From Jeotgalicoccus saudimassiliensis (GTDB taxonomy: Bacteria; Bacillota; Bacilli; Staphylococcales; Salinicoccaceae), in NCBI RefSeq assembly GCF_000756715.1, contig NZ_CCSE01000001.1:620001-684000 (forward strand): a DNA stretch of 64,000 nt, given 5' to 3'. The notes beneath the pieces are model-generated. The model saw only the letters and a list, made by a program, of their open reading frames with translations, had not been told where the DNA came from and made no database searches. Below are positions 1 through 64,000 of the stretch, piece after piece (position 1 is the stretch's first letter; each line of letters starts with the position of its first letter). The position numbers and the translations under genes were made by a program.

Positions 1-17
1 GTCGGAAATTTTCCGAC
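1..17 (-). terminator. Hairpin downstream of the PucR-type regulator
   Basis: A perfect inverted repeat, GTCGGAAA and TTTCCGAC around one base, lies just past the stop codon of the minus-strand regulator. It is cut by the window edge, so any T-run cannot be seen. A terminator is the simplest reading. Confidence 0.45.
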
Positions 18-36
18 GGCTATTTTTAAACTTTAA

Positions 37-1653
37 TTACTGATTTAAATCCTGTATGTGCTGTGAAATAAAGAGGGCGAGACGTATATTTAATGAATGA
101 ACAGAATCCATCACATTAACGTTCAGAAGCTCTTCGCATTTGTTAATACGGTATTTTACCGTATTTCTGTGGACGAAAATCTCATTGGATGTTTTCGTAA
201 TATCACACTGGTTATCCATGTAAATCTGCAGCGTTTTTTTGAGTTCTTTGTCTTTAGTATTTTGCGGAAATGCAAGTTCACCGAGCGTGCTGAGTACGAA
301 CGGACGGACTTTGTCCGGCGGCAGCAGCTGCAGTAACTCCTCGAAATTCCTTGGACGGTATACTTCCAGAAATTCCCGTTGCCCTTCGGACTGGCACAGT
401 TCAAATGTTTCCAGTGCTTCGACGAATGAAGAATGAATCTGTGTAAAGTCGGATACTTCATTCCCGATCCCGAATGACAGAGATTCTTTAAAGAACTTTT
501 TGTACTCCTGCTGCAGGTGTCGGCAGTATGCCTGATAATATTCGTGTTTTTCCTGCAGGAGAATAGCGAATTTATTTGAATCGCCAAAGCCGAAAATACT
601 GATGTTCGGATCGAGTGTGACCAGTACGCTTTTCAGCCATTCAAATGTCAGCTGGTACCGTTCGTTGACGTACTCTGAGTTTTCTATATCACTGCCGGCA
701 TCAATGCCGCAAATAATCACTTTATAATAACTGGAGTCTTTCAGCTGATAGCGTTCGAAAAACTCAGGGTTACTTTCAAAGCTGATTGGAGATCCTTCAT
801 TTGTATTAATCAGTGCGCTGAACAGCAGATTGACGTCTTCCTGTTCTGTTGCACGGATTCTTGAATCTTTATAAATAGCGAAGGACAGTGAGTTAATCGC
901 CTGCTCAATTGCCAGATGACTGAACGGATAACTGATTGTTTCAAGGTTCGAAACGATTAAATAGTAGGGGAAGTAGCTGAATGCAGGTACTTCAAACACA
1001 GCAATCTTACTGTTGAAATCAACGTTAACACTGTCTTTATCCGGGAGATATACATCGTTGAAATATCTCAGGTTTTCTTTCAGCAGTTTTTGATTATTGT
1101 TAAAATCATTGCTTGTAACTTCCACTTTATAAAACGGGTTAATCAGTACGAGCGGCAGGCGTAAAAACTGGCTCAGCTGATTCAGCATACGTTCGACACT
1201 GAATTCTTTTATAAGCATTGAATTCATGCGCTGCTGGACTTCCAGTGCGTAGTAAAGCTTTTCAGTTTCATCCTGGGAAATGTAGGTTGAGATGCTGTGG
1301 GTCGCCTGTCCCAGTTTCCAGTTTTCCGGTATTTCTATGAGCGGGAATCCTAGTTTGTCAGCGTGGTCAATCACGTCCTGATCGATCTTATGGATGAAGC
1401 GTGACAGCTTTATGCCGAGGGCGGCAACCGGTACGCTGTCGAGTTCGCTGATAAAATTAATCAGCGACTGCTGATCACCCTTAAAATTCATCGCAGTAGT
1501 CAGAAGCAGCGTATGCTGTGATGTATAATCCTTAACATCGGGTGTTTCTGTAATATCGACGCTTGTCACTTCGCGTGACAAATCGGCATTTTTATTAATC
1601 AGTTTGAAGTTGCTGAAGCGTTCCAATGATAAAATTTCTCTAATAGATACCAA
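37..1653 (-). CDS. pucR: PucR-family transcriptional regulator of purine/allantoin catabolism
   Basis: This 538-residue protein has the PucR layout: an N-terminal PucR domain of roughly 120 residues, a middle GGDEF-like region, and a C-terminal helix-turn-helix around residues 480-530 with the HRNTVKYRI motif typical of PucR/CdaR proteins. In Bacillus subtilis PucR controls purine degradation genes in response to pathway intermediates. Here the gene is transcribed away from allantoinase and the rest of the allantoin genes, so it is very likely their regulator. The shared 233-bp gap contains an ATTTTGT-N9-ACAAAAT palindrome that could be its operator. The effector (allantoin, allantoate or another ureide) cannot be read from the sequence. 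Confidence 0.85.
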   Translation of the reverse strand: MVSIREILSLERFSNFKLINKNADLSREVTSVDITETPDVKDYTSQHTLLLTTAMNFKGDQQSLINFISELDSVPVAALGIKLSRFIHKIDQDVIDHADKLGFPLIEIPENWKLGQATHSISTYISQDETEKLYYALEVQQRMNSMLIKEFSVERMLNQLSQFLRLPLVLINPFYKVEVTSNDFNNNQKLLKENLRYFNDVYLPDKDSVNVDFNSKIAVFEVPAFSYFPYYLIVSNLETISYPFSHLAIEQAINSLSFAIYKDSRIRATEQEDVNLLFSALINTNEGSPISFESNPEFFERYQLKDSSYYKVIICGIDAGSDIENSEYVNERYQLTFEWLKSVLVTLDPNISIFGFGDSNKFAILLQEKHEYYQAYCRHLQQEYKKFFKESLSFGIGNEVSDFTQIHSSFVEALETFELCQSEGQREFLEVYRPRNFEELLQLLPPDKVRPFVLSTLGELAFPQNTKDKELKKTLQIYMDNQCDITKTSNEIFVHRNTVKYRINKCEELLNVNVMDSVHSLNIRLALFISQHIQDLNQ

Positions 1654-1683
1654 TTATTCATCACCTAAAATCGTATTGATAAA

Positions 1684-1706
1684 ATTTTGTACACATTGCA
1701 CAAAAT
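1684..1706. promoter_or_regulatory. Palindromic candidate operator between pucR and allB
   Basis: Two 7-bp arms, ATTTTGT and ACAAAAT, flank a 9-bp centre that is itself partly symmetric. The site is about 30 bp upstream of the pucR start and in the divergent control region. Placement suggests binding by PucR for both directions, but no second copy with the same sequence was found upstream of allC. Confidence 0.4.
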
Positions 1707-1747
1707 AAAAAATCAGACATAATATATTAACTATATTTATTTCTTCA

Positions 1748-1886
1748 TATAATAGTACACTAATAATAATTAAAACGTAAATATATTAATCTGGCTGCCG
1801 GTTTCACTGCTTAAGTTATGGGTAAAGTATACAGACAGCCGTGTGAAGATTTTGCGTTTTACAGAAATGGTCAGGAGGAATTATAA
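1748..1886 (+). promoter_or_regulatory. Probable allB -10 element and structured leader
   Basis: TATAAT at 1748-1753 is a good -10 element, but no clear -35 is present, as expected for an activated promoter. The leader would be about 125 nt. In it, GGCTG at 1793 can pair with CAGCC at 1836, and TTTCAC with GTGTGAA just beyond, giving a possible folded leader. It does not match a riboswitch class that I recognise. An AGGAGG ribosome site precedes the allB start. Confidence 0.35.
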
Positions 1887-3254
1887 ATGGCTTTTGATTT
1901 AGTTGTAAAAAACGGCCTGGTAATTTTACCGGGTGGAGAAAAGAATGTCGATATCGGTGTAACTGACGGTAAAATCGCAGCAATCGGTACGGATATCGAT
2001 GCAGGCGACGCCCGCGTTGTTGATGCAGCAGGCTTAATAGTATCACCTGGTATGATTGACGCTCACGTACACATCAGTGAACCGGGCGGCAGCATTCGCG
2101 ATCACTGGGAAGGGTATGATACAGGTACACGCGCTTCAGCTAAAGGCGGCGTGACTTCATTTATCGAAATGCCTTTAAACCAAATCCCTGCAACAGTTGA
2201 TGCAGAATCTATTCAGAAGAAATTCGACGCAGGTGAAGACAAACTTTCAGTAGACGTCTACAGCTACGGCGGATTAGTACCGTTTAACCTTAACGGCGGA
2301 ATCCAGGAGCTGGATGATAACGGTGTTGTTGCGTATAAAGCATTCGTAGCAACTGCCGGAGACCGAACAATTGAAGGCGACTTCATGAACGTTGACGATT
2401 ATTCTCTATATGAAGGAATGCGTCAGATTGCGAAGACAGGCAAACTTTTATCAATCCACGCGGAAAATGGACCGATTACAGATAAACTTGGTCAGCTTGC
2501 ACAGGAACGCGGTGAAACATCACTTGCAGCTTACGTGGACTCGCGTCCTGTATTTACTGAAGTCGAACCGATTCAGAAAATTATTTTATTTGCACGCGAA
2601 ACAGGATGCCGTGTGCACATCGTACACGTGGCATGTGAAGAAGGTATAGACCTGATTCACCAGGCTGCAAGTGAAGGCGTGGACATCACTTGTGAAACTT
2701 GTACGCACTACCTGTACTTCTATAAAGAAGAACTGGATGATATCGGACCGGTTGTGAAATGCTCACCGCCAATCCGTGAAAAATCACGCCTTGAAGGAAT
2801 GTGGGACCGCGTATTCGACGGTAAAGTAATGTTCGTAACGAGCGACCACTCACCATGTACACCGGATCTTAAAGATACGGACAACGCGTTTGAAGCATGG
2901 GGCGGAATTTCAGGAATCCAGAACAACGTGGATATGCTGTTTGATGAAGCAGTTCAAAAACGCGGTATGTCACTTGTACAGTTCTCTGACATTATCGCAA
3001 CAAACGTTGCAGAACGCTTTGCACTTGAAGGAAAAGGACGCATCGAAGTTGGATACGATGCTGACTTTGTGCTGATTAAAGGCGATTCTCCGTACACAGT
3101 TGAAAAAGAAGAACTTGAATACCGCAACAAGATCAGTCCGTATATCGGACGTGAAATCGGCGCTCAGGTTGCCGGTACAATTTTACGCGGTGAAGAAATA
3201 TATTCACTTGAAAACGGCGTAAGCGACGTTAAAATCGGTAAATTTTATAAATAA
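1887..3254 (+). CDS. allB: Allantoinase
   Basis: Allantoinase opens the hydantoin ring of allantoin to give allantoate, the first step of the pathway encoded here. The 455-residue length fits the family. Metal-site residues of the cyclic amidohydrolase fold are visible: His60 and His62 in DAHVH, the lysine to be carboxylated (Lys151 in AYKAF), His191 in SIHAE, His247 in HIVHVA and Asp320 in TSDHSPC. The start has a strong AGGAGG site. The gene stands alone in its transcription unit, since a terminator follows and the next gene faces it, but it shares its control region with pucR. Dihydropyrimidinase and hydantoinase are related, but the neighbours strongly favour allantoinase. Confidence 0.93.
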   Translation: MAFDLVVKNGLVILPGGEKNVDIGVTDGKIAAIGTDIDAGDARVVDAAGLIVSPGMIDAHVHISEPGGSIRDHWEGYDTGTRASAKGGVTSFIEMPLNQIPATVDAESIQKKFDAGEDKLSVDVYSYGGLVPFNLNGGIQELDDNGVVAYKAFVATAGDRTIEGDFMNVDDYSLYEGMRQIAKTGKLLSIHAENGPITDKLGQLAQERGETSLAAYVDSRPVFTEVEPIQKIILFARETGCRVHIVHVACEEGIDLIHQAASEGVDITCETCTHYLYFYKEELDDIGPVVKCSPPIREKSRLEGMWDRVFDGKVMFVTSDHSPCTPDLKDTDNAFEAWGGISGIQNNVDMLFDEAVQKRGMSLVQFSDIIATNVAERFALEGKGRIEVGYDADFVLIKGDSPYTVEKEELEYRNKISPYIGREIGAQVAGTILRGEEIYSLENGVSDVKIGKFYK

Positions 3255-3264
3255 TTAAGAGGGG

Positions 3265-3297
3265 CACCGCGCAATTTTTATTGTGCGGTGTTTTTTT
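3265..3297 (+). terminator. Terminator of allB
   Basis: CACCGCGCAA pairs with TTGTGCGGTG and is followed by seven T residues. Confidence 0.85.
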
Positions 3298-3307
3298 AGA
3301 AAGGGCT

Positions 3308-3345
3308 GGTTTACGATGTGCACTCACATTGTAATGCGTCGAACC
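3308..3345. repeat. Solitary imperfect palindrome in a convergent gap
   Basis: TACGATGTG and CACATTGTA form a 9-bp stem with one G-T pair around a CACT loop, flanked by GGTT and AACC. It lies between the two facing terminators of allB and the hydrolase gene. In position it resembles the hairpin arrays elsewhere in the window, although the sequence differs. Confidence 0.35.
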
Positions 3346-3353
3346 ACAACTTC

Positions 3354-3382
3354 AAAAAAATACCGGCCCGACATGGACCGGT
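3354..3382 (-). terminator. Terminator of the alpha/beta hydrolase gene
   Basis: Read on the minus strand, ACCGG and CCGGT form a short hairpin followed by seven T residues. Confidence 0.65.
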
Positions 3383-3399
3383 GTTATAACCAATTCAAT

Positions 3400-4236
3400 T
3401 TAAGTCTGTTGTTCAGCGTGTTTACTCATAAACTCGACTGCACGTTCATATAATGAGATATTCTCAGCGGTAACTTCCTGATCGAAGTTATGCACGGCGG
3501 TATCGACTTCGACGAATTCCGCAACCGGTGCAGATTTTGTGACCTTTCTGCTGAAGAATACCGGAACATCCGGATCGCCCTTGGCGTGCACGGCGAAGAC
3601 CGGCGGCAGCCCGCCCATGTCTTCTTTCGTCAGGCGGTATTTATCATTATTGGCCTCTAGATCAATACCGATCATCTTCTGCCAGTTACCGGCTTTTCTA
3701 TAGTAGAGATAGAGCAGATATCTCGGATCCGGTGATTCGCTCACGGTCACGTAATCGCGGATGTTCCGGCCTGCGAGTTCTTCCGTCAGCATTACGTCCA
3801 GATGTTTCTGGTCGTGGGGCAGGTAGTTAAAGTCGCTGTGGGTAAAGTTGAAATAGCCGTAGAAGTCAATGACGCCGGCGATATCGAAGTCGCGTGCAGC
3901 GATCAGGCTTAAATATCCGCCGGCAGATCTTCCCATTATATAGACAGGGCCGTGTTTCAAAGCAGCTGCAAAGTGATATATGTGTTGTAAGTCGGTAAAG
4001 ATATCATCGATATCAGATTCCGGCGCTAATCTGTAATCTGCAGCCAGCACGTTAAATTTATGTCTGAGTACGTCTATATATTCTGAAGGGAGGTCTGTTC
4101 TTTCTCCGAATACGAGACCGCCGCCGTGTAAATAAATAAGAGTGCCGAGCACATCCGATTCATTTTGTGCGGTGTTTTCATACAGATCACCGTAGAGAGT
4201 ATAAGCATCTGTTTCTTTTATCGTTACTGTAGTCAT
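3400..4236 (-). CDS. Alpha/beta-hydrolase-fold esterase or lipase-like protein
   Basis: A 278-residue cytoplasmic protein of the alpha/beta hydrolase fold. The oxyanion motif HGGGLVFG is near residue 38, the nucleophile elbow GRSAGG near residue 103, and the probable acid and histidine are in GDPDVPV and AVHNFD near the C-terminus. These features match the hormone-sensitive-lipase/BD-FAE group, which hydrolyses esters or amides. It sits between allB and allC but on the opposite strand, so its link to allantoin breakdown is positional only. A formamidase- or carboxylesterase-like role is possible; the substrate cannot be told. An AGGAGG site precedes the ATG. Confidence 0.7.
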   Translation of the reverse strand: MTTVTIKETDAYTLYGDLYENTAQNESDVLGTLIYLHGGGLVFGERTDLPSEYIDVLRHKFNVLAADYRLAPESDIDDIFTDLQHIYHFAAALKHGPVYIMGRSAGGYLSLIAARDFDIAGVIDFYGYFNFTHSDFNYLPHDQKHLDVMLTEELAGRNIRDYVTVSESPDPRYLLYLYYRKAGNWQKMIGIDLEANNDKYRLTKEDMGGLPPVFAVHAKGDPDVPVFFSRKVTKSAPVAEFVEVDTAVHNFDQEVTAENISLYERAVEFMSKHAEQQT

Positions 4237-4323
4237 AATGGTTTAACCTCCTTTATTTACTTGTACTATTATACAGACTAATGAATTTTTGTGTATTTGT
4301 CTAAAGTGAATAATTTAAAAAAT

Positions 4324-4351
4324 GATGATTGTTAGAACTGTCAATGTCATC
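4324..4351. promoter_or_regulatory. Imperfect palindrome upstream of allC
   Basis: GATGATTG and CAATGTCATC are near-complementary arms in the gap between the divergent hydrolase and allC genes, just before AT-rich sequence containing TATAAT-like hexamers. It is a possible operator for the allC-arcC operon. It does not resemble the palindrome upstream of allB. Confidence 0.25.
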
Positions 4352-4407
4352 ATAATTTATAAAATCTATAATTATAAGTGAAATAAGATGAGTGGAGTGG
4401 ATAATCA

Positions 4408-5631
4408 ATGGATATTCGTGAAACCTTTGAAAAACTGGATAAACAGTTTACAAGTTACGGCGGACTGGAACCCCGCGGTATAACACGATTATTATATTCT
4501 GAAGAATGGCGCCAGGCAGTCAGTGCACTGCAGGACATCTTCAAAGAGAACGGCCTGGAAGTTTCAAGCGACGCTGTCGGCAACGTTTCAGGACGTTTAG
4601 TCGGCAGTGAATTCCCTGATGAAACTATCATGAGCGGTTCACACATCGATACTGTTGCTGAAGGCGGACACCTGGATGGTCAGTTCGGAATTTTAGCAGC
4701 ATTAGTCGCAACACTTTACTTGAAAGAAAAATACGGTCAGCCGAAACGCAGCATTGAAGTGCTGTCGATTGCCGAAGAGGAAGGTTCACGTTTCCCGTAC
4801 ACATTCTGGGGCGTTAAGAACTTCTTCAATCTTCAGAACAACGACGATGTTAAAGACATTGCAGACGGCGACGGCATTAAATTCGTCGATGCAATGAGAG
4901 AGTCGGGCTTTGACTTTAAAACAGACGATAAAGTGAGAGACGACATCAAAGCATTCGTAGAAGTACACATCGAGCAGGGCCAGATTCTTGAAAAAGAAGA
5001 AAAACAGATTGGTGTTGTGACAGGCATTGTCGGTCAGAAACGCTATACAATCAACCTAAAAGGTGAAGCGAACCACGCGGGTACTACTCCGATGGGCTAC
5101 CGTAAAGATGCGGTTGTCGCATTTACTGAAATTGTCCAGACACTCGTTCAAAAAGCCCGTGAAATCGGCGATCCGTTAGTAATCACTTTCGGAAGTGTCA
5201 AACCGGTTCCGGGTGTAGTTAACGTAGTGCCGGGCGAAGTTGAATTCTCAATCGATACGCGTCACATCGATGAAGCGGAACTGAACGCATTCGCAAAAAC
5301 TGTCGAGGGAACGATAAATGAAGTCTCGGACAAGTACGGTATCACAGCTGACATTAACTTATGGATGGAACAGTCACCTGCATTAATGGATGAATCAATC
5401 GTTAAGATGATTGAGGAATCTGCTGAAAAAGTTGCAGGCGGTTCATACAAAGTAATGCCTTCAGGTGCCGGGCACGATGCGCAGATTTTCTCAGGCTACA
5501 TGCCGACAGGAATGATTTTCGTGCCGTCAATCGGCGGTATTTCTCACAACATCGAGGAAGCAACAGATGTTGAAGACCTTGTTAAAGGTATTGAAGTATT
5601 GGCTGAAACACTTTACAAATTAGCGTACTAA
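4408..5631 (+). CDS. allC: Allantoate amidohydrolase (M20/M28-type metalloenzyme)
   Basis: This enzyme hydrolyses allantoate, releasing ammonia and carbon dioxide and giving (S)-ureidoglycine. The 407-residue protein has the typical M20-type dinuclear metal site: GSHIDTV with His79 and Asp81, HLDG with Asp90, the acidic pair in SIAEEEGSRF, EVHIEQG, and a final histidine in GAGHDAQ. The dimerisation-domain motif NHAGTTPM is also clear. It is the first gene of an operon that runs without a large gap to arcC. N-carbamoyl-L-amino-acid hydrolase is a close relative, but the adjacent allE and allD genes support allantoate as substrate. Confidence 0.92.
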   Translation: MDIRETFEKLDKQFTSYGGLEPRGITRLLYSEEWRQAVSALQDIFKENGLEVSSDAVGNVSGRLVGSEFPDETIMSGSHIDTVAEGGHLDGQFGILAALVATLYLKEKYGQPKRSIEVLSIAEEEGSRFPYTFWGVKNFFNLQNNDDVKDIADGDGIKFVDAMRESGFDFKTDDKVRDDIKAFVEVHIEQGQILEKEEKQIGVVTGIVGQKRYTINLKGEANHAGTTPMGYRKDAVVAFTEIVQTLVQKAREIGDPLVITFGSVKPVPGVVNVVPGEVEFSIDTRHIDEAELNAFAKTVEGTINEVSDKYGITADINLWMEQSPALMDESIVKMIEESAEKVAGGSYKVMPSGAGHDAQIFSGYMPTGMIFVPSIGGISHNIEEATDVEDLVKGIEVLAETLYKLAY

Positions 5632-5677
5632 ACAAAACTTAAAAATATTTGGATATTATGAAAGGGAGATTTTAATA

Positions 5678-6469
5678 ATGGGTTACTTAAATCATCAGCA
5701 GGGATACAGAGAAGGATTATTGGAAACACGTTCAATCGTTAAAAATGGTGCATTCGCAGTACTGACTCCGGACGGCTTAGTAAATAACGTCGTACCGGGA
5801 TTCGACGACTGTGACATGTCAATCTTAGGTTCACCACGCATGGGTGCACGTTTTGTTGACTACCTTGTAACAGTTAAAAACCAGGGTGGAAACACTCAGG
5901 GGTTCGGCGGAAACGGTGTTCAGACTTTCATGTACGTAGTATACGGAAACGTTACTGCAACAGTTGACGGACAGTCTTACGAACTGGCAGAAGGCGGATA
6001 CGTTTACGTGCCACCACACCTTGAACTGACTTTCGTAAACAACAACAACGGTGAAGACAGCCGCTTATTCCTTTACAAAAAACGCTATCAGGAAGCAGAA
6101 GGCGTTGGGAAACCTGAAATCGTTACAGGCAATGTCAACGACATTCAGCAAAAAGCTTACGAAGGAATGGATGAAGTGCTTGTACAGGATCTTCTTCCTG
6201 CAGACATCGCATACGACATGAACTTCCACATTCTTTCATTCAAACCGGGTGCTTCACACGGTTATATCGAAACACACGTACAGGAGCACGGTGCTTACGT
6301 ATTAAGCGGACGCGGAATGTACAACCTTGACAACAACTGGATGCCGGTTGACAAAGGAGACTACATCTTCATGGGTGCATACGCACTGCAGGCAACTTAC
6401 GCTGTCGGTCTGGATGAGTCATTCTCTTACATTTACTCTAAAGATGCGAACAGAGACATCGAAATTTAA
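5678..6469 (+). CDS. allE: (S)-ureidoglycine aminohydrolase (bicupin)
   Basis: This 263-residue protein is a two-cupin enzyme that replaces the amino group of (S)-ureidoglycine with hydroxyl, giving (S)-ureidoglycolate and ammonia. The first cupin covers about residues 60-135 and the second about 190-255. The second carries the metal-binding set in ETHVQEHGAYVLSG (Glu, His, Gln and His), as in the manganese-dependent enzyme of E. coli and plants. It lies 46 bp after allC and has its own good ribosome site. The fixed stereochemistry it provides is what the next enzyme, AllD, requires. Confidence 0.92.
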   Translation: MGYLNHQQGYREGLLETRSIVKNGAFAVLTPDGLVNNVVPGFDDCDMSILGSPRMGARFVDYLVTVKNQGGNTQGFGGNGVQTFMYVVYGNVTATVDGQSYELAEGGYVYVPPHLELTFVNNNNGEDSRLFLYKKRYQEAEGVGKPEIVTGNVNDIQQKAYEGMDEVLVQDLLPADIAYDMNFHILSFKPGASHGYIETHVQEHGAYVLSGRGMYNLDNNWMPVDKGDYIFMGAYALQATYAVGLDESFSYIYSKDANRDIEI

Positions 6470-6493
6470 TTAAACATTTCAGGAGGCAAAGAC

Positions 6494-7522
6494 ATGTCAG
6501 AAAATCTGGTAATTTCCAATTCAGAAGAACTCCGCGGTTTATTTAAAGAGAAACTGATGCTTAACGGTATGCCTGAGGCGTTTGCGGATCGTGCCGCAGA
6601 CGTTCTCGTCTGGGCAGACGAACGCGGTATTCACTCACACGGTTCAGTACGTATGCAGTATTACTCTGAACGCTGTGCAAAAGGCGGATTCAACAACGAG
6701 CCTGAACTGAAATTCGAGAAAACAGGACCGTCAACAGGTGTCTATCACGGTGATAACGCAGTCGGACACTACGTTGCTTACGAAGCAATGGAAGAAGCAA
6801 TTAAAATGGCGAAAGAATCGGGCATCGGTGCAGTGGGTGTAAGTGAAATGAGCCATTCCGGCGCTATCGGCTACTTCGTTCAGAAAGCAGCTGAAGAAGG
6901 CATGGTTGCTTTATCAATGTGTCAGTCGGACCCGATGGTAGTACCATTCGGCGGCTCGGAACCGTATTTCGGTACGAACCCGATTGCATTCGCAGCACCG
7001 CGTAAAAACGATACACCAATCGTTTTCGATATGGCGACAACAGTGCAGGCATGGGGTAAAATCCTCGACGCACGCTCGAAAAATAAAGATATTCCGGACA
7101 CGTGGGCAGTCGACAAAGACGGTAACCCGACAACTGATCCATACGCAGTAAACGCACTGCTTCCGGTTGCAGGACCGAAAGGTTACGGCTTAATGATGAT
7201 GGTTGATATTCTGTCAGGCAGTCTCTTAGGCCTGCCGCACGGAAAACACGTATCAAGCATGTACAAAGATTTAAGCGAATACCGCCGTTTAGGCCAGTTC
7301 CACCTCGTAATCAATCCTGACTTCTTCAGCTCAAGAGATGCTATGGAAGAGAAGATGGATACGATGGTTGATGAACTTCACGGAAACAAACCGGCAACAG
7401 GATTCGACCAGGTATACTACCCGGGTGAATTAATGGAAGCTCAAAAAGCTGAATACGAAAAATCAGGCATTCCGATTCCAGAAGATATCATGGAGTATTT
7501 AAAGTCAGATACACCATATTAA
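6494..7522 (+). CDS. allD: Ureidoglycolate dehydrogenase (first copy)
   Basis: A 342-residue member of the malate/L-sulfolactate/ureidoglycolate dehydrogenase (LDH2) family, which is unrelated to classical lactate dehydrogenase. It would oxidise (S)-ureidoglycolate to oxalurate with NAD. Family motifs are plain: RGIHSHGSVR near residue 35, SHSGAIGYF near 117, FGTNPIAFA near 155, and GPKGYGLMMMVDILSG near 230. The gene starts 24 bp after allE with an AGGAGG site. A close paralogue follows directly. Which copy carries the main activity cannot be decided from sequence. Confidence 0.88.
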   Translation: MSENLVISNSEELRGLFKEKLMLNGMPEAFADRAADVLVWADERGIHSHGSVRMQYYSERCAKGGFNNEPELKFEKTGPSTGVYHGDNAVGHYVAYEAMEEAIKMAKESGIGAVGVSEMSHSGAIGYFVQKAAEEGMVALSMCQSDPMVVPFGGSEPYFGTNPIAFAAPRKNDTPIVFDMATTVQAWGKILDARSKNKDIPDTWAVDKDGNPTTDPYAVNALLPVAGPKGYGLMMMVDILSGSLLGLPHGKHVSSMYKDLSEYRRLGQFHLVINPDFFSSRDAMEEKMDTMVDELHGNKPATGFDQVYYPGELMEAQKAEYEKSGIPIPEDIMEYLKSDTPY

Positions 7523-7539
7523 AAGGTGAGGTTTTGTAA

Positions 7540-8589
7540 ATGCGTGTAACTAAAGATGAACTATTTGAGTTAATGAAAAATAAGCTTCATAAAGCAGGAT
7601 TAAATGAAGATGCAGCGGCGGACATCAGTGACGTACTGACGTTTGCCGACCACCGGGGCATTCATTCCCACGGTGCTGTGCGCGTCGAGTATTACGCGGA
7701 ACGTATAGCAAAAGGCGGCATCACAAACGATCCGGAATACAAGTTTGAAAAGACAGGGCCCTCTACAGCTGTTCTTGACGGCGACAACGGTCCCGGACAC
7801 CAGGTTGCCAAACAGGGCATGGACAAAGCGATTGAAATTGCACGCGAAAACGGTGTGGCCGTTGTCGGTATGACCAACATTTCCCACTCCGGTGCGCTCG
7901 GCTACTTCGTAGAACAGGCAGCTGAACAGGACATGGTTGCAATTTCAGTCTGCCAGTCCGATCCGATGGTCGTGCCGTTCGGCGGTACTGATCCGTACTT
8001 CGGAACAAACCCGATTGCGTTCAGTGCACCGACGAATGACGAGCGTATAATTACGTTCGACATGGCGACGACAGTGCAGGCGTGGGGCAAAGTCCTCGAT
8101 GCCCGTTCAAAAGGCAACGATATCCCCGACACATGGGCAGTAAACGACAAAGGTGAACCGACGACAAACTCGCGCGATGTTCACGCACTCGTTCCTGTTG
8201 CAGGACCGAAAGGTTACGGCCTGATGATGATGGTGGATATTCTGTCGGGGAGTCTCTTAGGCCTGCCGCACGGTGTACACGTATCAAGCATGTATAAAGA
8301 TTTAACAGCAGGCAGACAGCTCGGCCAGCTTCATGTCGTTATTAACCCGGCGCATTTCACAGATATTGACAGATTCAAGCGCCAGCTTTCAACGATGCTC
8401 GATGAACTGAAAGAGCAGGCACCGGCACCAGGATTTACAGAAGTCAATTATCCGGGAGAGCGCGGCAGAATGCGTGCGGAGAAATACGACGAAGAAGGCA
8501 TCGAAATTGTCGATGAAATTTATGATTACCTCGTGAGTGACGACATTCATTTTGACCGTTACCACGGCAAGAACAGATTTGCAGAATAA
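7540..8589 (+). CDS. Second ureidoglycolate dehydrogenase-like protein
   Basis: A 349-residue paralogue of the preceding AllD that shares all family motifs: RGIHSHGAVR, SHSGALGYF, FGTNPIAFS and GPKGYGLMMMVDILSG. It is clearly a tandem duplicate. The third-position GC content looks higher than in the first copy and the C-terminus is longer, ending in a basic tail, so the two have been separate for some time. It may be redundant, may prefer another 2-hydroxy acid (for example the product of a side reaction), or may form mixed oligomers with the first copy. Calling it allD as well is reasonable, but its substrate is inferred. Confidence 0.82.
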   Translation: MRVTKDELFELMKNKLHKAGLNEDAAADISDVLTFADHRGIHSHGAVRVEYYAERIAKGGITNDPEYKFEKTGPSTAVLDGDNGPGHQVAKQGMDKAIEIARENGVAVVGMTNISHSGALGYFVEQAAEQDMVAISVCQSDPMVVPFGGTDPYFGTNPIAFSAPTNDERIITFDMATTVQAWGKVLDARSKGNDIPDTWAVNDKGEPTTNSRDVHALVPVAGPKGYGLMMMVDILSGSLLGLPHGVHVSSMYKDLTAGRQLGQLHVVINPAHFTDIDRFKRQLSTMLDELKEQAPAPGFTEVNYPGERGRMRAEKYDEEGIEIVDEIYDYLVSDDIHFDRYHGKNRFAE

Positions 8590-8608
8590 ATATTAATGGA
8601 GGTACATG

Positions 8609-10360
8609 ATGTTATATACAATTATTAAAGAAAACACATACCAGGATTCCATCGTTTTAATGCTTCTGAGCCAGAAACTAAGTGCTATGGACGGCGTTAA
8701 CAAAGCTTCAGTTATGATGGGTACACCTGCGAACAAAGACATTTTTAAAGGTGCAGGACTGGGTACTGATGAACTTGAAACAGCAAGTGCAAACGATATC
8801 GTTATCGTTGTAGACACTGACGACGAATCAAAAGTTGATGAAGTAAACGAAGCAGTTGATACGGAACTTGCAGGCGGAGGCGGTGCTGATGAATCAGCTA
8901 AGAGCTCTGAAGCGCACAACTGGACACGCGCACTTGAACTTGCAAACAAACCGAACCTTGCAATGATCTCAATCCCGGGTACGTACGCTGCAATGGAAGC
9001 TGAAAATGCTTTACGCAACGGTCTTCACGTATTCATGTTCAGTGACAACGTTCCCAAAGAAGACGAAGTTCGTCTGAAAGAACTTGCACACGAAAAAGGA
9101 TTATTAGTGATGGGTCCTGACTGCGGTACAGGTATTATCCACAGCGTTCCTTTAGCATTTACAAACACTGTTGCACAGGGCGACATCGGTGTTGTTGGTG
9201 CTTCCGGTACAGGTATTCAGGAAGTCACTACAATTATCGACCGTCTTGGTAAAGGTGTAACAAACGCGATCGGTACAGGCGGACGCGACTTATCTACAGA
9301 AGTCGGCGCAGTAACGATGCTCGACAGCATTAAAGCACTTAACCAGGATCCAAAAGTTAAAGTTATCACTGTTCTTTCTAAGCCGCCGGCTAAAGAAGTA
9401 CAGGAAAAAGTTGAAAACCTTCTCCGCAGTATCGACAAACCGGTTGTTGCTCTGTTCTTAGGTGCGAAGCCTGAGTACCAGGAAGAAGGCATTTATCACG
9501 CTTATACTCTTGAAGAAACTGCAGTTGCTTCAGTACAGCTTTCAAACGGTGAAGAAGTTAAATTCACGCCGTCAACTCTTGAAGGTATTAAAGCGGACTT
9601 CGAAGAGAACCAGAAAGGCATTAAAGGTTACTATTCGGGCGGTACGCTTGCAAGTGAAGCAGCAATGCTGATCAAACACTCTACTGACGAAGAACAAGTG
9701 GAAGATGATGCATTCACATACAAATCGGCTTCACACGAAGTGATCGACCTTGGAGACGACATGTATACTCAAGGTAAGCCTCACCCGATGATCGACCCTG
9801 AAAAACGTATCGAAAAGCTTGAAACTTCAGCTGACGATGAAGATACAGCAGTAATTATGCTGGACAACGTTATCGGTTACGGTTCACACGCTGACATGGC
9901 TTCTGAACTTGCTCCGACAATTAAACGCATTACTGACAAAGCAGCTTCTGAAGAACGTGCATTAGTAGTTCTTGCAACTGTTGTCGGTACTGATAAAGAT
10001 GCACAGGGCTACGACAAGCAGCGTCAGATTCTTGAAGATGCAGGTGCGGTAATCTGTGACACGAACGATCAGATGGTACGTACAGCAATCGAATTAATCG
10101 GCGGCACAGCAGTTCAGCCTGAAGCTGAAATGAAATCATTTGACAAAGGCAACGAAGATCTGTCAGTTGATGACAAGATGATGAGCCTGATTTCAAACAA
10201 CCCGAGCGTAATTAACATCGGTCTTAAGAGCTTTACAGAAGCAGTTGAAAACAGCGGAGCGGAAGTTGTACAGTTCAACTGGCGTCCGGTTGCAGGCGGC
10301 GATGAGAAGCTTATGAAAGTACTTCAATTCTTAAACAATTACGAAGGAGAGAATGTATAA
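8609..10360 (+). CDS. allF: FdrA/AllF, oxamate carbamoyltransferase subunit
   Basis: A 583-residue FdrA-family protein built like succinyl-CoA synthetase alpha, with a nucleotide-binding fold in the first half (GASGTGIQEV near residue 195). FdrA, YlbE and YlbF of E. coli are now assigned as AllF, AllG and AllH, which together convert oxalurate and phosphate to oxamate and carbamoyl phosphate. All three are adjacent here. Two ATGs occur in a row; the second, at 8609, is better spaced from GGAGG at 8598-8602 and is used. The linker around residues 70-110 is acidic and Ala/Gly-rich. Confidence 0.85.
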   Translation: MLYTIIKENTYQDSIVLMLLSQKLSAMDGVNKASVMMGTPANKDIFKGAGLGTDELETASANDIVIVVDTDDESKVDEVNEAVDTELAGGGGADESAKSSEAHNWTRALELANKPNLAMISIPGTYAAMEAENALRNGLHVFMFSDNVPKEDEVRLKELAHEKGLLVMGPDCGTGIIHSVPLAFTNTVAQGDIGVVGASGTGIQEVTTIIDRLGKGVTNAIGTGGRDLSTEVGAVTMLDSIKALNQDPKVKVITVLSKPPAKEVQEKVENLLRSIDKPVVALFLGAKPEYQEEGIYHAYTLEETAVASVQLSNGEEVKFTPSTLEGIKADFEENQKGIKGYYSGGTLASEAAMLIKHSTDEEQVEDDAFTYKSASHEVIDLGDDMYTQGKPHPMIDPEKRIEKLETSADDEDTAVIMLDNVIGYGSHADMASELAPTIKRITDKAASEERALVVLATVVGTDKDAQGYDKQRQILEDAGAVICDTNDQMVRTAIELIGGTAVQPEAEMKSFDKGNEDLSVDDKMMSLISNNPSVINIGLKSFTEAVENSGAEVVQFNWRPVAGGDEKLMKVLQFLNNYEGENV

Positions 10361-11625
10361 TGGCTTACCAAACTATAGATGAAGCAAACAAAGCAGTCGT
10401 ACAAAAAATGATCGGTTCAGCACCTTTCCTTACAGATGTTGTACCTGCACACACAGTAATCCCGGAACTGACTGAGCATGTATTACTGCATGCCGGTCCT
10501 CCGATTAAATATGAAAACATGACAGACCCGATGCAGGGTTCATGTGTCGGCGCTATTCTTTTCGAAGGATGGGCTGAAGACGAGCAGGGTGCACGTGAAT
10601 TACTTGAAAACGGTAAAATCACATTCATCCCATGTCACCATGTTAACGCAGTAGGACCAATGGGCGGAATCACTTCAATGAACATGCCGCTTGTCGTTGT
10701 AGTTAACAAAGAACACGGTAACGAAGCTTACTGTACGCTGAACGAAGGTATCGGTGCGGTGCTACGTTTCGGTTCATACAACGAGCAGGTGCTTACACGT
10801 CTTCACTGGATGAAAGATGTACTTGGACCAGTATTATCGAAAGCTCTTAAGACGATGGACGAAGGCTTAAACGTTAACGTTCTTGTTGCGAAAGCAATCG
10901 CTATGGGTGACGAGTTCCACCAGAGAAACATTGCTGCATCACTTGCATTCCTTAAGGAAGTTGCTCCGGCAATTACAAGCCTTGAAGATGTTTCACTGGA
11001 AGACCGTGAAGCAGTTATGCAGTTCCTTGCAGATACTGACCAGTTCTTCTTAAACGTAGCAATGGCTACAGCTAAAGCAATGACGGATGCTGCACGTACG
11101 ATCGAACACGGAACAATCGTTACAGCAATGTGCCGTAACGGTGAAAACTTCGGTATCCGTATCGCAGGTATGGGTGACGAGTGGTTCACAGCACCTGTAA
11201 ACACTCCGCAGGGTCTGTACTTCACAGGCTACTCTGCAGAAGATGCAAACACGGACATCGGTGACTCTGCAATTACTGAAACGATCGGTGTCGGCGGTAT
11301 GGCGATGATCGCTGCACCAGCTGTAACACGTTTCGTAGGTTCAGGCGGATTCAACGATGCGCTTGAAACGAGCAACAACATGGCTGAAATTACAGAACAG
11401 GAAAACCCTAACTTCATTATCCCGACTTGGGACTTCAAAGGTGCACCAACAGGAATCGATGCACGTAAAGTTGTTGAATCAGGAATTCTGCCTGTAATTA
11501 ACACAGGTATTGCACACAAAGTTGCAGGCTTCGGTCAGATTGGTGCAGGTACGGTTAACCCGCCAATCGAATGTTTCGAAAAAGCAATTACAGCATATGC
11601 TGCAAAACTTGGTTTTGAGGCGTAA
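10360..11625 (+). CDS. allG: DUF1116 protein AllG, oxamate carbamoyltransferase subunit
   Basis: A 421-residue member of the DUF1116/YlbE family, the central subunit of the three-part oxamate carbamoyltransferase. It overlaps allF by one base (TAATG), a sign of coupled translation. The sequence is rich in conserved Gly/Asn/His stretches, such as PCHHVNAVGPMGG near residue 87 and MCRNGENFGIR near 250, that are well kept in the family. Its role follows from the recognised family and from its place between allF and allH, upstream of carbamate kinase, the enzyme that would consume its carbamoyl phosphate. Confidence 0.85.
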   Translation: MAYQTIDEANKAVVQKMIGSAPFLTDVVPAHTVIPELTEHVLLHAGPPIKYENMTDPMQGSCVGAILFEGWAEDEQGARELLENGKITFIPCHHVNAVGPMGGITSMNMPLVVVVNKEHGNEAYCTLNEGIGAVLRFGSYNEQVLTRLHWMKDVLGPVLSKALKTMDEGLNVNVLVAKAIAMGDEFHQRNIAASLAFLKEVAPAITSLEDVSLEDREAVMQFLADTDQFFLNVAMATAKAMTDAARTIEHGTIVTAMCRNGENFGIRIAGMGDEWFTAPVNTPQGLYFTGYSAEDANTDIGDSAITETIGVGGMAMIAAPAVTRFVGSGGFNDALETSNNMAEITEQENPNFIIPTWDFKGAPTGIDARKVVESGILPVINTGIAHKVAGFGQIGAGTVNPPIECFEKAITAYAAKLGFEA

Positions 11626-12390
11626 ATGATATATGAGTCAAGTGCGATCGGTGAGATCGCACTTTCCTTGTTAAAAACAAGTAAGGCAATGCGTGTGCAC
11701 AGTATTTTCAACAATGGATTTAATATTGTAAATGATAAAAATGATTTGATTTTTATCGGCACCGACAAGAACGGTTATTTTCCGTTCGGCATTACAATCA
11801 ATAAATATACAATGTATTATATTAGAGAATCACTGCAGGTCGGTGACATGCTGAAGACTGATGCATCCGGTGTCAATCATAAAGATTTTATGCTGATTAC
11901 GAAGAACTCAGAAGTTTATTTATACAGTAAAGTAAATAAAAATACGACAGATGCAATAAAAAGTGTTGTCAGCGGCTATGATTTTTGCGATTATAATAGT
12001 AGTGATTTCAGCGAAGAGAAACTGAACCGTATTATTGCGGACCTCGGTGACCCGGAAGCTGACTTTCCACTCGCGTATTTAGTCGGCAGGGGTCAGGGAC
12101 TGACACCGTCGGGCGACGATATTATTACAGGCATACTGTATATCGACCGCCTTGAGCCTTTTATCGCACAAAAACATCTGGATCAGCTGTCCTCGTATAT
12201 TCGCGAAAGTGTTACGACCATCGTCAGTGAGAGTTTTATTAAACTGGCACTGCAGGGTATTTTTTCAAGACGCATTACGGACATCGGTGATTCACCGGGG
12301 AAAGACACCGTGGATGCGCTCCTTGAACTGGGTTCAAGCTCGGGCAGAGATACGCTGTACGGCATTTATATGACATTAAATAGGAGATGA
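11626..12390 (+). CDS. allH: DUF2877 protein AllH, oxamate carbamoyltransferase subunit
   Basis: A 254-residue DUF2877 (YlbF-like) protein. The motif GRGQGLTPSGDDIITG near residue 158 is the family signature. It begins on the base after the allG stop codon, with its ribosome site (GAGG) inside the end of allG, so translation is probably coupled. It is the third subunit for cleavage of oxalurate into oxamate and carbamoyl phosphate. Base composition is more AT-rich than in allF and allG. Confidence 0.83.
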   Translation: MIYESSAIGEIALSLLKTSKAMRVHSIFNNGFNIVNDKNDLIFIGTDKNGYFPFGITINKYTMYYIRESLQVGDMLKTDASGVNHKDFMLITKNSEVYLYSKVNKNTTDAIKSVVSGYDFCDYNSSDFSEEKLNRIIADLGDPEADFPLAYLVGRGQGLTPSGDDIITGILYIDRLEPFIAQKHLDQLSSYIRESVTTIVSESFIKLALQGIFSRRITDIGDSPGKDTVDALLELGSSSGRDTLYGIYMTLNRR

Positions 12391-12394
12391 AACA

Positions 12395-13333
12395 ATGGGT
12401 AAAAAAGTAGTATTAGCTTTAGGCGGTAACGCAATTTTACAGCCGAAACAGGAAGCGACATTCGAAAACCAGAACCAGAACGTAATCAACGCAGCTAACC
12501 GCATGGTTGAAATTTCAGAAGCAGGTCACAAAATCGTTGTTACTCACGGTAACGGACCTCAGGTTGGTAACATCATTGCTCAAAACGAAGCAGCTAAAGA
12601 CAGCATTCCGGCAATGCCTCTTTTCGTTAACAACGCTGAATCTCAAGGTATGATCGGCTACATGATGGAGTCAGCTCTGAAAAACAGACTGAACGAAGGC
12701 GGAGACAAAACTAACGTTGTAACGCTTCTGACTATGGTTGAAGTCGACAAAGACGACAAAGCGTTCGAAAACCCGACGAAACCTGTTGGTGTATTCTTTA
12801 CTGAAGAAGAAGCTAAACAGATGACAGAGGAAAAAGGTTTCCAAATGGCTGAAGATGCAGGCCGCGGATTCAGACGCGTTGTTCCTTCTCCGGAACCAAA
12901 AGTTATCCACGGTGTGGACGAAATTAAATCACTGATCGACACATCAATCGTCGTATCATCAGGCGGCGGCGGTATTCCGATTTACCGCGACGAAAAAGGC
13001 TTTATCCACGGTGTAGAAGCTGTAATCGATAAAGACCGTTCAGGACTTAAATTAGCAGAACAGACTGAAGCAGATGTATTCATGATGCTTACAGACGTTC
13101 CTAACGTATATATTAACTTCGGTAAGGAAAACGAGCAGAAGCTTGAAGAAATTACTGTAGAAGAAGCAGAGAAACACGTTGCTGACGGACAATTCCCGGC
13201 AGGTTCAATGCTTCCTAAAATTGAAGCGGCAATCGCATTCGCTAAACGTGAAGGCAAAGAGGGTATCATCTGTTCATTAGATGAGGCTGTACTGGCACTT
13301 GAAGGTAAAGCGGGTACGAGAATTAAACTTTAA
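12395..13333 (+). CDS. arcC: Carbamate kinase
   Basis: A 312-residue carbamate kinase of the amino-acid-kinase fold. It transfers phosphate from carbamoyl phosphate to ADP, giving ATP, ammonia and carbon dioxide. Visible motifs are ALGGNAI at residues 7-13, THGNGPQVGN near 50, SSGGGGIP near 190 and the glycine-rich AGSMLPKIEAA near 269. It is the last gene of the allantoin operon, four bases after allH, and captures the energy of oxalurate cleavage. In E. coli the allantoin-specific isozyme is AllK; arginine-deiminase carbamate kinases look alike, but no arc genes are nearby. Confidence 0.93.
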   Translation: MGKKVVLALGGNAILQPKQEATFENQNQNVINAANRMVEISEAGHKIVVTHGNGPQVGNIIAQNEAAKDSIPAMPLFVNNAESQGMIGYMMESALKNRLNEGGDKTNVVTLLTMVEVDKDDKAFENPTKPVGVFFTEEEAKQMTEEKGFQMAEDAGRGFRRVVPSPEPKVIHGVDEIKSLIDTSIVVSSGGGGIPIYRDEKGFIHGVEAVIDKDRSGLKLAEQTEADVFMMLTDVPNVYINFGKENEQKLEEITVEEAEKHVADGQFPAGSMLPKIEAAIAFAKREGKEGIICSLDEAVLALEGKAGTRIKL

Positions 13334-13344
13334 TTTTACTATTG

Positions 13345-13371
13345 CAGAGACTTTTAAGTCTCTGTTTTTTT
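13345..13371 (+). terminator. Terminator of the allC-arcC operon
   Basis: CAGAGACTTT and AAGTCTCTG form a compact hairpin followed by seven T residues. Confidence 0.88.
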
Positions 13372-13386
13372 ATACGATAAAAGAAC

Positions 13387-13428
13387 CCCCGATAGAGCGG
13401 ATGATGTCCGCAGTATCGGGGATTTTTG
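13387..13428 (-). terminator. Terminator of the first YkvI-type gene
   Basis: CCCCGATA and TATCGGGG enclose a second inner pair, GCGG and CCGC, giving a branched or extended hairpin with A/T-rich flanks on both sides. It can act on the minus strand and perhaps also as backup for the plus strand. Confidence 0.6.
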
Positions 13429-13435
13429 TTTTTAA

Positions 13436-14506
13436 TTATAAGAGCTTTTTATCGGTATTTTTATTCATTACCCATCTGACGAGAAGTGCAATACCAATCA
13501 GTACGCCGACATAGCCGAAAATAGGATAGAAAAAGTTCACGAGATCTACGAAGCCGACGAATGTTAAAGTGTAGCCGATGACGAGTGAGGCAACGAGCAG
13601 CATTTTATATTTCATTGAGTACGGCTTTGTAAAACGCGCGAGGAATGCATACATCAGTCCGACTACAGTATTGTAGATCAGAAGAATGATAATGATTGAA
13701 AACAGCGTGCCGAATACAGGGTGAATCGCGTTCGCGAGAACCAGTGTCGGCAATGCAACATGATTCGCTTCATCAAGTACAGCGAGCATTCCTGTATTTA
13801 AAAACAGCAGCATAACCAGGAATATTATTGCACCGTAAACCGCACCGCGTCGTGCGATAAACTGCTTATCAGCATCAGCGCCCATAATAGACAGGAAGCT
13901 GAATGCCACACCGATAACGACACCTGAATATGTAATTGCATCAAACCACCACAAACCAGTCGGCGTGCGGTTGATATCGACAATTTCGTTAACCTGGTTA
14001 ATGGCAACTTCCGGATTGAAGATGTTTACGAGTGAAATAATCAGTACTGAAATAATTAAAAATGGTGTGACTGCACCCAGCACAGAAACAATCTTATCGA
14101 AATCCAGCAGCAGCGTGAAAAACGCTAAAATTAATAATACGATAGAACCAATCCACGGCTGAATTCCGAAACTTTCTTCAAAAGCTGAACCGCTCCCTGC
14201 AATCATTATTACTGCGATTCCATACATGAAAAATGCGAAAATATAATCGATCAATGTCCCTGCAGCTTTTCCGAACAGCTTGTGCAGCGGTACTTCATGG
14301 GAAACCACATCGTATCGAAATCCGAGCTTGGCAGTCTGCCTGCTCATAAATAATACACAGATTGCTGCTACTGCAACACCTGCAAAACTCCAAAGTCCAA
14401 AACTGGAAAAGAACTGTAATACTTCCTGTCCTGTTGAGAACCCTGCGCCCACGACAACTCCTGTGTAGGCAAAAGCAAATTTAATTGCATCTTTTTGTGC
14501 TTGCAC
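13436..14506 (-). CDS. YkvI-type polytopic membrane protein, copy 1
   Basis: A 356-residue membrane protein with about ten predicted helices. The first helix carries GAGFSTGQEVLQFF, resembling the unwound substrate-site helix of LeuT-fold transporters; a second conserved segment, WWFDAITYSG, is near residue 180. It belongs to the YkvI family, whose substrate is unknown. Start is GTG at 14506, after AGGAGGAG. Two paralogues follow at 16.3 and 17.5 kb. Because copy 1 abuts the allantoin operon, uptake of a ureide is a possible role, but it is on the other strand and the family is often described as a putative amino-acid-type transporter. Confidence 0.7.
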   Translation of the reverse strand: MQAQKDAIKFAFAYTGVVVGAGFSTGQEVLQFFSSFGLWSFAGVAVAAICVLFMSRQTAKLGFRYDVVSHEVPLHKLFGKAAGTLIDYIFAFFMYGIAVIMIAGSGSAFEESFGIQPWIGSIVLLILAFFTLLLDFDKIVSVLGAVTPFLIISVLIISLVNIFNPEVAINQVNEIVDINRTPTGLWWFDAITYSGVVIGVAFSFLSIMGADADKQFIARRGAVYGAIIFLVMLLFLNTGMLAVLDEANHVALPTLVLANAIHPVFGTLFSIIIILLIYNTVVGLMYAFLARFTKPYSMKYKMLLVASLVIGYTLTFVGFVDLVNFFYPIFGYVGVLIGIALLVRWVMNKNTDKKLL

Positions 14507-14744
14507 AAAAATCTCCTCCTAAATAAATAACACAAGTTAACATAATAACATAGTTAACTGATGAAAATAACCGCGAATATGTAAAATGTCACATATACTT
14601 TTGAGGTAATTTATGTAATTTTATTTCTAAATCGTATTAATACAGTTTTACGATTTTTGTATGATGTGGAGGAGTTGCCGTTTTTACTGCTTATTTTGAT
14701 GTATAAATGAAGGGAATAAATCATTTACAGGAAGGAGCATGAGG

Positions 14745-15722
14745 ATGTTCTTAAACACGAGAAGTAAACCGATGGACTTACAATTTTACGAAACACTGGA
14801 GAAGCGCTGCGAACTGTCAAAAGTTGAAAGCGGGCGGCTGCACACATACCGGAATGGATTCACAGGTGAGTGTTTATACGATCAGCTGTTTGACGAAGCG
14901 GGTCATGAAGACGTTTTAATATACCGTGATCTTTATCTTCAGACAGAACGTTCAGTCACTCAGTACGATGCGCTGATTATTAACGATGACGGAATCGTCG
15001 TGAATGAAATTAAAAACTACACCGGTGAATATAGAATAGAAGGCGGGGAATGGTTCCGAAACGACAGGCAGATATCTGAAAATCCGGCCGCACAGCTCAG
15101 TCGTGCGACAGGCAAACTGATTAGAATACGAAACTCAGTTAACGCAGGTTTTAACATAAGCGGCCGGCTGATATTTGTGAGCGACGACTTTTATCTGCAG
15201 ACCGATGACGATTCCATATGGCGGAAACTTGTGGTGCGTATGGATTTGAAACGGTACATGAGAAGTTTCCGCGGCGGACATGTCGGAAATAAAGCGCAGT
15301 ATATCGCGCGGCTGATCAGTGAACGGATAGTTGAGAACCCGTATTTTGAAGCTGATGTTGATGCCGAGCGCTTGCAGAAAGGATTTTACTGCGGCGCCTG
15401 CGGCAGTTTTAGCCTGCAGAAGTCGCGATTTCATCTGGTGTGCAGTTCGTGCGGCAGTAAAGAAAGTAACGAGACGCATCTTTTACGTGCGCTGGCGGAT
15501 TACCAGTGTCTGTTTTACGGAAAGCCGATGCCGAGCCGGTCATTTATGGAGTTTATAGGTTATAGATTGAGCCGAAGAATTGTGCAAAGAGTGTTATTGG
15601 AGCATTGTGACGTTGATAAAAAGGGCAATCAGACGACTTACTCTTTGAAGTATCGTAATTTTGAAGAAAAAACGGTTAAATTACAGAGGAGTTATAAATA
15701 TAAGGACTATTTGACAAAATAA
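14745..15722 (+). CDS. NERD-domain protein with C-terminal zinc ribbon
   Basis: A 325-residue protein with a nuclease-related NERD domain over about residues 30-150; the core acidic and lysine residues are in VNEIKNYTGEYRI. Near residue 215 a zinc ribbon follows, with CGAC and CSSCGS pairs. NERD proteins are thought to act on DNA, but few have a tested activity. The ATG at 14745 is chosen because it is seven bases from AAGGAG, whereas the ATG at 14739 is too close. The stop is only nine bases before the first hairpin array, and no other terminator is visible, so the array itself may end the transcript. Confidence 0.78.
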   Translation: MFLNTRSKPMDLQFYETLEKRCELSKVESGRLHTYRNGFTGECLYDQLFDEAGHEDVLIYRDLYLQTERSVTQYDALIINDDGIVVNEIKNYTGEYRIEGGEWFRNDRQISENPAAQLSRATGKLIRIRNSVNAGFNISGRLIFVSDDFYLQTDDDSIWRKLVVRMDLKRYMRSFRGGHVGNKAQYIARLISERIVENPYFEADVDAERLQKGFYCGACGSFSLQKSRFHLVCSSCGSKESNETHLLRALADYQCLFYGKPMPSRSFMEFIGYRLSRRIVQRVLLEHCDVDKKGNQTTYSLKYRNFEEKTVKLQRSYKYKDYLTK

Positions 15723-15731
15723 ACAGGTGCT

Positions 15732-16295
15732 GGTGTACTTCGCGGCGTTAACGAGGTGCACCGGCGTATTTTGGTGTACTTCGCGGCATTGACGAGGTGC
15801 ACCGACGGGTTTTGGTGTACTTCGCGGCATTAACGAGGTGCACCGGCGGTCTCTGGTGTACTTCGCGGCATTAACGAGGTGCACCGTCGTGTTTTGGTGT
15901 ACTTCGCGGCATTAACGAGGTGCACCGGCGTGTTTTGGTGTACTTCGCGGCATTAACGAGGTGCACCGTCGTGTTTTGGTGTACTTCGCGGCGTTAACGA
16001 GGTGCACCGTCGGGTTTTGGTGTACTTCGCGGCATTAACGAGGTGCACCGGCGGGCTTTGGTGTACTTCGCGGCATTGACGAGGTGCACCGTCGTGTTTT
16101 GGTGTACTTCGCGGGATTGACGAGGTGCACCGTCGTGTTTTGGTGTACTTCGCGGCATTGACGAGGTGCACCGTCGTGTTTTGGTGTACTTCGCGGCATT
16201 GACGAGGTGCACCGGCGGTCTCTGGTGTACTTCGCGGCATTAACGAGGTGCACCGGCGGTCTTTGGTGTACTTCGCGGCGTTAACGAGGTGCACC
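15732..16295. repeat. Hairpin-repeat array 1: 14 units, 41-bp period (family A)
   Basis: Fourteen units start every 41 bp without exception (15732, 15773 ... 16265). Each has an 11-base arm GGTGTACTTCG, a 9-base loop of CGGCATTAA type, the arm CGAGGTGCACC, and a 10-base spacer usually ending in TTTT. Both arms are identical in all 14 copies; the loop varies only at positions 4, 5 and 8 and the spacer varies freely. The two non-Watson-Crick pairs are G-U when the plus strand is read as RNA. The array fills the gap between the converging NERD and YkvI-copy-2 genes. It leaves the minus strand open in all frames, which is a by-product of the repeat. Confidence 0.95.
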
Positions 16296-16308
16296 GGTCT
16301 CGACAAAA

Positions 16309-16337
16309 CCCCCGTCCTCACTAAGCGAGGACGGGGG
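16309..16337 (-). terminator. Terminator of YkvI copy 2
   Basis: Perfect 11-bp stem, CCCCCGTCCTC with GAGGACGGGGG, around a 7-base loop. On the minus strand it is followed by TTTT. Confidence 0.85.
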
Positions 16338-16346
16338 TATCAACGT

Positions 16347-17423
16347 CTACAGCAGTTTTTTCTTCGTATTCTTATTCACTATCCAGCGGATTAACAAAGC
16401 AACAGATATCGCAAGTCCGATGTAACCGAGTATCGGATAGACGATGTTGACGAGCTCTACGAAGCCGACGTTCGAGACGAGATAGGCTACGATCAGTGCG
16501 CCGACGAGCATGATTTTGTATTTTCCTGAAAATGGTTCTGTAAAACGTGTCAGGAACGGATACATCAGTCCGACGACTGAGTTGAATATGAGCAGAATAA
16601 TGATAATCGAATAGATTGCGCCGAGCCACGGTGCGATGTTACTCGCCATTTCCATTGCCGGCAGTGGCACATTGTTCGCAGACGGCATAATCGACAGAAC
16701 CCCGATATTGATAAGTACCATCATGACCATCATAATCAGCCCGCCGTATATAGCACCGCGTCTTGCGATGGCATGGCGTGCCGCTTCCGATCCCATAATC
16801 GATAAAAAGCTGAATCCCGTTGCGAGTGCAAGTCCTGCATAAGTAATTGCATCGAACCACCAGAATGACGATGGTGTGCGTGACGGATCAACGACGCTGT
16901 TGACTTCCGAATAAGGTGTTTCCGGATTTAATATGTTGTAGCCTGCAATAATAATTACCGCAACGACTAACAGCGGTGTAATTCCGCCGATAATGTTGAC
17001 GATTTTATTAAAGTCGAGCAGCAGTGTACAGAATGAAATAAAGATCATTATCAGTACACCGATCTGCGGATGTATTCCGAAGGCCTGGTTAAATGTAGCA
17101 CCGCTTCCTGCGATCATCACGACTGCGATTCCGTATAGGAAAAAGATTAAAACGTAGTCGATGACACGTCCGAGTTTTTCACCGAATAAGGCGCGGAGCG
17201 GTGTTTCGTGTGAGTCTGCATTTAATCGGAAGCCGAGTTTTGCAGCCTGTCTTCCGAAGAACATCAGTATAAGCGCTGCGAGAATAATACCTGCAATACT
17301 GATCATACCGTGACTTGCGAAAAACTGCAGCACTTCCTGGCCGGTTGAAAATCCGGCACCGATAAGGATGCCGGCATACGCAAATCCTATGCGCCATGAG
17401 GCGCGGTTTTTACCTTGTGACAT
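16347..17423 (-). CDS. YkvI-type polytopic membrane protein, copy 2
   Basis: A 358-residue paralogue of the 13.4-kb gene with the same plan: GAGFSTGQEVLQFF in helix 1, GIAVVMIAGSGATF near residue 105, and FWWFDAITYAG near 185. A basic C-terminus ends in KNTKKKLL. It starts with ATG after an AGGAGAT site and has its own terminator. It is closer to copy 3 than to copy 1 in the ASHG(M/L)ISIAG segment, so these two arose by a later duplication. Function is not known beyond probable secondary transport. Confidence 0.7.
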   Translation of the reverse strand: MSQGKNRASWRIGFAYAGILIGAGFSTGQEVLQFFASHGMISIAGIILAALILMFFGRQAAKLGFRLNADSHETPLRALFGEKLGRVIDYVLIFFLYGIAVVMIAGSGATFNQAFGIHPQIGVLIMIFISFCTLLLDFNKIVNIIGGITPLLVVAVIIIAGYNILNPETPYSEVNSVVDPSRTPSSFWWFDAITYAGLALATGFSFLSIMGSEAARHAIARRGAIYGGLIMMVMMVLINIGVLSIMPSANNVPLPAMEMASNIAPWLGAIYSIIIILLIFNSVVGLMYPFLTRFTEPFSGKYKIMLVGALIVAYLVSNVGFVELVNIVYPILGYIGLAISVALLIRWIVNKNTKKKLL

Positions 17424-17500
17424 AAATTCATCTCCTGTTAGTGGTTTACATAACTTATATATAAACTAATCTCAAAAAGATAAACATCTCACAAACCACA

Positions 17501-17527
17501 AAAATACCCCGCATTATGAATGCGGGG
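17501..17527 (-). terminator. Terminator of YkvI copy 3
   Basis: CCCCGCATT and AATGCGGGG pair around three bases, followed on the minus strand by TATTTTT. Confidence 0.8.
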
Positions 17528-17532
17528 GGAGA

Positions 17533-18636
17533 TTATTCATCGCTGCTGTCAGACAGTCTTTCAGCAAGTCTGCGGGTTTTCAATTTAAGGAATACCCAGC
17601 GGATAGTCAGCATCAGTCCGATGATTAACCCGACGTACCCGAATAATGGATAGATGATGTTAACGAGTTCAACGAAGCCGACATAAGTACCGAAATAACC
17701 GACTACGAGCGCTGTTACAAGCAGGATTTTATATTTTTTCGACCCGGGCTTTGTAAAACGTGCCAGGAACGGGAATAGAAATCCGACGATTGAGTTATAG
17801 ATTAATAATATAATAATTACCGAATAAGCTGTACCGAACCATGGTGCTATATTCGATGCCATTTGCATTGTCGGCAGTGCGACATCGTATGCTGCCGGCA
17901 GAATCGAAAATACACCAAATGTGATGAGCAGCATCAGGAACATAATGAGCAGTCCGCCGTAAACTGCGCCGCGGCGTACGATTGACTGACGTGCTGATTC
18001 TGAACCCATAATCGACAGGAAACTGAATGCTGTTGCCAGCGTGAATCCCGAGTATGTTACTGCATCAAACCACCAGCTGCCTGTCGGTGTGCGCGATGGA
18101 TCATTATACTGATTCACCTCAGACAATGGTATCATCGGATTTAATATGTTGTATCCTGCAATGAGGAACAGTGCGATTACGAGCAGCGGAGTAATTACTC
18201 CGATTACGGATACGATTTTATCGAAATCCATTAATAATGTAATAAATGCAAGGATTATCAGGATGATTGCTCCTGCCTGAGGGTGAAGTCCGAAGCCTTC
18301 ATTAAATGTTGCGCCGCTTCCTGCAATCATGACGATTGCCAGTCCGTAAAGGAAGAATGCGAGGATTATATCAATAATCAAACCGATTTTTTTCCCGAAC
18401 AGTGTGTTCAGCGGGAGTACATGGGACTCAGCGTGTGTGGAATATCCGAGTTTTGCCGCCTGACGGCCGATGAACATGATAATCAGGCCTGTTAAAATTA
18501 CGCCTGCAATACTGATTAAACCGTGACTTGCGAAAAACTGCAGTACTTCCTGGCCGGTCGCAAACCCCGCACCGACGACGATGCCGGTATATGCAAACGC
18601 ATATTTCCAGGAGGCACGTTTGTTACCTTTTGTCAT
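17533..18636 (-). CDS. YkvI-type polytopic membrane protein, copy 3
   Basis: A 367-residue member of the same family, with helix-1 motif GAGFATGQEVLQFF, GSGATFNEGFG near residue 110, and WWFDAVTYSG near 187. It has a longer acidic tail (LSDSSDE) that the other two lack. Each of the three copies has a separate ribosome site and terminator, so they may be expressed separately and serve different substrates. The conserved first helix suggests a shared sodium- or proton-coupled transport mechanism; this is inference from the fold. Confidence 0.7.
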   Translation of the reverse strand: MTKGNKRASWKYAFAYTGIVVGAGFATGQEVLQFFASHGLISIAGVILTGLIIMFIGRQAAKLGYSTHAESHVLPLNTLFGKKIGLIIDIILAFFLYGLAIVMIAGSGATFNEGFGLHPQAGAIILIILAFITLLMDFDKIVSVIGVITPLLVIALFLIAGYNILNPMIPLSEVNQYNDPSRTPTGSWWFDAVTYSGFTLATAFSFLSIMGSESARQSIVRRGAVYGGLLIMFLMLLITFGVFSILPAAYDVALPTMQMASNIAPWFGTAYSVIIILLIYNSIVGFLFPFLARFTKPGSKKYKILLVTALVVGYFGTYVGFVELVNIIYPLFGYVGLIIGLMLTIRWVFLKLKTRRLAERLSDSSDE

Positions 18637-18808
18637 ATTTCCAACTCCTATTTCTGTCTGTTAAAAAGTATACCCTCTTTTCAGAAAACTTAACAAACAT
18701 TTTTTACTCAGCAGAACGGTATTTTCTGTTAGGCAAGTTTTTCCCGGTATAGTATACTCAGATACTGTAGATTAGATTGCGGATTTGTTTCTGAAAGGAG
18801 AATATTTA

Positions 18809-20266
18809 ATGTATAAAGGCTTTAATTTTACACATGATTATAAATCGCTGCCGCGTACATTCTGGTCCCCGTATGAACCGGAAGAATCGGAAGCTCCGAG
18901 AGTCGTTCTGTTTAACAGTCATCTGGCAAGACTGCTGAATCTTGATGAGCGTGAACTTGAGCAGGACGCTGAATTTTTCAGCGGCAATAAACTGCCGGAA
19001 TCAGCTGAACCGGTTGCACAGGCATATATGGGCCATCAGTTCGGCGTGTTAAATATGCTGGGTGACGGACGAAATGTCCTCTTAGGTGAGCATAACACAG
19101 ATGGAGAAAAATATGACGTTGTCCTGAAAGGTTCCGGTGCGACGAAGTATTCCCGGCAGGGTGACGGACGGGCACCGATTGATTCTATGCTCCGCGAGTA
19201 CATTATCAGCGAATACATGGCGAACATCGGTATTGCAACGACGCGTGCCCTGGCTGTCGTCGATACAGGCGAACAGCTGACCCGTCAAAAAGTAACACCG
19301 AGCGGAATTTTGACACGCATTGCGGACTCTCATATCCGTGTCGGTACGTTTGAATATGCTGCACGTCAGTCGACAGAAGACTTAAAGGCGCTCGCTGACT
19401 TTGCGATTGAACGTCATTATCCGTATCTCGCGCCGCTTTCAGAAGATAAAAAGTATCTGCTATTTTACGACCACGTTGTCCGTAAACAGGCGGAGCTGAT
19501 TGCACAGTGGCAAAGTGTCGGTTTTATTCACGGTGTGATGAATACCGATAATATTTCCATTTCCGGCGAGACGATTGATTACGGTCCGTGTGCATTTATG
19601 GATGTATATAACCCGGATACGTACTTCAGTTCAATTGATACAAACGGCCGCTACCGGTATAAAAATCAGCCGCCGATCGGCCAGTGGGATTTAGGCAAAC
19701 TCGGCGAGTCGCTGTGTGCGCTGTTTGACAGCTCGCAGGATGAAGCGGTGAAGCTCGCACAGGCAACGCTTGATAAATATCCGCAGTACTATAACCGGAA
19801 ATATATTTCATTGATGGGGGACAAGCTGGGCATACTGGACCTCGACTACGAAGAACAGTACGATGTAGAGCTCGTCGACGAGCTGCTCGGTTTTATGTTT
19901 GAATATAAAGCGGACTATACGCGGACGTTCAGAGATCTTTATCTTACAAATTACGATAAACTGCCGATGTTCAACGACAGTGATTTTATAAACTGGTTTG
20001 AGAAGTACCAGGCGAGAAAGAAAGCGCAGTCTGCGAAAAAGGACGAGGTTAATATTGCGATGAATGCAGCGAATCCAAGTTTCATTCCGCGTAATCACCT
20101 CGTGCAGAAATGTCTGAATCTCGCGGTGGAAGGTCATTACGGGGAGTTAAAACAGCTGCTGAAGGCTGTGTCGAAGCCGTTCAATGACAAGCTTGGCGGG
20201 AAGTATATTAACGCACCAAGTGAAGATGATGTCGATCCGGACTTTAAAACATATTGCGGAACATAA
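18809..20266 (+). CDS. selO: SelO-family protein AMPylase (UPF0061)
   Basis: A 485-residue SelO pseudokinase, which transfers AMP from ATP to hydroxyl side chains of proteins in the redox response. The length fits E. coli YdiU/SelO (478). Family motifs are visible: LKGSGATKYSRQGDGRA near residue 100, SEYMANIGI near 130, and HGVMNTDNISI near 240, which holds the metal-binding Asn/Asp, then DYGPCAFMD. The ATG at 18809 is preferred because GGAG lies nine bases upstream; an upstream in-frame ATG at 18785 would overlap that site. Bacterial SelO, as here, usually lacks selenocysteine. It shares a bidirectional terminator with panE. Confidence 0.9.
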   Translation: MYKGFNFTHDYKSLPRTFWSPYEPEESEAPRVVLFNSHLARLLNLDERELEQDAEFFSGNKLPESAEPVAQAYMGHQFGVLNMLGDGRNVLLGEHNTDGEKYDVVLKGSGATKYSRQGDGRAPIDSMLREYIISEYMANIGIATTRALAVVDTGEQLTRQKVTPSGILTRIADSHIRVGTFEYAARQSTEDLKALADFAIERHYPYLAPLSEDKKYLLFYDHVVRKQAELIAQWQSVGFIHGVMNTDNISISGETIDYGPCAFMDVYNPDTYFSSIDTNGRYRYKNQPPIGQWDLGKLGESLCALFDSSQDEAVKLAQATLDKYPQYYNRKYISLMGDKLGILDLDYEEQYDVELVDELLGFMFEYKADYTRTFRDLYLTNYDKLPMFNDSDFINWFEKYQARKKAQSAKKDEVNIAMNAANPSFIPRNHLVQKCLNLAVEGHYGELKQLLKAVSKPFNDKLGGKYINAPSEDDVDPDFKTYCGT

Positions 20267-20270
20267 TATT

Positions 20271-20302
20271 AATGGGATAACCGGCCGGTTATCCCATTTT
20301 TT
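20271..20302. terminator. Bidirectional terminator between selO and panE
   Basis: A perfect 28-bp palindrome, 14 bases per arm (AATGGGATAACCGG), lies in the 39-bp gap between two converging genes. A T-run follows on the plus strand. Confidence 0.85.
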
Positions 20303-20305
20303 ATA

Positions 20306-21190
20306 CTATTTTTTTTCGTATGCCTGAAGCAGAGTGACTACCGTGTCGAGTACAGGAGTTTTGATACTGTGATCCTGTTTCATATCAAAAATAAACTGCT
20401 GAATATATTTAAACTCGGTCGCCCGGTTCGCCATAACATCGTAGTACATGCTCGTTCCCATACTGCGGGGATAGCTGAAATACATATCCATCGCGTAATC
20501 TGTAAATCCGTGCTCGATAACAATGCCGTCTGTGTTGTACTGATTAACGACTTCTATTGATTCATCGAGCAGCTGCCGCGTCAGCTTTACCATACGTTCA
20601 TCTTCAAAAATTTTTGAAGTGTTTTTGCTTAGTGCCGTAACGGAGTTAATACCGACGTTAATCAGCAGCTTTTCATAGCGCATCTTATTGAAATTACTGC
20701 TTTTCAGCAGTTCGAAATTAACTGATGGATTATTGTCAATCAGTGCAATCAGTTCATCAGTATACTTATATTTCTGTTCCGGCAGAATAATTTTCTGATT
20801 GACGAAGTGCTCGATATAGTCGTCATTCTGCTGGCCGCTTATATAAACAACGCCCGGAATGCCGCTGTTAAAGACATCGTCGTACCCCATGCCGTTCAGG
20901 GCATAGATAATCTCCGTATCCGCATGAGTCAAATCGCGGATTTTACCCTGCAGAACAGACAGAGCAGGTGTCTTCGTCGCAATAAAGATAATGTCGAACG
21001 GACCGGTAACAGTATTCACATCGTGAACTTTTATTTCATGATGTGTTTTAACCCCCTGTTCCAGTATTGTAAAGCCATCGCGCGTACTTCTCGCCATTAA
21101 CGTCAGCTGTACTGTATTTTCCGGCAGACGGGAGAATTCCCGTGCAATAATGCTGCCGACTGCACCCGCGCCTATAATACCAATTTTCAT
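20306..21190 (-). CDS. panE: 2-dehydropantoate 2-reductase (ketopantoate reductase)
   Basis: A 294-residue NADPH-dependent reductase that makes pantoate from ketopantoate in pantothenate and coenzyme A synthesis. The Rossmann motif GIIGAGAVGSI is at residues 4-14, and the conserved catalytic-lysine region, MRYEKLLINVGINSVTAL, is near residue 170. It is divergent from panB and panC, which provide the steps before and after, and the 73-bp gap between panE and panB must hold both promoters. The C-terminal domain is the expected helical type. Other ApbA-family reductases are known, but the neighbours fix the call. Confidence 0.9.
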   Translation of the reverse strand: MKIGIIGAGAVGSIIAREFSRLPENTVQLTLMARSTRDGFTILEQGVKTHHEIKVHDVNTVTGPFDIIFIATKTPALSVLQGKIRDLTHADTEIIYALNGMGYDDVFNSGIPGVVYISGQQNDDYIEHFVNQKIILPEQKYKYTDELIALIDNNPSVNFELLKSSNFNKMRYEKLLINVGINSVTALSKNTSKIFEDERMVKLTRQLLDESIEVVNQYNTDGIVIEHGFTDYAMDMYFSYPRSMGTSMYYDVMANRATEFKYIQQFIFDMKQDHSIKTPVLDTVVTLLQAYEKK

Positions 21191-21263
21191 AATTTCACTC
21201 CGTTATTTTTTCTGATTTCTGTGGTAAAATTAAGTATATCTAATTTCAGAAAGTAGGGAAACT

Positions 21264-22064
21264 ATGAAGTCGACAGCAGATTTAATCAGCATGAAAAACA
21301 ATGACAGAATAGTGATGGTAACAGCATATGATTATCCCTCTGCAAAACTCGCAGAACAGGCGGAGACAGATATCATTTTAGTGGGAGATTCACTGGGAAT
21401 GGTAGTGCTCGGATACGAATCACCGGTGCAGGTCACGCTGGATGATATGATTCACCATGCAAAAGCAGCAAGACGCGGAGCGGGTAATACGTTTATCGTT
21501 GTCGATATGCCTTTTGGGTCTCATCATACGGATGTTAACGAAGGCATTAAAAACGGTATCAGACTGTATCAGAACAGCGATGCCAATATGGTTAAAATGG
21601 AAGGTGCCGACTCTTTTGATGTCATTAAAGGACTCGTTAAAGCGGGCGTGCCTGTGTGCGGTCATTTAGGTTTAACACCGCAGCACTTTGGAATAACAGG
21701 ATTCAAAATGCAGGCGGGTGACACAGAACAGGCAGAAAAACTGATAGAAGATGCGAAGGCGCTTGAAGCGGCGGGTGCATCGATGATGGTGCTTGAGGCG
21801 ATTCCGATGGACCTTGCGAAGAAGGTTACCGAATCAGTCAGCATTCCGACGATCGGTATCGGTGCGGGTGTTCATACAGACGGCCAGGTGCTTGTTTACC
21901 ACGACCTGCTTCAGTACGGCAGCGACCGTCTGCCTAAATTTGTTAAACCTTACGCCGATTTAAATTCAGTGGCACGTGAAGGGCTGACGAATTACCGCAA
22001 CGAAGTGAAGAGCAGATTGTTCCCTTCCGAGGAAACGACATACAGGAAACGGGTGTACGAGTAA
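21264..22064 (+). CDS. panB: 3-methyl-2-oxobutanoate hydroxymethyltransferase
   Basis: The enzyme adds a hydroxymethyl group from methylenetetrahydrofolate to 2-oxoisovalerate, making ketopantoate. The 266-residue protein has the metal-site motifs of the TIM-barrel family: VTAYDYPSAKLA near residue 20, VGDSLGMV at 42-49 with the metal aspartate, DMPFGS near 82, CGHLGLTPQ near 133, and GIGAGVHTDGQVLV near 198. It starts at ATG 21264 after AAAGTAGGG, a rather weak ribosome site. It is translationally coupled to panC, whose ATG follows the stop directly. Confidence 0.95.
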   Translation: MKSTADLISMKNNDRIVMVTAYDYPSAKLAEQAETDIILVGDSLGMVVLGYESPVQVTLDDMIHHAKAARRGAGNTFIVVDMPFGSHHTDVNEGIKNGIRLYQNSDANMVKMEGADSFDVIKGLVKAGVPVCGHLGLTPQHFGITGFKMQAGDTEQAEKLIEDAKALEAAGASMMVLEAIPMDLAKKVTESVSIPTIGIGAGVHTDGQVLVYHDLLQYGSDRLPKFVKPYADLNSVAREGLTNYRNEVKSRLFPSEETTYRKRVYE

Positions 22065-22904
22065 ATGGAACATACTTCAGAAATTCGGGAAGTCAGAGCA
22101 CTTCTTGATAAAAAACGCGATAAAACAATTGCACTCGTACCGACGATGGGCTTTCTCCATGAAGGTCACGCAGCACTGATTGAAGAAGCAAAACAGCATG
22201 CTGATATCGTCGCGGTCAGCATATTCGTCAACCCGCTGCAGTTTGGCCCGGACGAGGACTACGACAGCTACCCTAGAGATCTTGAGCGCGATTTAAATAT
22301 TTGCGAACGCCACGGTGTGGATATTGTTTTCCATCCGACGGCCGGTGAAATGTATCCTGATGAGATGGAGTTTACAATCGGTATTAAATCAATGGCGGGT
22401 ATACTGGACGGCGTTAAGCGTCCGGGACACTTCGAAGGTGTTGTTACAGTGGTCGGCAAGCTGTTTAACATCATCCGGCCGGACATTGCAGTATTCGGTC
22501 AGAAAGACCGTCAGCAGCTGATGATTATCGAGCGCTACGTCGAAAACTTCAATGTGCCAGTTAAAATTGTCGGCGTACCGACTAAGCGCGAAGAGAGCGG
22601 TCTTGCGAAAAGTTCACGTAATGTGTATTTAAGTGAGACGGAGTTTGAAGAAGCAGCTGAAATTCATGCAGCGTTGACGAATGCAGCCGAACAGATTCAA
22701 AGCGGTACCGTCAGTGCGGATAAAGTGAAGTCGTTTATCAGGCTTCATATTGAACAGCGGACAGGCGGTAAGGTGGATGATCTTGCGATTCATGCGGCGC
22801 ACGACCTTAAGACCGTTGATAATATCGACCGGGATGTTATCATATTTATTGCAGTGCAATTTGAAAAGGCACGGTTAATCGATAACTTATACGTCAGCAT
22901 CTAA
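22065..22904 (+). CDS. panC: Pantothenate synthetase (pantoate-beta-alanine ligase)
   Basis: A 279-residue ligase that joins pantoate and beta-alanine at the cost of ATP. The nucleotidyltransferase signature, PTMGFLHEGH, is at residues 26-35, followed by VSIFVNPLQFGP, FGQKDRQQL near 145-153 and the KSSRN motif near 185, corresponding to the KMSKS loop of the class. The gene starts on the base after panB. There is no panD (aspartate decarboxylase) here, unlike the panBCD order in Staphylococcus aureus; beta-alanine must come from elsewhere, or panD is at another site. Confidence 0.95.
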   Translation: MEHTSEIREVRALLDKKRDKTIALVPTMGFLHEGHAALIEEAKQHADIVAVSIFVNPLQFGPDEDYDSYPRDLERDLNICERHGVDIVFHPTAGEMYPDEMEFTIGIKSMAGILDGVKRPGHFEGVVTVVGKLFNIIRPDIAVFGQKDRQQLMIIERYVENFNVPVKIVGVPTKREESGLAKSSRNVYLSETEFEEAAEIHAALTNAAEQIQSGTVSADKVKSFIRLHIEQRTGGKVDDLAIHAAHDLKTVDNIDRDVIIFIAVQFEKARLIDNLYVSI

Positions 22905-22916
22905 TGGAGGAATAAT

Positions 22917-23906
22917 ATGGTACGGCGAATTACGGCACTATTAATTGTATACGCATCATTGTTTTTAATCGTACCGGCCGTACAATCCTACGATTTTCGG
23001 GACGGACTGACGGGGGATTATTTTAATCACTGGCTCGAACAGAACGTAATTCCAAGTTACGATACGACAAAAATAGAACAGGTCCACGGGACTCAGGAAA
23101 CGAATATTAACTATTCGCTCGGAGCTTCATTCAGAGTGGAGGACGAGCCCGTAATCAATTCAGAATACGAAGGCAGCTTCGCTGTAATGAATCAGCCGGG
23201 TGCATTTCATATGCTTCTCGTAAGAGACGGTATAATTACAGGCGGCTACACCAGTTCGGGTGATGTCTCCATCGGGCAGATGAGCATCGGCGGTATGAAT
23301 CAGGCGAAACTGCGTGAAGTATACGGAGAACCGGTGGATTATATACGTAAGCAGTGGAAGCGTCTGAAAGTCGACCATGACGAATACGACGTGTTCGATG
23401 TCGGCAACTACTATGCATATTTCTTTTACGATATACATGACGGTTACAGAGCGAACGGAATGCTGATTATTAATAAAGACGAAGTGATTGAAATCAATGA
23501 CATTTATAATAATCCGCCGCAGGAAAATAACGAACTGATGCATTACTATTTAGTAAATGCCACACGTTCGGAGTACGGCTATTCTGCACTTGAACGCGAT
23601 CCCGCTGCAGACGCCGCAGCGTATCACCACAGCAGGGATATGGCAGTGAATAACTATTTCGATCATGATTCACCCGACGGCAGAACGCTGAAAGACAGAT
23701 TGATAAACGGTTCTGTAGACTTCAGACTCGCAGGTGAAAATATTGCGACGGGACACACGTCTCCGATATTTGCACACCACAGTTTAATGAACTCCCCGTC
23801 ACACCGCGTGAACGTGCTGAACGATGAATTTAATTACGTCGGTATCGGCATCGAATACAGCAGTGAGAATATACCGTATTACACAGAAAATTATATACAG
23901 AGATAG
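22917..23906 (+). CDS. Secreted or membrane-anchored CAP-domain protein
   Basis: A 329-residue protein with an N-terminal hydrophobic segment (residues 5-24, signal peptide or anchor), a CAP-associated N-terminal domain to about residue 190, and a C-terminal CAP/SCP domain. The CAP domain shows HHSRDMAVNNYFDHDSPDG near 240 and ENIATGH and SPSHRVNVL further on. It resembles YlbC of Bacillus subtilis. CAP proteins in Gram-positive bacteria are extracellular, and their biochemical role is mostly unknown. It is 12 bases after panC and may be co-transcribed with panBC, though a functional link is not apparent. Confidence 0.8.
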   Translation: MVRRITALLIVYASLFLIVPAVQSYDFRDGLTGDYFNHWLEQNVIPSYDTTKIEQVHGTQETNINYSLGASFRVEDEPVINSEYEGSFAVMNQPGAFHMLLVRDGIITGGYTSSGDVSIGQMSIGGMNQAKLREVYGEPVDYIRKQWKRLKVDHDEYDVFDVGNYYAYFFYDIHDGYRANGMLIINKDEVIEINDIYNNPPQENNELMHYYLVNATRSEYGYSALERDPAADAAAYHHSRDMAVNNYFDHDSPDGRTLKDRLINGSVDFRLAGENIATGHTSPIFAHHSLMNSPSHRVNVLNDEFNYVGIGIEYSSENIPYYTENYIQR

Positions 23907-23913
23907 ACATGGA

Positions 23914-23946
23914 AACATCCGGATTGCTTAATCCGGGTGTTTTTTT
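23914..23946 (+). terminator. Terminator after the CAP-protein gene
   Basis: AACATCCGGATT and AATCCGGGTGTT form a 12-bp stem with a GCTT loop, followed by seven T residues. Confidence 0.88.
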
Positions 23947-23963
23947 GAATTGTGAGTTTCCCG

Positions 23964-24010
23964 GGTTCATGCGGTCGAATGCTGTGTATCGGCCGCATGA
24001 GCGGATAACC
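23964..24010. repeat. Solitary palindrome between facing terminators
   Basis: TCATGCGG and CCGCATGA (8-bp perfect arms, 18-base centre) lie between outer GGTT and AACC. The element stands between the terminators of the CAP gene and lexA, which converge, in the same setting as the hairpin arrays. Confidence 0.4.
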
Positions 24011-24013
24011 AGA

Positions 24014-24047
24014 CAAAAAACCGCCCGGAATAAAAGTTCCGAACGGT
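24014..24047 (-). terminator. Terminator of lexA
   Basis: On the minus strand, ACCG/CGGT and CGGAA/TTCCG pairs make a hairpin followed by six T residues. Confidence 0.75.
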
Positions 24048-24061
24048 CATACACTCAATAT

Positions 24062-24679
24062 TTAAATAAATTCCCTGAACAGCCCGACAACTTTACCGAG
24101 AACGATGACGTTATCCAGGTAAATAGGTTCCATCGTCGTATTTTCCGGCTGCAGACGGTAATAGCCTTTTTCTTTATAGAAACGTTTCACCGTTGCTTCG
24201 TCGTCTTCTGTCATCGCGACGATGATTTCACCGTTATGCGCAATGTTCTGTTTGCGGACGATCACCCGGTCGCCGTCGTGAATGCCGGCATCGATCATAC
24301 TGTCACCGACAACGTTTAACAGAAAGATTTCACTGTTGTGGTTTGCAGTGAAGTGTTCGGGAAGAGGGAAGTACTCTTCGACGTTTTCCACGGCTGTTAT
24401 AGGCAGACCTGCGGTAACTTTACCAAGGACAGGCACATGAATCACAGGTGATGAATTGTCATCCGATGCCTGGACAATTTCAATCGCACGCGGTTTTGTG
24501 GGGTCGCGTTTAATATACCCTTTTGTTTCCAGTTTCGCGAGGTGGCCGTGCACTGTTGAACTCGACTGAAGCCCCACTGCATTACCGATCTCACGAACAC
24601 TTGGCGGATAGCCTTTATCATTGACGCTGCGTTTTATATATTGAAAAATATCTTTTTGTCTGTCTGTTAAATCTTTCAT
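24062..24679 (-). CDS. lexA: SOS repressor LexA
   Basis: LexA represses DNA-damage genes and cleaves itself when RecA is activated. The 205-residue protein has a winged helix-turn-helix domain over residues 1-65, the Ala90-Gly91 cleavage site in KVTAGLP, the catalytic Ser127 in GDSM and Lys165 in ATVKRF. The start has an ideal GGAGGT site. It is divergent from the sosA-like gene, and the gap contains three SOS boxes, so the repressor would control both itself and the neighbour. The arrangement is as in Staphylococcus aureus. Confidence 0.97.
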
Positions 24680-24734
24680 ATTGTTACCTCCAGCCTTATA
24701 TTAATTAAATTTTATCATATAGTATATGCACTTA

Positions 24735-24748
24735 CAAACATTTGTTCG
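24735..24748. promoter_or_regulatory. SOS (LexA) box 1
   Basis: CAAACATTTGTTCG matches the Gram-positive consensus CGAAC-N4-GTTCG with one substitution. It is the box nearest to lexA, 56 bp from its start, and is suited to autoregulation. Confidence 0.8.
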
Positions 24749-24756
24749 TATTTTTG

Positions 24757-24785
24757 TTGACTGCGAACAGGTGTTCTGTTATATT
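24757..24785 (+). promoter_or_regulatory. sosA promoter with SOS box 2 inside its spacer
   Basis: TTGACT and TATATT are separated by exactly 17 bp. The best SOS box, CGAACAGGTGTTCT (24764-24777), lies wholly between the two hexamers, so bound LexA would block polymerase directly. Confidence 0.85.
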
Positions 24786-24792
24786 GTTATTA

Positions 24793-24806
24793 CAAACATT
24801 TGTTCT
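24793..24806. promoter_or_regulatory. SOS (LexA) box 3
   Basis: CAAACATTTGTTCT lies at the expected start of transcription and abuts the AAGGAG ribosome site of the sosA-like gene. With boxes 1 and 2 it makes three operators at 29-bp spacing (starts 24735, 24764 and 24793). Confidence 0.8.
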
Positions 24807-24821
24807 AAGGAGTGGTTAGTA

Positions 24822-25136
24822 ATGACAATGAAAGATTTCAAAACTCTGACAGGTTTATTCGCAGTAATGCTTAGCTTCGGGCTTTTATATAGTTTTAATA
24901 TGGTAGAACCGGATTACGCAGAGAACGTACATTCTCATGAAGAGACTGCATTTTCTGAAAATAGTAATGATGAATCAGACGAACATGAATCGAACATCAC
25001 AGTGTCGGCAGCATCCATTAATGAGCAGGAAGAATCGGATGAAAACTCACTGGAAGAAAATGGTGCAGCGCCGGGCTTTATCAGCAGCGGAATGCTCACG
25101 AAACAGCTGAATTATGAAGTTTCAAGCAGAAATTAA
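24822..25136 (+). CDS. sosA: SosA-like SOS-induced cell division inhibitor
   Basis: A 104-residue small protein with one N-terminal membrane segment (about residues 8-25) and an acidic, Glu/Asp/Asn/Ser-rich extracellular part. Position, topology and SOS control match SosA of Staphylococcus aureus, which delays septum completion during DNA damage and is the counterpart of YneA. The ATG at 24822 follows AAGGAG by nine bases; longer reading to 24726 would run through the promoter and is rejected. The protein is somewhat longer than S. aureus SosA (77 residues) and the match in sequence is weak, so the name rests on context. Confidence 0.78.
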   Translation: MTMKDFKTLTGLFAVMLSFGLLYSFNMVEPDYAENVHSHEETAFSENSNDESDEHESNITVSAASINEQEESDENSLEENGAAPGFISSGMLTKQLNYEVSSRN

Positions 25137-25164
25137 CTAATTAGTGTATATATTGCCGATTAAA

Positions 25165-25196
25165 GTGCGGGACCATTTGGTTTCCGCACCTTTTTT
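25165..25196 (+). terminator. Terminator of the sosA-like gene
   Basis: GTGCGG and CCGCAC pair around 13 bases and are followed by six T residues. Confidence 0.75.
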
Positions 25197-25227
25197 ATGG
25201 TAAATTATATTGGAAAGGGTGGAGCTT

Positions 25228-25452
25228 ATGTTAGACGATCAGAAGTTATTACGTCTCAACCAGCTTGCTAAGTTAAAACGCGAGGATAAAATATCCAAAA
25301 CGGAACTTAAGGAGCTTACCGGGTTGAGGGAAGAATATTTATCCAACTTTAGGAATTCATTTAAGAACCAGATTAAAAACACTAAAGTGATTGATCCGGA
25401 AGGTAAAGATGTAACCCCTGACAAAGTTAAGGCATTACGCAACAAAAAATAA
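25228..25452 (+). CDS. UPF0291 (DUF896, YnzC-like) small protein
   Basis: A 74-residue helical protein with the family's repeated Leu/Lys pattern (LNQLAKLKRE, LREEYLSNFR) and the motif VTPDKVKALR at the end. UPF0291 proteins are small cytoplasmic helix-loop-helix proteins of unknown role, encoded next to lexA in many Bacillota. The ATG at 25228 is used because GGGTGGAG lies just upstream; the TTG at 25210 would overlap this site. It is 32 bp before tkt. Confidence 0.88.
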   Translation: MLDDQKLLRLNQLAKLKREDKISKTELKELTGLREEYLSNFRNSFKNQIKNTKVIDPEGKDVTPDKVKALRNKK

Positions 25453-25484
25453 TAATGTAGAGAATTTAAAGGAGTCGAGAGTAA

Positions 25485-27470
25485 ATGTCATTTGATAAAA
25501 CTGACTTATTAGCGGTCAATACGATCCGTTCTTTAAGTATTGATGCAATTGAGAAAGCAAACTCGGGTCACCCGGGACTGCCTATGGGCGCTGCACCAAT
25601 GGCGTACGTATTATGGCAGAAACATTTAAACTTTAACCCGAATAATGTTAACTGGTTTAACAGAGACCGTTTTGTACTGAGTGCAGGACACGGTTCTATG
25701 TTAATTTACAGCCTGTTACATCTTTCAGGTATTTTAGAAATGGATGACTTAAAAGAATTCAGACAGTACGAATCAAAAACTCCGGGACATCCTGAGTTTA
25801 AACATACAGACGGCGTAGAAGTTACAACAGGTCCGCTTGGACAGGGCTTCGCAATGAGCGTCGGGATGGCGATGGCTGAAACACATCTGAACTCTGTATT
25901 TAATACAGACGAGCACAAAGTCGTTGACCATTATACTTATGTACTTGCATCAGACGGCGACCTTATGGAAGGTATTTCCCATGAAGCTGCGTCACTTGCA
26001 GGACACCTGGGTCTGAATAAATTAATCGTCCTTTACGATTCAAATGATATTTCACTCGACGGGGATCTTGATAAGAGTTTCTCTGAAGATGTTGCAGGAC
26101 GTTTCAAAGCATACAACTGGCACTATCTGCGCGTAGAGGACGGCAACGACCTTGATGCAATTGACAAAGCAATTGAAGATGCTAAACAAAGCGACAAGCC
26201 GACACTGATCGAAGTTAAAACTGTTATCGGGTACGGCGCACCTACAAAATCAGGTAAGTCAGATTCACACGGCGCACCGCTTGGTGCAGAAGAACGTCAG
26301 GGTGCTTATGAAGCATACGGCCTTGACCATTCGAAAACTTTCGATGTAGATGAATCAGTATACACACGCTTTAAAGAAACGTTAACTGCACGCGGTGAAG
26401 ATGCTGAAACTGCATGGAATGAAATGCTGGAATCATACAAAGCTGCAGATGAAGCAAAATACAGCGACTTCAACGCTGCTGTAACACGTGAGCTTACTGA
26501 AAATTACGCAAAAGATCTGCCTGTATACGAAGCAGGAAGCAAAAAAGCAACACGTGGTAACTCAGGAGACATGATTCAGGAATTATCGAAATCAATTCCT
26601 ACATTCTTCGGCGGTGCTGCTGACCTTGCCGGAAGTAACAAAACAAACGTTAAAGATGAATCCGACTACGCGAAAGATAACTACGGCGGACGCAACATCT
26701 GGTTCGGTGTAAGAGAATTCGCGATGGCAGCGGCAATTAACGGTATGGCCGCACATGGCGGTCTTTATCCATATGCCGGAACTTTCTTTGTCTTCAGTGA
26801 CTATCTGAAGCCTGCAGTACGCCTGAGCGCGCTGATGAAATTACCTGTAACATATGTCTTTACACACGACTCAATCGCAGTTGGCGAAGACGGGCCGACT
26901 CATGAGCCGGTTGAACAGCTTGCAGGACTCCGTGCGATTCCGAACCTGAACGTTATTCGTCCGGCAGACGGCAACGAAACACGTGCGGCATGGAAAGTGG
27001 CAATGGAATCTGAAGATACTCCGACTGCATTAGTTCTGACTCGTCAGGATCTGACTGTACTGGATGTGGAACAGGATAAACTTGAAGAGGGCGTTCGCCG
27101 CGGCGGATACCTTGCTTACGACGGCGGAGACGACGCTATCGTATTCGCAACGGGAAGTGAAGTATCACTTGCTGTCGAAACAGCACACAAATTAGCTGAA
27201 GACGGCGTGAACATTAAAGTTGCATCGATTCCTAACGTACAGGCATTCCTTAACCAGGATGAAGAGTATATCGAATCGGTATTAAATACTGACATTGAAA
27301 ACCGTACAGCGGTTGAAATGGCTGCAAGCCTCGGCTGGCACAGATTTGTCGGAATCAAAGGCAAACTTTTAACAATTGACACATTCGGAGCAAGTGCACC
27401 GGGCGGGGAAGTTGTTGAACGTTACGGCTTTACTGTTGAAAATCTTGCAAACATTGTACGCAATAAATAA
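25485..27470 (+). CDS. tkt: Transketolase
   Basis: A 661-residue transketolase, which moves two-carbon units in the pentose phosphate pathway using thiamine diphosphate. The N-terminal domain has [17 protein letters not shown] near residue 28 and the cofactor motif around [18 protein letters not shown] near 157; the middle pyrimidine-binding domain has [17 protein letters not shown] near 435 and [19 protein letters not shown] near 463. The gene order lexA, sosA, UPF0291 and tkt is that of staphylococci, indicating this part is core chromosome. Confidence 0.97.
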
Positions 27471-27537
27471 GCATTGAATTTAAATGTCCGTTAATGTAAA
27501 CTAAATAGTGGTTTACACGGAAAAGAGGTGAGCATTT

Positions 27538-27780
27538 TTGGCGACTTGGATATGGATACTAATTGTAATCGTAGCCCTTATTGGTGGTTTCGCATTAGGA
27601 TTTTGGATCTCTAGAAAATACATGATGGATTACTTGGAGAAGAACCCTCCTATTAATGAAGACATGCTCAGAATTATGATGATGCAGATGGGTCAGAAGC
27701 CATCGCAGAAGAAAATTAATCAGATGCTGAGTATGATGAATAAATCATCAGAACAAGCTAAAAAAGAGAAGAAGAAGTAA
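27538..27780 (+). CDS. UPF0154 membrane protein (YneF-like)
   Basis: An 80-residue protein with a single N-terminal transmembrane helix (residues 3-22) containing the family [14 protein letters not shown] pattern, then a conserved [21 protein letters not shown] segment split here as [10 protein letters not shown] and [10 protein letters not shown], and a lysine-rich tail. UPF0154 proteins are widespread in Bacillota with no assigned role. The start codon is TTG at 27538, preceded by AAGAGGTGAG. Confidence 0.88.
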
Positions 27781-27792
27781 GAACTTTACAGG

Positions 27793-27824
27793 ACACGCAC
27801 TTTTTATAAGTGCGTGTTTTTTAT
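27793..27824 (+). terminator. Terminator after the UPF0154 gene
   Basis: ACACGCACTT and AAGTGCGTGT form a stem followed by T residues. Confidence 0.88.
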
Positions 27825-27848
27825 ATATATTTAAATTTTAGAAAATTA

Positions 27849-27878
27849 TTGCAATTTTGTTATCGGCATGGATATAAT
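27849..27878 (+). promoter_or_regulatory. Promoter of the first solute-binding protein gene
   Basis: TTGCAA and TATAAT at 18-bp spacing. It overlaps an upstream in-frame ATG at 27868 and so supports the start at 27910. Confidence 0.65.
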
Positions 27879-27909
27879 ACATTTATCAAACGAAAGGGGT
27901 ATAACACCA

Positions 27910-29589
27910 ATGAAAAACAGAAAATTTTTAGCGTTTCTTGTAATCGCTTTCTTATTTGTCATGGCAGCATGTTCAAGTGATGAGAACGTCGATGAAGAAG
28001 CGGGCGGCGAGGCTGCTGCCGACAGTGAAAAAACAGGGGATTTAACAATTGGAACAATGGCTGAAATGGTGACGACAGATCCTCACGGATCAAACGACTC
28101 AGCATCACGCCAGGTAAGAGCGAACATATATGAAACGTTAGTATTCCAGGACGTGGATATGTCACTATCGCCGGGACTTGCAACAGAATACGAACAAGTT
28201 GATGAAACAACATGGAATTTTAAACTTCGTGAAGGCACGACTTTCCACAACGGTGAAGATTTCACCGCAGAAGATGTCGTTGCAACTTTTGACCGAGTAC
28301 AGGATGAAGCAATGGCTTCACCGGTGCTGTTCCTGTTCGAAATGATCGAGGAAATTGAAGTTGTAAGTGATTACGAAATTAATATTCATACATCTATTCC
28401 ATTTGCACCGCTGGCAAGTCACCTTGCCCACAACACAGGTGGAATTATTTCAAAAGCGACAATTGACGCAGACTACCAGGCAGCACTGGATGCAGCAGGC
28501 AGTGACGTGACTCTTGAAGAGTATTACGAACTGCGTGAATCAGGCGGCGATGAGTACGATACAGTCAAAGAGGCAATCAGTGAGCACCTTGGTACTGTTG
28601 TGGCAAATGAGCCAAACGGAACGAATCACCTTAAATTTGTTTCCCGCAGTGCAGGAGACTCGGTAGTGCTTGAGAAATTTGAAGACTTCCAGGGCGGCGA
28701 CCGCTACTTTGAAAACGTCACGTTCAAAGTTATTCCTGAAAACGGAGCACGTATGGCTGAACTGGAAACTGGCGGAATCCAGGTTGCAACTGATGTGGAT
28801 TCAGCAAACATGGAACGTGTTAAAAACGGGGCGGATACTGCGGTAACTACAGCAGACTCTGTACGTATGTCATACCTCGGCTTCAACATTAACAAAGAGC
28901 CGTTCAATGACGAGAAAGTGCGTCAGGCAATCTCTTATGCAATCGACCGGGAAGAAATCGTAGCAGGAGTATACGATGACATGGGCAAGCCGGCTAAAGG
29001 ACCTTTAGCTCCGGATGTTTGGGGTTACTCTGAAGAACTTGAAGGACAGGCATACGACATTGAAAAAGCGAAAGAGATTTTGGCTGAAACAGATGTGGCA
29101 GACGGCTTTGATACAACGATCTGGGTAAACGATGATCAGCAGATTATCGATACTGCAGTATATATCCAAAGCGAACTGAAAGAACTGAACATCAACGTTG
29201 AAATTGAACAGTTCGAGTGGGGTGCGTACCTGGAAACACTGGCACAGGGTAACCACGAAATGTTTATCCTCGGATGGACAACTGTAACAGGTGATGCGGA
29301 CTATGGTCTGTATGCACTGTTCCATTCTAAAAACCAGGGTGCAGCGGGTAACCGTGTGTTCTACGACAACCCTGAAGTGGATGAACTGTTAGATGCAGGA
29401 CGTGCAGAAGTAGACGAAGAGGCACGTCAGCAGATTTACACTGACATTGAAAACATTCTCGTAGAAGACTCGCCGTCAGCATATTTGTTCCACGCACAGT
29501 TTGCTGCAGGTTATAACGAATCTGAAGTAAGCGGTATTGAAGTGGATCCGGCAGGCGGACTGCACTTTAAAGATGTAAGCTTTAAATAA
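27910..29589 (+). CDS. Family-5 solute-binding lipoprotein, copy 1
   Basis: A 559-residue lipoprotein of the peptide/nickel/opine-type (SBP family 5) extracellular binding proteins. The signal peptide ends in the lipobox FVMAAC, with the cysteine at about residue 21. Family motifs include LREGTTFHNGEDFTAEDV, split by function here as LREGTTFHNG and DFTAEDV, and VRQAISYAIDREEIV near residue 340. No ABC permease or ATPase gene is adjacent; instead two close paralogues follow, each with its own terminator. Substrate is probably a peptide or related amide, supplied to a transporter encoded elsewhere. Confidence 0.85.
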   Translation: MKNRKFLAFLVIAFLFVMAACSSDENVDEEAGGEAAADSEKTGDLTIGTMAEMVTTDPHGSNDSASRQVRANIYETLVFQDVDMSLSPGLATEYEQVDETTWNFKLREGTTFHNGEDFTAEDVVATFDRVQDEAMASPVLFLFEMIEEIEVVSDYEINIHTSIPFAPLASHLAHNTGGIISKATIDADYQAALDAAGSDVTLEEYYELRESGGDEYDTVKEAISEHLGTVVANEPNGTNHLKFVSRSAGDSVVLEKFEDFQGGDRYFENVTFKVIPENGARMAELETGGIQVATDVDSANMERVKNGADTAVTTADSVRMSYLGFNINKEPFNDEKVRQAISYAIDREEIVAGVYDDMGKPAKGPLAPDVWGYSEELEGQAYDIEKAKEILAETDVADGFDTTIWVNDDQQIIDTAVYIQSELKELNINVEIEQFEWGAYLETLAQGNHEMFILGWTTVTGDADYGLYALFHSKNQGAAGNRVFYDNPEVDELLDAGRAEVDEEARQQIYTDIENILVEDSPSAYLFHAQFAAGYNESEVSGIEVDPAGGLHFKDVSFK

Positions 29590-29603
29590 TGATTAACAAT
29601 AAA

Positions 29604-29642
29604 AAGGTCCTTTAATTGATTTTCGGTTAAAGGCCCTTTTTA
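29604..29642 (+). terminator. Terminator after binding-protein copy 1
   Basis: AAGGTCCTTTAA and TTAAAGGCCCTT pair with one mismatch, and T residues follow. Confidence 0.75.
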
Positions 29643-29672
29643 ATTAACGGACATCAAAGGAGAGGCATTCTA

Positions 29673-31343
29673 TTGAATAAAAAATTTATATCTGTATTAA
29701 TGATTGCGCTATTATTTATCATTGCGGGATGTTCAAGTAATGACAACGTGGAAGTTGAGGAACAATCCGGTTCAGACAGTGAGAAAACCGGTGACATTAC
29801 TGTTGGGATGCTGTCGGATGTTGTATCACTGGATTTACACGGTTCGAATGATGCGCATTCCAGTCAGGTCAGATCTAACATTTATGAGAGACTGTTAAAT
29901 CAGGATGTAAATATGGAACTTCAGCCGGGACTTGCGACTGCATATGAACAAATTGATGAAACAACGTGGAACTTTAAACTGCGTGAAGACACGACTTTCC
30001 ACAACGGTGAAGATTTCACGGCGGAAGATGTGGCAGCGACATTTGACCGTGTGAGAGATGAAGCGCTTGGTTCACCAGTGTTATTTTTATACGACATGAT
30101 CGAAGATATTGAAGTGGTCAGTGATTATGAGATTAACATTCACACATCAATTCCATTTGCACCGCTCGCAAGCCATCTGGCACACAGTACTGCAGGTATC
30201 ATGCCGAAAGAATTAATAGACAGTGACTATGAAGCGGCGCTTGAAGCAGCAGGCAGTGATATCACAGTAGAAGAGTATTATGAACTGCGGGATACGGGCG
30301 GTGAAGCGTACGATGCAGTAAAAGACAACATCGGTGAACATCTTGCTTCTGTAATCGGCAATGAGCCGAACGGTACTAATCATTTGAAATTTGTTTCACG
30401 CTCACCGGGTGAATCCGTTACACTGGAGAAATTTGAAGACTTTACCGGCGGCGACCGCTATTTTGAAGAGGTGACATTCAGTGTCATCCCGGAAACGAGT
30501 GCACGAATTGCAGAATTGGAAACAGGCGGTGTACAAATCGCAGCAGATATTGATTCTTCGAGTGTCGAGCGTATTGAAAACGGGCCGGATACTGCAATGG
30601 CAGTAAAAGATTCTGTGCGTATGGCATACTTAGGATTTAATGTGAATAAGGAACCGTTTGATGATATTAAAGTCAGACAGGCAATTTCGTATGCAATTAA
30701 CCGTGAAGAGATTGTCGAAGGTGTATATGACGGAATGGGTATTACAGCTAAAGGACCTTTAGCTCCGGATGTGTGGGGTTATTCAGAAGAACTTGAAGGA
30801 CAGAACTATGATATCGACAAGGCGAAAGAACTTTTATCGGAAACAGAAGTTGCCGACGGATTTGATACGACATTGTGGGTTTATGATGATCAACAGGTAA
30901 TCGATACGGCGGTATACATTCAAAATGAGCTGGCGAAACTGAACATAACGGCTGAAATAGAACAGTTTGATTTAGGCGCATACTACGATACGCTTGAAAA
31001 CGGCAGCCACGATATGTTCATGCTCGGTTGGACGACAGTAACAGCAGATGCTGACTACGGGCTTTATGCACTGTTTCATTCTAAAAATCACGGAGCGGCA
31101 GGTAACCGTGTATTCTACGATAACCCGGAGATTGATGAACTGTTAGATGCCGGACGTGCTGAAACGGATGAAACAAAACGACAGGAAATCTATACAAAAG
31201 CAGAAGAAATACTTGCAGAAGAAGCACCGTCAGCATTTTTAAATCATTCACAATATGCAGCGGGTTATAATGATGCTACACTTTCTGATGTAGAAATCGA
31301 TCCGACAGGAAGAATACATCTCGATCAGGTCAGATTTAAATAA
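29673..31343 (+). CDS. Family-5 solute-binding lipoprotein, copy 2
   Basis: A 556-residue tandem paralogue of the preceding gene, very similar along its whole length (for example LREDTTFHNGEDFTAEDV, near-identical to copy 1, and VRQAISYAINREEIV). The lipobox is LFIIAGC, with cysteine at about residue 19. The start is TTG, strongly supported by AAAGGAGAGG at proper distance. Differences cluster in surface and ligand-loop regions, so substrate range may differ from copy 1. It lacks a promoter of its own that I can recognise, and may depend on leak through the first terminator. Confidence 0.85.
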   Translation: MNKKFISVLMIALLFIIAGCSSNDNVEVEEQSGSDSEKTGDITVGMLSDVVSLDLHGSNDAHSSQVRSNIYERLLNQDVNMELQPGLATAYEQIDETTWNFKLREDTTFHNGEDFTAEDVAATFDRVRDEALGSPVLFLYDMIEDIEVVSDYEINIHTSIPFAPLASHLAHSTAGIMPKELIDSDYEAALEAAGSDITVEEYYELRDTGGEAYDAVKDNIGEHLASVIGNEPNGTNHLKFVSRSPGESVTLEKFEDFTGGDRYFEEVTFSVIPETSARIAELETGGVQIAADIDSSSVERIENGPDTAMAVKDSVRMAYLGFNVNKEPFDDIKVRQAISYAINREEIVEGVYDGMGITAKGPLAPDVWGYSEELEGQNYDIDKAKELLSETEVADGFDTTLWVYDDQQVIDTAVYIQNELAKLNITAEIEQFDLGAYYDTLENGSHDMFMLGWTTVTADADYGLYALFHSKNHGAAGNRVFYDNPEIDELLDAGRAETDETKRQEIYTKAEEILAEEAPSAFLNHSQYAAGYNDATLSDVEIDPTGRIHLDQVRFK

Positions 31344-31352
31344 CTGGAAACT

Positions 31353-31387
31353 CCCTTTGGCTGCAGCTGCGGCTAAAGGGTATTTTT
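31353..31387 (+). terminator. Terminator after binding-protein copy 2
   Basis: CCCTTT and AAAGGG close a stem with inner GC/GC pairs, followed by TATTTTT. Confidence 0.75.
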
Positions 31388-31439
31388 ATGCATATTCTTG
31401 TTTATTGCTTTTATCATTATACGAAATCGAAATATCATA

Positions 31440-31468
31440 TTGCATAAATTCACCATTTTCTATATAAT
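31440..31468 (+). promoter_or_regulatory. Promoter of the third solute-binding protein gene
   Basis: TTGCAT and TATAAT at 17-bp spacing, upstream of a GGGGG ribosome site at about 31490. Confidence 0.65.
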
Positions 31469-31502
31469 TCAAATTATCAAAATATTTTGGGGGTTAACAA
31501 AA

Positions 31503-33182
31503 ATGGTAAAAAGAGGATTTAAGTATTTTCTTTTACTGACTGTGGCACTGGTACTCGCTGCATGTTCCAGTGATGAAAATGTAGACGAAGCTGCAGGCGG
31601 GGGAGAAAGTGCCGAAGGCGGAACGATTAATATCGGGATGTCTGAAGACATGGTAAGTGTCGATCCGCACGGTTCTAACGACTCGGCAAGTGCACAGATC
31701 AGACGTAATATTTATGAATCTTTAATTTTCCAGGATGAAGCACTCGAATTAACACCGGGACTTGCAACTGAATGGGAAGCAACAGGAGATACAGTATGGA
31801 ATTTCAAATTACGTGAAGGTACAACGTTCCACAGCGGTCAGGAATTTACTGCTGAAGACGTGAAGGCAACACTCGACCGCGTAAATGACCCGGCAGTTGC
31901 ATCACAGGTTGCGTTTCTTTACGAAATGATTGAAGAAGTTGAAATTGTTGGAGATTACGAAGTTAATTTACATACAGAATATGCCTTCGCTCCATTACCT
32001 GCACACCTTTCACATAACGCAGGCGGAATTATGAGTAAGGATTTAATCGACAAAGACTACCAGGCTGCACTGGATGAAGCGGGCAGTGATGTAACTCTGG
32101 AAGAGTACTACGAACTGCGTGAAGCAGGCGGAGATGAGTTTCAGGCTGTTGCTGATGAAATCAGCGAGCACATCGGTACTGTAACAGGTGCTGAAACAGA
32201 CGGGACGAACCACCTGCAGCTGGCTGACCGTTCTCCGGGTGACTCGGTAACACTGAAAAAATTCGAAGATTTCCAAAACGGAGAGCGTGAATTTGATGAA
32301 GTTATTTTCAGAGTAATTCCTGAAACACAGGCCCGCTTAGCTGAACTTGATACAGGCGGTATTGATATTGCAAACGAAATCGATACAGCAAGTGCCGAAC
32401 GTATCCAAAGCGGTGATGCAACAGAACTGATCGAAAGTGAATCGGTAAGAATGAACTATTTAGGATTTAACGTAGAGAAAGAACCGTTTGATGATCCGCT
32501 GGTACGCCAGGCAATTGCACACGCAGTTGACCGTGATGAAATTATTAACGGTGTGTATGACGGTTACGGTATTACAGCACAAAGTCCGCTTGCTCCGAAT
32601 GTCTGGGGTTATGATGAGGAACTTGACAGTATCGACGTTGACGTTGAGCGCGCGAAAGAACTCTTAAGTGAATCAAGCCAGCCGGACGGCTTCACTACAA
32701 CATTATGGGTGAATGACGACGCGGCAATCGTGGATTCAGCAGTTTATATCCAAAACGCATTAAGTGAAATTGGCATTACAGTGGAAATCAAGCAGTCTGA
32801 GTGGGGTGCATTCCTCGATCAGACAGCAAACGGCGAACACGATATGTTTATCCTTGGATGGACAACTGTAACAGCTGATGCGGACTACGGTCTGTATGCA
32901 TTATTCCACTCGAAGAACTTCGGTGCACCGGGCAACCGTTCATTCTATAAGAACGAAGAAGTCGATGCATTACTTGATGAAGGCCGTACAAATCCGGACG
33001 AAGCCGGACGCCAGGAAGCGTACAGCGAAGCACAGCAGATTCTCATTGACGAATCGCCGGCAGTCTATCTGAACCATACGAGCTTCCTGCTTGGTGTGAA
33101 TACAGAAGGTGTCAGCAATATCGGTCTTGACCCTGTAGGAAACATCAGACTTGAAAATGCGACATTCAGCAGTGAAGAATAA
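31503..33182 (+). CDS. Family-5 solute-binding lipoprotein, copy 3
   Basis: A 559-residue member of the same group, more distant from copies 1 and 2 than these are from each other. The signal peptide ends in LVLAAC and then the shared CSSDENVDE stretch; matching regions are LREGTTFHSGQEFTAEDV and VRQAIAHAVDRDEI. The ATG at 31503 follows TTTTGGGGG by a usual distance; the earlier ATG at 31398 lies upstream of the promoter. It has its own promoter and terminator, so expression can be separate from copy 1. Confidence 0.85.
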   Translation: MVKRGFKYFLLLTVALVLAACSSDENVDEAAGGGESAEGGTINIGMSEDMVSVDPHGSNDSASAQIRRNIYESLIFQDEALELTPGLATEWEATGDTVWNFKLREGTTFHSGQEFTAEDVKATLDRVNDPAVASQVAFLYEMIEEVEIVGDYEVNLHTEYAFAPLPAHLSHNAGGIMSKDLIDKDYQAALDEAGSDVTLEEYYELREAGGDEFQAVADEISEHIGTVTGAETDGTNHLQLADRSPGDSVTLKKFEDFQNGEREFDEVIFRVIPETQARLAELDTGGIDIANEIDTASAERIQSGDATELIESESVRMNYLGFNVEKEPFDDPLVRQAIAHAVDRDEIINGVYDGYGITAQSPLAPNVWGYDEELDSIDVDVERAKELLSESSQPDGFTTTLWVNDDAAIVDSAVYIQNALSEIGITVEIKQSEWGAFLDQTANGEHDMFILGWTTVTADADYGLYALFHSKNFGAPGNRSFYKNEEVDALLDEGRTNPDEAGRQEAYSEAQQILIDESPAVYLNHTSFLLGVNTEGVSNIGLDPVGNIRLENATFSSEE

Positions 33183-33196
33183 GATAAAAGTAAGCG

Positions 33197-33231
33197 CCCG
33201 GACAGGATTAACTCCCTGTCCGGGTGTTTTG
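33197..33231 (+). terminator. Terminator after binding-protein copy 3
   Basis: CCCGGACAGG and CCTGTCCGGG, a perfect 10-bp stem, followed by GTGTTTTG. Confidence 0.85.
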
Positions 33232-33258
33232 TTATGTTCATGTTTAAAGTGCATGATA

Positions 33259-33272
33259 AGAAAACGTATTCA
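33259..33272 (+). promoter_or_regulatory. Possible catabolite-responsive element before the AbgT gene
   Basis: AGAAAACGTATTCA matches the cre consensus (TGWAANCGNTNNCA) at all but two W-type positions. It is about 60 bp upstream of a TATAAT-like -10 element at 33319. Such matches occur by chance, so it is only a candidate. Confidence 0.3.
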
Positions 33273-33356
33273 CAGAGTTTCTGAAACTTATCAGCTAGTA
33301 AAAAGTAATACGGGGTAGTATAATGAACAGCGATTATTAAATTAGAGGAGATTACT

Positions 33357-34895
33357 ATGAATAAGAATTTAAAAGAGAAGCGTTCAGTTCTCGACTGGAT
33401 AGAGCTTACCGGTAATAAGCTGCCGCATCCGGTAACGATATTTTTAATTTTTACATTGCTGGTCATTTTTATTTCTCACGTTTTATACACGCTCGGTGTC
33501 AACGTCAGCTACGTAGGAATTAATCCCGAATCGGGAGAACGCGAAGAATTAACAGTACACGCCATCAGTCTGATGACCGGAGACGGTATCAGATTTATTT
33601 TTACGAGTGTGGTTCAGAACTTTACGACGTTCGTGGCACTTGGTCCCGTATTAGTTGCGATGATCGGTGTCGGTGTCGCTGAAAAGAGCGGATACATCAG
33701 TGCATTAATGACAAATGTCGTGACGAAAGCTCCGCGTAAATTCGTGACACCAATCGTTGTATTTATGGGCGTCATGTCAAACGTTGCGGCCAGTGTCGGT
33801 TACGTTGTACTCGTGCCGCTTGGTGCAATTATCTTCTTGGGATTCCGGCGTCATCCGCTCGCAGGTCTGGCAGCGGCATTTGCCGGTGTTGCGGGAGGCT
33901 ACTCTGCGAACCTGCTGATTGGAACAAATGATCCGCTCCTGTCCGGTATTACGACTGAGGCAGCCGGTATTCTCGATGCAACGTATATTGTGCAGGCAAC
34001 AGATAACTGGTTCTTTATGCTCGTATCAACGTTCCTGATCGTTATCCTCGGTACTTTAATTACGGATAAGATTGTTGAACCGAGACTGAAGAAATTTGAT
34101 TTTGACTCAGAAGAAATCAGTGACAACAAAGATTTAAACAAACAGGAAAAACGCGCTTTACGCTGGGCGAATATTTCTGTACTTGTCACAGTGCTTGCGA
34201 TTTTAAGTTTAGTCGTATTCCCGGGTTCTCCGTTACGCGGTGAAGACGGCGGAATTATCGGTTCCCCGTTTATTTCGAGTATTATCTTTATTATGATGCT
34301 CGTCTTCCTGGTCCCGGGACTAGTGTACGGTGCAGTGAATAAGACGATAAAAAATGATAAGGATGCAGTGAAGTTAATGGACTCGTCGCTTGCGACAATG
34401 GCAGGGTTTATCGTGCTGATTTTCTTTGCAGCACAGTTCGTTGCACTGTTTAACTATTCCAATTTAGGTACGATTATTGCGGTTAACGGTGCGAGCCTGC
34501 TCGAAAACTTAAATATCGGTTCGATACCTGTGCTGATAGTGTTCATACTGATTACTACGCTGATTAACCTGGCAATTGCTGCTGACTCTGCGAAGTGGGC
34601 AATTATGGCGCCGATCTTCGTACCGATGTTTATGCAGCTCGGCATTGCACCTGAGGTCACACAGATCGCATACCGTATCGGTGACTCTTCAACGAATATC
34701 ATTTCACCGCTTATGCCGTTCTTCCCGCTCGTTGTTGCTTTTGCGCAGCGCTACGGAAAAGAAAATGGTATCGGTACGGTGATTTCCTTAATGCTGCCGT
34801 ATTCAGTCATTTTCATCATTGCATGGATGATTATGTTCGTCATCTGGATGATGCTCGGTATTCCGGTAGGTCCGGGAACAAACCTCTCATATTAA
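33357..34895 (+). CDS. AbgT-family transporter
   Basis: A 512-residue membrane protein of the AbgT family, importers of p-aminobenzoyl-glutamate or exporters of antimetabolites such as sulfonamides. The N-terminal motif WIELTGNKLPHPVTIF is typical, as are NVAASVGYVVLVPLGA near residue 140, YSANLLIGTNDPLLSGIT near 185 and AADSAKWAIMAPIFVPMFM near 411, that is, the two re-entrant hairpins. About nine helices are predicted. It has its own terminator. It stands between the solute-binding proteins and an ABC exporter, and an M20 hydrolase, the usual AbgA/B-type partner, is encoded at 49 kb rather than beside it. Confidence 0.9.
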   Translation: MNKNLKEKRSVLDWIELTGNKLPHPVTIFLIFTLLVIFISHVLYTLGVNVSYVGINPESGEREELTVHAISLMTGDGIRFIFTSVVQNFTTFVALGPVLVAMIGVGVAEKSGYISALMTNVVTKAPRKFVTPIVVFMGVMSNVAASVGYVVLVPLGAIIFLGFRRHPLAGLAAAFAGVAGGYSANLLIGTNDPLLSGITTEAAGILDATYIVQATDNWFFMLVSTFLIVILGTLITDKIVEPRLKKFDFDSEEISDNKDLNKQEKRALRWANISVLVTVLAILSLVVFPGSPLRGEDGGIIGSPFISSIIFIMMLVFLVPGLVYGAVNKTIKNDKDAVKLMDSSLATMAGFIVLIFFAAQFVALFNYSNLGTIIAVNGASLLENLNIGSIPVLIVFILITTLINLAIAADSAKWAIMAPIFVPMFMQLGIAPEVTQIAYRIGDSSTNIISPLMPFFPLVVAFAQRYGKENGIGTVISLMLPYSVIFIIAWMIMFVIWMMLGIPVGPGTNLSY

Positions 34896-34905
34896 AAGTG
34901 TTAGA

Positions 34906-34931
34906 GCCGCAAATTATTTGCGGCTTTTTTT
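34906..34931 (+). terminator. Terminator of the AbgT gene
   Basis: GCCGCAAA and TTTGCGGC, followed by seven T residues. Confidence 0.9.
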
Positions 34932-35016
34932 CATCCTTAGGAATTATTTCAATTTCCGAAATATATGGTAAAATTCAAAGTGAAACAGAGGTGTCGAAAC
35001 AAGGGGGAGTTTTCGC

Positions 35017-36795
35017 ATGCGGGTGTTTAAAAATTTGGGATGGTTTTTTAAACTCGAAAAGAAAAGTTATATTACAGGACTGCTCATGCTGGTCCTCGTC
35101 GCTCTTTTGGAACTCGTGCCGCCGCAGGTCATCGGCCGGGTCATAGACAGGATTACGACGGAAACCTTAACATCAAATGCCCTGGTGCTATTTGGTGTAC
35201 TGCTTTTATTTACAGCGATATTAACGTACATATTCAGGTTTTTATGGCGTATTATGATTTTTGGTGCGTCGAACAGACTGGGCCGGAAACTCCGTGAACA
35301 GCTCTTTAAAAAATATTCATCGATGTCTCCGGCATTTTTCGGCAGGCGCCGTACCGGTGATTTAATGGCACACGCGACAAACGATATTAACGCGGTTCAG
35401 ATGACCGCCGGTGCAGGTATTCTGACCATTGCAGACTCTGTTATTACCGGCGGTGCGGTGCTCGTGACGATGGCACTGACAGTCAGCCCGAAACTGACGC
35501 TGATCGCGATGATTCCTTTGCCGTTTATGGTTATTTTAACGAGCTGGTACGGATCGATACTAAGCCGTCTGTTCCGTGTGGCGCAGGCTGCTTTCAGCTC
35601 TTTAAACGATAAAACCCAGGAATCCATTGCGGGTATCAAAGTAACAAAAACATTCGGCTACGAAGAAGAAGATTTAAAAGACTTCACAAATTTATCCGAT
35701 GATGTCGTTCATAAAAACTTAAAAGTGGCAAAAATTGATGCGCTGTTTGATCCTACGATTACAGCGATTATTGCCATCAGCTACTTCCTGTCAATATTTT
35801 TCGGGGCACGAATGGTTGTTGCTGACGAGATTACGCTTGGACAGCTGGTGACATTCACGACATATCTCGGCATGATGGTGTGGCCGCTCCTTGCACTCGG
35901 CTGGTTCTTTAACTTAATCGAGCGGGGGAAAGCCTCTTACGACCGTATCGAAGAAATCATGAACACAGTAAGCGATATCGGCAATACAGCGGCAACAGAC
36001 GATGTGCCGTCCGGTGACATTACATTTAACGTGGATGAATTCACTTTCCCGGGAGAGGATGATGTGTCGCTTCGAGATCTTCATTTTACTTTAAAAGAAG
36101 GACAGACACTCGGGATTGTCGGGCGCACGGGTTCGGGGAAAAGCTCAATTATCAGACTGCTGCTCCGTGAGTTTGATACAGCAGGCAATAACGCTGTAGA
36201 GATAAACGGACTTGATATTAAACAGTACGATATTAAAAAGCTGCGGGCGCTGTTCGGTTATGTGCCGCAGGATAATTTCCTGTTTTCAACGACAATCAGA
36301 AACAATATCGCATTTACGAACCCGGAGATCGGTACCGCGGCAATTCACCGGGCAGCTGATTTGAGTTATATTCACAACGATATTGAAGGTTTCCCGGAAG
36401 GTTACGATACGGTCGTCGGGGAACGCGGTGTATCATTATCAGGCGGACAGAAACAGCGTATTTCCATTGCACGCGCTTTAATTTCAGACCCTGATATTTT
36501 GATTCTCGATGATTCCCTGTCGGCGGTTGATGCGGAAACGGAGACGGCAATTTTAAGGAACATCGAAGAAAACCGGGCGGGCAAAACGAATGTTATTACA
36601 GCACACAGAATGAGTGCAGTAAGAAATGCAGATTTAATACTCGTTATGGAAGACGGCCGCATCGTTGAGCGAGGCACGCATGAATCTCTGACGAAGGCGC
36701 GCGGATGGTATTACGAAACGTATAAAGCACAGTCGCTGCGTCAGAACTTAACAAAAGAACTGGATGAAACGCTGGAAGGGGGTGACGGGTCATGA
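35017..36795 (+). CDS. Heterodimeric ABC exporter half with degenerate site (YheI/BmrC-like)
   Basis: A 592-residue half-transporter with an N-terminal six-helix domain (to about 320) and a C-terminal ATPase. Walker A is GRTGSGKSS near residue 370, the signature LSGGQKQR near 475, and Walker B ILILDDSLSAVD near 497. The usual catalytic glutamate after Walker B is aspartate, as in BmrC of Bacillus subtilis, so the site built on this Walker A/B is catalytically weak. The gene overlaps the next by four bases. Together they should form a multidrug-type efflux pump. Substrate is unknown. Confidence 0.9.
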   Translation: MRVFKNLGWFFKLEKKSYITGLLMLVLVALLELVPPQVIGRVIDRITTETLTSNALVLFGVLLLFTAILTYIFRFLWRIMIFGASNRLGRKLREQLFKKYSSMSPAFFGRRRTGDLMAHATNDINAVQMTAGAGILTIADSVITGGAVLVTMALTVSPKLTLIAMIPLPFMVILTSWYGSILSRLFRVAQAAFSSLNDKTQESIAGIKVTKTFGYEEEDLKDFTNLSDDVVHKNLKVAKIDALFDPTITAIIAISYFLSIFFGARMVVADEITLGQLVTFTTYLGMMVWPLLALGWFFNLIERGKASYDRIEEIMNTVSDIGNTAATDDVPSGDITFNVDEFTFPGEDDVSLRDLHFTLKEGQTLGIVGRTGSGKSSIIRLLLREFDTAGNNAVEINGLDIKQYDIKKLRALFGYVPQDNFLFSTTIRNNIAFTNPEIGTAAIHRAADLSYIHNDIEGFPEGYDTVVGERGVSLSGGQKQRISIARALISDPDILILDDSLSAVDAETETAILRNIEENRAGKTNVITAHRMSAVRNADLILVMEDGRIVERGTHESLTKARGWYYETYKAQSLRQNLTKELDETLEGGDGS

Positions 36796-38564
36796 CGACA
36801 GATGTTATTAACTTAACGCTGAAAGATCAGCTCCGTGTACTCGTCCGCCTTTTAAAGTACACATTGCCGTTTAAAGGCCTGATCATCCTCGCATTCAGTA
36901 TGCTGATTATTTCAACGGTAATGGGTGTCATGACACCGTACCTCGTCATGATTTTTATCGACGAATATTTAACGCCATCCGTATTCCCGGAAGAGGAAAT
37001 TATGTGGCTGATTATCGCATTCATTACCGTAAACGTGCTTGCGGTTGTGACGACATACTGGCAGATTTACCTGCTTCAGCGACTGGCGTTTAAAGTCATT
37101 CAAGAGCTTCGTATCGATGCTTTTCGTAAAATCGGCAGCCTCGGCATGACGTATTTCGATAAAGTGCCGTCCGGCAGTGTCGTATCACGTCTCACGAATG
37201 ATACTCAGGCAATTGTCGATATGTTTACATCGGTGCTTGGAACATTCCTGATGGCACTGTTTATGGTCGTATCGAGCTTCGTGATGATGTTCATACTCGA
37301 CGTCAAGCTGGCGTTTATCGCGCTGTTATTTATGCCGGTCATCGTAACCATTCTGCTCGTTTACCGTAAATATTCCGCCCGTTACTTTTCGCATGCACGT
37401 GGGCTGTTAAGTGATATGAACGCAAAACTTGCAGAGTCGATCGAAGGGATGAAAATCATTCAGGTATTCAATCAGGAAAAGAGACTCCAGCGTGAATTCG
37501 AATTAATTAACGAAGAGCATTATCAGTACAATCTCCGCACGATAAAACTCGATGGTCTGCTATTAAGACCGGCCATCGACATGATTTACATTCTGTCGAT
37601 CATTGTCATTCTGACCTATTTCGGATTTTTAAGCTTTGAAACGAGCGTAACAGCAGGTGTTATTTTTGCATTCATACAGTATATGGAGCGCTTTTTTGAA
37701 CCGATTAACCAGGTCAGTCAGAATTTGAATATTTTCCAGCAGGCACTTGTTGCAGCGAGCAGAGTATTTACGCTGCTTGATGATAAGAGACTTGAGCCGG
37801 TCCAGCAGGATAAGGCCGCTGCTAAAATTACCGGCGGCCGGGTCGAATTTAAAAATGTGACATTCAGTTATGACGGCAACGTCGATGTATTAAAAAACAT
37901 CAGCTTTGAAGTGCCGCCGGGTACGACGACCGCACTTGTCGGCCACACGGGATCCGGTAAGAGTTCCATCATTAATCTGATGATGCGGTTTTACGAATAC
38001 GAACACGGTGAAATTTTAATCGACGGGCATTCGATTAAAGAACTGCCGAAAGAAGAAATGAAGCGGAATATCGGTCTCGTGCTGCAGGATCCATTTATCT
38101 TCTACGGTACTTTAACGTCGAACATTAAGCTGTATCACAGTGCGATGACTTTTGAAATGGTGGAAAATGCGGCGGAGTTTGTCGGTGCCGACAGTTTCAT
38201 TAATAAGCTGCCCCATCAGTTCGAGCAGAAAGTCGTGGAGAAGGGTGCGGATTTCTCAAGCGGGGAACGCCAGCTGCTCGCATTTGCGAGAACGATGGCG
38301 ACAAATCCGAAAATACTGATACTCGATGAGGCGACGGCAAACATCGATTCATCGACGGAAGAAAAAATTCAGGAATCGCTGATGAAAATGCGAAGCGGCC
38401 GAACGACACTCGCTATAGCGCACCGTCTGTCGACGATTCAGGACGCTGATGAAATTCTCGTTCTGAATAAAGGCGAGATCGTTGAGAGAGGCACGCATGA
38501 CGAATTGGTACAATTAAAGGGAATTTACTATAAAATGTACCGATTGCAGAACAGTAAACAATAA
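36792..38564 (+). CDS. Heterodimeric ABC exporter half with active Walker B (YheH/BmrD-like)
   Basis: A 590-residue partner to the previous gene. Transmembrane domain to about residue 330, Walker A GHTGSGKSS near 381, Walker B ILILDEATANID near 507 with the catalytic glutamate present. The signature is FSSGERQ rather than LSGGQ; because it contacts the partner's Walker A/B, the non-standard signature and the partner's aspartate fall on the same degenerate composite site, exactly as in BmrCD. Start ATG overlaps the stop of the first gene (ATGA). Expression is likely coupled. Confidence 0.9.
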   Translation: MTTDVINLTLKDQLRVLVRLLKYTLPFKGLIILAFSMLIISTVMGVMTPYLVMIFIDEYLTPSVFPEEEIMWLIIAFITVNVLAVVTTYWQIYLLQRLAFKVIQELRIDAFRKIGSLGMTYFDKVPSGSVVSRLTNDTQAIVDMFTSVLGTFLMALFMVVSSFVMMFILDVKLAFIALLFMPVIVTILLVYRKYSARYFSHARGLLSDMNAKLAESIEGMKIIQVFNQEKRLQREFELINEEHYQYNLRTIKLDGLLLRPAIDMIYILSIIVILTYFGFLSFETSVTAGVIFAFIQYMERFFEPINQVSQNLNIFQQALVAASRVFTLLDDKRLEPVQQDKAAAKITGGRVEFKNVTFSYDGNVDVLKNISFEVPPGTTTALVGHTGSGKSSIINLMMRFYEYEHGEILIDGHSIKELPKEEMKRNIGLVLQDPFIFYGTLTSNIKLYHSAMTFEMVENAAEFVGADSFINKLPHQFEQKVVEKGADFSSGERQLLAFARTMATNPKILILDEATANIDSSTEEKIQESLMKMRSGRTTLAIAHRLSTIQDADEILVLNKGEIVERGTHDELVQLKGIYYKMYRLQNSKQ

Positions 38565-38591
38565 TTTGTCATATTTAAAGCACTTAATATA

Positions 38592-38635
38592 TTCATACCC
38601 CCAGTCAGATTTGATATACTGAGTCTGAATGGGGG
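38592..38635 (+). promoter_or_regulatory. Hairpin covering the ccdA ribosome site, with promoter in its loop
   Basis: CCCCCAGTCAGA (38598-38609) pairs with TCTGAATGGGGG (38624-38635) with one mismatch. The second arm contains the GGGGG ribosome site of ccdA. The loop holds TATACT (38615-38620) with TTCATA 17 bp upstream, a plausible promoter whose transcript would start after the first arm. Read-through RNA from the ABC operon could fold the hairpin and mask the site; it could also act as a weak terminator. Confidence 0.5.
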
Positions 38636-38643
38636 TTATTTTA

Positions 38644-39348
38644 ATGGGATCAGAAGTAACATTTCTCCTCGCCTTCGGAGCAGGTGTGCTGAGTTTTGTG
38701 TCCCCTTGTGTTCTGCCGGTTTTCCCTGCATTCGTATCGTATATTACCGGGATGAGCTACAACGAGGTTGAAAAACAGAATTTTAATGGCCGCGCCATTT
38801 TACATACATTGTTTTTCTTAATAGGATTCAGCATTATATATATTGCTCTCGGCTTTGGAACGTCGTTTTTCGGAGGCTATCTGATTGAGTACGGTAACCT
38901 GATCCGTCAGATCGGTGCAATCTTAATCGTTATTTTTGGACTTGTTATTACAGGCGTCCTGAAATTTGATTTTCTGATGAAAAACCATAAAGTTGAATTT
39001 AAAAACAGACCATCCGGTTTCTTCGGCTCGATTTTAATCGGTATGGCATTCGCAGCAGGCTGGACACCGTGCAACGGACCGATTATCGGTGCGATTTTTG
39101 CAATGAGTGCGTCAGAACCGAGCAACGCGTTAATGCTGATGGTTGTATACTGTATCGGATTTGGTATTCCATTCTTCGTATTAAGTTTCTTCGTATCGAA
39201 AACACGCTGGATGCTTAAATACTCAAATATTCTTATGAAGACCGGCGGCATTATCATGATACTGATGGGAATATTGTTATACTTCGACGGCTTGACACAG
39301 ATTATTATCTGGCTTCAGCCACTCTTCGGAGACTTCCAGGGATTCTAA
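38644..39348 (+). CDS. ccdA: Cytochrome c biogenesis protein CcdA
   Basis: A 234-residue, six-helix membrane protein of the DsbD/CcdA family, which carries reducing power from cytoplasmic thioredoxin to extracytoplasmic thiol proteins. The two redox cysteines are in SFVSPCVLPVFPAFVSY near residue 20 and AGWTPCNGPIIGA near 141. The ATG at 38644 is eight bases from GGGGG; the ATG at 38629 would remove the ribosome site. It is followed at once by ccdC. Its extracellular partner may be a thioredoxin-like protein or a SCO-type protein such as that at 45.7 kb. Confidence 0.92.
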   Translation: MGSEVTFLLAFGAGVLSFVSPCVLPVFPAFVSYITGMSYNEVEKQNFNGRAILHTLFFLIGFSIIYIALGFGTSFFGGYLIEYGNLIRQIGAILIVIFGLVITGVLKFDFLMKNHKVEFKNRPSGFFGSILIGMAFAAGWTPCNGPIIGAIFAMSASEPSNALMLMVVYCIGFGIPFFVLSFFVSKTRWMLKYSNILMKTGGIIMILMGILLYFDGLTQIIIWLQPLFGDFQGF

Positions 39349-39349
39349 T

Positions 39350-39847
39350 ATGATTGAATTTCTTGAATCAATCGAAGAACTGCTTTTCCTGATAGCATCA
39401 ATCGGCGCAGTTATAATGGGGATTATCGTAATTTTTGTCCGCAAACATGCGAGTAAATCGCCGCTGACATTAAAGAAAATAATTATCCCGCCGGTGATGA
39501 TGTCAACGGGAGCGCTGATGTATATATTCCCGTACTTCAGACTGTCGTGGCTTCATATCGCTGAGACTATTGCGATCGGTGCAGTATTTTCAATAGTATT
39601 AATCATTACGACGAAATACGAAGTGAAGAACTCCGAGCTCTACGTCAGACAGACTAAAGCATTCCCTATCATATTAATGGGACTGCTGCTTGCGAGAATC
39701 GCATTAAAGTATATATTATCGCTGAATACGACACCTGGCGAAATCGGCGGGATGTTCTTCCTGCTCGCTTTTGTCATGATCGGAATCTGGCGTATATCAA
39801 TGCTGATCAAACATAATGAATTTAAAAAACAGCAAGCCGTCGTGTGA
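39350..39847 (+). CDS. ccdC: CcdC-family membrane protein
   Basis: A 165-residue protein with about four transmembrane helices, the first at residues 12-29, a conserved basic stretch RKHASKSPLTLKKIIIPP, split as RKHASKSPL and KKIIIPP, and a C-terminal basic end. It matches the CcdC family (YneJ), found next to ccdA in Bacillus. CcdC is not essential for cytochrome c synthesis in Bacillus and its role is unknown. The start is two bases after the ccdA stop codon. Its own terminator overlaps the last codons. Confidence 0.85.
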   Translation: MIEFLESIEELLFLIASIGAVIMGIIVIFVRKHASKSPLTLKKIIIPPVMMSTGALMYIFPYFRLSWLHIAETIAIGAVFSIVLIITTKYEVKNSELYVRQTKAFPIILMGLLLARIALKYILSLNTTPGEIGGMFFLLAFVMIGIWRISMLIKHNEFKKQQAVV

Positions 39848-39864
39848 CGGTGAGCTGTTTTTTT
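39828..39864 (+). terminator. Terminator of ccdA-ccdC, overlapping the ccdC stop
   Basis: AACAGC/GCTGTT and GCCGTC/GACGGT form a two-part stem, followed by eight T residues. Confidence 0.8.
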
Positions 39865-39910
39865 GTTGGTTGGGGGGGTGAGCTGGATCGGCGGGGCGGA
39901 GTGGGAATCC

Positions 39911-40229
39911 CGGATGACAACGGCGATTCCCCGTTGTGAACCGAGCGTCCCCGGATGACAACGGCGATTTCCCGTTGTGAACCGACCACTCCCGAATGAC
40001 AACGGTGATTTCCCGTTGTGAACCGATCACCCCCGGATGACAACGGCGATTCCCCGTTGTGAACCGAGCGGCCCCGGATGACAACGGCGATTCCCCGTTG
40101 TGAACCGAGCGGCCCCGGATGACAACGGCGATTTCCCGTTGTGAACCGACCACTCCCGAATGACAACGGTGATTCCCCGTTGTGAACCGAGCAGCCCCGG
40201 TTGACAACGGCAGTTCCCCGTTGTCAACC
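39911..40229. repeat. Hairpin-repeat array 2: 8 units, 41-bp period (family B)
   Basis: Eight units have their ACAACGG arm at 39917, 39958, 39999, 40040, 40081, 40122, 40163 and 40204, exactly 41 bp apart. Each has ACAACGG, a 7-base loop and CCGTTGT; the flanks CCGGATG and GAACCG extend the pairing to about 14 bases with two mismatches. The last unit is a perfect 12-bp inverted repeat (GGTTGACAACGG and its complement). The array is placed between the terminators of ccdC and the facing DUF2621 gene. Both strands have open frames through it, but this is due to the repeat and not to coding. Confidence 0.95.
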
Positions 40230-40263
40230 ATCAAACCACCACATTCCCCTCAATCTGCCCCAC

Positions 40264-40296
40264 AAAAAAACAGCAAACCATCCTATGATGGTCTGC
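40264..40296 (-). terminator. Terminator of the DUF2621 gene
   Basis: GCA and ACCATC pair with GATGGT and TGC; seven T residues follow on the minus strand. The hairpin overlaps the end of the coding region. Confidence 0.7.
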
Positions 40297-40780
40297 CGCT
40301 TACTTTTTCCGTCTGCTCAAAGATGGAGAATTTCTGTTTCTCATCATCTGCAAGTTCAAACAGTTCTAAATATGGTGTGTAATCTATCTCAAGCTGATTT
40401 AATTTTTTCTTCATGAATCTGTGATCTTTTTTCGGTGTAGCGATAATGTACCCTTTCATTATCTGATCGAGCTCTATCGTTTCAACACCTTCATCAAGCG
40501 CAATTTTGGAAATTCTGCCGGCAATTCTTTCTTTGGCCACGTCTCTGAACAGTTCCGGAACCGGGCTCACCAGTTCGTTCAGCAGTTCGCGCGCATCTTT
40601 ATTCCATAACGGCAGTGCCTTTTCTATGTAATAGTCCTGCCAGTCGAGTTCCGAGTAGCCGTCGCCTTTAGGCATGCGGCGGAGAAACTTTCTGAACATA
40701 AAAAAGCCCCCGATTGTCATCGCACCGAGCATTATGAACGTCCATATCGCAATTAAAATCATAAAAATATCAAATGACAC
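40283..40780 (-). CDS. DUF2621 membrane-anchored protein (YneK-like)
   Basis: A roughly 165-residue protein with one N-terminal membrane helix, a basic FRKFLRRMPK segment, then a soluble helical domain starting with DGYSELDWQDYYIE and containing LWNKDARELLNELVSPVPE. It matches the DUF2621/YneK family, which lies downstream of ccdA-ccdC in Bacillus. Here the gene faces them. The GTG at 40780 is used because GAGG is eight bases upstream; the GTG at 40789 overlaps the ribosome site. The role is unknown. Confidence 0.78.
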   Translation of the reverse strand: MSFDIFMILIAIWTFIMLGAMTIGGFFMFRKFLRRMPKGDGYSELDWQDYYIEKALPLWNKDARELLNELVSPVPELFRDVAKERIAGRISKIALDEGVETIELDQIMKGYIIATPKKDHRFMKKKLNQLEIDYTPYLELFELADDEKQKFSIFEQTEKVSGRPS

Positions 40781-40878
40781 TGTAATCACCTCTACTTACC
40801 CCATATTATACATATTTTAAAACTTATTTGTCCATTTAATAATTTGTGACGATATATAGGATGAAAGGGGGTGGGAAC

Positions 40879-41082
40879 ATGATACAAAAACTAAGTGCCA
40901 AATTTCACTACTTCGTATTAAACGAAGCGGGACGCGAAGTTACAAAGCAGCGCTCACTGCACAGCCTGTCGATCAATACGAGCGATGACAACATTAACAA
41001 GCTTGCGGAAATTTACGAAAACCTGACAGGAGAAACGTACTCTATCGTTGAAAAAGTAGTCACTCACGTCGTAATGAAGTAA
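40879..41082 (+). CDS. DUF1659 small protein
   Basis: A 67-residue protein of the DUF1659 type, with the central stretch RSLHSLSINTSDDNI and a C-terminal amphipathic part. It is nearly always encoded with DUF2922 and YvrJ proteins, as here. The ATG at 40879 follows GGGGGTGGGA closely. A role at the membrane or cell surface has been suggested by co-occurrence with YvrJ, but there is no experimental function known to me. Confidence 0.8.
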   Translation: MIQKLSAKFHYFVLNEAGREVTKQRSLHSLSINTSDDNINKLAEIYENLTGETYSIVEKVVTHVVMK

Positions 41083-41122
41083 TTTAAAAGATTAAAACCA
41101 GTAACCGAAAGGAGGAACACCA

Positions 41123-41335
41123 ATGGAAGAAAAACTAGTAATGGTATTTATTACGAACCAGGAAAAGAGATATACACTGACAATCAACAATCCGAAAGAG
41201 GGACTGACAGCTGCAGAAGTGGAAGCTGAAGCAGCGCGCCTGATTGCAGAGAATGTTCTCCGTCCGTCTCAGGGTATCCCGGTTTCCCTGTATTCTGCAA
41301 AAATCGTCAACACATCAACTGAAGTCCTCAAGTAA
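41123..41335 (+). CDS. DUF2922 small protein
   Basis: A 70-residue protein with the DUF2922 pattern: an N-terminal strand pair (KLVMVFITNQEKRYTLTINN, with conserved Asn-Pro-Lys following) and VEAEAARLIAENVL helix, ending in a second strand region with SAKIVNTST. It starts after AAAGGAGG. It lies between the DUF1659 and YvrJ genes, a conserved trio of unknown function in Bacillota. Confidence 0.82.
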   Translation: MEEKLVMVFITNQEKRYTLTINNPKEGLTAAEVEAEAARLIAENVLRPSQGIPVSLYSAKIVNTSTEVLK

Positions 41336-41336
41336 T

Positions 41337-41456
41337 ATGGACTGGATTCCTTTTGTGAGCGATGTTGGATTTCCGGCGGTAATTACGTTTTTCCTGCTCC
41401 ACCGTATGGAGACGAAACTCGATGATTTAATAATTACAATCCAGCAGCTCAAATAA
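41337..41456 (+). CDS. YvrJ-family membrane peptide
   Basis: A 39-residue peptide starting one base after the DUF2922 stop. It begins DWIPFVSDVGFPAVITFFLL, the family's Trp-Ile-Pro lead and single membrane helix, followed by HRMETKLDDLI. The gene is too short for most gene finders. Its tight coupling with DUF2922 supports its reality. No ribosome site is clear apart from AGTCCTCAAG-like sequence, so it may rely on coupled translation. Confidence 0.8.
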   Translation: MDWIPFVSDVGFPAVITFFLLHRMETKLDDLIITIQQLK

Positions 41457-41461
41457 AAATG

Positions 41462-41496
41462 AGACTCTCCCGGAGATTTACCGGTGAGAGTCTTTT
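41462..41496 (+). terminator. Terminator of the DUF1659-DUF2922-YvrJ genes
   Basis: AGACTCTC and GAGAGTCT with inner CGG/CCG, followed by TTTT. Confidence 0.8.
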
Positions 41497-41549
41497 GTAC
41501 GTTATGAAGTATGATAAAATCAGTATAATGACATTAAGAGGTGACTACT

Positions 41550-42665
41550 ATGCGGATTTTACATACAGGTGACTGGCATATCGGCCGCAAAATGAACGGT
41601 CTCGATTTAATCGATGATCAGGCATACATACTTGAGAAATTAATGACTGAAATAGAAACCAATGACATTGATATCGTTGTCGTTGCCGGAGATATTTTCG
41701 ACCGCGCAAATCCGTCGCAGCGCGCATTAAAGCTTGCGAATGAGATGCTTTACAGAATCAATATTACGCTCCAAAAACCGCTCCTTGTCATCAGCGGTAA
41801 CCACGACAGCCGTGAAAGATTGAACTACGGCAGCGAGTGGTTTAAAGCTACGGATTTTCATATTAATACGGAGCTTGATGAGGCACACATTCCGGTCACA
41901 ATTGGTGATACGGATTTTTATCTGCTGCCGCATCACGAAGTACTTGAGGCGCGTAATTATTTCCAGGATGATGAAATTCATTCCCATCAGGATGCTTACG
42001 GTAAAATTATTGAGAAGATTGAAGAGAACCTCGACCAGGACAAGACGAACATTCTGATCGGTCATTTATACTTATCGGACAGTATCGAAAGTGACTCTGA
42101 ACGTCCGCTGTCGATGGGACTGAGTGAAGCGGTATCTGAAGACACGTTCAACAGCTTTGATTACTCGCTGTTTGGGCATCTGCATCATCCGTTTGCGGTA
42201 AACAGCGAAAAAGCATTCTACAGCGGTTCGCTGTTGAAGTATTCATTTTCTGAGCATAAGCAGCCGAAAGGGTACAGAATTATCGATACCGATGAGAAGA
42301 AAGTGTCGTTTATCCCGCTTGAACCGAAACACGATGTCGTTGTATTTACCGGTGATTATGAAGCAGTAATCAATGAAACAGTGACGTTTAAAGATAAAGA
42401 TGCGTACTTTAAGTTTGAACTGGCGAATATGAGTTATGTGACAGAACCGATGAGTAAAATTAAAATGATCTATCCGAATACGCTTGAGCTGAAACCTTTA
42501 ATTGAAGATAAATCGTCAGATCTTCAGACTGTTGATATGACGACGACCAGCGATGCTGAAATTTATGAGGCGTTTATCGAAACGACGCTCGACAGAAATG
42601 TAACGGATTTTGATAAGACGATGTTTAAGTCATATTTTGCAGGTGAACATAATGAAACTGATTAA
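41550..42665 (+). CDS. sbcD: SbcD exonuclease subunit (Mre11-like)
   Basis: A 371-residue metallophosphoesterase that with SbcC forms the ATP-dependent nuclease cutting hairpins and palindromic DNA. Metal-site motifs are in order: HTGDWHIG near residue 5, VAGDIFDRANPS near 47, SGNHDSRERL near 83, GHLYLSDS near 170 and FGHLHHPF near 210. The ATG at 41550 is spaced from AAGAGGTGA; the GTG nine bases earlier is part of this site. It overlaps sbcC by 14 bases. Its substrate preference is of note given the long hairpin arrays in this window. Confidence 0.95.
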   Translation: MRILHTGDWHIGRKMNGLDLIDDQAYILEKLMTEIETNDIDIVVVAGDIFDRANPSQRALKLANEMLYRINITLQKPLLVISGNHDSRERLNYGSEWFKATDFHINTELDEAHIPVTIGDTDFYLLPHHEVLEARNYFQDDEIHSHQDAYGKIIEKIEENLDQDKTNILIGHLYLSDSIESDSERPLSMGLSEAVSEDTFNSFDYSLFGHLHHPFAVNSEKAFYSGSLLKYSFSEHKQPKGYRIIDTDEKKVSFIPLEPKHDVVVFTGDYEAVINETVTFKDKDAYFKFELANMSYVTEPMSKIKMIYPNTLELKPLIEDKSSDLQTVDMTTTSDAEIYEAFIETTLDRNVTDFDKTMFKSYFAGEHNETD

Positions 42666-45654
42666 TTTAAAAGTAGAATATTTCGGACCGTTTGAAACTG
42701 AAGAAATTGATTTCAGCAGTCTGAACAACAAATTGTTTCTGATCAGCGGACGTACGGGTTCCGGCAAGACGATGATTTTTGATGCGATTGTTTATGCGCT
42801 TTACGGCAGTGCCTCGACGACCGGACGTGACGAGGAATCGCTCCGCAGTCAGTTTGCACCTGCCGACAAACAGGCACAGGTTAAACTGACGTTTGAAGTA
42901 CGCGGAAAACAGTATACGGTCGAACGCACGCTGAAATACCATAAGCCGGGTAATAAGAGTGCCACACCACCGAAAGCTGTACTGTATGACAGCGAAAATA
43001 ACATTCTCGCAGGCAAGCTGAATGAAGTACGGGATGCGGTGGAGGATATCGTGAAGCTGAACCGTGCACAGTTCAGAAAAATTTTAATACTGCCGCAGGG
43101 TGAGTTTAAGGAGCTGCTTGTGTCATCGAGTACAGATAAGCAGGAAATTCTAAGAACGTTATTCCAGACAGGACGTTTCCTGAACTTTGAGCTGAACTTA
43201 AAAGAAAAGCTGAAAGAACAGTCGGCGGAAGCTTCAAAACTTGATATGAGAATTAACGAACGGGTTAAGCACATACATACTGAAGATATCGATATTACAG
43301 AACAGCAGGAATTCCCGAATTACAACATCGTGCTGGAATACGCGGACGGCGTCATATTCAGCTATGAAAAGAAACTTGAGGAACTGACAGAAACAGGTAA
43401 AAAGCTGAAAGAGGCATATCAGGAAAAGCAGTCGGTTCTTCAGAAAAAAACACAGCATAATGAACAGGTTGATAAATTGAACGCACTGACTGAGTCTCAA
43501 AGTGTACTTAACGCACAGGCCGGGTCAATTGAACAATGGCGCAGTGACATTGCAACATTTGAGTCTGTCTCGACGATTAAATACGAGCTGCTCCGTCATA
43601 AGGAGCTTGGAGCTTCAGCAGATGAGATTAATAACAGTTTGTCTAAAGAGCGGGAACTGGAACAGTCGCTGTCGGAGAAGCTTAAAAACAGTCAGACTGA
43701 ACTGGAAGAAACAGAGAGAAACATTCCGGATATGAACAAGAGGCAGCAGCAGTATTACAGCAGAGAATCATTTTTATCTACTGAGTATGAAACGCTGACT
43801 GATGATATTGAATCACTTTCGTCAGAACTGGAACAGAAATCTGCAGACGGTGAAAAACTGAAGGAATCGATTACAGAAACAAAAGCATCTCTCGGGAAAC
43901 TAACCGCAACACGCAGCGAAGCTGCAGAGCTGCAGGAAGAGCACAGCGAACTCCGGGATCAGTGTAAAGATCTTGAGAACGACGTTGAAGCCGCACATTC
44001 AGATAAGAAACTGCTTAATGAACGCAGCGATATTAAAAACAAGATTCAGGCAAACAACGAAACCATTGCCGGTCTTAAAGAAGAAGTGAAGCTTTTTAAC
44101 AGCAATCTCGCTCATTACGATGAGGAAACCGTACAGACATTGAATCATTTAATCAATCATCTGGAACTCGGAACAGCGTGCCCGGTCTGTGAACAGACTG
44201 TCCTCGAACTGCCGGAATCAGGCGGGTTTTCTGAAGAAGACAGAGTCCGTCTGAATGCACTGCAGGAACAGCTGGCGGAACATGAAGAGGAAAACCAGAA
44301 ACATGTGATACGCATCGATGTAATCGATGAGCTGCTGAAAGATAAAGAGCCGCAGGACCCTGCCGCGCTCGAAACAGAACTTGAAAAGTTAAATGAACAA
44401 AAAGCGGCAGTTTCTCTAAAGCTGGAGAAAGCAAATAAAGAACTGGAAGAGAAAGAACGATTAAATACCGAACTGACTAAACAAAATGAAACGGTTCATT
44501 CACTCGAGCTGAAACATCAGGAACTTAAAAGTACAGCAGCCGGGCTGGCGGATAAACAGCAGAACTTTAAAGATGTTACAGGATTTACCGATTACAGCGA
44601 CTTTAAAGTTCATATGAATAATGAGCGTGAGTTTATAAAAGAGTTCCAGAACAATTTAAATGTACTGAAAGAAAAGGTAACCGATTTAACGAAACAGCAT
44701 GAACTGTGCGCTGCAAAAGTGAAGTCACTTGAAGCGGATTACAATAAGACAATGGATTCTAAAATCCAGTTCAGCACTGCAATTGACTCGTTTATGAGAA
44801 AAAATGAGTTTACGAGTGAGTCAGTTCTCCACGATATTATTAACGACGAGTCGATCAGCGCCAAAAAAGATAAGGTGAAATCACACGATGATGAGAATTT
44901 ATCTCTTACTAACAATATTAAAGAGCTTAAAAGTTCACTCGAATCTGTGGAGAAGTTTTCTGTCGATGAGGACAAAGCGGCTGTTTCGGCAGCAGAAGCT
45001 GAGCTCGAGGCTGCACGCGAATATTATGCTGCCGTGAAGGAACGTATGAACCAGAACGTTTCCTCAAGGGCGTATCTTTCGAAATTAATTGATACGTTCA
45101 ATGCATCGTACGAAGAGTTCAGTAAACTGAACGAGCTCGTTGAAGCAGTGCAGGGGAAAAAAGGACAGAAAGTGTCGCTTGAACGATACGTTCTGACGTA
45201 TTATCTCGAGCGTATTCTGGAGCTTGCGAACGTCCGTCTGACTGCGATGACGAATCACCGTTACAAGCTGCAGCGGAGCATGAAGAAAGTGAACCGTTAC
45301 AGCGGACTCGATATTGAAGTGTTTGATTTCTACAATAACCAGGCCCGTAATATCAATTCGCTGTCCGGCGGGGAAACGTTCCAGGCATCACTCGTACTTG
45401 CGCTGGCTTTAAACGAAGCGCTGCAGCAGGAGTCTGGAGGAATTACACTCGATACGATGCTGATCGATGAAGGATTTGGCACGCTCGACCATGAAACACT
45501 TGAAGTGGCAATATCAACATTGATTGATCTGCAGACGACGGGCAAGACAATCGGAATCATTTCCCACGTCGAGGAATTAAAAGAGCGCATGGAACATATT
45601 TTATATGTTAAACCTGAAAATGAACGGAGTACGACCGAGATTGTGACACTGTAG
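42652..45654 (+). CDS. sbcC: SbcC exonuclease subunit (Rad50-like ATPase)
   Basis: A 1000-residue SMC-like ATPase. Walker A GRTGSGKT is at residues 33-40; long coiled coils run to about residue 850 and are broken at the tip by the zinc hook CPVC (Cys510 and Cys513); the signature SLSGGETFQ and Walker B MLIDEGFGTLD are near the C-terminus. ATG at 42652 begins within sbcD and is preferred over an earlier in-frame ATG because GGTGA precedes it and the ATPase head begins directly with MKLINLKVEYFGPF. With SbcD it removes hairpins and blocked ends. Confidence 0.95.
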   Translation: MKLINLKVEYFGPFETEEIDFSSLNNKLFLISGRTGSGKTMIFDAIVYALYGSASTTGRDEESLRSQFAPADKQAQVKLTFEVRGKQYTVERTLKYHKPGNKSATPPKAVLYDSENNILAGKLNEVRDAVEDIVKLNRAQFRKILILPQGEFKELLVSSSTDKQEILRTLFQTGRFLNFELNLKEKLKEQSAEASKLDMRINERVKHIHTEDIDITEQQEFPNYNIVLEYADGVIFSYEKKLEELTETGKKLKEAYQEKQSVLQKKTQHNEQVDKLNALTESQSVLNAQAGSIEQWRSDIATFESVSTIKYELLRHKELGASADEINNSLSKERELEQSLSEKLKNSQTELEETERNIPDMNKRQQQYYSRESFLSTEYETLTDDIESLSSELEQKSADGEKLKESITETKASLGKLTATRSEAAELQEEHSELRDQCKDLENDVEAAHSDKKLLNERSDIKNKIQANNETIAGLKEEVKLFNSNLAHYDEETVQTLNHLINHLELGTACPVCEQTVLELPESGGFSEEDRVRLNALQEQLAEHEEENQKHVIRIDVIDELLKDKEPQDPAALETELEKLNEQKAAVSLKLEKANKELEEKERLNTELTKQNETVHSLELKHQELKSTAAGLADKQQNFKDVTGFTDYSDFKVHMNNEREFIKEFQNNLNVLKEKVTDLTKQHELCAAKVKSLEADYNKTMDSKIQFSTAIDSFMRKNEFTSESVLHDIINDESISAKKDKVKSHDDENLSLTNNIKELKSSLESVEKFSVDEDKAAVSAAEAELEAAREYYAAVKERMNQNVSSRAYLSKLIDTFNASYEEFSKLNELVEAVQGKKGQKVSLERYVLTYYLERILELANVRLTAMTNHRYKLQRSMKKVNRYSGLDIEVFDFYNNQARNINSLSGGETFQASLVLALALNEALQQESGGITLDTMLIDEGFGTLDHETLEVAISTLIDLQTTGKTIGIISHVEELKERMEHILYVKPENERSTTEIVTL

Positions 45655-45750
45655 TCAACGTTTAGTCATAAAAAGGGCATAATTTATGCGTACAGTCATT
45701 TTCAAATTTGATAAAATTAGAAGTAAGATGAAAAGTAGGAGGGGACACAC

Positions 45751-46368
45751 TTGAAAAAGTGGTTAATCGCGGTTTTGGCGGCACTCATGTTTCTTACAGC
45801 GTGCAGTGCAGGCGCAGTGGAGCCGATGAGCCGGTACGGTGATGAAATACAGGACTTCGAAGTGACGAATCAGAATGACGAAACGTTCACGAGAGAAGAT
45901 ATGGAAGGTAAAGTATGGCTGTTGAGCTTTATCTTTACGAACTGTGCAACTGTATGCCCGCCGATGTCTCAAAATATGACTTCCGTCGCGCAGGAACTTG
46001 AAGAAAAAGGAATTGAGGACTACGGTATTATGAGTTTCTCGGTAGACCCTGAAGTGGATACACCGGCAGTACTGACAGAGTACGCAGGCTGGTATGATAT
46101 TCCCGAAAATACGGACTGGCAATTCCTGACCGGCTACGATTACAGTTTTATAAGAGGATTTGCAGAAGACAACTTTAAAACAATCGTTGCTCCGCCGCCA
46201 AAAGGCAGCAACCAGGTCACACATGGCACAGCATTTTATCTTATAGATGAAAAAGGCATAATCATTAAAGATTACGCCGGTGTGGACTCCGGAGATAATA
46301 AATTCCCGCAGGCAGAAGTTGTGTCTGACGTAGAGAAACTGGTTGAACAGAAGAATGAGGAAGAGTAG
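45751..46368 (+). CDS. SCO1/SenC-type copper-binding lipoprotein
   Basis: A 205-residue lipoprotein with lipobox FLTAC (Cys18). The thioredoxin-like SCO domain has the copper-site cysteines Cys65 and Cys69 in TNCATVCPP and His158 in QVTHGTAF. SCO proteins deliver copper to the CuA site of cytochrome c oxidase or act as thiol-disulfide reductases; in Bacillus subtilis the counterpart is YpmQ. The start is TTG at 45751, after GTAGGAGGGG. It stands alone with its own terminator, and could receive electrons from CcdA. Confidence 0.92.
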   Translation: MKKWLIAVLAALMFLTACSAGAVEPMSRYGDEIQDFEVTNQNDETFTREDMEGKVWLLSFIFTNCATVCPPMSQNMTSVAQELEEKGIEDYGIMSFSVDPEVDTPAVLTEYAGWYDIPENTDWQFLTGYDYSFIRGFAEDNFKTIVAPPPKGSNQVTHGTAFYLIDEKGIIIKDYAGVDSGDNKFPQAEVVSDVEKLVEQKNEEE

Positions 46369-46380
46369 ATAATACCTGTG

Positions 46381-46415
46381 AACACCGGGCTTTTGAAGGT
46401 CCGGTGTTCTTTTTT
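46381..46415 (+). terminator. Terminator of the SCO gene
   Basis: AACACCGG and CCGGTGTT around 12 bases, followed by six T residues. Confidence 0.88.
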
Positions 46416-46479
46416 GTTTCCTAAGATTAGTATCGCATATTTAAGGGTAAGAGAGCTTTAAAGGAGAGTGGATATCAAT

Positions 46480-47148
46480 ATGAGTAAATCTGTATTAATT
46501 ATGGTTACAAATGCTGATACAATCGCAGGCAACAAGAATATGCCGACAGGAGTGTGGCTGTCTGAAGCGGCCGAACCGTATATTGCATTTCAAAGTGCAG
46601 GATTCAAAGTTGATATAGCATCACCTAAAGGCGGTTCAGTGCCTGTAGACCCGAATTCGGTAGAAGGCGGAAACGATGATGAAAAATTCACGGAAGTAAC
46701 GAAACTGCTTCAGGATACATTGAAAATGAAAGACGTCGTATATGAAAACTACGATGCGATATTCCTGGCAGGCGGTCACGGGGCAATGTTCGACTTCCCG
46801 GGTCAGGCAGACATTCAAAACATAATGGCCTACTTTAAAGATAACGGCAGAGTTATCAGCGGAGTCTGCCATGGTCCGGCTGCATTTGCTGATGCAAAAA
46901 CTAAAGACGGCAAATATTTAGTAGATGGAGTTAAACTCACATCATTTACGAATGCTGAAGAAGACTCAATGAATTTATCAGAATACATGCCGTTTATGCT
47001 GCAGACAAAACTTGAAGAAAACGGAGCAGGTTTTGTTAAAGGCGAAGCTGGAGAAGAAAATGTCGTTACGAGCGGTAACTTTGTAACAGGACAAAACCCT
47101 GCTTCATCTCAGGCTGTTGCAGAGGCAGTTATAAACAAATTACAATAA
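46480..47148 (+). CDS. DJ-1/PfpI-family protein (Hsp31-like)
   Basis: A 222-residue class-1 glutamine-amidotransferase-like protein. The nucleophile is Cys130 in SGVCHGPAAF, with an acidic residue (Glu29 in WLSEAAEP) and the GGHGAMFDF motif near 98 typical of Hsp31/YajL-type chaperone and glyoxalase-III enzymes. It likely protects against methylglyoxal or other carbonyl stress. The ATG at 46480 is used; the GTG at 46468 lies in the AAGGAGAG ribosome site. The gene has its own terminator and faces hairpin array 3. Confidence 0.87.
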   Translation: MSKSVLIMVTNADTIAGNKNMPTGVWLSEAAEPYIAFQSAGFKVDIASPKGGSVPVDPNSVEGGNDDEKFTEVTKLLQDTLKMKDVVYENYDAIFLAGGHGAMFDFPGQADIQNIMAYFKDNGRVISGVCHGPAAFADAKTKDGKYLVDGVKLTSFTNAEEDSMNLSEYMPFMLQTKLEENGAGFVKGEAGEENVVTSGNFVTGQNPASSQAVAEAVINKLQ

Positions 47149-47165
47149 TAAATTATTAATGTGGG

Positions 47166-47192
47166 CGGCACCTTTTACAGGTGCCGTTTTTT
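47166..47192 (+). terminator. Terminator of the DJ-1/PfpI gene
   Basis: CGGCACC and GGTGCCG around seven bases, followed by six T residues. Confidence 0.9.
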
Positions 47193-47210
47193 GTGTTTGC
47201 TTGGGGTGGT

Positions 47211-47778
47211 GTTGGATGACAACGGGGATCCGGTGTTGTGAACCGGGGTGGTTCGATTGACAACGGTGATTTGCCGTTGTGAACCGGGGTGGTTTGATTA
47301 ACAACGGTGATTCGGTGTTGTAAACCGGGGTGATTTGATTAACAACGGTGGCCCGGTGTTGTAAACCGGGGTGATTTGATTAACAACGGTGATTCGGTGT
47401 TGTAAACCGAGGGAGTTCGATTGACAACGGTAATCCGCCGTTGTGAACCGGGGTGGTTTGATTAACAACGGTGGCCGGCCGTTGTGAACCGGGGTGGTTT
47501 GATTAACAACGGTGCCCGGCCGTTGTGAACCGGGAGGGTCTGATTAACAACGGTGATTCGGTGTTGTAAACCGAGGGAGTTCGATTGACAACGGTAATCC
47601 GCCGTTGTGAACCGGGCGAGTTTGATTAACAACGGTGCCCGGCCGTTGTGAACCGGGCGAGTTTGATTAACAACGGTGCCCGGCCGTTGTGAACCGGGCG
47701 AGTTTGATTAACAACGGTGCCCGGCCGTTGTGAGCCGACCATTTCTCAATTGACAACAGGCATCTTCCGTTGTCAATT
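47211..47778. repeat. Hairpin-repeat array 3: 14 units, 41-bp period (family B)
   Basis: Thirteen ACAACGG arms start every 41 bp from 47219 to 47711, and a fourteenth at 47753 after a 42-bp step. The partner arm is CCGTTGT in most units and GTGTTGT in five. The sequence after each hairpin has AACCGGG. Unit types are mixed within the array, as if formed by repeated duplication of blocks. The last unit has extended arms, AATTGACAAC and GTTGTCAATT. It lies between the terminators of the DJ-1 and DUF5058-partner genes, which converge. Confidence 0.95.
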
Positions 47779-47795
47779 AACCTGATCATATGACA

Positions 47796-47825
47796 TAAAA
47801 ACACCCCGAAAACTGAGTTTCCGGG
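47796..47825 (-). terminator. Terminator of the M20-DUF5058 operon
   Basis: CCCCG, AAAC and their complements make a stem, and GTGTTTTT follows on the minus strand. Confidence 0.8.
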
Positions 47826-47840
47826 GCATTAATCACAATT

Positions 47841-48491
47841 TTAAGCACTTGCTTCTTTGTTTTTCATCTTATTCACTGTCAGCATGACTGCAATCAGAAT
47901 AACAATACACAGAACGTTCTTAGAGAACAATGGCAGAGCTGACATGTTAATGAGTATTCCAACACCGAGTGCGATGACTCCGTACATTGGGAATTTTCCT
48001 GCGAACTGTGCTAAAACCGCGCCGAATATTGCCGGCAGCACGAACGGGAAAACTTCCTGAATGCTCTCGGGTATGATCGTTAACAGCCACAATCCTGCAA
48101 GGATTACGGGAATCAGTATAATTTTGTTGACGAGTGAAGCTGCACTGATTCCGAGTGTACCGACAATTTCTCCTTCATCTGTCCCGGGTTTAACACCGAC
48201 TGCTTCCTGGCATGATGCAACTGCTGGAAGGCACATGTTCGAGATGTTTCCTGTAAAGAATGCGACGTATGTCCCGGAAACACCGAGTACCGGAAAGTAC
48301 ATTATAGGTTCTAAAAACCAAACGATAGCGACGACCGCAGCGTATGCTAAAAAGCTGTTAATAATTAATGAAAATCCGGGATGAAATCCCATAACAAATG
48401 AAATGTAAAGCGGCATGGAAAATGATATTAATATACCAAGCCCTATAGTGATACGGCCCCATTTATGAGAGGCTGCTCTAAACTCCTGCAT
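47841..48491 (-). CDS. Membrane protein partner of DUF5058
   Basis: A 216-residue membrane protein with six to seven predicted helices. A conserved stretch, LGVSGTYVAFFTGNISNMCLPA (in parts: GVSGTYVAFFTGN and ISNMCLPA), and GTLGISAASLVNKIIL further on, suggest a transport pathway. Proteins of this kind are encoded beside DUF5058 membrane proteins and M20 amidohydrolases, as here. Some databases label such proteins as mechanosensitive channels, but I see no MscS motif. The likely role is as half of a two-subunit carrier for the substrate or product of the hydrolase. Confidence 0.6.
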   Translation of the reverse strand: MQEFRAASHKWGRITIGLGILISFSMPLYISFVMGFHPGFSLIINSFLAYAAVVAIVWFLEPIMYFPVLGVSGTYVAFFTGNISNMCLPAVASCQEAVGVKPGTDEGEIVGTLGISAASLVNKIILIPVILAGLWLLTIIPESIQEVFPFVLPAIFGAVLAQFAGKFPMYGVIALGVGILINMSALPLFSKNVLCIVILIAVMLTVNKMKNKEASA

Positions 48492-48506
48492 AAAAACCCC
48501 TCCGTT

Positions 48507-49211
48507 TTATATAAAGAAATAAACTGCAACAAGACTGATCAGTATTGAAAATCCCAGTGACCACTCTTTAAGCCAGTTAATTCCTTTTTTATTTGCGATA
48601 TAGTTAAATGTCAGCGACGAAATTACTGCCACAATTGCCGTGAAAATATAAGGTGCGCCTTTTATCATTTCAGCACCTGTCAGTGAACCAAATACTGCAA
48701 TCATTGCTCCGCTGGCAACGATTCCCATTAAATATTCACCTTTTGGTTTTTCAGTTAACTTAGCTTGAATTTTACTTAAGTAAGGCGTAGCGAAGAATGT
48801 AAATACCATCCATCCGGCGCCGCCGATACATAATGTCCATACAATCAGATTGAATACTTCAGGTGTAAATCCGTCACCGGCCAATGTCGCACCTGCAGAT
48901 TGAGCAGAGAGCTGGGCGCCCATACTTTCAATCGGTGCCGATCCGATAACGCCGATTCTCATCAGTGTCAACGGGTTACCAATTAATGAAATCAGTGAAA
49001 CCGCAACGATGATAATTCCGATCGACGGTCCAATTGCGGTGATGCTTCCGGTTTTAATTGCACGTTTAATGTTGTCTTCGCTGATGCCAGCGTCTCTGGC
49101 TGCTTTTTTTGATAATGATAAAAATTTAAATGCCTGAAAAATAACCAGCACTATTATTGCGGCTGCAAATGTCCAAATAATAGGCGAGTTGGCAAAATCC
49201 ATACCTGTCAT
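48507..49211 (-). CDS. DUF5058-family membrane protein
   Basis: A 234-residue membrane protein with about six helices, including GPSIGIIIVAVSLISLIGNPL near residue 58 (in parts: IGPSIGIIIV and SLIGNPL) and SMGAQLSAQSAGATLAG near 95. The family has no established function. The gene is the middle one of a minus-strand operon with the M20 amidohydrolase upstream (41-bp gap) and its membrane partner downstream (15-bp gap). The constant pairing suggests the two membrane proteins form one complex. Confidence 0.72.
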   Translation of the reverse strand: MTGMDFANSPIIWTFAAAIIVLVIFQAFKFLSLSKKAARDAGISEDNIKRAIKTGSITAIGPSIGIIIVAVSLISLIGNPLTLMRIGVIGSAPIESMGAQLSAQSAGATLAGDGFTPEVFNLIVWTLCIGGAGWMVFTFFATPYLSKIQAKLTEKPKGEYLMGIVASGAMIAVFGSLTGAEMIKGAPYIFTAIVAVISSLTFNYIANKKGINWLKEWSLGFSILISLVAVYFFI

Positions 49212-49252
49212 GTAATCAAGCCCCTTTGTTTATGTTTGTTTTTTAAATTACA

Positions 49253-50443
49253 TTAAGCTTCCAGACGTCCGATCACGACATCTCCCAGTGTTTTGGCGCT
49301 GATCAGAAGTGAACCTTCATGAACGTCGAATTTAGGATGGTGGTTCGGATAAGGGTTTTCTACACCTTCAGGTTTCGATCCTACATGGATAAATGTTCCA
49401 GGTATTTTTTGTGTGTAGTAGGCGAAGTCTTCGGAACCGCTTGACGGTTTCGGATGTACAATTTCAGTTATGTACGAACCGAGACTTTCCGACAGAATAT
49501 CTTCGACATACTGAGTTTCGTCAGGATGGTTGTATGCAACAGGGTAGTCATAGACATAATCCAGCTCACATTTAACATCAAATGAACTTTCGATACCTGC
49601 AGCGATTTTCTTCATTGCCTCATAAGCAGGTACTTTGTTGTCTTCATCTAAGTAACGTACAGTTCCGCGCAGTGTCACTTTGTCCTGAATAACGTTGTAG
49701 CCGCCCGGCGCATCAAATGCTGTCACGGATACGACGACAGAATCCATCGGATTCATACGGCGCGAAACGATTGTCTGTGCTTCGGCAACAAAATATGAGC
49801 CGGCAACGAGCGCGTCGTGCGTCGTATGCGGCATCGCACCGTGTCCGCCTGAACCCTGGATCGTTAAGTCGAAGTTTGAACGACCTGCCATTGAGTTGCC
49901 TGAAATCAGTCCGACCTGGCCCACATCGAGCATTGGGAAAATATGAATGCCGTACACTTCATCCAGATCATCGAGAATCCCCGACTCTACGATGCTTTTT
50001 GCACCGCCCGGCGGAACTTCTTCGGCGTGTTGATGAATGAGTTTAATTGTGCCGTTCCATTCATCTTTTAATTCAATCAGTGCTTCACCCAAATGGAGCA
50101 GGTAAGCGGTATGTACATCGTGTCCGCACGCGTGCATGACGCCGTCGTTTTTAGACTTGAAAGGAACGTCTGCCTCTTCATGAATCGGCAGTGCATCGAA
50201 GTCGGCACGGAGACCGATTGTACGGCCGGCAGACTTGCCGTTAATTTCAACAATAATTCCGTAACCGTTTCCAACATTGGCCGTAACTTTAACATCCTTG
50301 TCTTTATAAAAGTCTTCGATAAACTTTGCTGTATTTTCTTCTTTAAATGAAAGTTCCGGGTTGGCGTGCAGATGCCTTCTCGTTTCAATCATTTCCTGTT
50401 CTTTTGATTCCAGTTTACTGAAAAGCTTTGCTTTTAAGCTCAT
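49253..50443 (-). CDS. M20-family amidohydrolase (peptidase M20D type)
   Basis: A 396-residue zinc-dependent amidohydrolase. The catalytic motifs are RADFDALPIHE near residue 79, MHACGHDVHTAYLLH near 105, HQHAEEVPPGGAK near 138, and SGSEDFAYYTQ near 356; the dimerisation domain has GSGGHGAMPH near 190. Relatives remove N-acyl groups from amino acids or split p-aminobenzoyl-glutamate (AbgB-like). ATG 50443 is six bases from AAGGGGGAG, better than the ATG three bases before. The operon with DUF5058 proteins suggests the substrate is imported by them or the product exported. Confidence 0.87.
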   Translation of the reverse strand: MSLKAKLFSKLESKEQEMIETRRHLHANPELSFKEENTAKFIEDFYKDKDVKVTANVGNGYGIIVEINGKSAGRTIGLRADFDALPIHEEADVPFKSKNDGVMHACGHDVHTAYLLHLGEALIELKDEWNGTIKLIHQHAEEVPPGGAKSIVESGILDDLDEVYGIHIFPMLDVGQVGLISGNSMAGRSNFDLTIQGSGGHGAMPHTTHDALVAGSYFVAEAQTIVSRRMNPMDSVVVSVTAFDAPGGYNVIQDKVTLRGTVRYLDEDNKVPAYEAMKKIAAGIESSFDVKCELDYVYDYPVAYNHPDETQYVEDILSESLGSYITEIVHPKPSSGSEDFAYYTQKIPGTFIHVGSKPEGVENPYPNHHPKFDVHEGSLLISAKTLGDVVIGRLEA

Positions 50444-50644
50444 CATTAACTCCCCCTTTATATATATGGCATAAGTTTATCACTGGAAAAATTAAATAAC
50501 AAATTTAATTATTTATTCTGAAATTTAAGTTTAAAATTACAATTATGTCGTAATTATGACGATTTTCGTTTATGGAGAAATTTTTAGGGAATGTAAAATT
50601 ATATAAAATAAGTTATTTAACTTAAAAATAAGGAGAGGATATTT

Positions 50645-51895
50645 ATCAGGTATCTATTATTGTTATTTGCGAGTTTCTTATTTTTAGCAGGGTGTGGAAG
50701 CAATGAAACGGAAGAACCGGCGGATGATGGTACAGAAGGAGTAGAAGAGACGGAAGATGATGCGTCTGACGCATCTGTAGATGACAAAGAAGGTACAGGT
50801 GCAGATGAAGAAGCAGAAACTGACACTGAAGGCACCGATTCAGAATCTGAATCAGACTCAGAAGGTGATACATCAGGGGAAGAATCTACTGAAGAAACAG
50901 AAGATACAACGGGAGAAGACAGAGGATCAGAAGACAGTGACAGAGATGACTCTGCAGAAAATGAAGAGTCTGACGAAGAAACTGACGAATCTGAAAGTGA
51001 AGAAGGAACTGAAGAAGAAGATTCATCAGATGCCTCGTCTTCAGAAACGGATACTGATTCAGCTGACTCAGAAGACAGCCTGACATCGGACTCTGATTCT
51101 GACGTAACAGGTGAATCTGAGCCGGTTGGTATTAATTTTGATGTGACGGAAGAAACAGTGACCGGTCTTGATGGTACCGAAATGACTTCAATGTTCGAAT
51201 TAAACTCAGGTATTGGAGCACTTCTTGACAGTGCCGAAGAATCGGATGCCGCAGTTGAAGATATTCTGATGGCAAAAGAAGATGTTTCAACTTATTATGC
51301 TGAAACGTTTATGGTAATTAATGTCTTTACCGGTGATTCTGATCAGCCGGCAGACAGCGACTCTGTGGGTCTGACTGCAGAAATCGATGAGTCTGATGAA
51401 TTTGAAATTTTATCAGGTATGTATGATCAGGCGCAGGATACAATAGTGCCATATGCCTACGCAAACACTGATTCATTGTTTGTGTATGAAAGCGGTATGT
51501 GGAATGACTACACAGGTCAGGCTGATCCGGAGGAAGTGTACTATGCATCCTACTCAAATCTGTATGATGCATTTGTGGACAGTGCTGACGTAATGAATGT
51601 TTCAGAAGATGATGAATACTATTACCTTCACAATATCGGTACAGAGGAGGCACTGCATGACACATTTGGTACATTGTTTAATGTTCAATTTACGAACGCT
51701 GACCTTGAGCAGCAGAAAAATGGTGTAGTGGGTGTTGTTGATAAAGAAAGCAATGAGCTTCTGAAAATTGCCTATCTGTCATATGCGCCGGGTGTAACGG
51801 AAGGGGAAGAACTGTATATTGAAGTATCTTCAATCCTTGATAACTACGGTGAATTTGACGACGGTATTACGGTGCCGCAGGGAATCTATGAGTAA
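50645..51895 (+). CDS. Acidic, Ser/Thr/Glu/Asp-rich lipoprotein with apparent AUC start
   Basis: Lipoprotein of about 416 residues. After lipobox FLFLAGC comes a highly acidic, low-complexity region of 130 residues (Asp, Glu, Ser and Thr), then a folded domain of about 260 residues I do not recognise. The start is uncertain: an excellent AGGAGAGG site ends at 50638, and the codon at the proper distance is ATC (50645), which would give MRYLLLLFASFLFLAGC, a normal signal peptide. TTG at 50660 would leave a short signal without a positive charge and is 21 bases from the site. Thus either an AUC start is used or the start codon has been changed from ATG. Confidence 0.7.
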   Translation: MRYLLLLFASFLFLAGCGSNETEEPADDGTEGVEETEDDASDASVDDKEGTGADEEAETDTEGTDSESESDSEGDTSGEESTEETEDTTGEDRGSEDSDRDDSAENEESDEETDESESEEGTEEEDSSDASSSETDTDSADSEDSLTSDSDSDVTGESEPVGINFDVTEETVTGLDGTEMTSMFELNSGIGALLDSAEESDAAVEDILMAKEDVSTYYAETFMVINVFTGDSDQPADSDSVGLTAEIDESDEFEILSGMYDQAQDTIVPYAYANTDSLFVYESGMWNDYTGQADPEEVYYASYSNLYDAFVDSADVMNVSEDDEYYYLHNIGTEEALHDTFGTLFNVQFTNADLEQQKNGVVGVVDKESNELLKIAYLSYAPGVTEGEELYIEVSSILDNYGEFDDGITVPQGIYE

Positions 51896-51916
51896 TCTGA
51901 CATGATGTAACAATTA

Positions 51917-51956
51917 ATCCCGCAATCTGCCCGGACAGATTGCGGGATATTTTTTA
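51917..51956 (+). terminator. Terminator of the acidic lipoprotein gene
   Basis: Perfect 13-bp stem, ATCCCGCAATCTG and CAGATTGCGGGAT, followed by six T residues. Confidence 0.92.
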
Positions 51957-52136
51957 TTTAAATATTCCGCGGTTTTACGAAATCTCTTTTTTACTCCCCG
52001 GTTTTCTTCTTTCTAAGCTATTTCAATACAAATATTTCAAAACTGTACAAATCCGCAGACAAATATTAAATTTATGCGGTTTTACAACAATTTAACGGAA
52101 GTTTATATTGTAATCATCACGAGCTGGAGGTTAAAT

Positions 52137-52850
52137 ATGTCTCTTATTATTGTTATGGGCGGCCTGGTTGCATCTTTCATTTACGCACTGACACAGTCGG
52201 ACAGTATTTCCTTTTTAACGAGAAGAAGCCGTTGTGATTCGTGTTCTAACCATTTAAAGGTCACAGATCTGATTCCTGTCATCAGCTATTTAAAAAACCG
52301 CGGACGCTGCAGTCATTGTCACAGCAGAGTGTCCATTAACTACCTGCTGGTAGAAGTAATAACGATTATGCTGTTTGTTATGCCGTTAATCGTTCCGCTG
52401 GGTTACGACAATATGCTTCTGTATTATCTGCTCGTCAGCATTCTCATTCCTCTTGCTGTTTATGATTTCGATACACTTCTTATTCCGACGCATATGCTGG
52501 TATTACTGTTTGTGTGCGGACTGTACTTAACAAAACTCGAGCATATGGATATCAGTATCGACTTTCTGACCGTAATCATACTTCATATTTTTTATATGCT
52601 GTTTAAAGACAAAATCGGTTACGGTGACATTCAGCTGTTTTCAATATTAACGATGATTACGCCTTTTGACTTTTTCATTTTTACATTCCTGTTTACATAT
52701 ATAATCGGAGGGATTTCTGTAATTATACTGGATCTTTTTGAAGCTTCGCGCATAACGAAAGTACCACTTGTACCGTTTGTAGCTGCAGGTTTGTTTACGA
52801 CATTTTATCTGTACGCTGATTTTATCGATATTTACTATGGAGGGTTTTAA
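52137..52850 (+). CDS. comC: Type IV prepilin peptidase (ComC-like)
   Basis: A 237-residue aspartic peptidase and methylase that processes pseudopilins of the competence pilus. Two CxxC pairs (Cys33/Cys36 and Cys58/Cys61) mark the N-terminal domain; the catalytic aspartates are in YDFDTLLIP (about residue 110-112) and GYGD (Asp164). About seven helices are predicted. The ATG at 52137 follows GGAGG. It overlaps radC by one base, as in staphylococci. Other com genes are not in this window. Confidence 0.92.
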   Translation: MSLIIVMGGLVASFIYALTQSDSISFLTRRSRCDSCSNHLKVTDLIPVISYLKNRGRCSHCHSRVSINYLLVEVITIMLFVMPLIVPLGYDNMLLYYLLVSILIPLAVYDFDTLLIPTHMLVLLFVCGLYLTKLEHMDISIDFLTVIILHIFYMLFKDKIGYGDIQLFSILTMITPFDFFIFTFLFTYIIGGISVIILDLFEASRITKVPLVPFVAAGLFTTFYLYADFIDIYYGGF

Positions 52851-53536
52851 TGACTGGAGAACTGCTAATTAGAGAAATGCATAATTCTGATAAACCCCGG
52901 GAGCGATTAATTAATTACGGTCCCGATAAATTAACGAACCAGGAATTGCTGGCGATACTGATTAATACCGGAAACCGCAATGAATCGAGTATCAGTCTCG
53001 CGAATAAAATACTGAAGGATTTACAATCGGTCCGTGAACTCAGGGATATAACGTTTGAAGAACTGACCGCGATTAGCGGTATCGGCAAGGCTAAGGCGAT
53101 TACTATACTTGCATTCATAGAACTTGCAGTCAGAATGCATACTCATTCAAGAGAAGAGGATAAGTATATCCGGTCTCCAAAAGACGTCACGGACATTTTA
53201 ATGGAAAAGGTCAGATATTATAATCAGGAGCATTTTATCGTTCTTTATTTAACGACTAAAAATATGGTGATAGAAGAAAAAACGCTGTTCATCGGTTCGC
53301 TGAATTCCAGCATCGTACATCCGCGTGAAATATTCCGGGAAGCTGTTAAAAGGAGTGCCGCTGCATTTGTATGCGTGCACAATCATCCAAGCGGAGATCC
53401 GACCCCGTCTCAGGAAGATATTGAAGTAACAAAACGGTTAAAAGAATGCGGTGAGCTGATAGGTGTGGACTTTCTGGATCATATAATTATCGGTGACGGC
53501 AAATACGTATCGCTGAAAGAAATGAACTATATTTAA
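52850..53536 (+). CDS. radC: RadC-family JAB-domain DNA repair protein
   Basis: A 228-residue protein with an N-terminal UPF0758 domain that includes helix-hairpin-helix ISGIGKAKA (residues 75-83) and a C-terminal JAB/MPN metal site, H177NHPSGDPTPSQ. The name comes from an E. coli locus, and the role in repair is disputed; related proteins take part in recombination and natural transformation. It is translationally coupled to comC by a TAATG overlap. Confidence 0.92.
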   Translation: MTGELLIREMHNSDKPRERLINYGPDKLTNQELLAILINTGNRNESSISLANKILKDLQSVRELRDITFEELTAISGIGKAKAITILAFIELAVRMHTHSREEDKYIRSPKDVTDILMEKVRYYNQEHFIVLYLTTKNMVIEEKTLFIGSLNSSIVHPREIFREAVKRSAAAFVCVHNHPSGDPTPSQEDIEVTKRLKECGELIGVDFLDHIIIGDGKYVSLKEMNYI

Positions 53537-53549
53537 TGGAGGCTGATGT

Positions 53550-53912
53550 ATGGGACTGGACATGTATTTGCTACTTGAAGATGTCGAAACGGGTGAAATA
53601 ATTGAATACAGTTATTATAGAAAGTTTAATGCACTCCAGGGTTATTTTGAGCAGAACTATAATATAGCGAACCCGGGGAAGATACTTTTAAAAGAAGACA
53701 TAATAGCGGACTTATATATCCGGCTGAATGAAATAAGATATTCTCCGGAAAAAGCGAATCTGCTGCTGCCTTCGTACCCGGGACCGTTTTTTGGTACATA
53801 TGAGTATGACCGACTTTATCATTCTTATGTAAATCAGGCAGCGATAGATTTTTATCATGCAAAATTTATAGATTACAGTAAATATAAGCTGTATTATGCA
53901 TCGGACTGGTGA
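53550..53912 (+). CDS. Small protein of the MGLDMYL type, function unknown
   Basis: A 120-residue, Tyr- and acid-rich protein starting MGLDMYLLLEDVETGE. Small proteins with this start are common in phages and plasmids and in scattered bacterial genomes, with no assigned function. The gene is 13 bp after radC and could be in the same transcript, which ends at a strong terminator. In Staphylococcus this place is normally taken by other genes, so it may have been gained. No membrane segment or known catalytic motif is visible. Confidence 0.6.
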   Translation: MGLDMYLLLEDVETGEIIEYSYYRKFNALQGYFEQNYNIANPGKILLKEDIIADLYIRLNEIRYSPEKANLLLPSYPGPFFGTYEYDRLYHSYVNQAAIDFYHAKFIDYSKYKLYYASDW

Positions 53913-53923
53913 TGCATGAATTC

Positions 53924-53970
53924 AACCGCCGTATCAATTATACGGCGGTTCTTTTCTTTTTTATTTTTTT
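53924..53970 (+). terminator. Terminator after the comC-radC genes
   Basis: AACCGCCGTAT and ATACGGCGGTT form an 11-bp perfect stem, followed by a long T-rich run. Confidence 0.92.
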
Positions 53971-54154
53971 ATATAAGAAAATATTATCATAAAATAAGTA
54001 AATGTATTGTATTTTCCTATCCATCTCTGATATATTATTTGTGTAAACAGTCCCTGATGGGACAAATAATGAACCGATAGATTGTGAGGGGATTGAATCA
54101 ATGTGGCAGAGTCTGATTGAAACACAGAAGAGTCTTGTACCGGATATGCTGTCT
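53968..54154 (+). repeat. Direct repeat copy 1: duplicated cggR promoter and 5' end
   Basis: 187 bp that recur at 54170-54356 with four differences and no gaps. It contains a promoter (TTGTAT / TATATT), the palindrome GTCCCTGATGGGAC at 54050-54063, a GTGAGGGG ribosome site and the first 18 codons of cggR. Copies are 15 bp apart. Confidence 0.95.
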
Positions 54155-54178
54155 TATCTTTGTTATTTGTTTATATAA
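54101..54178 (+). CDS. Truncated CggR leader peptide made by the duplication
   Basis: Starts with the same ATG and 18 codons as cggR (MWQSLIETQKSLVPDMLS) behind an intact ribosome site, then continues for seven unrelated codons (YLCYLFI) to TAA at 54176-54178. It could be made as a 25-residue peptide. The stop lies in the start of the second repeat copy, upstream of its promoter. It lacks the DNA-binding domain, so a function as repressor is not expected. Confidence 0.5.
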   Translation: MWQSLIETQKSLVPDMLSYLCYLFI

Positions 54179-54356
54179 GAAAATATTATCATAAAATAAG
54201 TAAATGTATTGTATTTACCTATCCATCTCTGATATATTATTGGTGTAAACAGTCCCTGATGGGACAAATAATGACCCGATAGATTGTGAGGTGATTGAAT
54301 CAATGTGGCAGAGTCTGATTGAAACACAGAAGAGTCTTGTACCGGATATGCTGTCT
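54170..54356 (+). repeat. Direct repeat copy 2: working cggR promoter and 5' end
   Basis: The second copy of the 187-bp repeat. It leads into the complete cggR gene. Differences from copy 1 are single bases, including GTGAGGTG instead of GTGAGGGG at the ribosome site. Confidence 0.95.
54252..54265. promoter_or_regulatory. Probable CggR operator (GTCCC-N4-GGGAC)
   Basis: GTCCCTGATGGGAC is a perfect palindrome with the GGGAC/GTCCC core found in CggR operators of Bacillus subtilis. It is downstream of the TATATT -10 element, so the repressor would block elongation. An identical palindrome at 54050-54063 belongs to the upstream repeat. Confidence 0.7.
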
Positions 54357-55319
54357 CACATGCTCAAAAGGATAAATATACTGACATGTATTAGAAATGA
54401 AGAGCCGATAGGCAGAAGGTCACTTGCCAAAGAACTCGGAATGACTGAAAGAGTTCTGCGCAGTGAAGTGGATAACCTGTTGGAATTAAATTTAATTAAA
54501 GTAGAGTCGAAAGGTATTTCGATTTCAGCAGCAGGCCGACAGACTTTAACTGATGTCGAGCCGTTTCTGACATTAATCGAAAGCCGGGATGATCTCGCAG
54601 CACAGCTGACAGAAAAATATTCTTTAAAAGATATATATGTCGTAAGAGGCGATGCCGATCACAACGTTCTGGTTAAAGAAGAACTCGCAAGATTAATGGC
54701 TGAGAAACTGACATCGAACCTGACAGACGGCATGGTTGTTTCAGTCGCCGGCGGTTCAACTATGGCACTGGTAAGTAAATTTTTAAAACCCGGATTTCAG
54801 GATTTACTGTTTATTCCTGCACGGGGCGGACTTGGTGAAGATGCTGCATTACAGGCGAACTCAATTGTCAGCCGGCTTGCAGCAGCTGCAAATGGGGAAC
54901 ACCGCATGCTCTATGCACCGGACAGTATCAGTAAAGCATCGCTTGAGTTACTTAAAGAAGAACCGATGGTCAGGGAAATTATCGAATTGAACAACCGTTC
55001 TTCAATTGTCATTCACGGAATCGGTGATGCACTGCAGATGGCGGAGCGTAGAAATGTGTCCGGCGAAGTTATATCGAAACTGCAAAACCGCAATGCTGTC
55101 GGAGAAGGTTTCGGATTTTACTTTGATGCCGATGGAAATATAGTTCACAAGGTCGATACGATTGGATTACAACTTGAAGACCTTAAAGATAAAGATGCTA
55201 TTTTCGCTGTTGCAGGCGGAAGCGGCAAAAAAGAAGCAGTTAAAGCTTATTTAAAACTGGCACCGCAAAATACAATTTTATTTATTGATGAAGTGCTCGC
55301 AGAATATTTATTAGGATAA
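54303..55319 (+). CDS. cggR: Central glycolytic genes regulator
   Basis: A 338-residue SorC/DeoR-type repressor that responds to fructose-1,6-bisphosphate and controls gapA. The N-terminal helix-turn-helix (RRSLAKELGMTERVLRSEV, near residue 40) is followed by the sugar-phosphate-binding domain with SVAGGSTMALVSKF near 143 and the conserved RGGLGEDAALQANSI near 172. ATG at 54303 is used; the GTG at 54291 overlaps the GTGAGGTG ribosome site. The gene is 19 bases upstream of gapA. The 5' region is duplicated upstream. Confidence 0.92.
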   Translation: MWQSLIETQKSLVPDMLSHMLKRINILTCIRNEEPIGRRSLAKELGMTERVLRSEVDNLLELNLIKVESKGISISAAGRQTLTDVEPFLTLIESRDDLAAQLTEKYSLKDIYVVRGDADHNVLVKEELARLMAEKLTSNLTDGMVVSVAGGSTMALVSKFLKPGFQDLLFIPARGGLGEDAALQANSIVSRLAAAANGEHRMLYAPDSISKASLELLKEEPMVREIIELNNRSSIVIHGIGDALQMAERRNVSGEVISKLQNRNAVGEGFGFYFDADGNIVHKVDTIGLQLEDLKDKDAIFAVAGGSGKKEAVKAYLKLAPQNTILFIDEVLAEYLLG

Positions 55320-55338
55320 TATAAGGGAGGCCATTTAA

Positions 55339-56337
55339 ATGGTTAGAGTAGCAATTAACGGATTTGGAAGAATCGGAAGACTTGCAGCGAGAGAGATTCA
55401 AAATTATGAGGACATGGAAGTAGTGGCAGTTAACGACTTAACTGATGATGACTTTTTAGCACACTTATTTAAATACGATTCAACGCAGGGACGTTTTGAC
55501 GGTGAAATTGAAGTATCAGAGCACGGCTTTAAAATTAACGGTAAAGAAGTAAAATCATTTACTGAGAAAGATCCCGCGAATTTACCATGGGGCGAACTTG
55601 ATATCGACATAGTACTTGAATGTACTGGATTCTTTACTGAAGAAAAAGACGCGAGAAAACACCTTGATGCAGGGGCTGAAAAAGTATTAATTTCGGCACC
55701 CGGTAAAGGTGATATGAAAACAATTGTTTACGGTGTAAACGAAAGTACACTTGATGGTACTGAAGACATTGTTTCAGCAGCATCATGTACGACAAACTGT
55801 CTGGCGCCTGTTGTGAAAGTGCTGAATGATGAGTTTGGAATCGAGCAGGGTCTGATGACTACAATTCACGCATATACTGGTGATCAGAATACACTGGATG
55901 CCCCGCATGCAAAAGGTGACTTCCGCCGTGCACGTGCAGCAGCAGAAAATATCGTACCGAACTCTACTGGTGCTGCAAAAGCAATCGGTCTGGTGCTTCC
56001 TGAACTTAAAGGTAAACTGGACGGCGGTGCACAGCGTGTGCCGGTGGCAACTGGTTCATTAACTGAAGTGACTGTAACACTAAACAAAAATGTTTCAGTT
56101 GAAGATGTGAACACTGCAATGAAAAATGCAGCAAACCCTTCATTCGGTTACAACGAAGATGAAATAGTTTCAGCAGATATTATCGGTATTAAAGAAGGTT
56201 CACTGTTTGATGCGACACAGACGCGTGTCCTTGAAGTCGGCGGTAAACAGCTTGTTAGAGCCGTTGCATGGTATGACAATGAAATGTCCTACACTGCACA
56301 GCTGATCCGCACACTTAACCACCTGGTAACTAAATAA
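55339..56337 (+). CDS. gapA: Glyceraldehyde-3-phosphate dehydrogenase, NAD type
   Basis: A 332-residue enzyme of glycolysis. NGFGRIGR at residues 7-14 binds the nucleotide, Asp33 in VNDLTD favours NAD over NADP, and the catalytic cysteine is Cys150 in ASCTTNC. The link to cggR marks it as the glycolytic GapA and not the gluconeogenic GapB. Unlike the usual Bacillota order, pgk, tpi, pgm and eno do not follow; a strong terminator and an unrelated reductase come next. Ribosome site AGGGAGG is good. Confidence 0.96.
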
Positions 56338-56351
56338 TAACGTTTGACTGT

Positions 56352-56390
56352 AAAAGCTCCTCTGTATTTTGGCAGAGGAGCTTTTTGAGG
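56352..56390 (+). terminator. Terminator of cggR-gapA
   Basis: AAAAGCTCCTCTG and CAGAGGAGCTTTT, a perfect 13-bp stem, with a T-run. Confidence 0.93.
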
Positions 56391-56517
56391 TGTTTATCAT
56401 TTAAAAATTACGGTGGGAATATCTGTTATTTGTATGCTGTATTCTGTGCTGCCTTGACATATTTCTGTATAATGAAACAGAAAGATATTTATATTATTTT
56501 TTACCGGAGGTATTTAT

Positions 56518-57366
56518 ATGCAGCATGTTAAATTAAATAATGGTATTGAAATGCCGATAGAAGGATACGGTGTATTCCAGGTTAAACCTGAGGAGACAGA
56601 ACGCTGTGTTCTTGACGCACTGGAGATAGGATACCGCAGTCTCGATACCGCAGCAACATACGGTAATGAAGAAGGCGTCGGCAGCGCAATTAAAAAAAGC
56701 GGTGTGCCGCGTGAAGAAATTTTCCTGACGAGTAAACTGTGGGTTGCAGACCAGGGATATGAGAAAGCTAAGGCAGCGTTTGAAAAAACTTTAAATAAAC
56801 TCGGTACAGATTATCTGGATTTATATTTAATACACCAGCCCCTCGGCGACTATTACGGATCATGGCGTGCACTGGAAGAACTTTATAAAGAAGGTAAAAT
56901 TAAAGCAATCGGTGTATCGAACTTCGATTCGACACGTCTTGTTGATTTAATCGTTAACAATGAAGTGGTACCGGCATTAAACCAGATAGAGCTTCATCCA
57001 TTCCTGCAGCAGAAAGAAGCGCAGAAAGTGATGCAGGAATACGGTGTACAGGTGGAATCATGGGGACCGCTTGCTGAAGCGAAGCACGGCATTCTTGAAG
57101 ATGAAATGCTGAACGAAATTGCCGCGAAGTACAACAAAACAGTCGCACAGGTTATTTTAAGATGGCACCTGGAACAGGACATTGTTATTATTCCAAAATC
57201 TGTCCGCAGAGAGCGCATGGAAGAAAACCTCGATGTACATGACTTTAAACTGGATGCATCCGACATGCAAAAAATAGCAGAGCTTGATGGTAAACATCCG
57301 CGGATTGTGGACTACAATATTATGGATATTGTTACCGGCATGAACAGTTCAAAAACACCTGAATAA
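56518..57366 (+). CDS. Aldo/keto reductase
   Basis: A 282-residue NADPH-dependent reductase of the AKR5-type group found in Bacillota. The catalytic tetrad is visible: Asp in YRSLDTAATYGNE with its tyrosine, Lys in FLTSKLW and His in LYLIHQPLG. The cofactor motif IIPKSVRRERMEENL (residues about 222-236) is typical. Likely substrates are methylglyoxal or other small aldehydes. The gene has its own terminator and stands alone. Confidence 0.88.
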   Translation: MQHVKLNNGIEMPIEGYGVFQVKPEETERCVLDALEIGYRSLDTAATYGNEEGVGSAIKKSGVPREEIFLTSKLWVADQGYEKAKAAFEKTLNKLGTDYLDLYLIHQPLGDYYGSWRALEELYKEGKIKAIGVSNFDSTRLVDLIVNNEVVPALNQIELHPFLQQKEAQKVMQEYGVQVESWGPLAEAKHGILEDEMLNEIAAKYNKTVAQVILRWHLEQDIVIIPKSVRRERMEENLDVHDFKLDASDMQKIAELDGKHPRIVDYNIMDIVTGMNSSKTPE

Positions 57367-57373
57367 TATAGTG

Positions 57374-57410
57374 AAGACTCCATTTTGAAAATCAGAATGG
57401 AGTCTTTTAC
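57374..57410 (+). terminator. Terminator of the aldo/keto reductase gene
   Basis: AAGACTCCATT and AATGGAGTCTT around 11 bases, followed by T residues. Confidence 0.85.
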
Positions 57411-57470
57411 TGTTGATTTGTATAATTTTAAACTAAGATTGTCTTAATAGTAATAAAAGGGGATGGTTAA

Positions 57471-58529
57471 ATGAATCTGAACACCGAACTCTGCAGTCTG
57501 CTACATATAGAATATCCGATTATCCAGGCGGGGATGGCCGGGGGTGCGACAACACCGGAGCTGGTTGCAAATGTCAGCAATGCAGGCGGACTCGGTACGC
57601 TCGGCGCTGCCTATATGAAGCCTGAAGATATTAAACAGGCCGTGCGTAATATACGGGAGCTGACAGAAAAGCCGTTTGCCGTGAACTTATTTTGTGTGGA
57701 TATCGGGGCTGAACCGGATCAGGACATGAAAGATAAAGTGAAAGAAGAACTCGTCAGAATAGGGAAGAGACTCGGTATAAATAAAGAGGATATTCAGTTT
57801 AATGCAGCTGATTATTTTGAAGAACAATTTAAAGTATTAATAGAAGAAAAAGTTCCGGTCATCAGTACAGCTTTCGGTATTCTCTGTGAAGATAAAGTAA
57901 AAGCGGCTAAAGACAAGGGGCTGGTTATTACATCGATGGTGACAACTGTTGACGAAGCGGTACTTGCTGAACAGAACGGTGTGGATGTCATCATAGCGCA
58001 GGGCGCTGATGCCGGCGGTCACAGGAGTACATTTGATTTAACCAAACACAAAAACGGTGCTGATGTCGGAACATTCTCTCTTGTGCCGCAGGTCGCTGAC
58101 AATGTAAAGGTTCCTGTCGTTGCAGCGGGAGGGGTTAATGACGGCAGAAGTCTGGCTGCAGCACTGGCACTTGGTGCGTCGGGAGTTCAAATAGGCACGA
58201 GGTTTTTATCGGCAGAAGAAGCGGGCATTCATCAGGCTTATAAACATAAGCTGTTCAACAGTAATGAAGATGACACCGTCATTACCAGAGTGTTTTCCGG
58301 AAGGCCGGCGCGTGGCATACGCAATACATTTATAGAAGAATTTACGATAGCTCCGCTGCCATATCCATATCAGAACTCTGCAACTAAAAGTGTCAGGTCC
58401 GGCGCACAGAAAATTAATAACGGTGAATACATGTCATTGTGGGCAGGACAAAACCTGCGTCCGGTTGTGAAAGAACAGAGTGCAGCGGAGATAATAGAAG
58501 AGATAGTGTCATATACGAAAAAATTATAA
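57471..58529 (+). CDS. Nitronate monooxygenase (2-nitropropane dioxygenase-like)
   Basis: A 352-residue FMN-dependent flavoprotein of the nitronate monooxygenase family. It begins with the typical IEYPIIQAGMAGGATTPELV, cut here at IIQAGMAGGATTPELV, has the QGADAGGHRST motif near 181 with the catalytic histidine, and VVAAGGVNDGRSLAAALALGA near 215 (phosphate binding). It oxidises propionate-3-nitronate or other nitronates to less toxic products. Enoyl-ACP reductase FabK is related but the histidine motif and length favour this call. Confidence 0.85.
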   Translation: MNLNTELCSLLHIEYPIIQAGMAGGATTPELVANVSNAGGLGTLGAAYMKPEDIKQAVRNIRELTEKPFAVNLFCVDIGAEPDQDMKDKVKEELVRIGKRLGINKEDIQFNAADYFEEQFKVLIEEKVPVISTAFGILCEDKVKAAKDKGLVITSMVTTVDEAVLAEQNGVDVIIAQGADAGGHRSTFDLTKHKNGADVGTFSLVPQVADNVKVPVVAAGGVNDGRSLAAALALGASGVQIGTRFLSAEEAGIHQAYKHKLFNSNEDDTVITRVFSGRPARGIRNTFIEEFTIAPLPYPYQNSATKSVRSGAQKINNGEYMSLWAGQNLRPVVKEQSAAEIIEEIVSYTKKL

Positions 58530-58536
58530 GCATAAA

Positions 58537-58572
58537 AAAAGTATCTGCAAATCTAAGTTTGCAGATACTTTT
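58537..58572. terminator. Bidirectional terminator
   Basis: AAAAGTATCTGCAAA and TTTGCAGATACTTTT, 15-bp perfect arms with a six-base loop, lie between converging genes. A-run and T-run flank it, so it can work in both directions. Confidence 0.93.
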
Positions 58573-58578
58573 AATTAT

Positions 58579-59754
58579 TTACATAAATCCAATCAGCATA
58601 CCGCCGGCTGCACCTGTGACCACGATTACCCACGGCGGGAGTTTAAAGTGGACGAGCATTACAAATAATATTGCTGCCAGTGCAAAGTCGACCGGTTTTA
58701 AAATGGAGCTGGTCCAGATCGGTGTGTAAAGTGCAGATATTAAAATACCAATTACTGCAGCATTGACACCCATAACAGCACCTTTAACTTTATCGTTGTT
58801 GCGAAGTATATCCCAAAATGGCAATGTGCCTAATATTAACAGGAATGCCGGCAGGAATATTGCAGCTGTAGCAATCAGCCCGCCAGTCCAGCCGTTCATC
58901 ACTGTGCCGAGGTATGCAGCGAATGTAAAGAGCGGCCCGGGTACAGCCTGTGTAGCACCGTATCCTGCGAGGAACTCTTCAGCAGTAATCCATCCCATCG
59001 GTACCAGTTCCTGTTCGAGTAACGGAAGAACAACGTGTCCGCCGCCGAACACGAGTGCACCTGCTCTGTAGAAACTGTCGATGACTGCCACCCAGTATGA
59101 ACCTGTCAGTTCACGGAAGGCAGGCAGTGCAAACAGCAGTATGAAAAACAACATTAAACAAATTGCCGAGAAGCGTTTCTTAATTGGAAATGACGCTGCT
59201 TTTTTGCCATCATCTTCATGGTCTTTAAAAATAATATAACCAATTAATGCTGCGATCAGGATAACCCCGACCTGTGTAAACACCGACTGGAATAAAAGTG
59301 TTCCGATAAGTGCGAGCAGTGCAATGACTTTTCTTTTAATATCAGGAGCAAGATTTTTGCTCATCCCCATAATTGCATGGGCAACAATAACGACAGCCAC
59401 TATTTTCAAACCGTGAATCCAGCCTGCATCAGCGATATCAAATGTCGTCAGGAGTGAAGCGAAAATCATCAGTACGATAACGGATGGTAAAGTAAAGCCG
59501 ATAAAAGACGTGAGCCCGCCAAGGACACCGCCGCGCATTACCCCGACGCCGATACCGACCTGACTGGATGCAGGACCCGGTAAGAACTGTGAAAGTGCGA
59601 CCAGATCAGCATAGCTTTTCTCATCCATCCATTTTTTACGACGGACATATTCGGTATGGAAATAACCGAGATGGGCAGTCGGACCGCCGAACGACGTCAG
59701 ACCGAGTCTGGTTGAAACCAGTAATATTTCAAAAAGTATTCTTAATTTATTCAT
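58579..59754 (-). CDS. chrA: Chromate-transporter family protein (ChrA)
   Basis: A 391-residue membrane protein with two homologous ChrA domains. The first has LGLTSFGGPTAHLGYF near 19 and LSQFLPGPASSQVGIGVG near 54; the second has GALVFGGGHVVLPLLEQEL near 230 and GYGATQAVPGPLFTFAAYLG near 266. Family members expel chromate or take up sulfate-like anions. The two-domain form is the standard long type. Start ATG follows AGGAGAT. Confidence 0.88.
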   Translation of the reverse strand: MNKLRILFEILLVSTRLGLTSFGGPTAHLGYFHTEYVRRKKWMDEKSYADLVALSQFLPGPASSQVGIGVGVMRGGVLGGLTSFIGFTLPSVIVLMIFASLLTTFDIADAGWIHGLKIVAVVIVAHAIMGMSKNLAPDIKRKVIALLALIGTLLFQSVFTQVGVILIAALIGYIIFKDHEDDGKKAASFPIKKRFSAICLMLFFILLFALPAFRELTGSYWVAVIDSFYRAGALVFGGGHVVLPLLEQELVPMGWITAEEFLAGYGATQAVPGPLFTFAAYLGTVMNGWTGGLIATAAIFLPAFLLILGTLPFWDILRNNDKVKGAVMGVNAAVIGILISALYTPIWTSSILKPVDFALAAILFVMLVHFKLPPWVIVVTGAAGGMLIGFM

Positions 59755-59931
59755 TGATATCTCCTGTATATGTATTCTTAATCAAACGTACCATGTTTGC
59801 AGCTGCTTTTAAACTGCACGCATGACATTTACAAAAAATTAACAAACGGAAACTGACTGTAAAAATGAATTTTTAACAAAGTCTGTATGTTATAATTGTT
59901 TTGAAATTATGAACACGGCAGGGGATATATA

Positions 59932-60795
59932 ATGAAGAAAAGAGAAAGAAACGCATCACTGGCACAAAGTATAAGCGGTGAGTTAAGATGTCCGCATTGC
60001 CACGAAAGTATGGAAGTAAAAGATCTTAAGAGTCTGGTCTGCATTAATAATCATACTTTTGATTTTGCAAAGCAGGGATACGTCAATATGCTGAAAAAGC
60101 CGGTCAATACACAGTACGACGACGCTTTATTTGATTCCCGTGAGAGAATTATCAGTGACGTTGATCTGTACGGTCCGATACACGACAGAATTGCTGAAAT
60201 TATTATGAAGAAGTCCTTGAGGGATGGGGTGCTGTTTGATGCCGGCTCCGGAGAGGGCTCTCATTTAAATAAAATTCTGCACAAAATTGATGGAGACATG
60301 CTTACCGGTATCGGTCTGGATATTTCAAAAGAAGGTGTCCTGATGGCCGCTAAAAACTATGCCGGATATGTTTGGGTTGTCGGTGATCTTGCGAATCCGC
60401 CGTTAGCCGGTGATTCCTGCAAATTTATATTAAACTTTCTGTCACCTGCGAACTATTCAGAGTTCACAAGGATTCTGACGGGGGACGGTATAATAATCAA
60501 AGTAATTCCCGGCAGCAGTTATTTGAAAGAACTGCGTAACGAACTGTTCAGCAGTACCGGGGAAAGTGAATATGAGAATAATGACACACTTGAATTGATG
60601 AAGAGAAATGTTACCGTGGTGAGTGAAGAACGTATCACCTACACGAAATCCCTGAATGCAGTCGGCCTTAAAGATCTGATTACGATGTCGCCGCTCGGCT
60701 GGCATGCAGATGACAGCCAGACAGCTGATTTTATCAGAAGAGGGGATAAGGATATTACGGTGGATATGCATATAGTGGTCGCAGTAAGTAAATAG
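59932..60795 (+). CDS. rlmA: 23S rRNA guanine-N1 methyltransferase, RlmA type
   Basis: A 287-residue methyltransferase that modifies a guanine in helix 35 of 23S rRNA. An N-terminal zinc finger has CPHC at about residue 20 and C-x-NNHTFDFAKQGYVNML; then DSRERIISD, and the S-adenosylmethionine site DAGSGEGSH near 102. In Gram-positive bacteria relatives (RlmA-II, TlrB) act on G748 and TlrB confers tylosin resistance; housekeeping relatives are common. The start has a modest AGGGGAT ribosome site. Confidence 0.85.
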   Translation: MKKRERNASLAQSISGELRCPHCHESMEVKDLKSLVCINNHTFDFAKQGYVNMLKKPVNTQYDDALFDSRERIISDVDLYGPIHDRIAEIIMKKSLRDGVLFDAGSGEGSHLNKILHKIDGDMLTGIGLDISKEGVLMAAKNYAGYVWVVGDLANPPLAGDSCKFILNFLSPANYSEFTRILTGDGIIIKVIPGSSYLKELRNELFSSTGESEYENNDTLELMKRNVTVVSEERITYTKSLNAVGLKDLITMSPLGWHADDSQTADFIRRGDKDITVDMHIVVAVSK

Positions 60796-60946
60796 TATTT
60801 ATGAAATATTTTCAGTTTAATTTCAGGTACGGGTTGCAATTCAAATGACTATAGTTAATAATTACACTATATAAAACCTATTTCAATGAAAAATTACCAT
60901 GAATATTACAAACACGTTACAAAGCGAAAGAATTTGCCCGATAACC

Positions 60947-60975
60947 TTGAAATGTTCCGAACATTAAATTATAAT
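60947..60975 (+). promoter_or_regulatory. Strong promoter in the rlmA-sprT gap
   Basis: TTGAAA and TATAAT with exactly 17 bp between them. The distance to the next coding start is over 200 bases, and a terminator comes first, so it drives a non-coding transcript. Confidence 0.75.
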
Positions 60976-60981
60976 GAGAAT

Positions 60982-61130
60982 ACATTAAGAAATACATAAC
61001 AGAACGAACACACACAAGTTAAAGCTATACTCTTCATATCATTAACTAACTCGTTCTTCGATAGTGCCTATGGCCTAGATATCATATTATATTATTTATC
61101 TGTTAGGGAGACTTTGATCTCCCTTTTTTG
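60982..61130 (+). ncRNA. Candidate small RNA of about 150 nt
   Basis: A strong promoter at 60947-60975 and a terminator (AGGGAGA / TCTCCCT with T-run at 61124) bracket a region without an open frame behind a ribosome site. It can fold: AGAACGA with TCGTTCT closes an outer stem, AAGTTAA with TTAACTA an inner one, GCC with GGC a small hairpin, and AGATA with TATCT a third. It does not match tRNA, 6S or another class I recognise. Length and ends are estimates from promoter and terminator. Confidence 0.55.
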
Positions 61131-61176
61131 TTGTCTTTTTTTAGATAGTTAATACAGCTGAGAAGGTGAGTATATT

Positions 61177-61647
61177 ATGAACGCCGAACAATTACATAAT
61201 ACTGCTGATAAATTTCTGCTGGAAAATTTCAATCTCAGACTTGAAATACCACTCCGAATATCTAAGCGGATGAAATCAAAATTAGGCGCATTTCAGATTA
61301 AAATGCGGGACGGTAAAGTCATTTCACAGGAAATCGTTATGTCCCATACATTTATCGAACATAATGATGAATCAGCTGTTATCGATGTACTGTTTCACGA
61401 ATGTGTCCACTATGCACTGTATACCAAAAGAAAACCGTACAGAGATTCTGACAGTGAATTTAATGAGACGCTTGACCGTCTCGGTATTTCTAAAACGCGA
61501 ACTTATCAATATAAAGGAGAGTCTCATTTATACGAATGCAGAACGTGCGGCTATCAATTTACGAAACGTGTTAAAGGTTATAACAAGCGCTATATATGCA
61601 GACACTGCCGGGGGAAGTTTATATATAAAGGGGCAGTCAAAACCTGA
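61177..61647 (+). CDS. SprT-like metalloprotease-type protein
   Basis: A 156-residue SprT-domain protein. The zinc-metalloprotease motif is H74ECVH in VLFHECVHYAL, and a C-terminal zinc ribbon has CRTC and CRHC pairs. The eukaryotic counterpart, Spartan, removes DNA-protein crosslinks; the bacterial role is not settled. The ATG follows AAGGTGAG. Small size and the C-terminal ribbon agree with the staphylococcal SprT-like protein. Confidence 0.88.
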   Translation: MNAEQLHNTADKFLLENFNLRLEIPLRISKRMKSKLGAFQIKMRDGKVISQEIVMSHTFIEHNDESAVIDVLFHECVHYALYTKRKPYRDSDSEFNETLDRLGISKTRTYQYKGESHLYECRTCGYQFTKRVKGYNKRYICRHCRGKFIYKGAVKT

Positions 61648-61721
61648 TAAAAACAAATTATTAAAAATTGTTTGACAATTAAATCGTGTTGCTCTAGTAT
61701 GAAATACAATTAAATAAGAAA

Positions 61722-61820
61722 ATTATCCAGAGAGACGGAGGGATCAGGCCCTGTGAAATCTCAGCAGCAGGCTTTTTAAGTACTGTGCTAATTCCTGCAG
61801 GCAGCGGCTTGAAAGATAAT
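61722..61820 (+). promoter_or_regulatory. SAM-I riboswitch (S-box)
   Basis: The S-box core is clear in order: ATTATC, AGAGAGACGGAGGGA, GGCCCTGTGAAA, CAGCAGCAGG, GTGCTAATTCCTGC and TTGAAAGATAAT, which closes the P1 helix with the start. It precedes the metNIQ transporter and represses it when S-adenosylmethionine is plentiful. Confidence 0.96.
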
Positions 61821-61829
61821 CATACAATG

Positions 61830-61859
61830 CCATTTGTCTATACAGATAAATGGTTTTTT
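61830..61859 (+). terminator. Regulated terminator of the SAM riboswitch
   Basis: CCATTTGTCT and AGATAAATGG form the stem around ATAC, followed by six T residues, directly after the riboswitch and before the metN ribosome site. Confidence 0.9.
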
Positions 61860-61882
61860 ATTTATATACTAGGAGGGACTGC

Positions 61883-62896
61883 ATGAGCATTCAGCTGGAC
61901 AGCGTTTCAAAAACGTATCATTTAAAAGGTAGAACTGTTGAAGCATTAAAGCCGACATCACTGACGGTTGAAACCGGTGAAATCTTCGGACTGATCGGTT
62001 ACTCGGGTGCCGGTAAAAGTACACTTGTCAGACTGATTAATTTGCTGGAAAGACCGTCTGAAGGCACAGTGACTGTCGGAAATGACGTTCTGACAGAATT
62101 GTCACCGAAAGATCTCCGTATCAGACGCCAGAAAATCGGGATGATTTTCCAGCAGTTTAATTTAATCGAATCAAAAACGGTATATGAAAATATAGAATTT
62201 GTTCTTAAAGCCAGTAAATACAATAAAAAAGACGTACCGGCAAGGATTAAAGAACTGCTTGACCTCGTCGGCTTAAATGACAAATCAAATATAAGTGCCG
62301 GCAATTTAAGCGGCGGGCAGAAGCAGCGGATCGGCATTGCAAGAGCACTTGCCAACAATCCCGACATACTGCTCTGTGATGAAGCAACGAGTGCGCTCGA
62401 TCCGGATACGACAAAGAGTATACTGAACCTTCTTAAAAGTATTAACCGGTCGCTCGGAATTACGATGGTTGTCATTACTCACGAAATGGAAGTGATTAAA
62501 GAAATCGCGGACCGTGTCGGGGTAATGTCTGCCGGAGAAATTATTGAAACCGGTGAAACTTACAGCGTGTTCAGCCATCCGAAGGAAGAAATTACGAAGG
62601 ATTTTGTACAGGAAATATATAATTTTGAAGTGCCTGCACAAATTAAGGAAACGCCTGAAAACCAGGTCATCACCATTCAATTTCTGAGTGAGAATGCTGA
62701 AGAAAATTATTTAAATCAGCTGTACCGCGACTTTGATTTAAGCATCAGTATTTTAAATGGCCGCATTGAATATATTAAAGAAAAACCGCTCGGTTTTCTC
62801 ATGTTCCAGGTGTCGGGAGACACTCCGGAAATCGACCGTCTTAAATCACACATCGATAATACACACGGCATAGAAAGGGTGGGTTATATTGGATAA
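61883..62896 (+). CDS. metN: Methionine ABC transporter ATP-binding protein
   Basis: A 337-residue ATPase for import of methionine and its derivatives. Walker A GYSGAGKST is near residue 38, the signature LSGGQKQR near 141, Walker B ILLCDEATSALD near 163, and a C-terminal NIL (ACT-like) domain of about 80 residues gives feedback by methionine. The ATG at 61883 follows AGGAGGG; an earlier in-frame ATG at 61850 lies inside the riboswitch terminator. It overlaps metI by eight bases. Confidence 0.95.
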   Translation: MSIQLDSVSKTYHLKGRTVEALKPTSLTVETGEIFGLIGYSGAGKSTLVRLINLLERPSEGTVTVGNDVLTELSPKDLRIRRQKIGMIFQQFNLIESKTVYENIEFVLKASKYNKKDVPARIKELLDLVGLNDKSNISAGNLSGGQKQRIGIARALANNPDILLCDEATSALDPDTTKSILNLLKSINRSLGITMVVITHEMEVIKEIADRVGVMSAGEIIETGETYSVFSHPKEEITKDFVQEIYNFEVPAQIKETPENQVITIQFLSENAEENYLNQLYRDFDLSISILNGRIEYIKEKPLGFLMFQVSGDTPEIDRLKSHIDNTHGIERVGYIG

Positions 62897-63548
62897 CTTA
62901 AATCAGCTTTGGCCATTACTTTACCGTGCACTGCTTGAAACGGCACTGATGGTTTCAATTTCAATATTTTTTGCAGTTCTTATCGGTCTGCCGCTTGGCA
63001 TACTGCTATATATTACGCAGCACCCGCTGCTGTTTAAAATTAAGCCTTTAAATGCAACGCTCGGCTGGCTCGTAAATATTATCAGATCTTTTCCTTTCAT
63101 TATTTTAATTGTGGCAATTATGCCTTTTGCAACGTGGCTTGTTAATGCTTCGCACGGACCTGTCTTTGCCAGCGTGGCACTATCCATTGCGGCAGTGCCG
63201 TTGTTTGCGAGACTCGTTGAATCGAGCTTTAACAGTGTTAAAGACGGAGTGATTGAAGCAAGTATTGCCGGTGGTGCCCCGATTTACTTAATCGTTACCG
63301 ATGTCCTGCTGCCTGAAGCGAGAAAGAGTATTACACAGGCGATTACACTGACAATTATTTCAATTATTGCATTCAGTGCAACAGCCGGTGTTGTCGGCGG
63401 AGGCGGTGTCGGTGACCTTGCGATCCGTTACGGATACTACCGGTACGATACGTTAACGATGATCGTAACAGTTATTGTACTTGTTATTATCGTACAGATT
63501 GTCCAGTGGGCAGGAGACTTTATATCTAACAGACGGGAGGAACGGTAA
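62889..63548 (+). CDS. metI: Methionine ABC transporter permease
   Basis: A 219-residue permease with five predicted helices and the coupling loop EASIAGGAPIYLIVTDVLLPEA, here read as EASIAGGAP and VLLPEA, which contacts MetN. The C-terminal GVVGGGGVGDLAIRYGYYRY pattern, cut here at GGGGVGDLAIRYG, is typical of MetI. It starts with TTG at 62889, inside the end of metN, after GGGTGGG. Confidence 0.93.
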   Translation: MDNLNQLWPLLYRALLETALMVSISIFFAVLIGLPLGILLYITQHPLLFKIKPLNATLGWLVNIIRSFPFIILIVAIMPFATWLVNASHGPVFASVALSIAAVPLFARLVESSFNSVKDGVIEASIAGGAPIYLIVTDVLLPEARKSITQAITLTIISIIAFSATAGVVGGGGVGDLAIRYGYYRYDTLTMIVTVIVLVIIVQIVQWAGDFISNRREER

Positions 63549-64000
63549 ATGCGGGGAATTATAATATTTTTAATCGGTACATTGGTCGTTATTGCAGGTA
63601 CCGGCCTTCTTCTATATGAAGATGAAGGCGAAGTGATTACAATCGGCGCATCCAGCGGACCGTTCGCTGACATGGCGACATATGCGTTGAAACCTGTACT
63701 TGAAGAAGAGGGATATTCAGTTGAAGTGGTGGAATACAGCGACTATATTCAGCCGAATAATGCACTGGCAAACGGGGATTTAGATGCAAACCTGTTCCAG
63801 AACGTCCTCTTTATGGAAAGTTTTAATGAAGAAAACGGTGCGGATTTAAAAAATATTATCCAGGTGCCGACAGCACCGATGGGACTTTACAGCAGTGAGT
63901 TCTCCTCGGTGGAAGATATTGCCTCCGGCAGTGAAGTGGCACTGCCGCTCGATCCGGTTAACTCAAGCCGCGGATTTTTAACATTGCAGGATGCAGGACT
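63549..64000 (+). CDS. metQ: Methionine-binding protein MetQ (partial, cut by the window edge)
   Basis: The first 150 codons of an NlpA/MetQ-family substrate-binding protein, following the metI stop directly. Family features are ITIGASSGPFADMA after the N-terminal segment, DYIQPNNALANGDLDANLFQ, cut here at NNALANGDLDANLFQ, and LPLDPVNSSRG. The N-terminal hydrophobic segment (MRGIIIFLIGTLVVIAGTG) has no cysteine, so the usual lipobox is missing. The protein may be held by an uncleaved helix rather than by lipid. Confidence 0.92.
   Translation, partial: MRGIIIFLIGTLVVIAGTGLLLYEDEGEVITIGASSGPFADMATYALKPVLEEEGYSVEVVEYSDYIQPNNALANGDLDANLFQNVLFMESFNEENGADLKNIIQVPTAPMGLYSSEFSSVEDIASGSEVALPLDPVNSSRGFLTLQDAG

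Follow-up and report, generated by a model that had tools for sequence, protein, structure and literature searches.

What keeps the arms of a palindrome constant through fourteen tandem copies, while the bases between and around them vary, is the question raised by an array in the genome of Jeotgalicoccus saudimassiliensis, here called array 1. The array was analysed within a 64,000-nucleotide stretch of this single-contig, 2.19-Mb genome (the window, to which coordinates refer unless another locus is named), and was compared with further arrays of the host genome and its relatives.

Structure and setting of array 1

Array 1 lies on the plus strand at 15732–16295 (564 bp) and, read directly, is composed of exactly 14 complete imperfect palindromes, each 31 bp long, with a 10-bp spacer in each of the 13 gaps between them. 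The first palindrome occupies 15732–15762 and the others follow at a 41-bp step, unit k (0–13) starting at 15732 + 41k; Tandem Repeats Finder places the array at 15731–16297 with a period of 41 and 13.8 copies. The unit, assigned to family A, can be divided as GGTGTACTTCG-9-CGAGGTGCACC or as 12-7-12. On the 11-9-11-10 division none of the 308 arm letters is changed, whereas changes occur in 3 of the 9 loop columns (9 of 126 letters) and 5 of the 10 spacer columns (23 of 130 letters), which is the pattern of invariant arms, a loop variable at three positions and a spacer variable at several that the preliminary description had recorded. The probability that none of the 8 variable columns would hit an arm by chance is 8e-4. 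Pairing in the unit is imperfect: on the plus strand G faces T at two of the 11 pairs, where the minus strand consequently has A-C.

The array is positioned between two convergent genes. The upstream neighbour (14739–15722, plus strand) encodes a 327-residue NERD-domain protein and ends 9 bp before the array; terminator prediction detected no terminator in this 9-bp gap, so array 1 is probably transcribed. On the other flank, a minus-strand gene (16347–17423) encodes a 358-residue multi-span membrane protein or transporter, which has no Pfam match and shows 83–87% protein identity to Jeotgalicoccus species. An intrinsic-terminator-like hairpin of this gene (16305–16337, minus strand), with a stem of about −26 kcal/mol running into a T-rich tail on that strand, lies directly beyond the array. 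Three paralogous minus-strand membrane-protein genes, 55–65% identical, are found within 13436–18636, two of them flanking array 1 and the NERD gene.

Two other arrays in the window share the 41-bp period but carry different arms. Array 2 (39912–40229) contains 8 palindromes of the form GGATGACAACGG-7-CCGTTGTGAACC at a 41-bp period (family B), and array 3 (47214–47778) contains 14 palindromes that are family B variants, with a 41-bp period, one 42-bp step and a 164-bp higher-order repeat. The last unit of array 2 (40199–40229) is a perfect 12-bp palindrome, as are the last unit at locus L106 (10146–10176 of that locus) and the array end at L135, the internal units being mismatched at fixed arm positions; striking as it is in these three arrays, a perfect terminal palindrome is absent from the averages and was rejected as a general rule. 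Genes resembling sbcD and sbcC, a hairpin nuclease pair named by eye from sequence, lie between arrays 2 and 3 (41541–45654); sbcD keeps its synteny in seven congeners, and the placement may therefore be coincidence. The window also holds a tandem pair of 202-bp copies, 96% identical, at 53950–54356.

Family A occupies six loci in the host genome and is absent from the nine congeners examined. A genome-wide search with its pattern, allowing up to 3 mismatches, gave 74 matches (reversed control, 0), and the family B pattern gave hundreds. Array counts come from sampled stretches, some of them chosen around known matches; the 264 kb not picked in this way, window included, contain 10 arrays, which extrapolates to roughly 80 arrays per genome with a rough interval of 40–150.

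Conservation of the arms

Minority fractions in 42 arrays were 0.046 for arms, 0.155 for loops and 0.154 for spacers. The arms, in arrays of many unrelated sequences, thus vary about one third as much as loop and spacer, and they were less variable than the loop in 40 of the 42 arrays and than the spacer in 40 of 42 (p about 1e-8). These figures strongly support the earlier proposal of selection on the arms, and they uphold its companion argument, that neutral duplication alone is insufficient, since even in arrays unrelated in sequence the arms hold constant much better than the remainder of the unit. The loop, which lies inside the hairpin, and the spacer, which lies outside it, vary at the same rate, making mutation-prone loops unlikely as the cause. 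At five family A loci spanning 580 kb, only 4 odd letters were found among 1342 in the 22 arm columns of 61 units, with loops and spacers whose letters are specific to each locus. Two ortholog pairs from congeners (L128 versus L136, consensus units) agree at 46 of 48 arm positions and 28 of 34 loop and spacer positions.

Frequent conversion guided by the palindrome, offered initially as the alternative to selection, is only partly supported; it is unneeded and fits poorly, the arms being common to arrays hundreds of kb apart while the adjoining loops are locus-specific. The suggestion that selection acts through the stem also stands in part: symmetry has been kept over the long term, as covariation described below indicates, but pairing alone is insufficient. 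The two G-T wobbles of family A are retained in nearly all of the 61 units, and the variation of non-pairing arm columns is less than half that of loop columns (0.057 versus 0.142; p = 2e-7). In the unit-level stem counts compensating double changes were found in no unit, and G-T stands to A-C as 22:17, indicating neither preference nor strand asymmetry; a strand-specific hairpin, hinted at by wobble asymmetry among families, was rejected when the hint disappeared from these counts. Folded as single strands, units of both family A and family B do better than shuffled sequences (in family A, for just one of the strands), and fixed mismatches are present in most internal stems. Recognition of the arm sequence at the DNA level appears to be a simpler reading than either pairing or conversion.

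Unit length, shared layout and placement

The census of periods covered 1.87 Mb sampled from the host genome and its family. Periods of 41 (48 arrays), 42 (5), 50 (1) and 51 (7), with three others, were found in 64 noncoding tandem arrays, so that 61 of the 64 fall at 41–42 or 50–51 and none at 25–40, 43–49 or 52–70; 400 kb from other families of the order contained zero such noncoding arrays. Units in the 41-bp arrays are all head-to-tail, with 376 steps of exactly 41 bp, five of 42 and one of 38, and array ends coincide with palindrome edges, the identity of the outer spacer being about 4/10 as against 8.8/10 internally. Steps of 41 and 51 bp nearly equal four and five helical turns, respectively. 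Helical phasing is a plausible reading, though short of proof: two or three ancestors may have given rise to the families, and unit lengths may cluster partly on account of those few ancestral superfamilies. The 50–51-bp units form a second class with longer centres, represented at L100 (17209–17831), L248 (12053–12177), L270 (3449–4028) and L257 (4847–5236), and the arms GGTGATAAGT/ACTTATCACC of this class are common to the host genome and the distant G004. A coding role was rejected because 41 is not divisible by 3 and an open frame is missing from most arrays.

A single layout fits 45 consensus units of the 41-bp arrays: a spacer ending in GTTT, a 12-base arm, a 7-base centre and a second 12-base arm. 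Near the centre a G-C pair is almost invariant, and a small number of units match the layout poorly. The consensus flanks are (G)GTTT before the unit and a G-rich stretch after it. Across 28 units, whose rotation was helped by pairing, 83% of stem cells are paired and 93 cells are changed on both sides as compared with 37 after shuffling (score 0.69 versus 0.25), also far exceeding slid controls. A sequence-only leave-cluster-out alignment, not fully converged, gave 60 two-sided cells versus 27 shuffled. Such compensating changes between families indicate that dyad symmetry has been maintained over long times, an outcome equally expected from a hairpin. A covariance model detects units in one other genus and in every congener except G004.

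Among 45 arrays with both neighbours, 27 are in convergent, 18 in same-direction and none in divergent contexts (p = 8e-11 and 3e-4), relative to a crude gene-pair baseline of 140 convergent, 557 same-direction and 141 divergent. Predicted terminators commonly separate gene and array, on one or both sides, which leaves many arrays outside the transcripts predicted; on one side, array 1 departs from this order. The array sites persist while their contents turn over between species. The gap that holds array 1 contains, in five congeners, a 41-bp array in the same orientation with different arms. In the gap of array 2, three species carry family B (8, 9 and 2 units), another has a 42-bp family, two more retain remnants and a further two show a bare shared terminator; the gap of array 3 likewise switches family between species. 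A CCATGT/ACATGG core is present at many places in three congeners and is almost missing from the host genome. A duplicated terminator was suggestive of an insertion footprint at array 2 but was not repeated at arrays 1 or 3, and this candidate was set aside.

Known relatives and possible functions

The units resemble dif and loxP, tyrosine-recombinase sites with two arms of 11–13 bp around a free 6–8 bp centre, in being two-arm sites with a free centre; they differ in forming long head-to-tail arrays with many arm families and no matching recombinase set. A CRISPR array was rejected, as the spacers are only 10 bp and mutually similar. The closest known kind is the REP/BIME group, extragenic imperfect palindromes of 20–40 bp in high copy, downstream of genes in convergent or same-direction gaps, with several families per genome and clustered copies (PMC3733652, PMC2817692). 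The arrays described here are similarly built of 31-bp dyads in hundreds of copies and several families at 3′ intergenic positions. However, the GTAG/CGTC tag at the palindrome foot is missing from the 41-bp units, the Y1 RAYT transposase is missing from the host genome, and BIMEs alternate in orientation whereas these arrays are head-to-tail at a fixed 41-bp step; because tag, transposase and orientation all disagree, the arrays should not be filed under REP/BIME. Gyrase targets E. coli REPs (as cited in PMC3733652), and gyrase-binding BIME-2 elements share with our arrays the rows of palindromic units at 3′ ends, but the unit sequences of the two are unrelated. The STAR element of Staphylococcus aureus is a GC-rich 14-bp motif, found singly at most loci and otherwise with at least 40 bp between motifs; it likewise forms intergenic direct repeats in related bacteria, with variable copy number and species-dependent locations (PMC3532100). 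The arrays here instead have a 31-bp dyad every 41 bp and other sequences, and the STAR motif T(G/A/T)TGTTG(G/T)GGCCC(C/A) (PMC3532100) was not seen on reading array 1. Such arrays were not found described in these bacteria among open-licence papers.

We assign a probability of about 0.45 to the reading that array 1 is one of several dozen dispersed noncoding phased docking arrays for putative dimeric sequence-specific DNA-binding factors. Observed directly are the exact 41-bp steps, whole palindromes at array ends, arm conservation, a shared architecture with covariation, placement after genes, family turnover at fixed sites and the failure to detect a transposase of the tested kinds. The exact spacing, whole units, conserved arm sequence, free centre and spacer, and absence of strand bias are in keeping with rows of two-half-site sites for such factors. 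Each palindrome would offer two half-sites to a putative, probably dimeric, factor, and every arm family would have its own factor or specificity. With a spacing of four helical turns (five in the 50–51-bp families), bound dimers would all come to lie on one face of the DNA, and the array would build up an ordered nucleoprotein patch in the space between gene ends. More tentatively, such a patch may serve neighbouring units as a topological or transcriptional buffer, a role proposed for gyrase-binding BIMEs in E. coli. Counting against the docking reading, several specificities are needed if arms are recognised, since several arm families share one genome; the probable transcription of array 1, a possible ancestral origin of the clustered unit lengths and a covariation that would suit a hairpin equally well also weigh against it.

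The main rival, on balance unlikely, is a selfish REP-like repeat, with the palindrome serving as substrate for a putative nuclease, recombinase or replication process by which units are copied. Units with altered arms would not be copied, which would hold arms constant; the cell would gain nothing, and arrays would survive in 3′ pockets because they are harmless there. This would suit a family A private to the host genome among nine congeners yet present at six loci, the switching of family at shared sites, arrays made of whole units, and a REP-like position downstream of genes and in convergent gaps (PMC3733652). The searches for a mobiliser, however, argue against it. No Y1 (RAYT) transposase (PF01797) was found in the host or the array-rich congeners, PF01797 fragments occurring solely in G004, where the covariance model detects no unit, and no reverse transcriptase or IS110 domain exceeded the cut-off in array-rich congeners. 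Tyrosine recombinases are XerC and XerD-like with sporadic others whose distribution does not track the arrays; serine recombinases are present in the host, yet only as degenerate fragments in array-bearing G001 and G002, with intact copies patchy. Both were rejected as mobilisers, and arrays matched nothing on phages, plasmids or viral contigs.

The remaining readings are less likely than docking array or selfish repeat. Selection on structure only, in which DNA hairpins or cruciforms matter whatever their sequence, for instance as extrusion sites or through replication-fork effects, is improbable: two-sided covariation and the folding of family A and B units agree with it, but near-invariant G-T pairs, conserved non-pairing columns, the absence of a G-T over A-C bias and fixed internal mismatches do not. 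An RNA function, with rows of 3′-end hairpins acting on either strand as back-up terminators or exonuclease barriers, has about one chance in ten by our estimate. Every array is situated beyond the end of a gene, array 1 comes straight after the NERD gene with no terminator detected between the two, and hairpin clusters have been proposed as terminators (PMC8355165); against this, a predicted terminator precedes many arrays, stem changes lack strand asymmetry, and Rfam models matched the arrays far below threshold, so that a known structured RNA family was rejected. The sole Rfam match passing gathering is a SAM riboswitch (S-box) at 61720–61822 (73.9 bits). Neutral satellite DNA arising by slippage and unequal exchange could produce higher-order periods of 164 and 123 bp and copy numbers that differ at orthologous sites, but is very improbable given the arm conservation in unrelated arrays, ends phase-locked to the palindrome and a unit length constant across families.

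Palindromic repeats outside genes are usually credited to RAYT transposases or to RNA hairpins, and here a dense set exists without the transposase. With many arrays outside predicted transcripts, a rigid unit length and sequence-specific arm conservation, a DNA-level function or a putative mobiliser becomes testable. A broader and rather doubtful possibility is that the arrays are a chromosomal element of a new kind, with dozens of orthologously placed, helically phased dyad-site arrays, several putative lineage-specific factors, nucleoprotein patches in gene-end gaps and a switching of recognition sequence at sites that stay in place, a situation that partly recalls eukaryotic satellites with the proteins that bind them. 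The change of family at orthologous sites is a natural experiment on the turnover of bacterial repeat populations.
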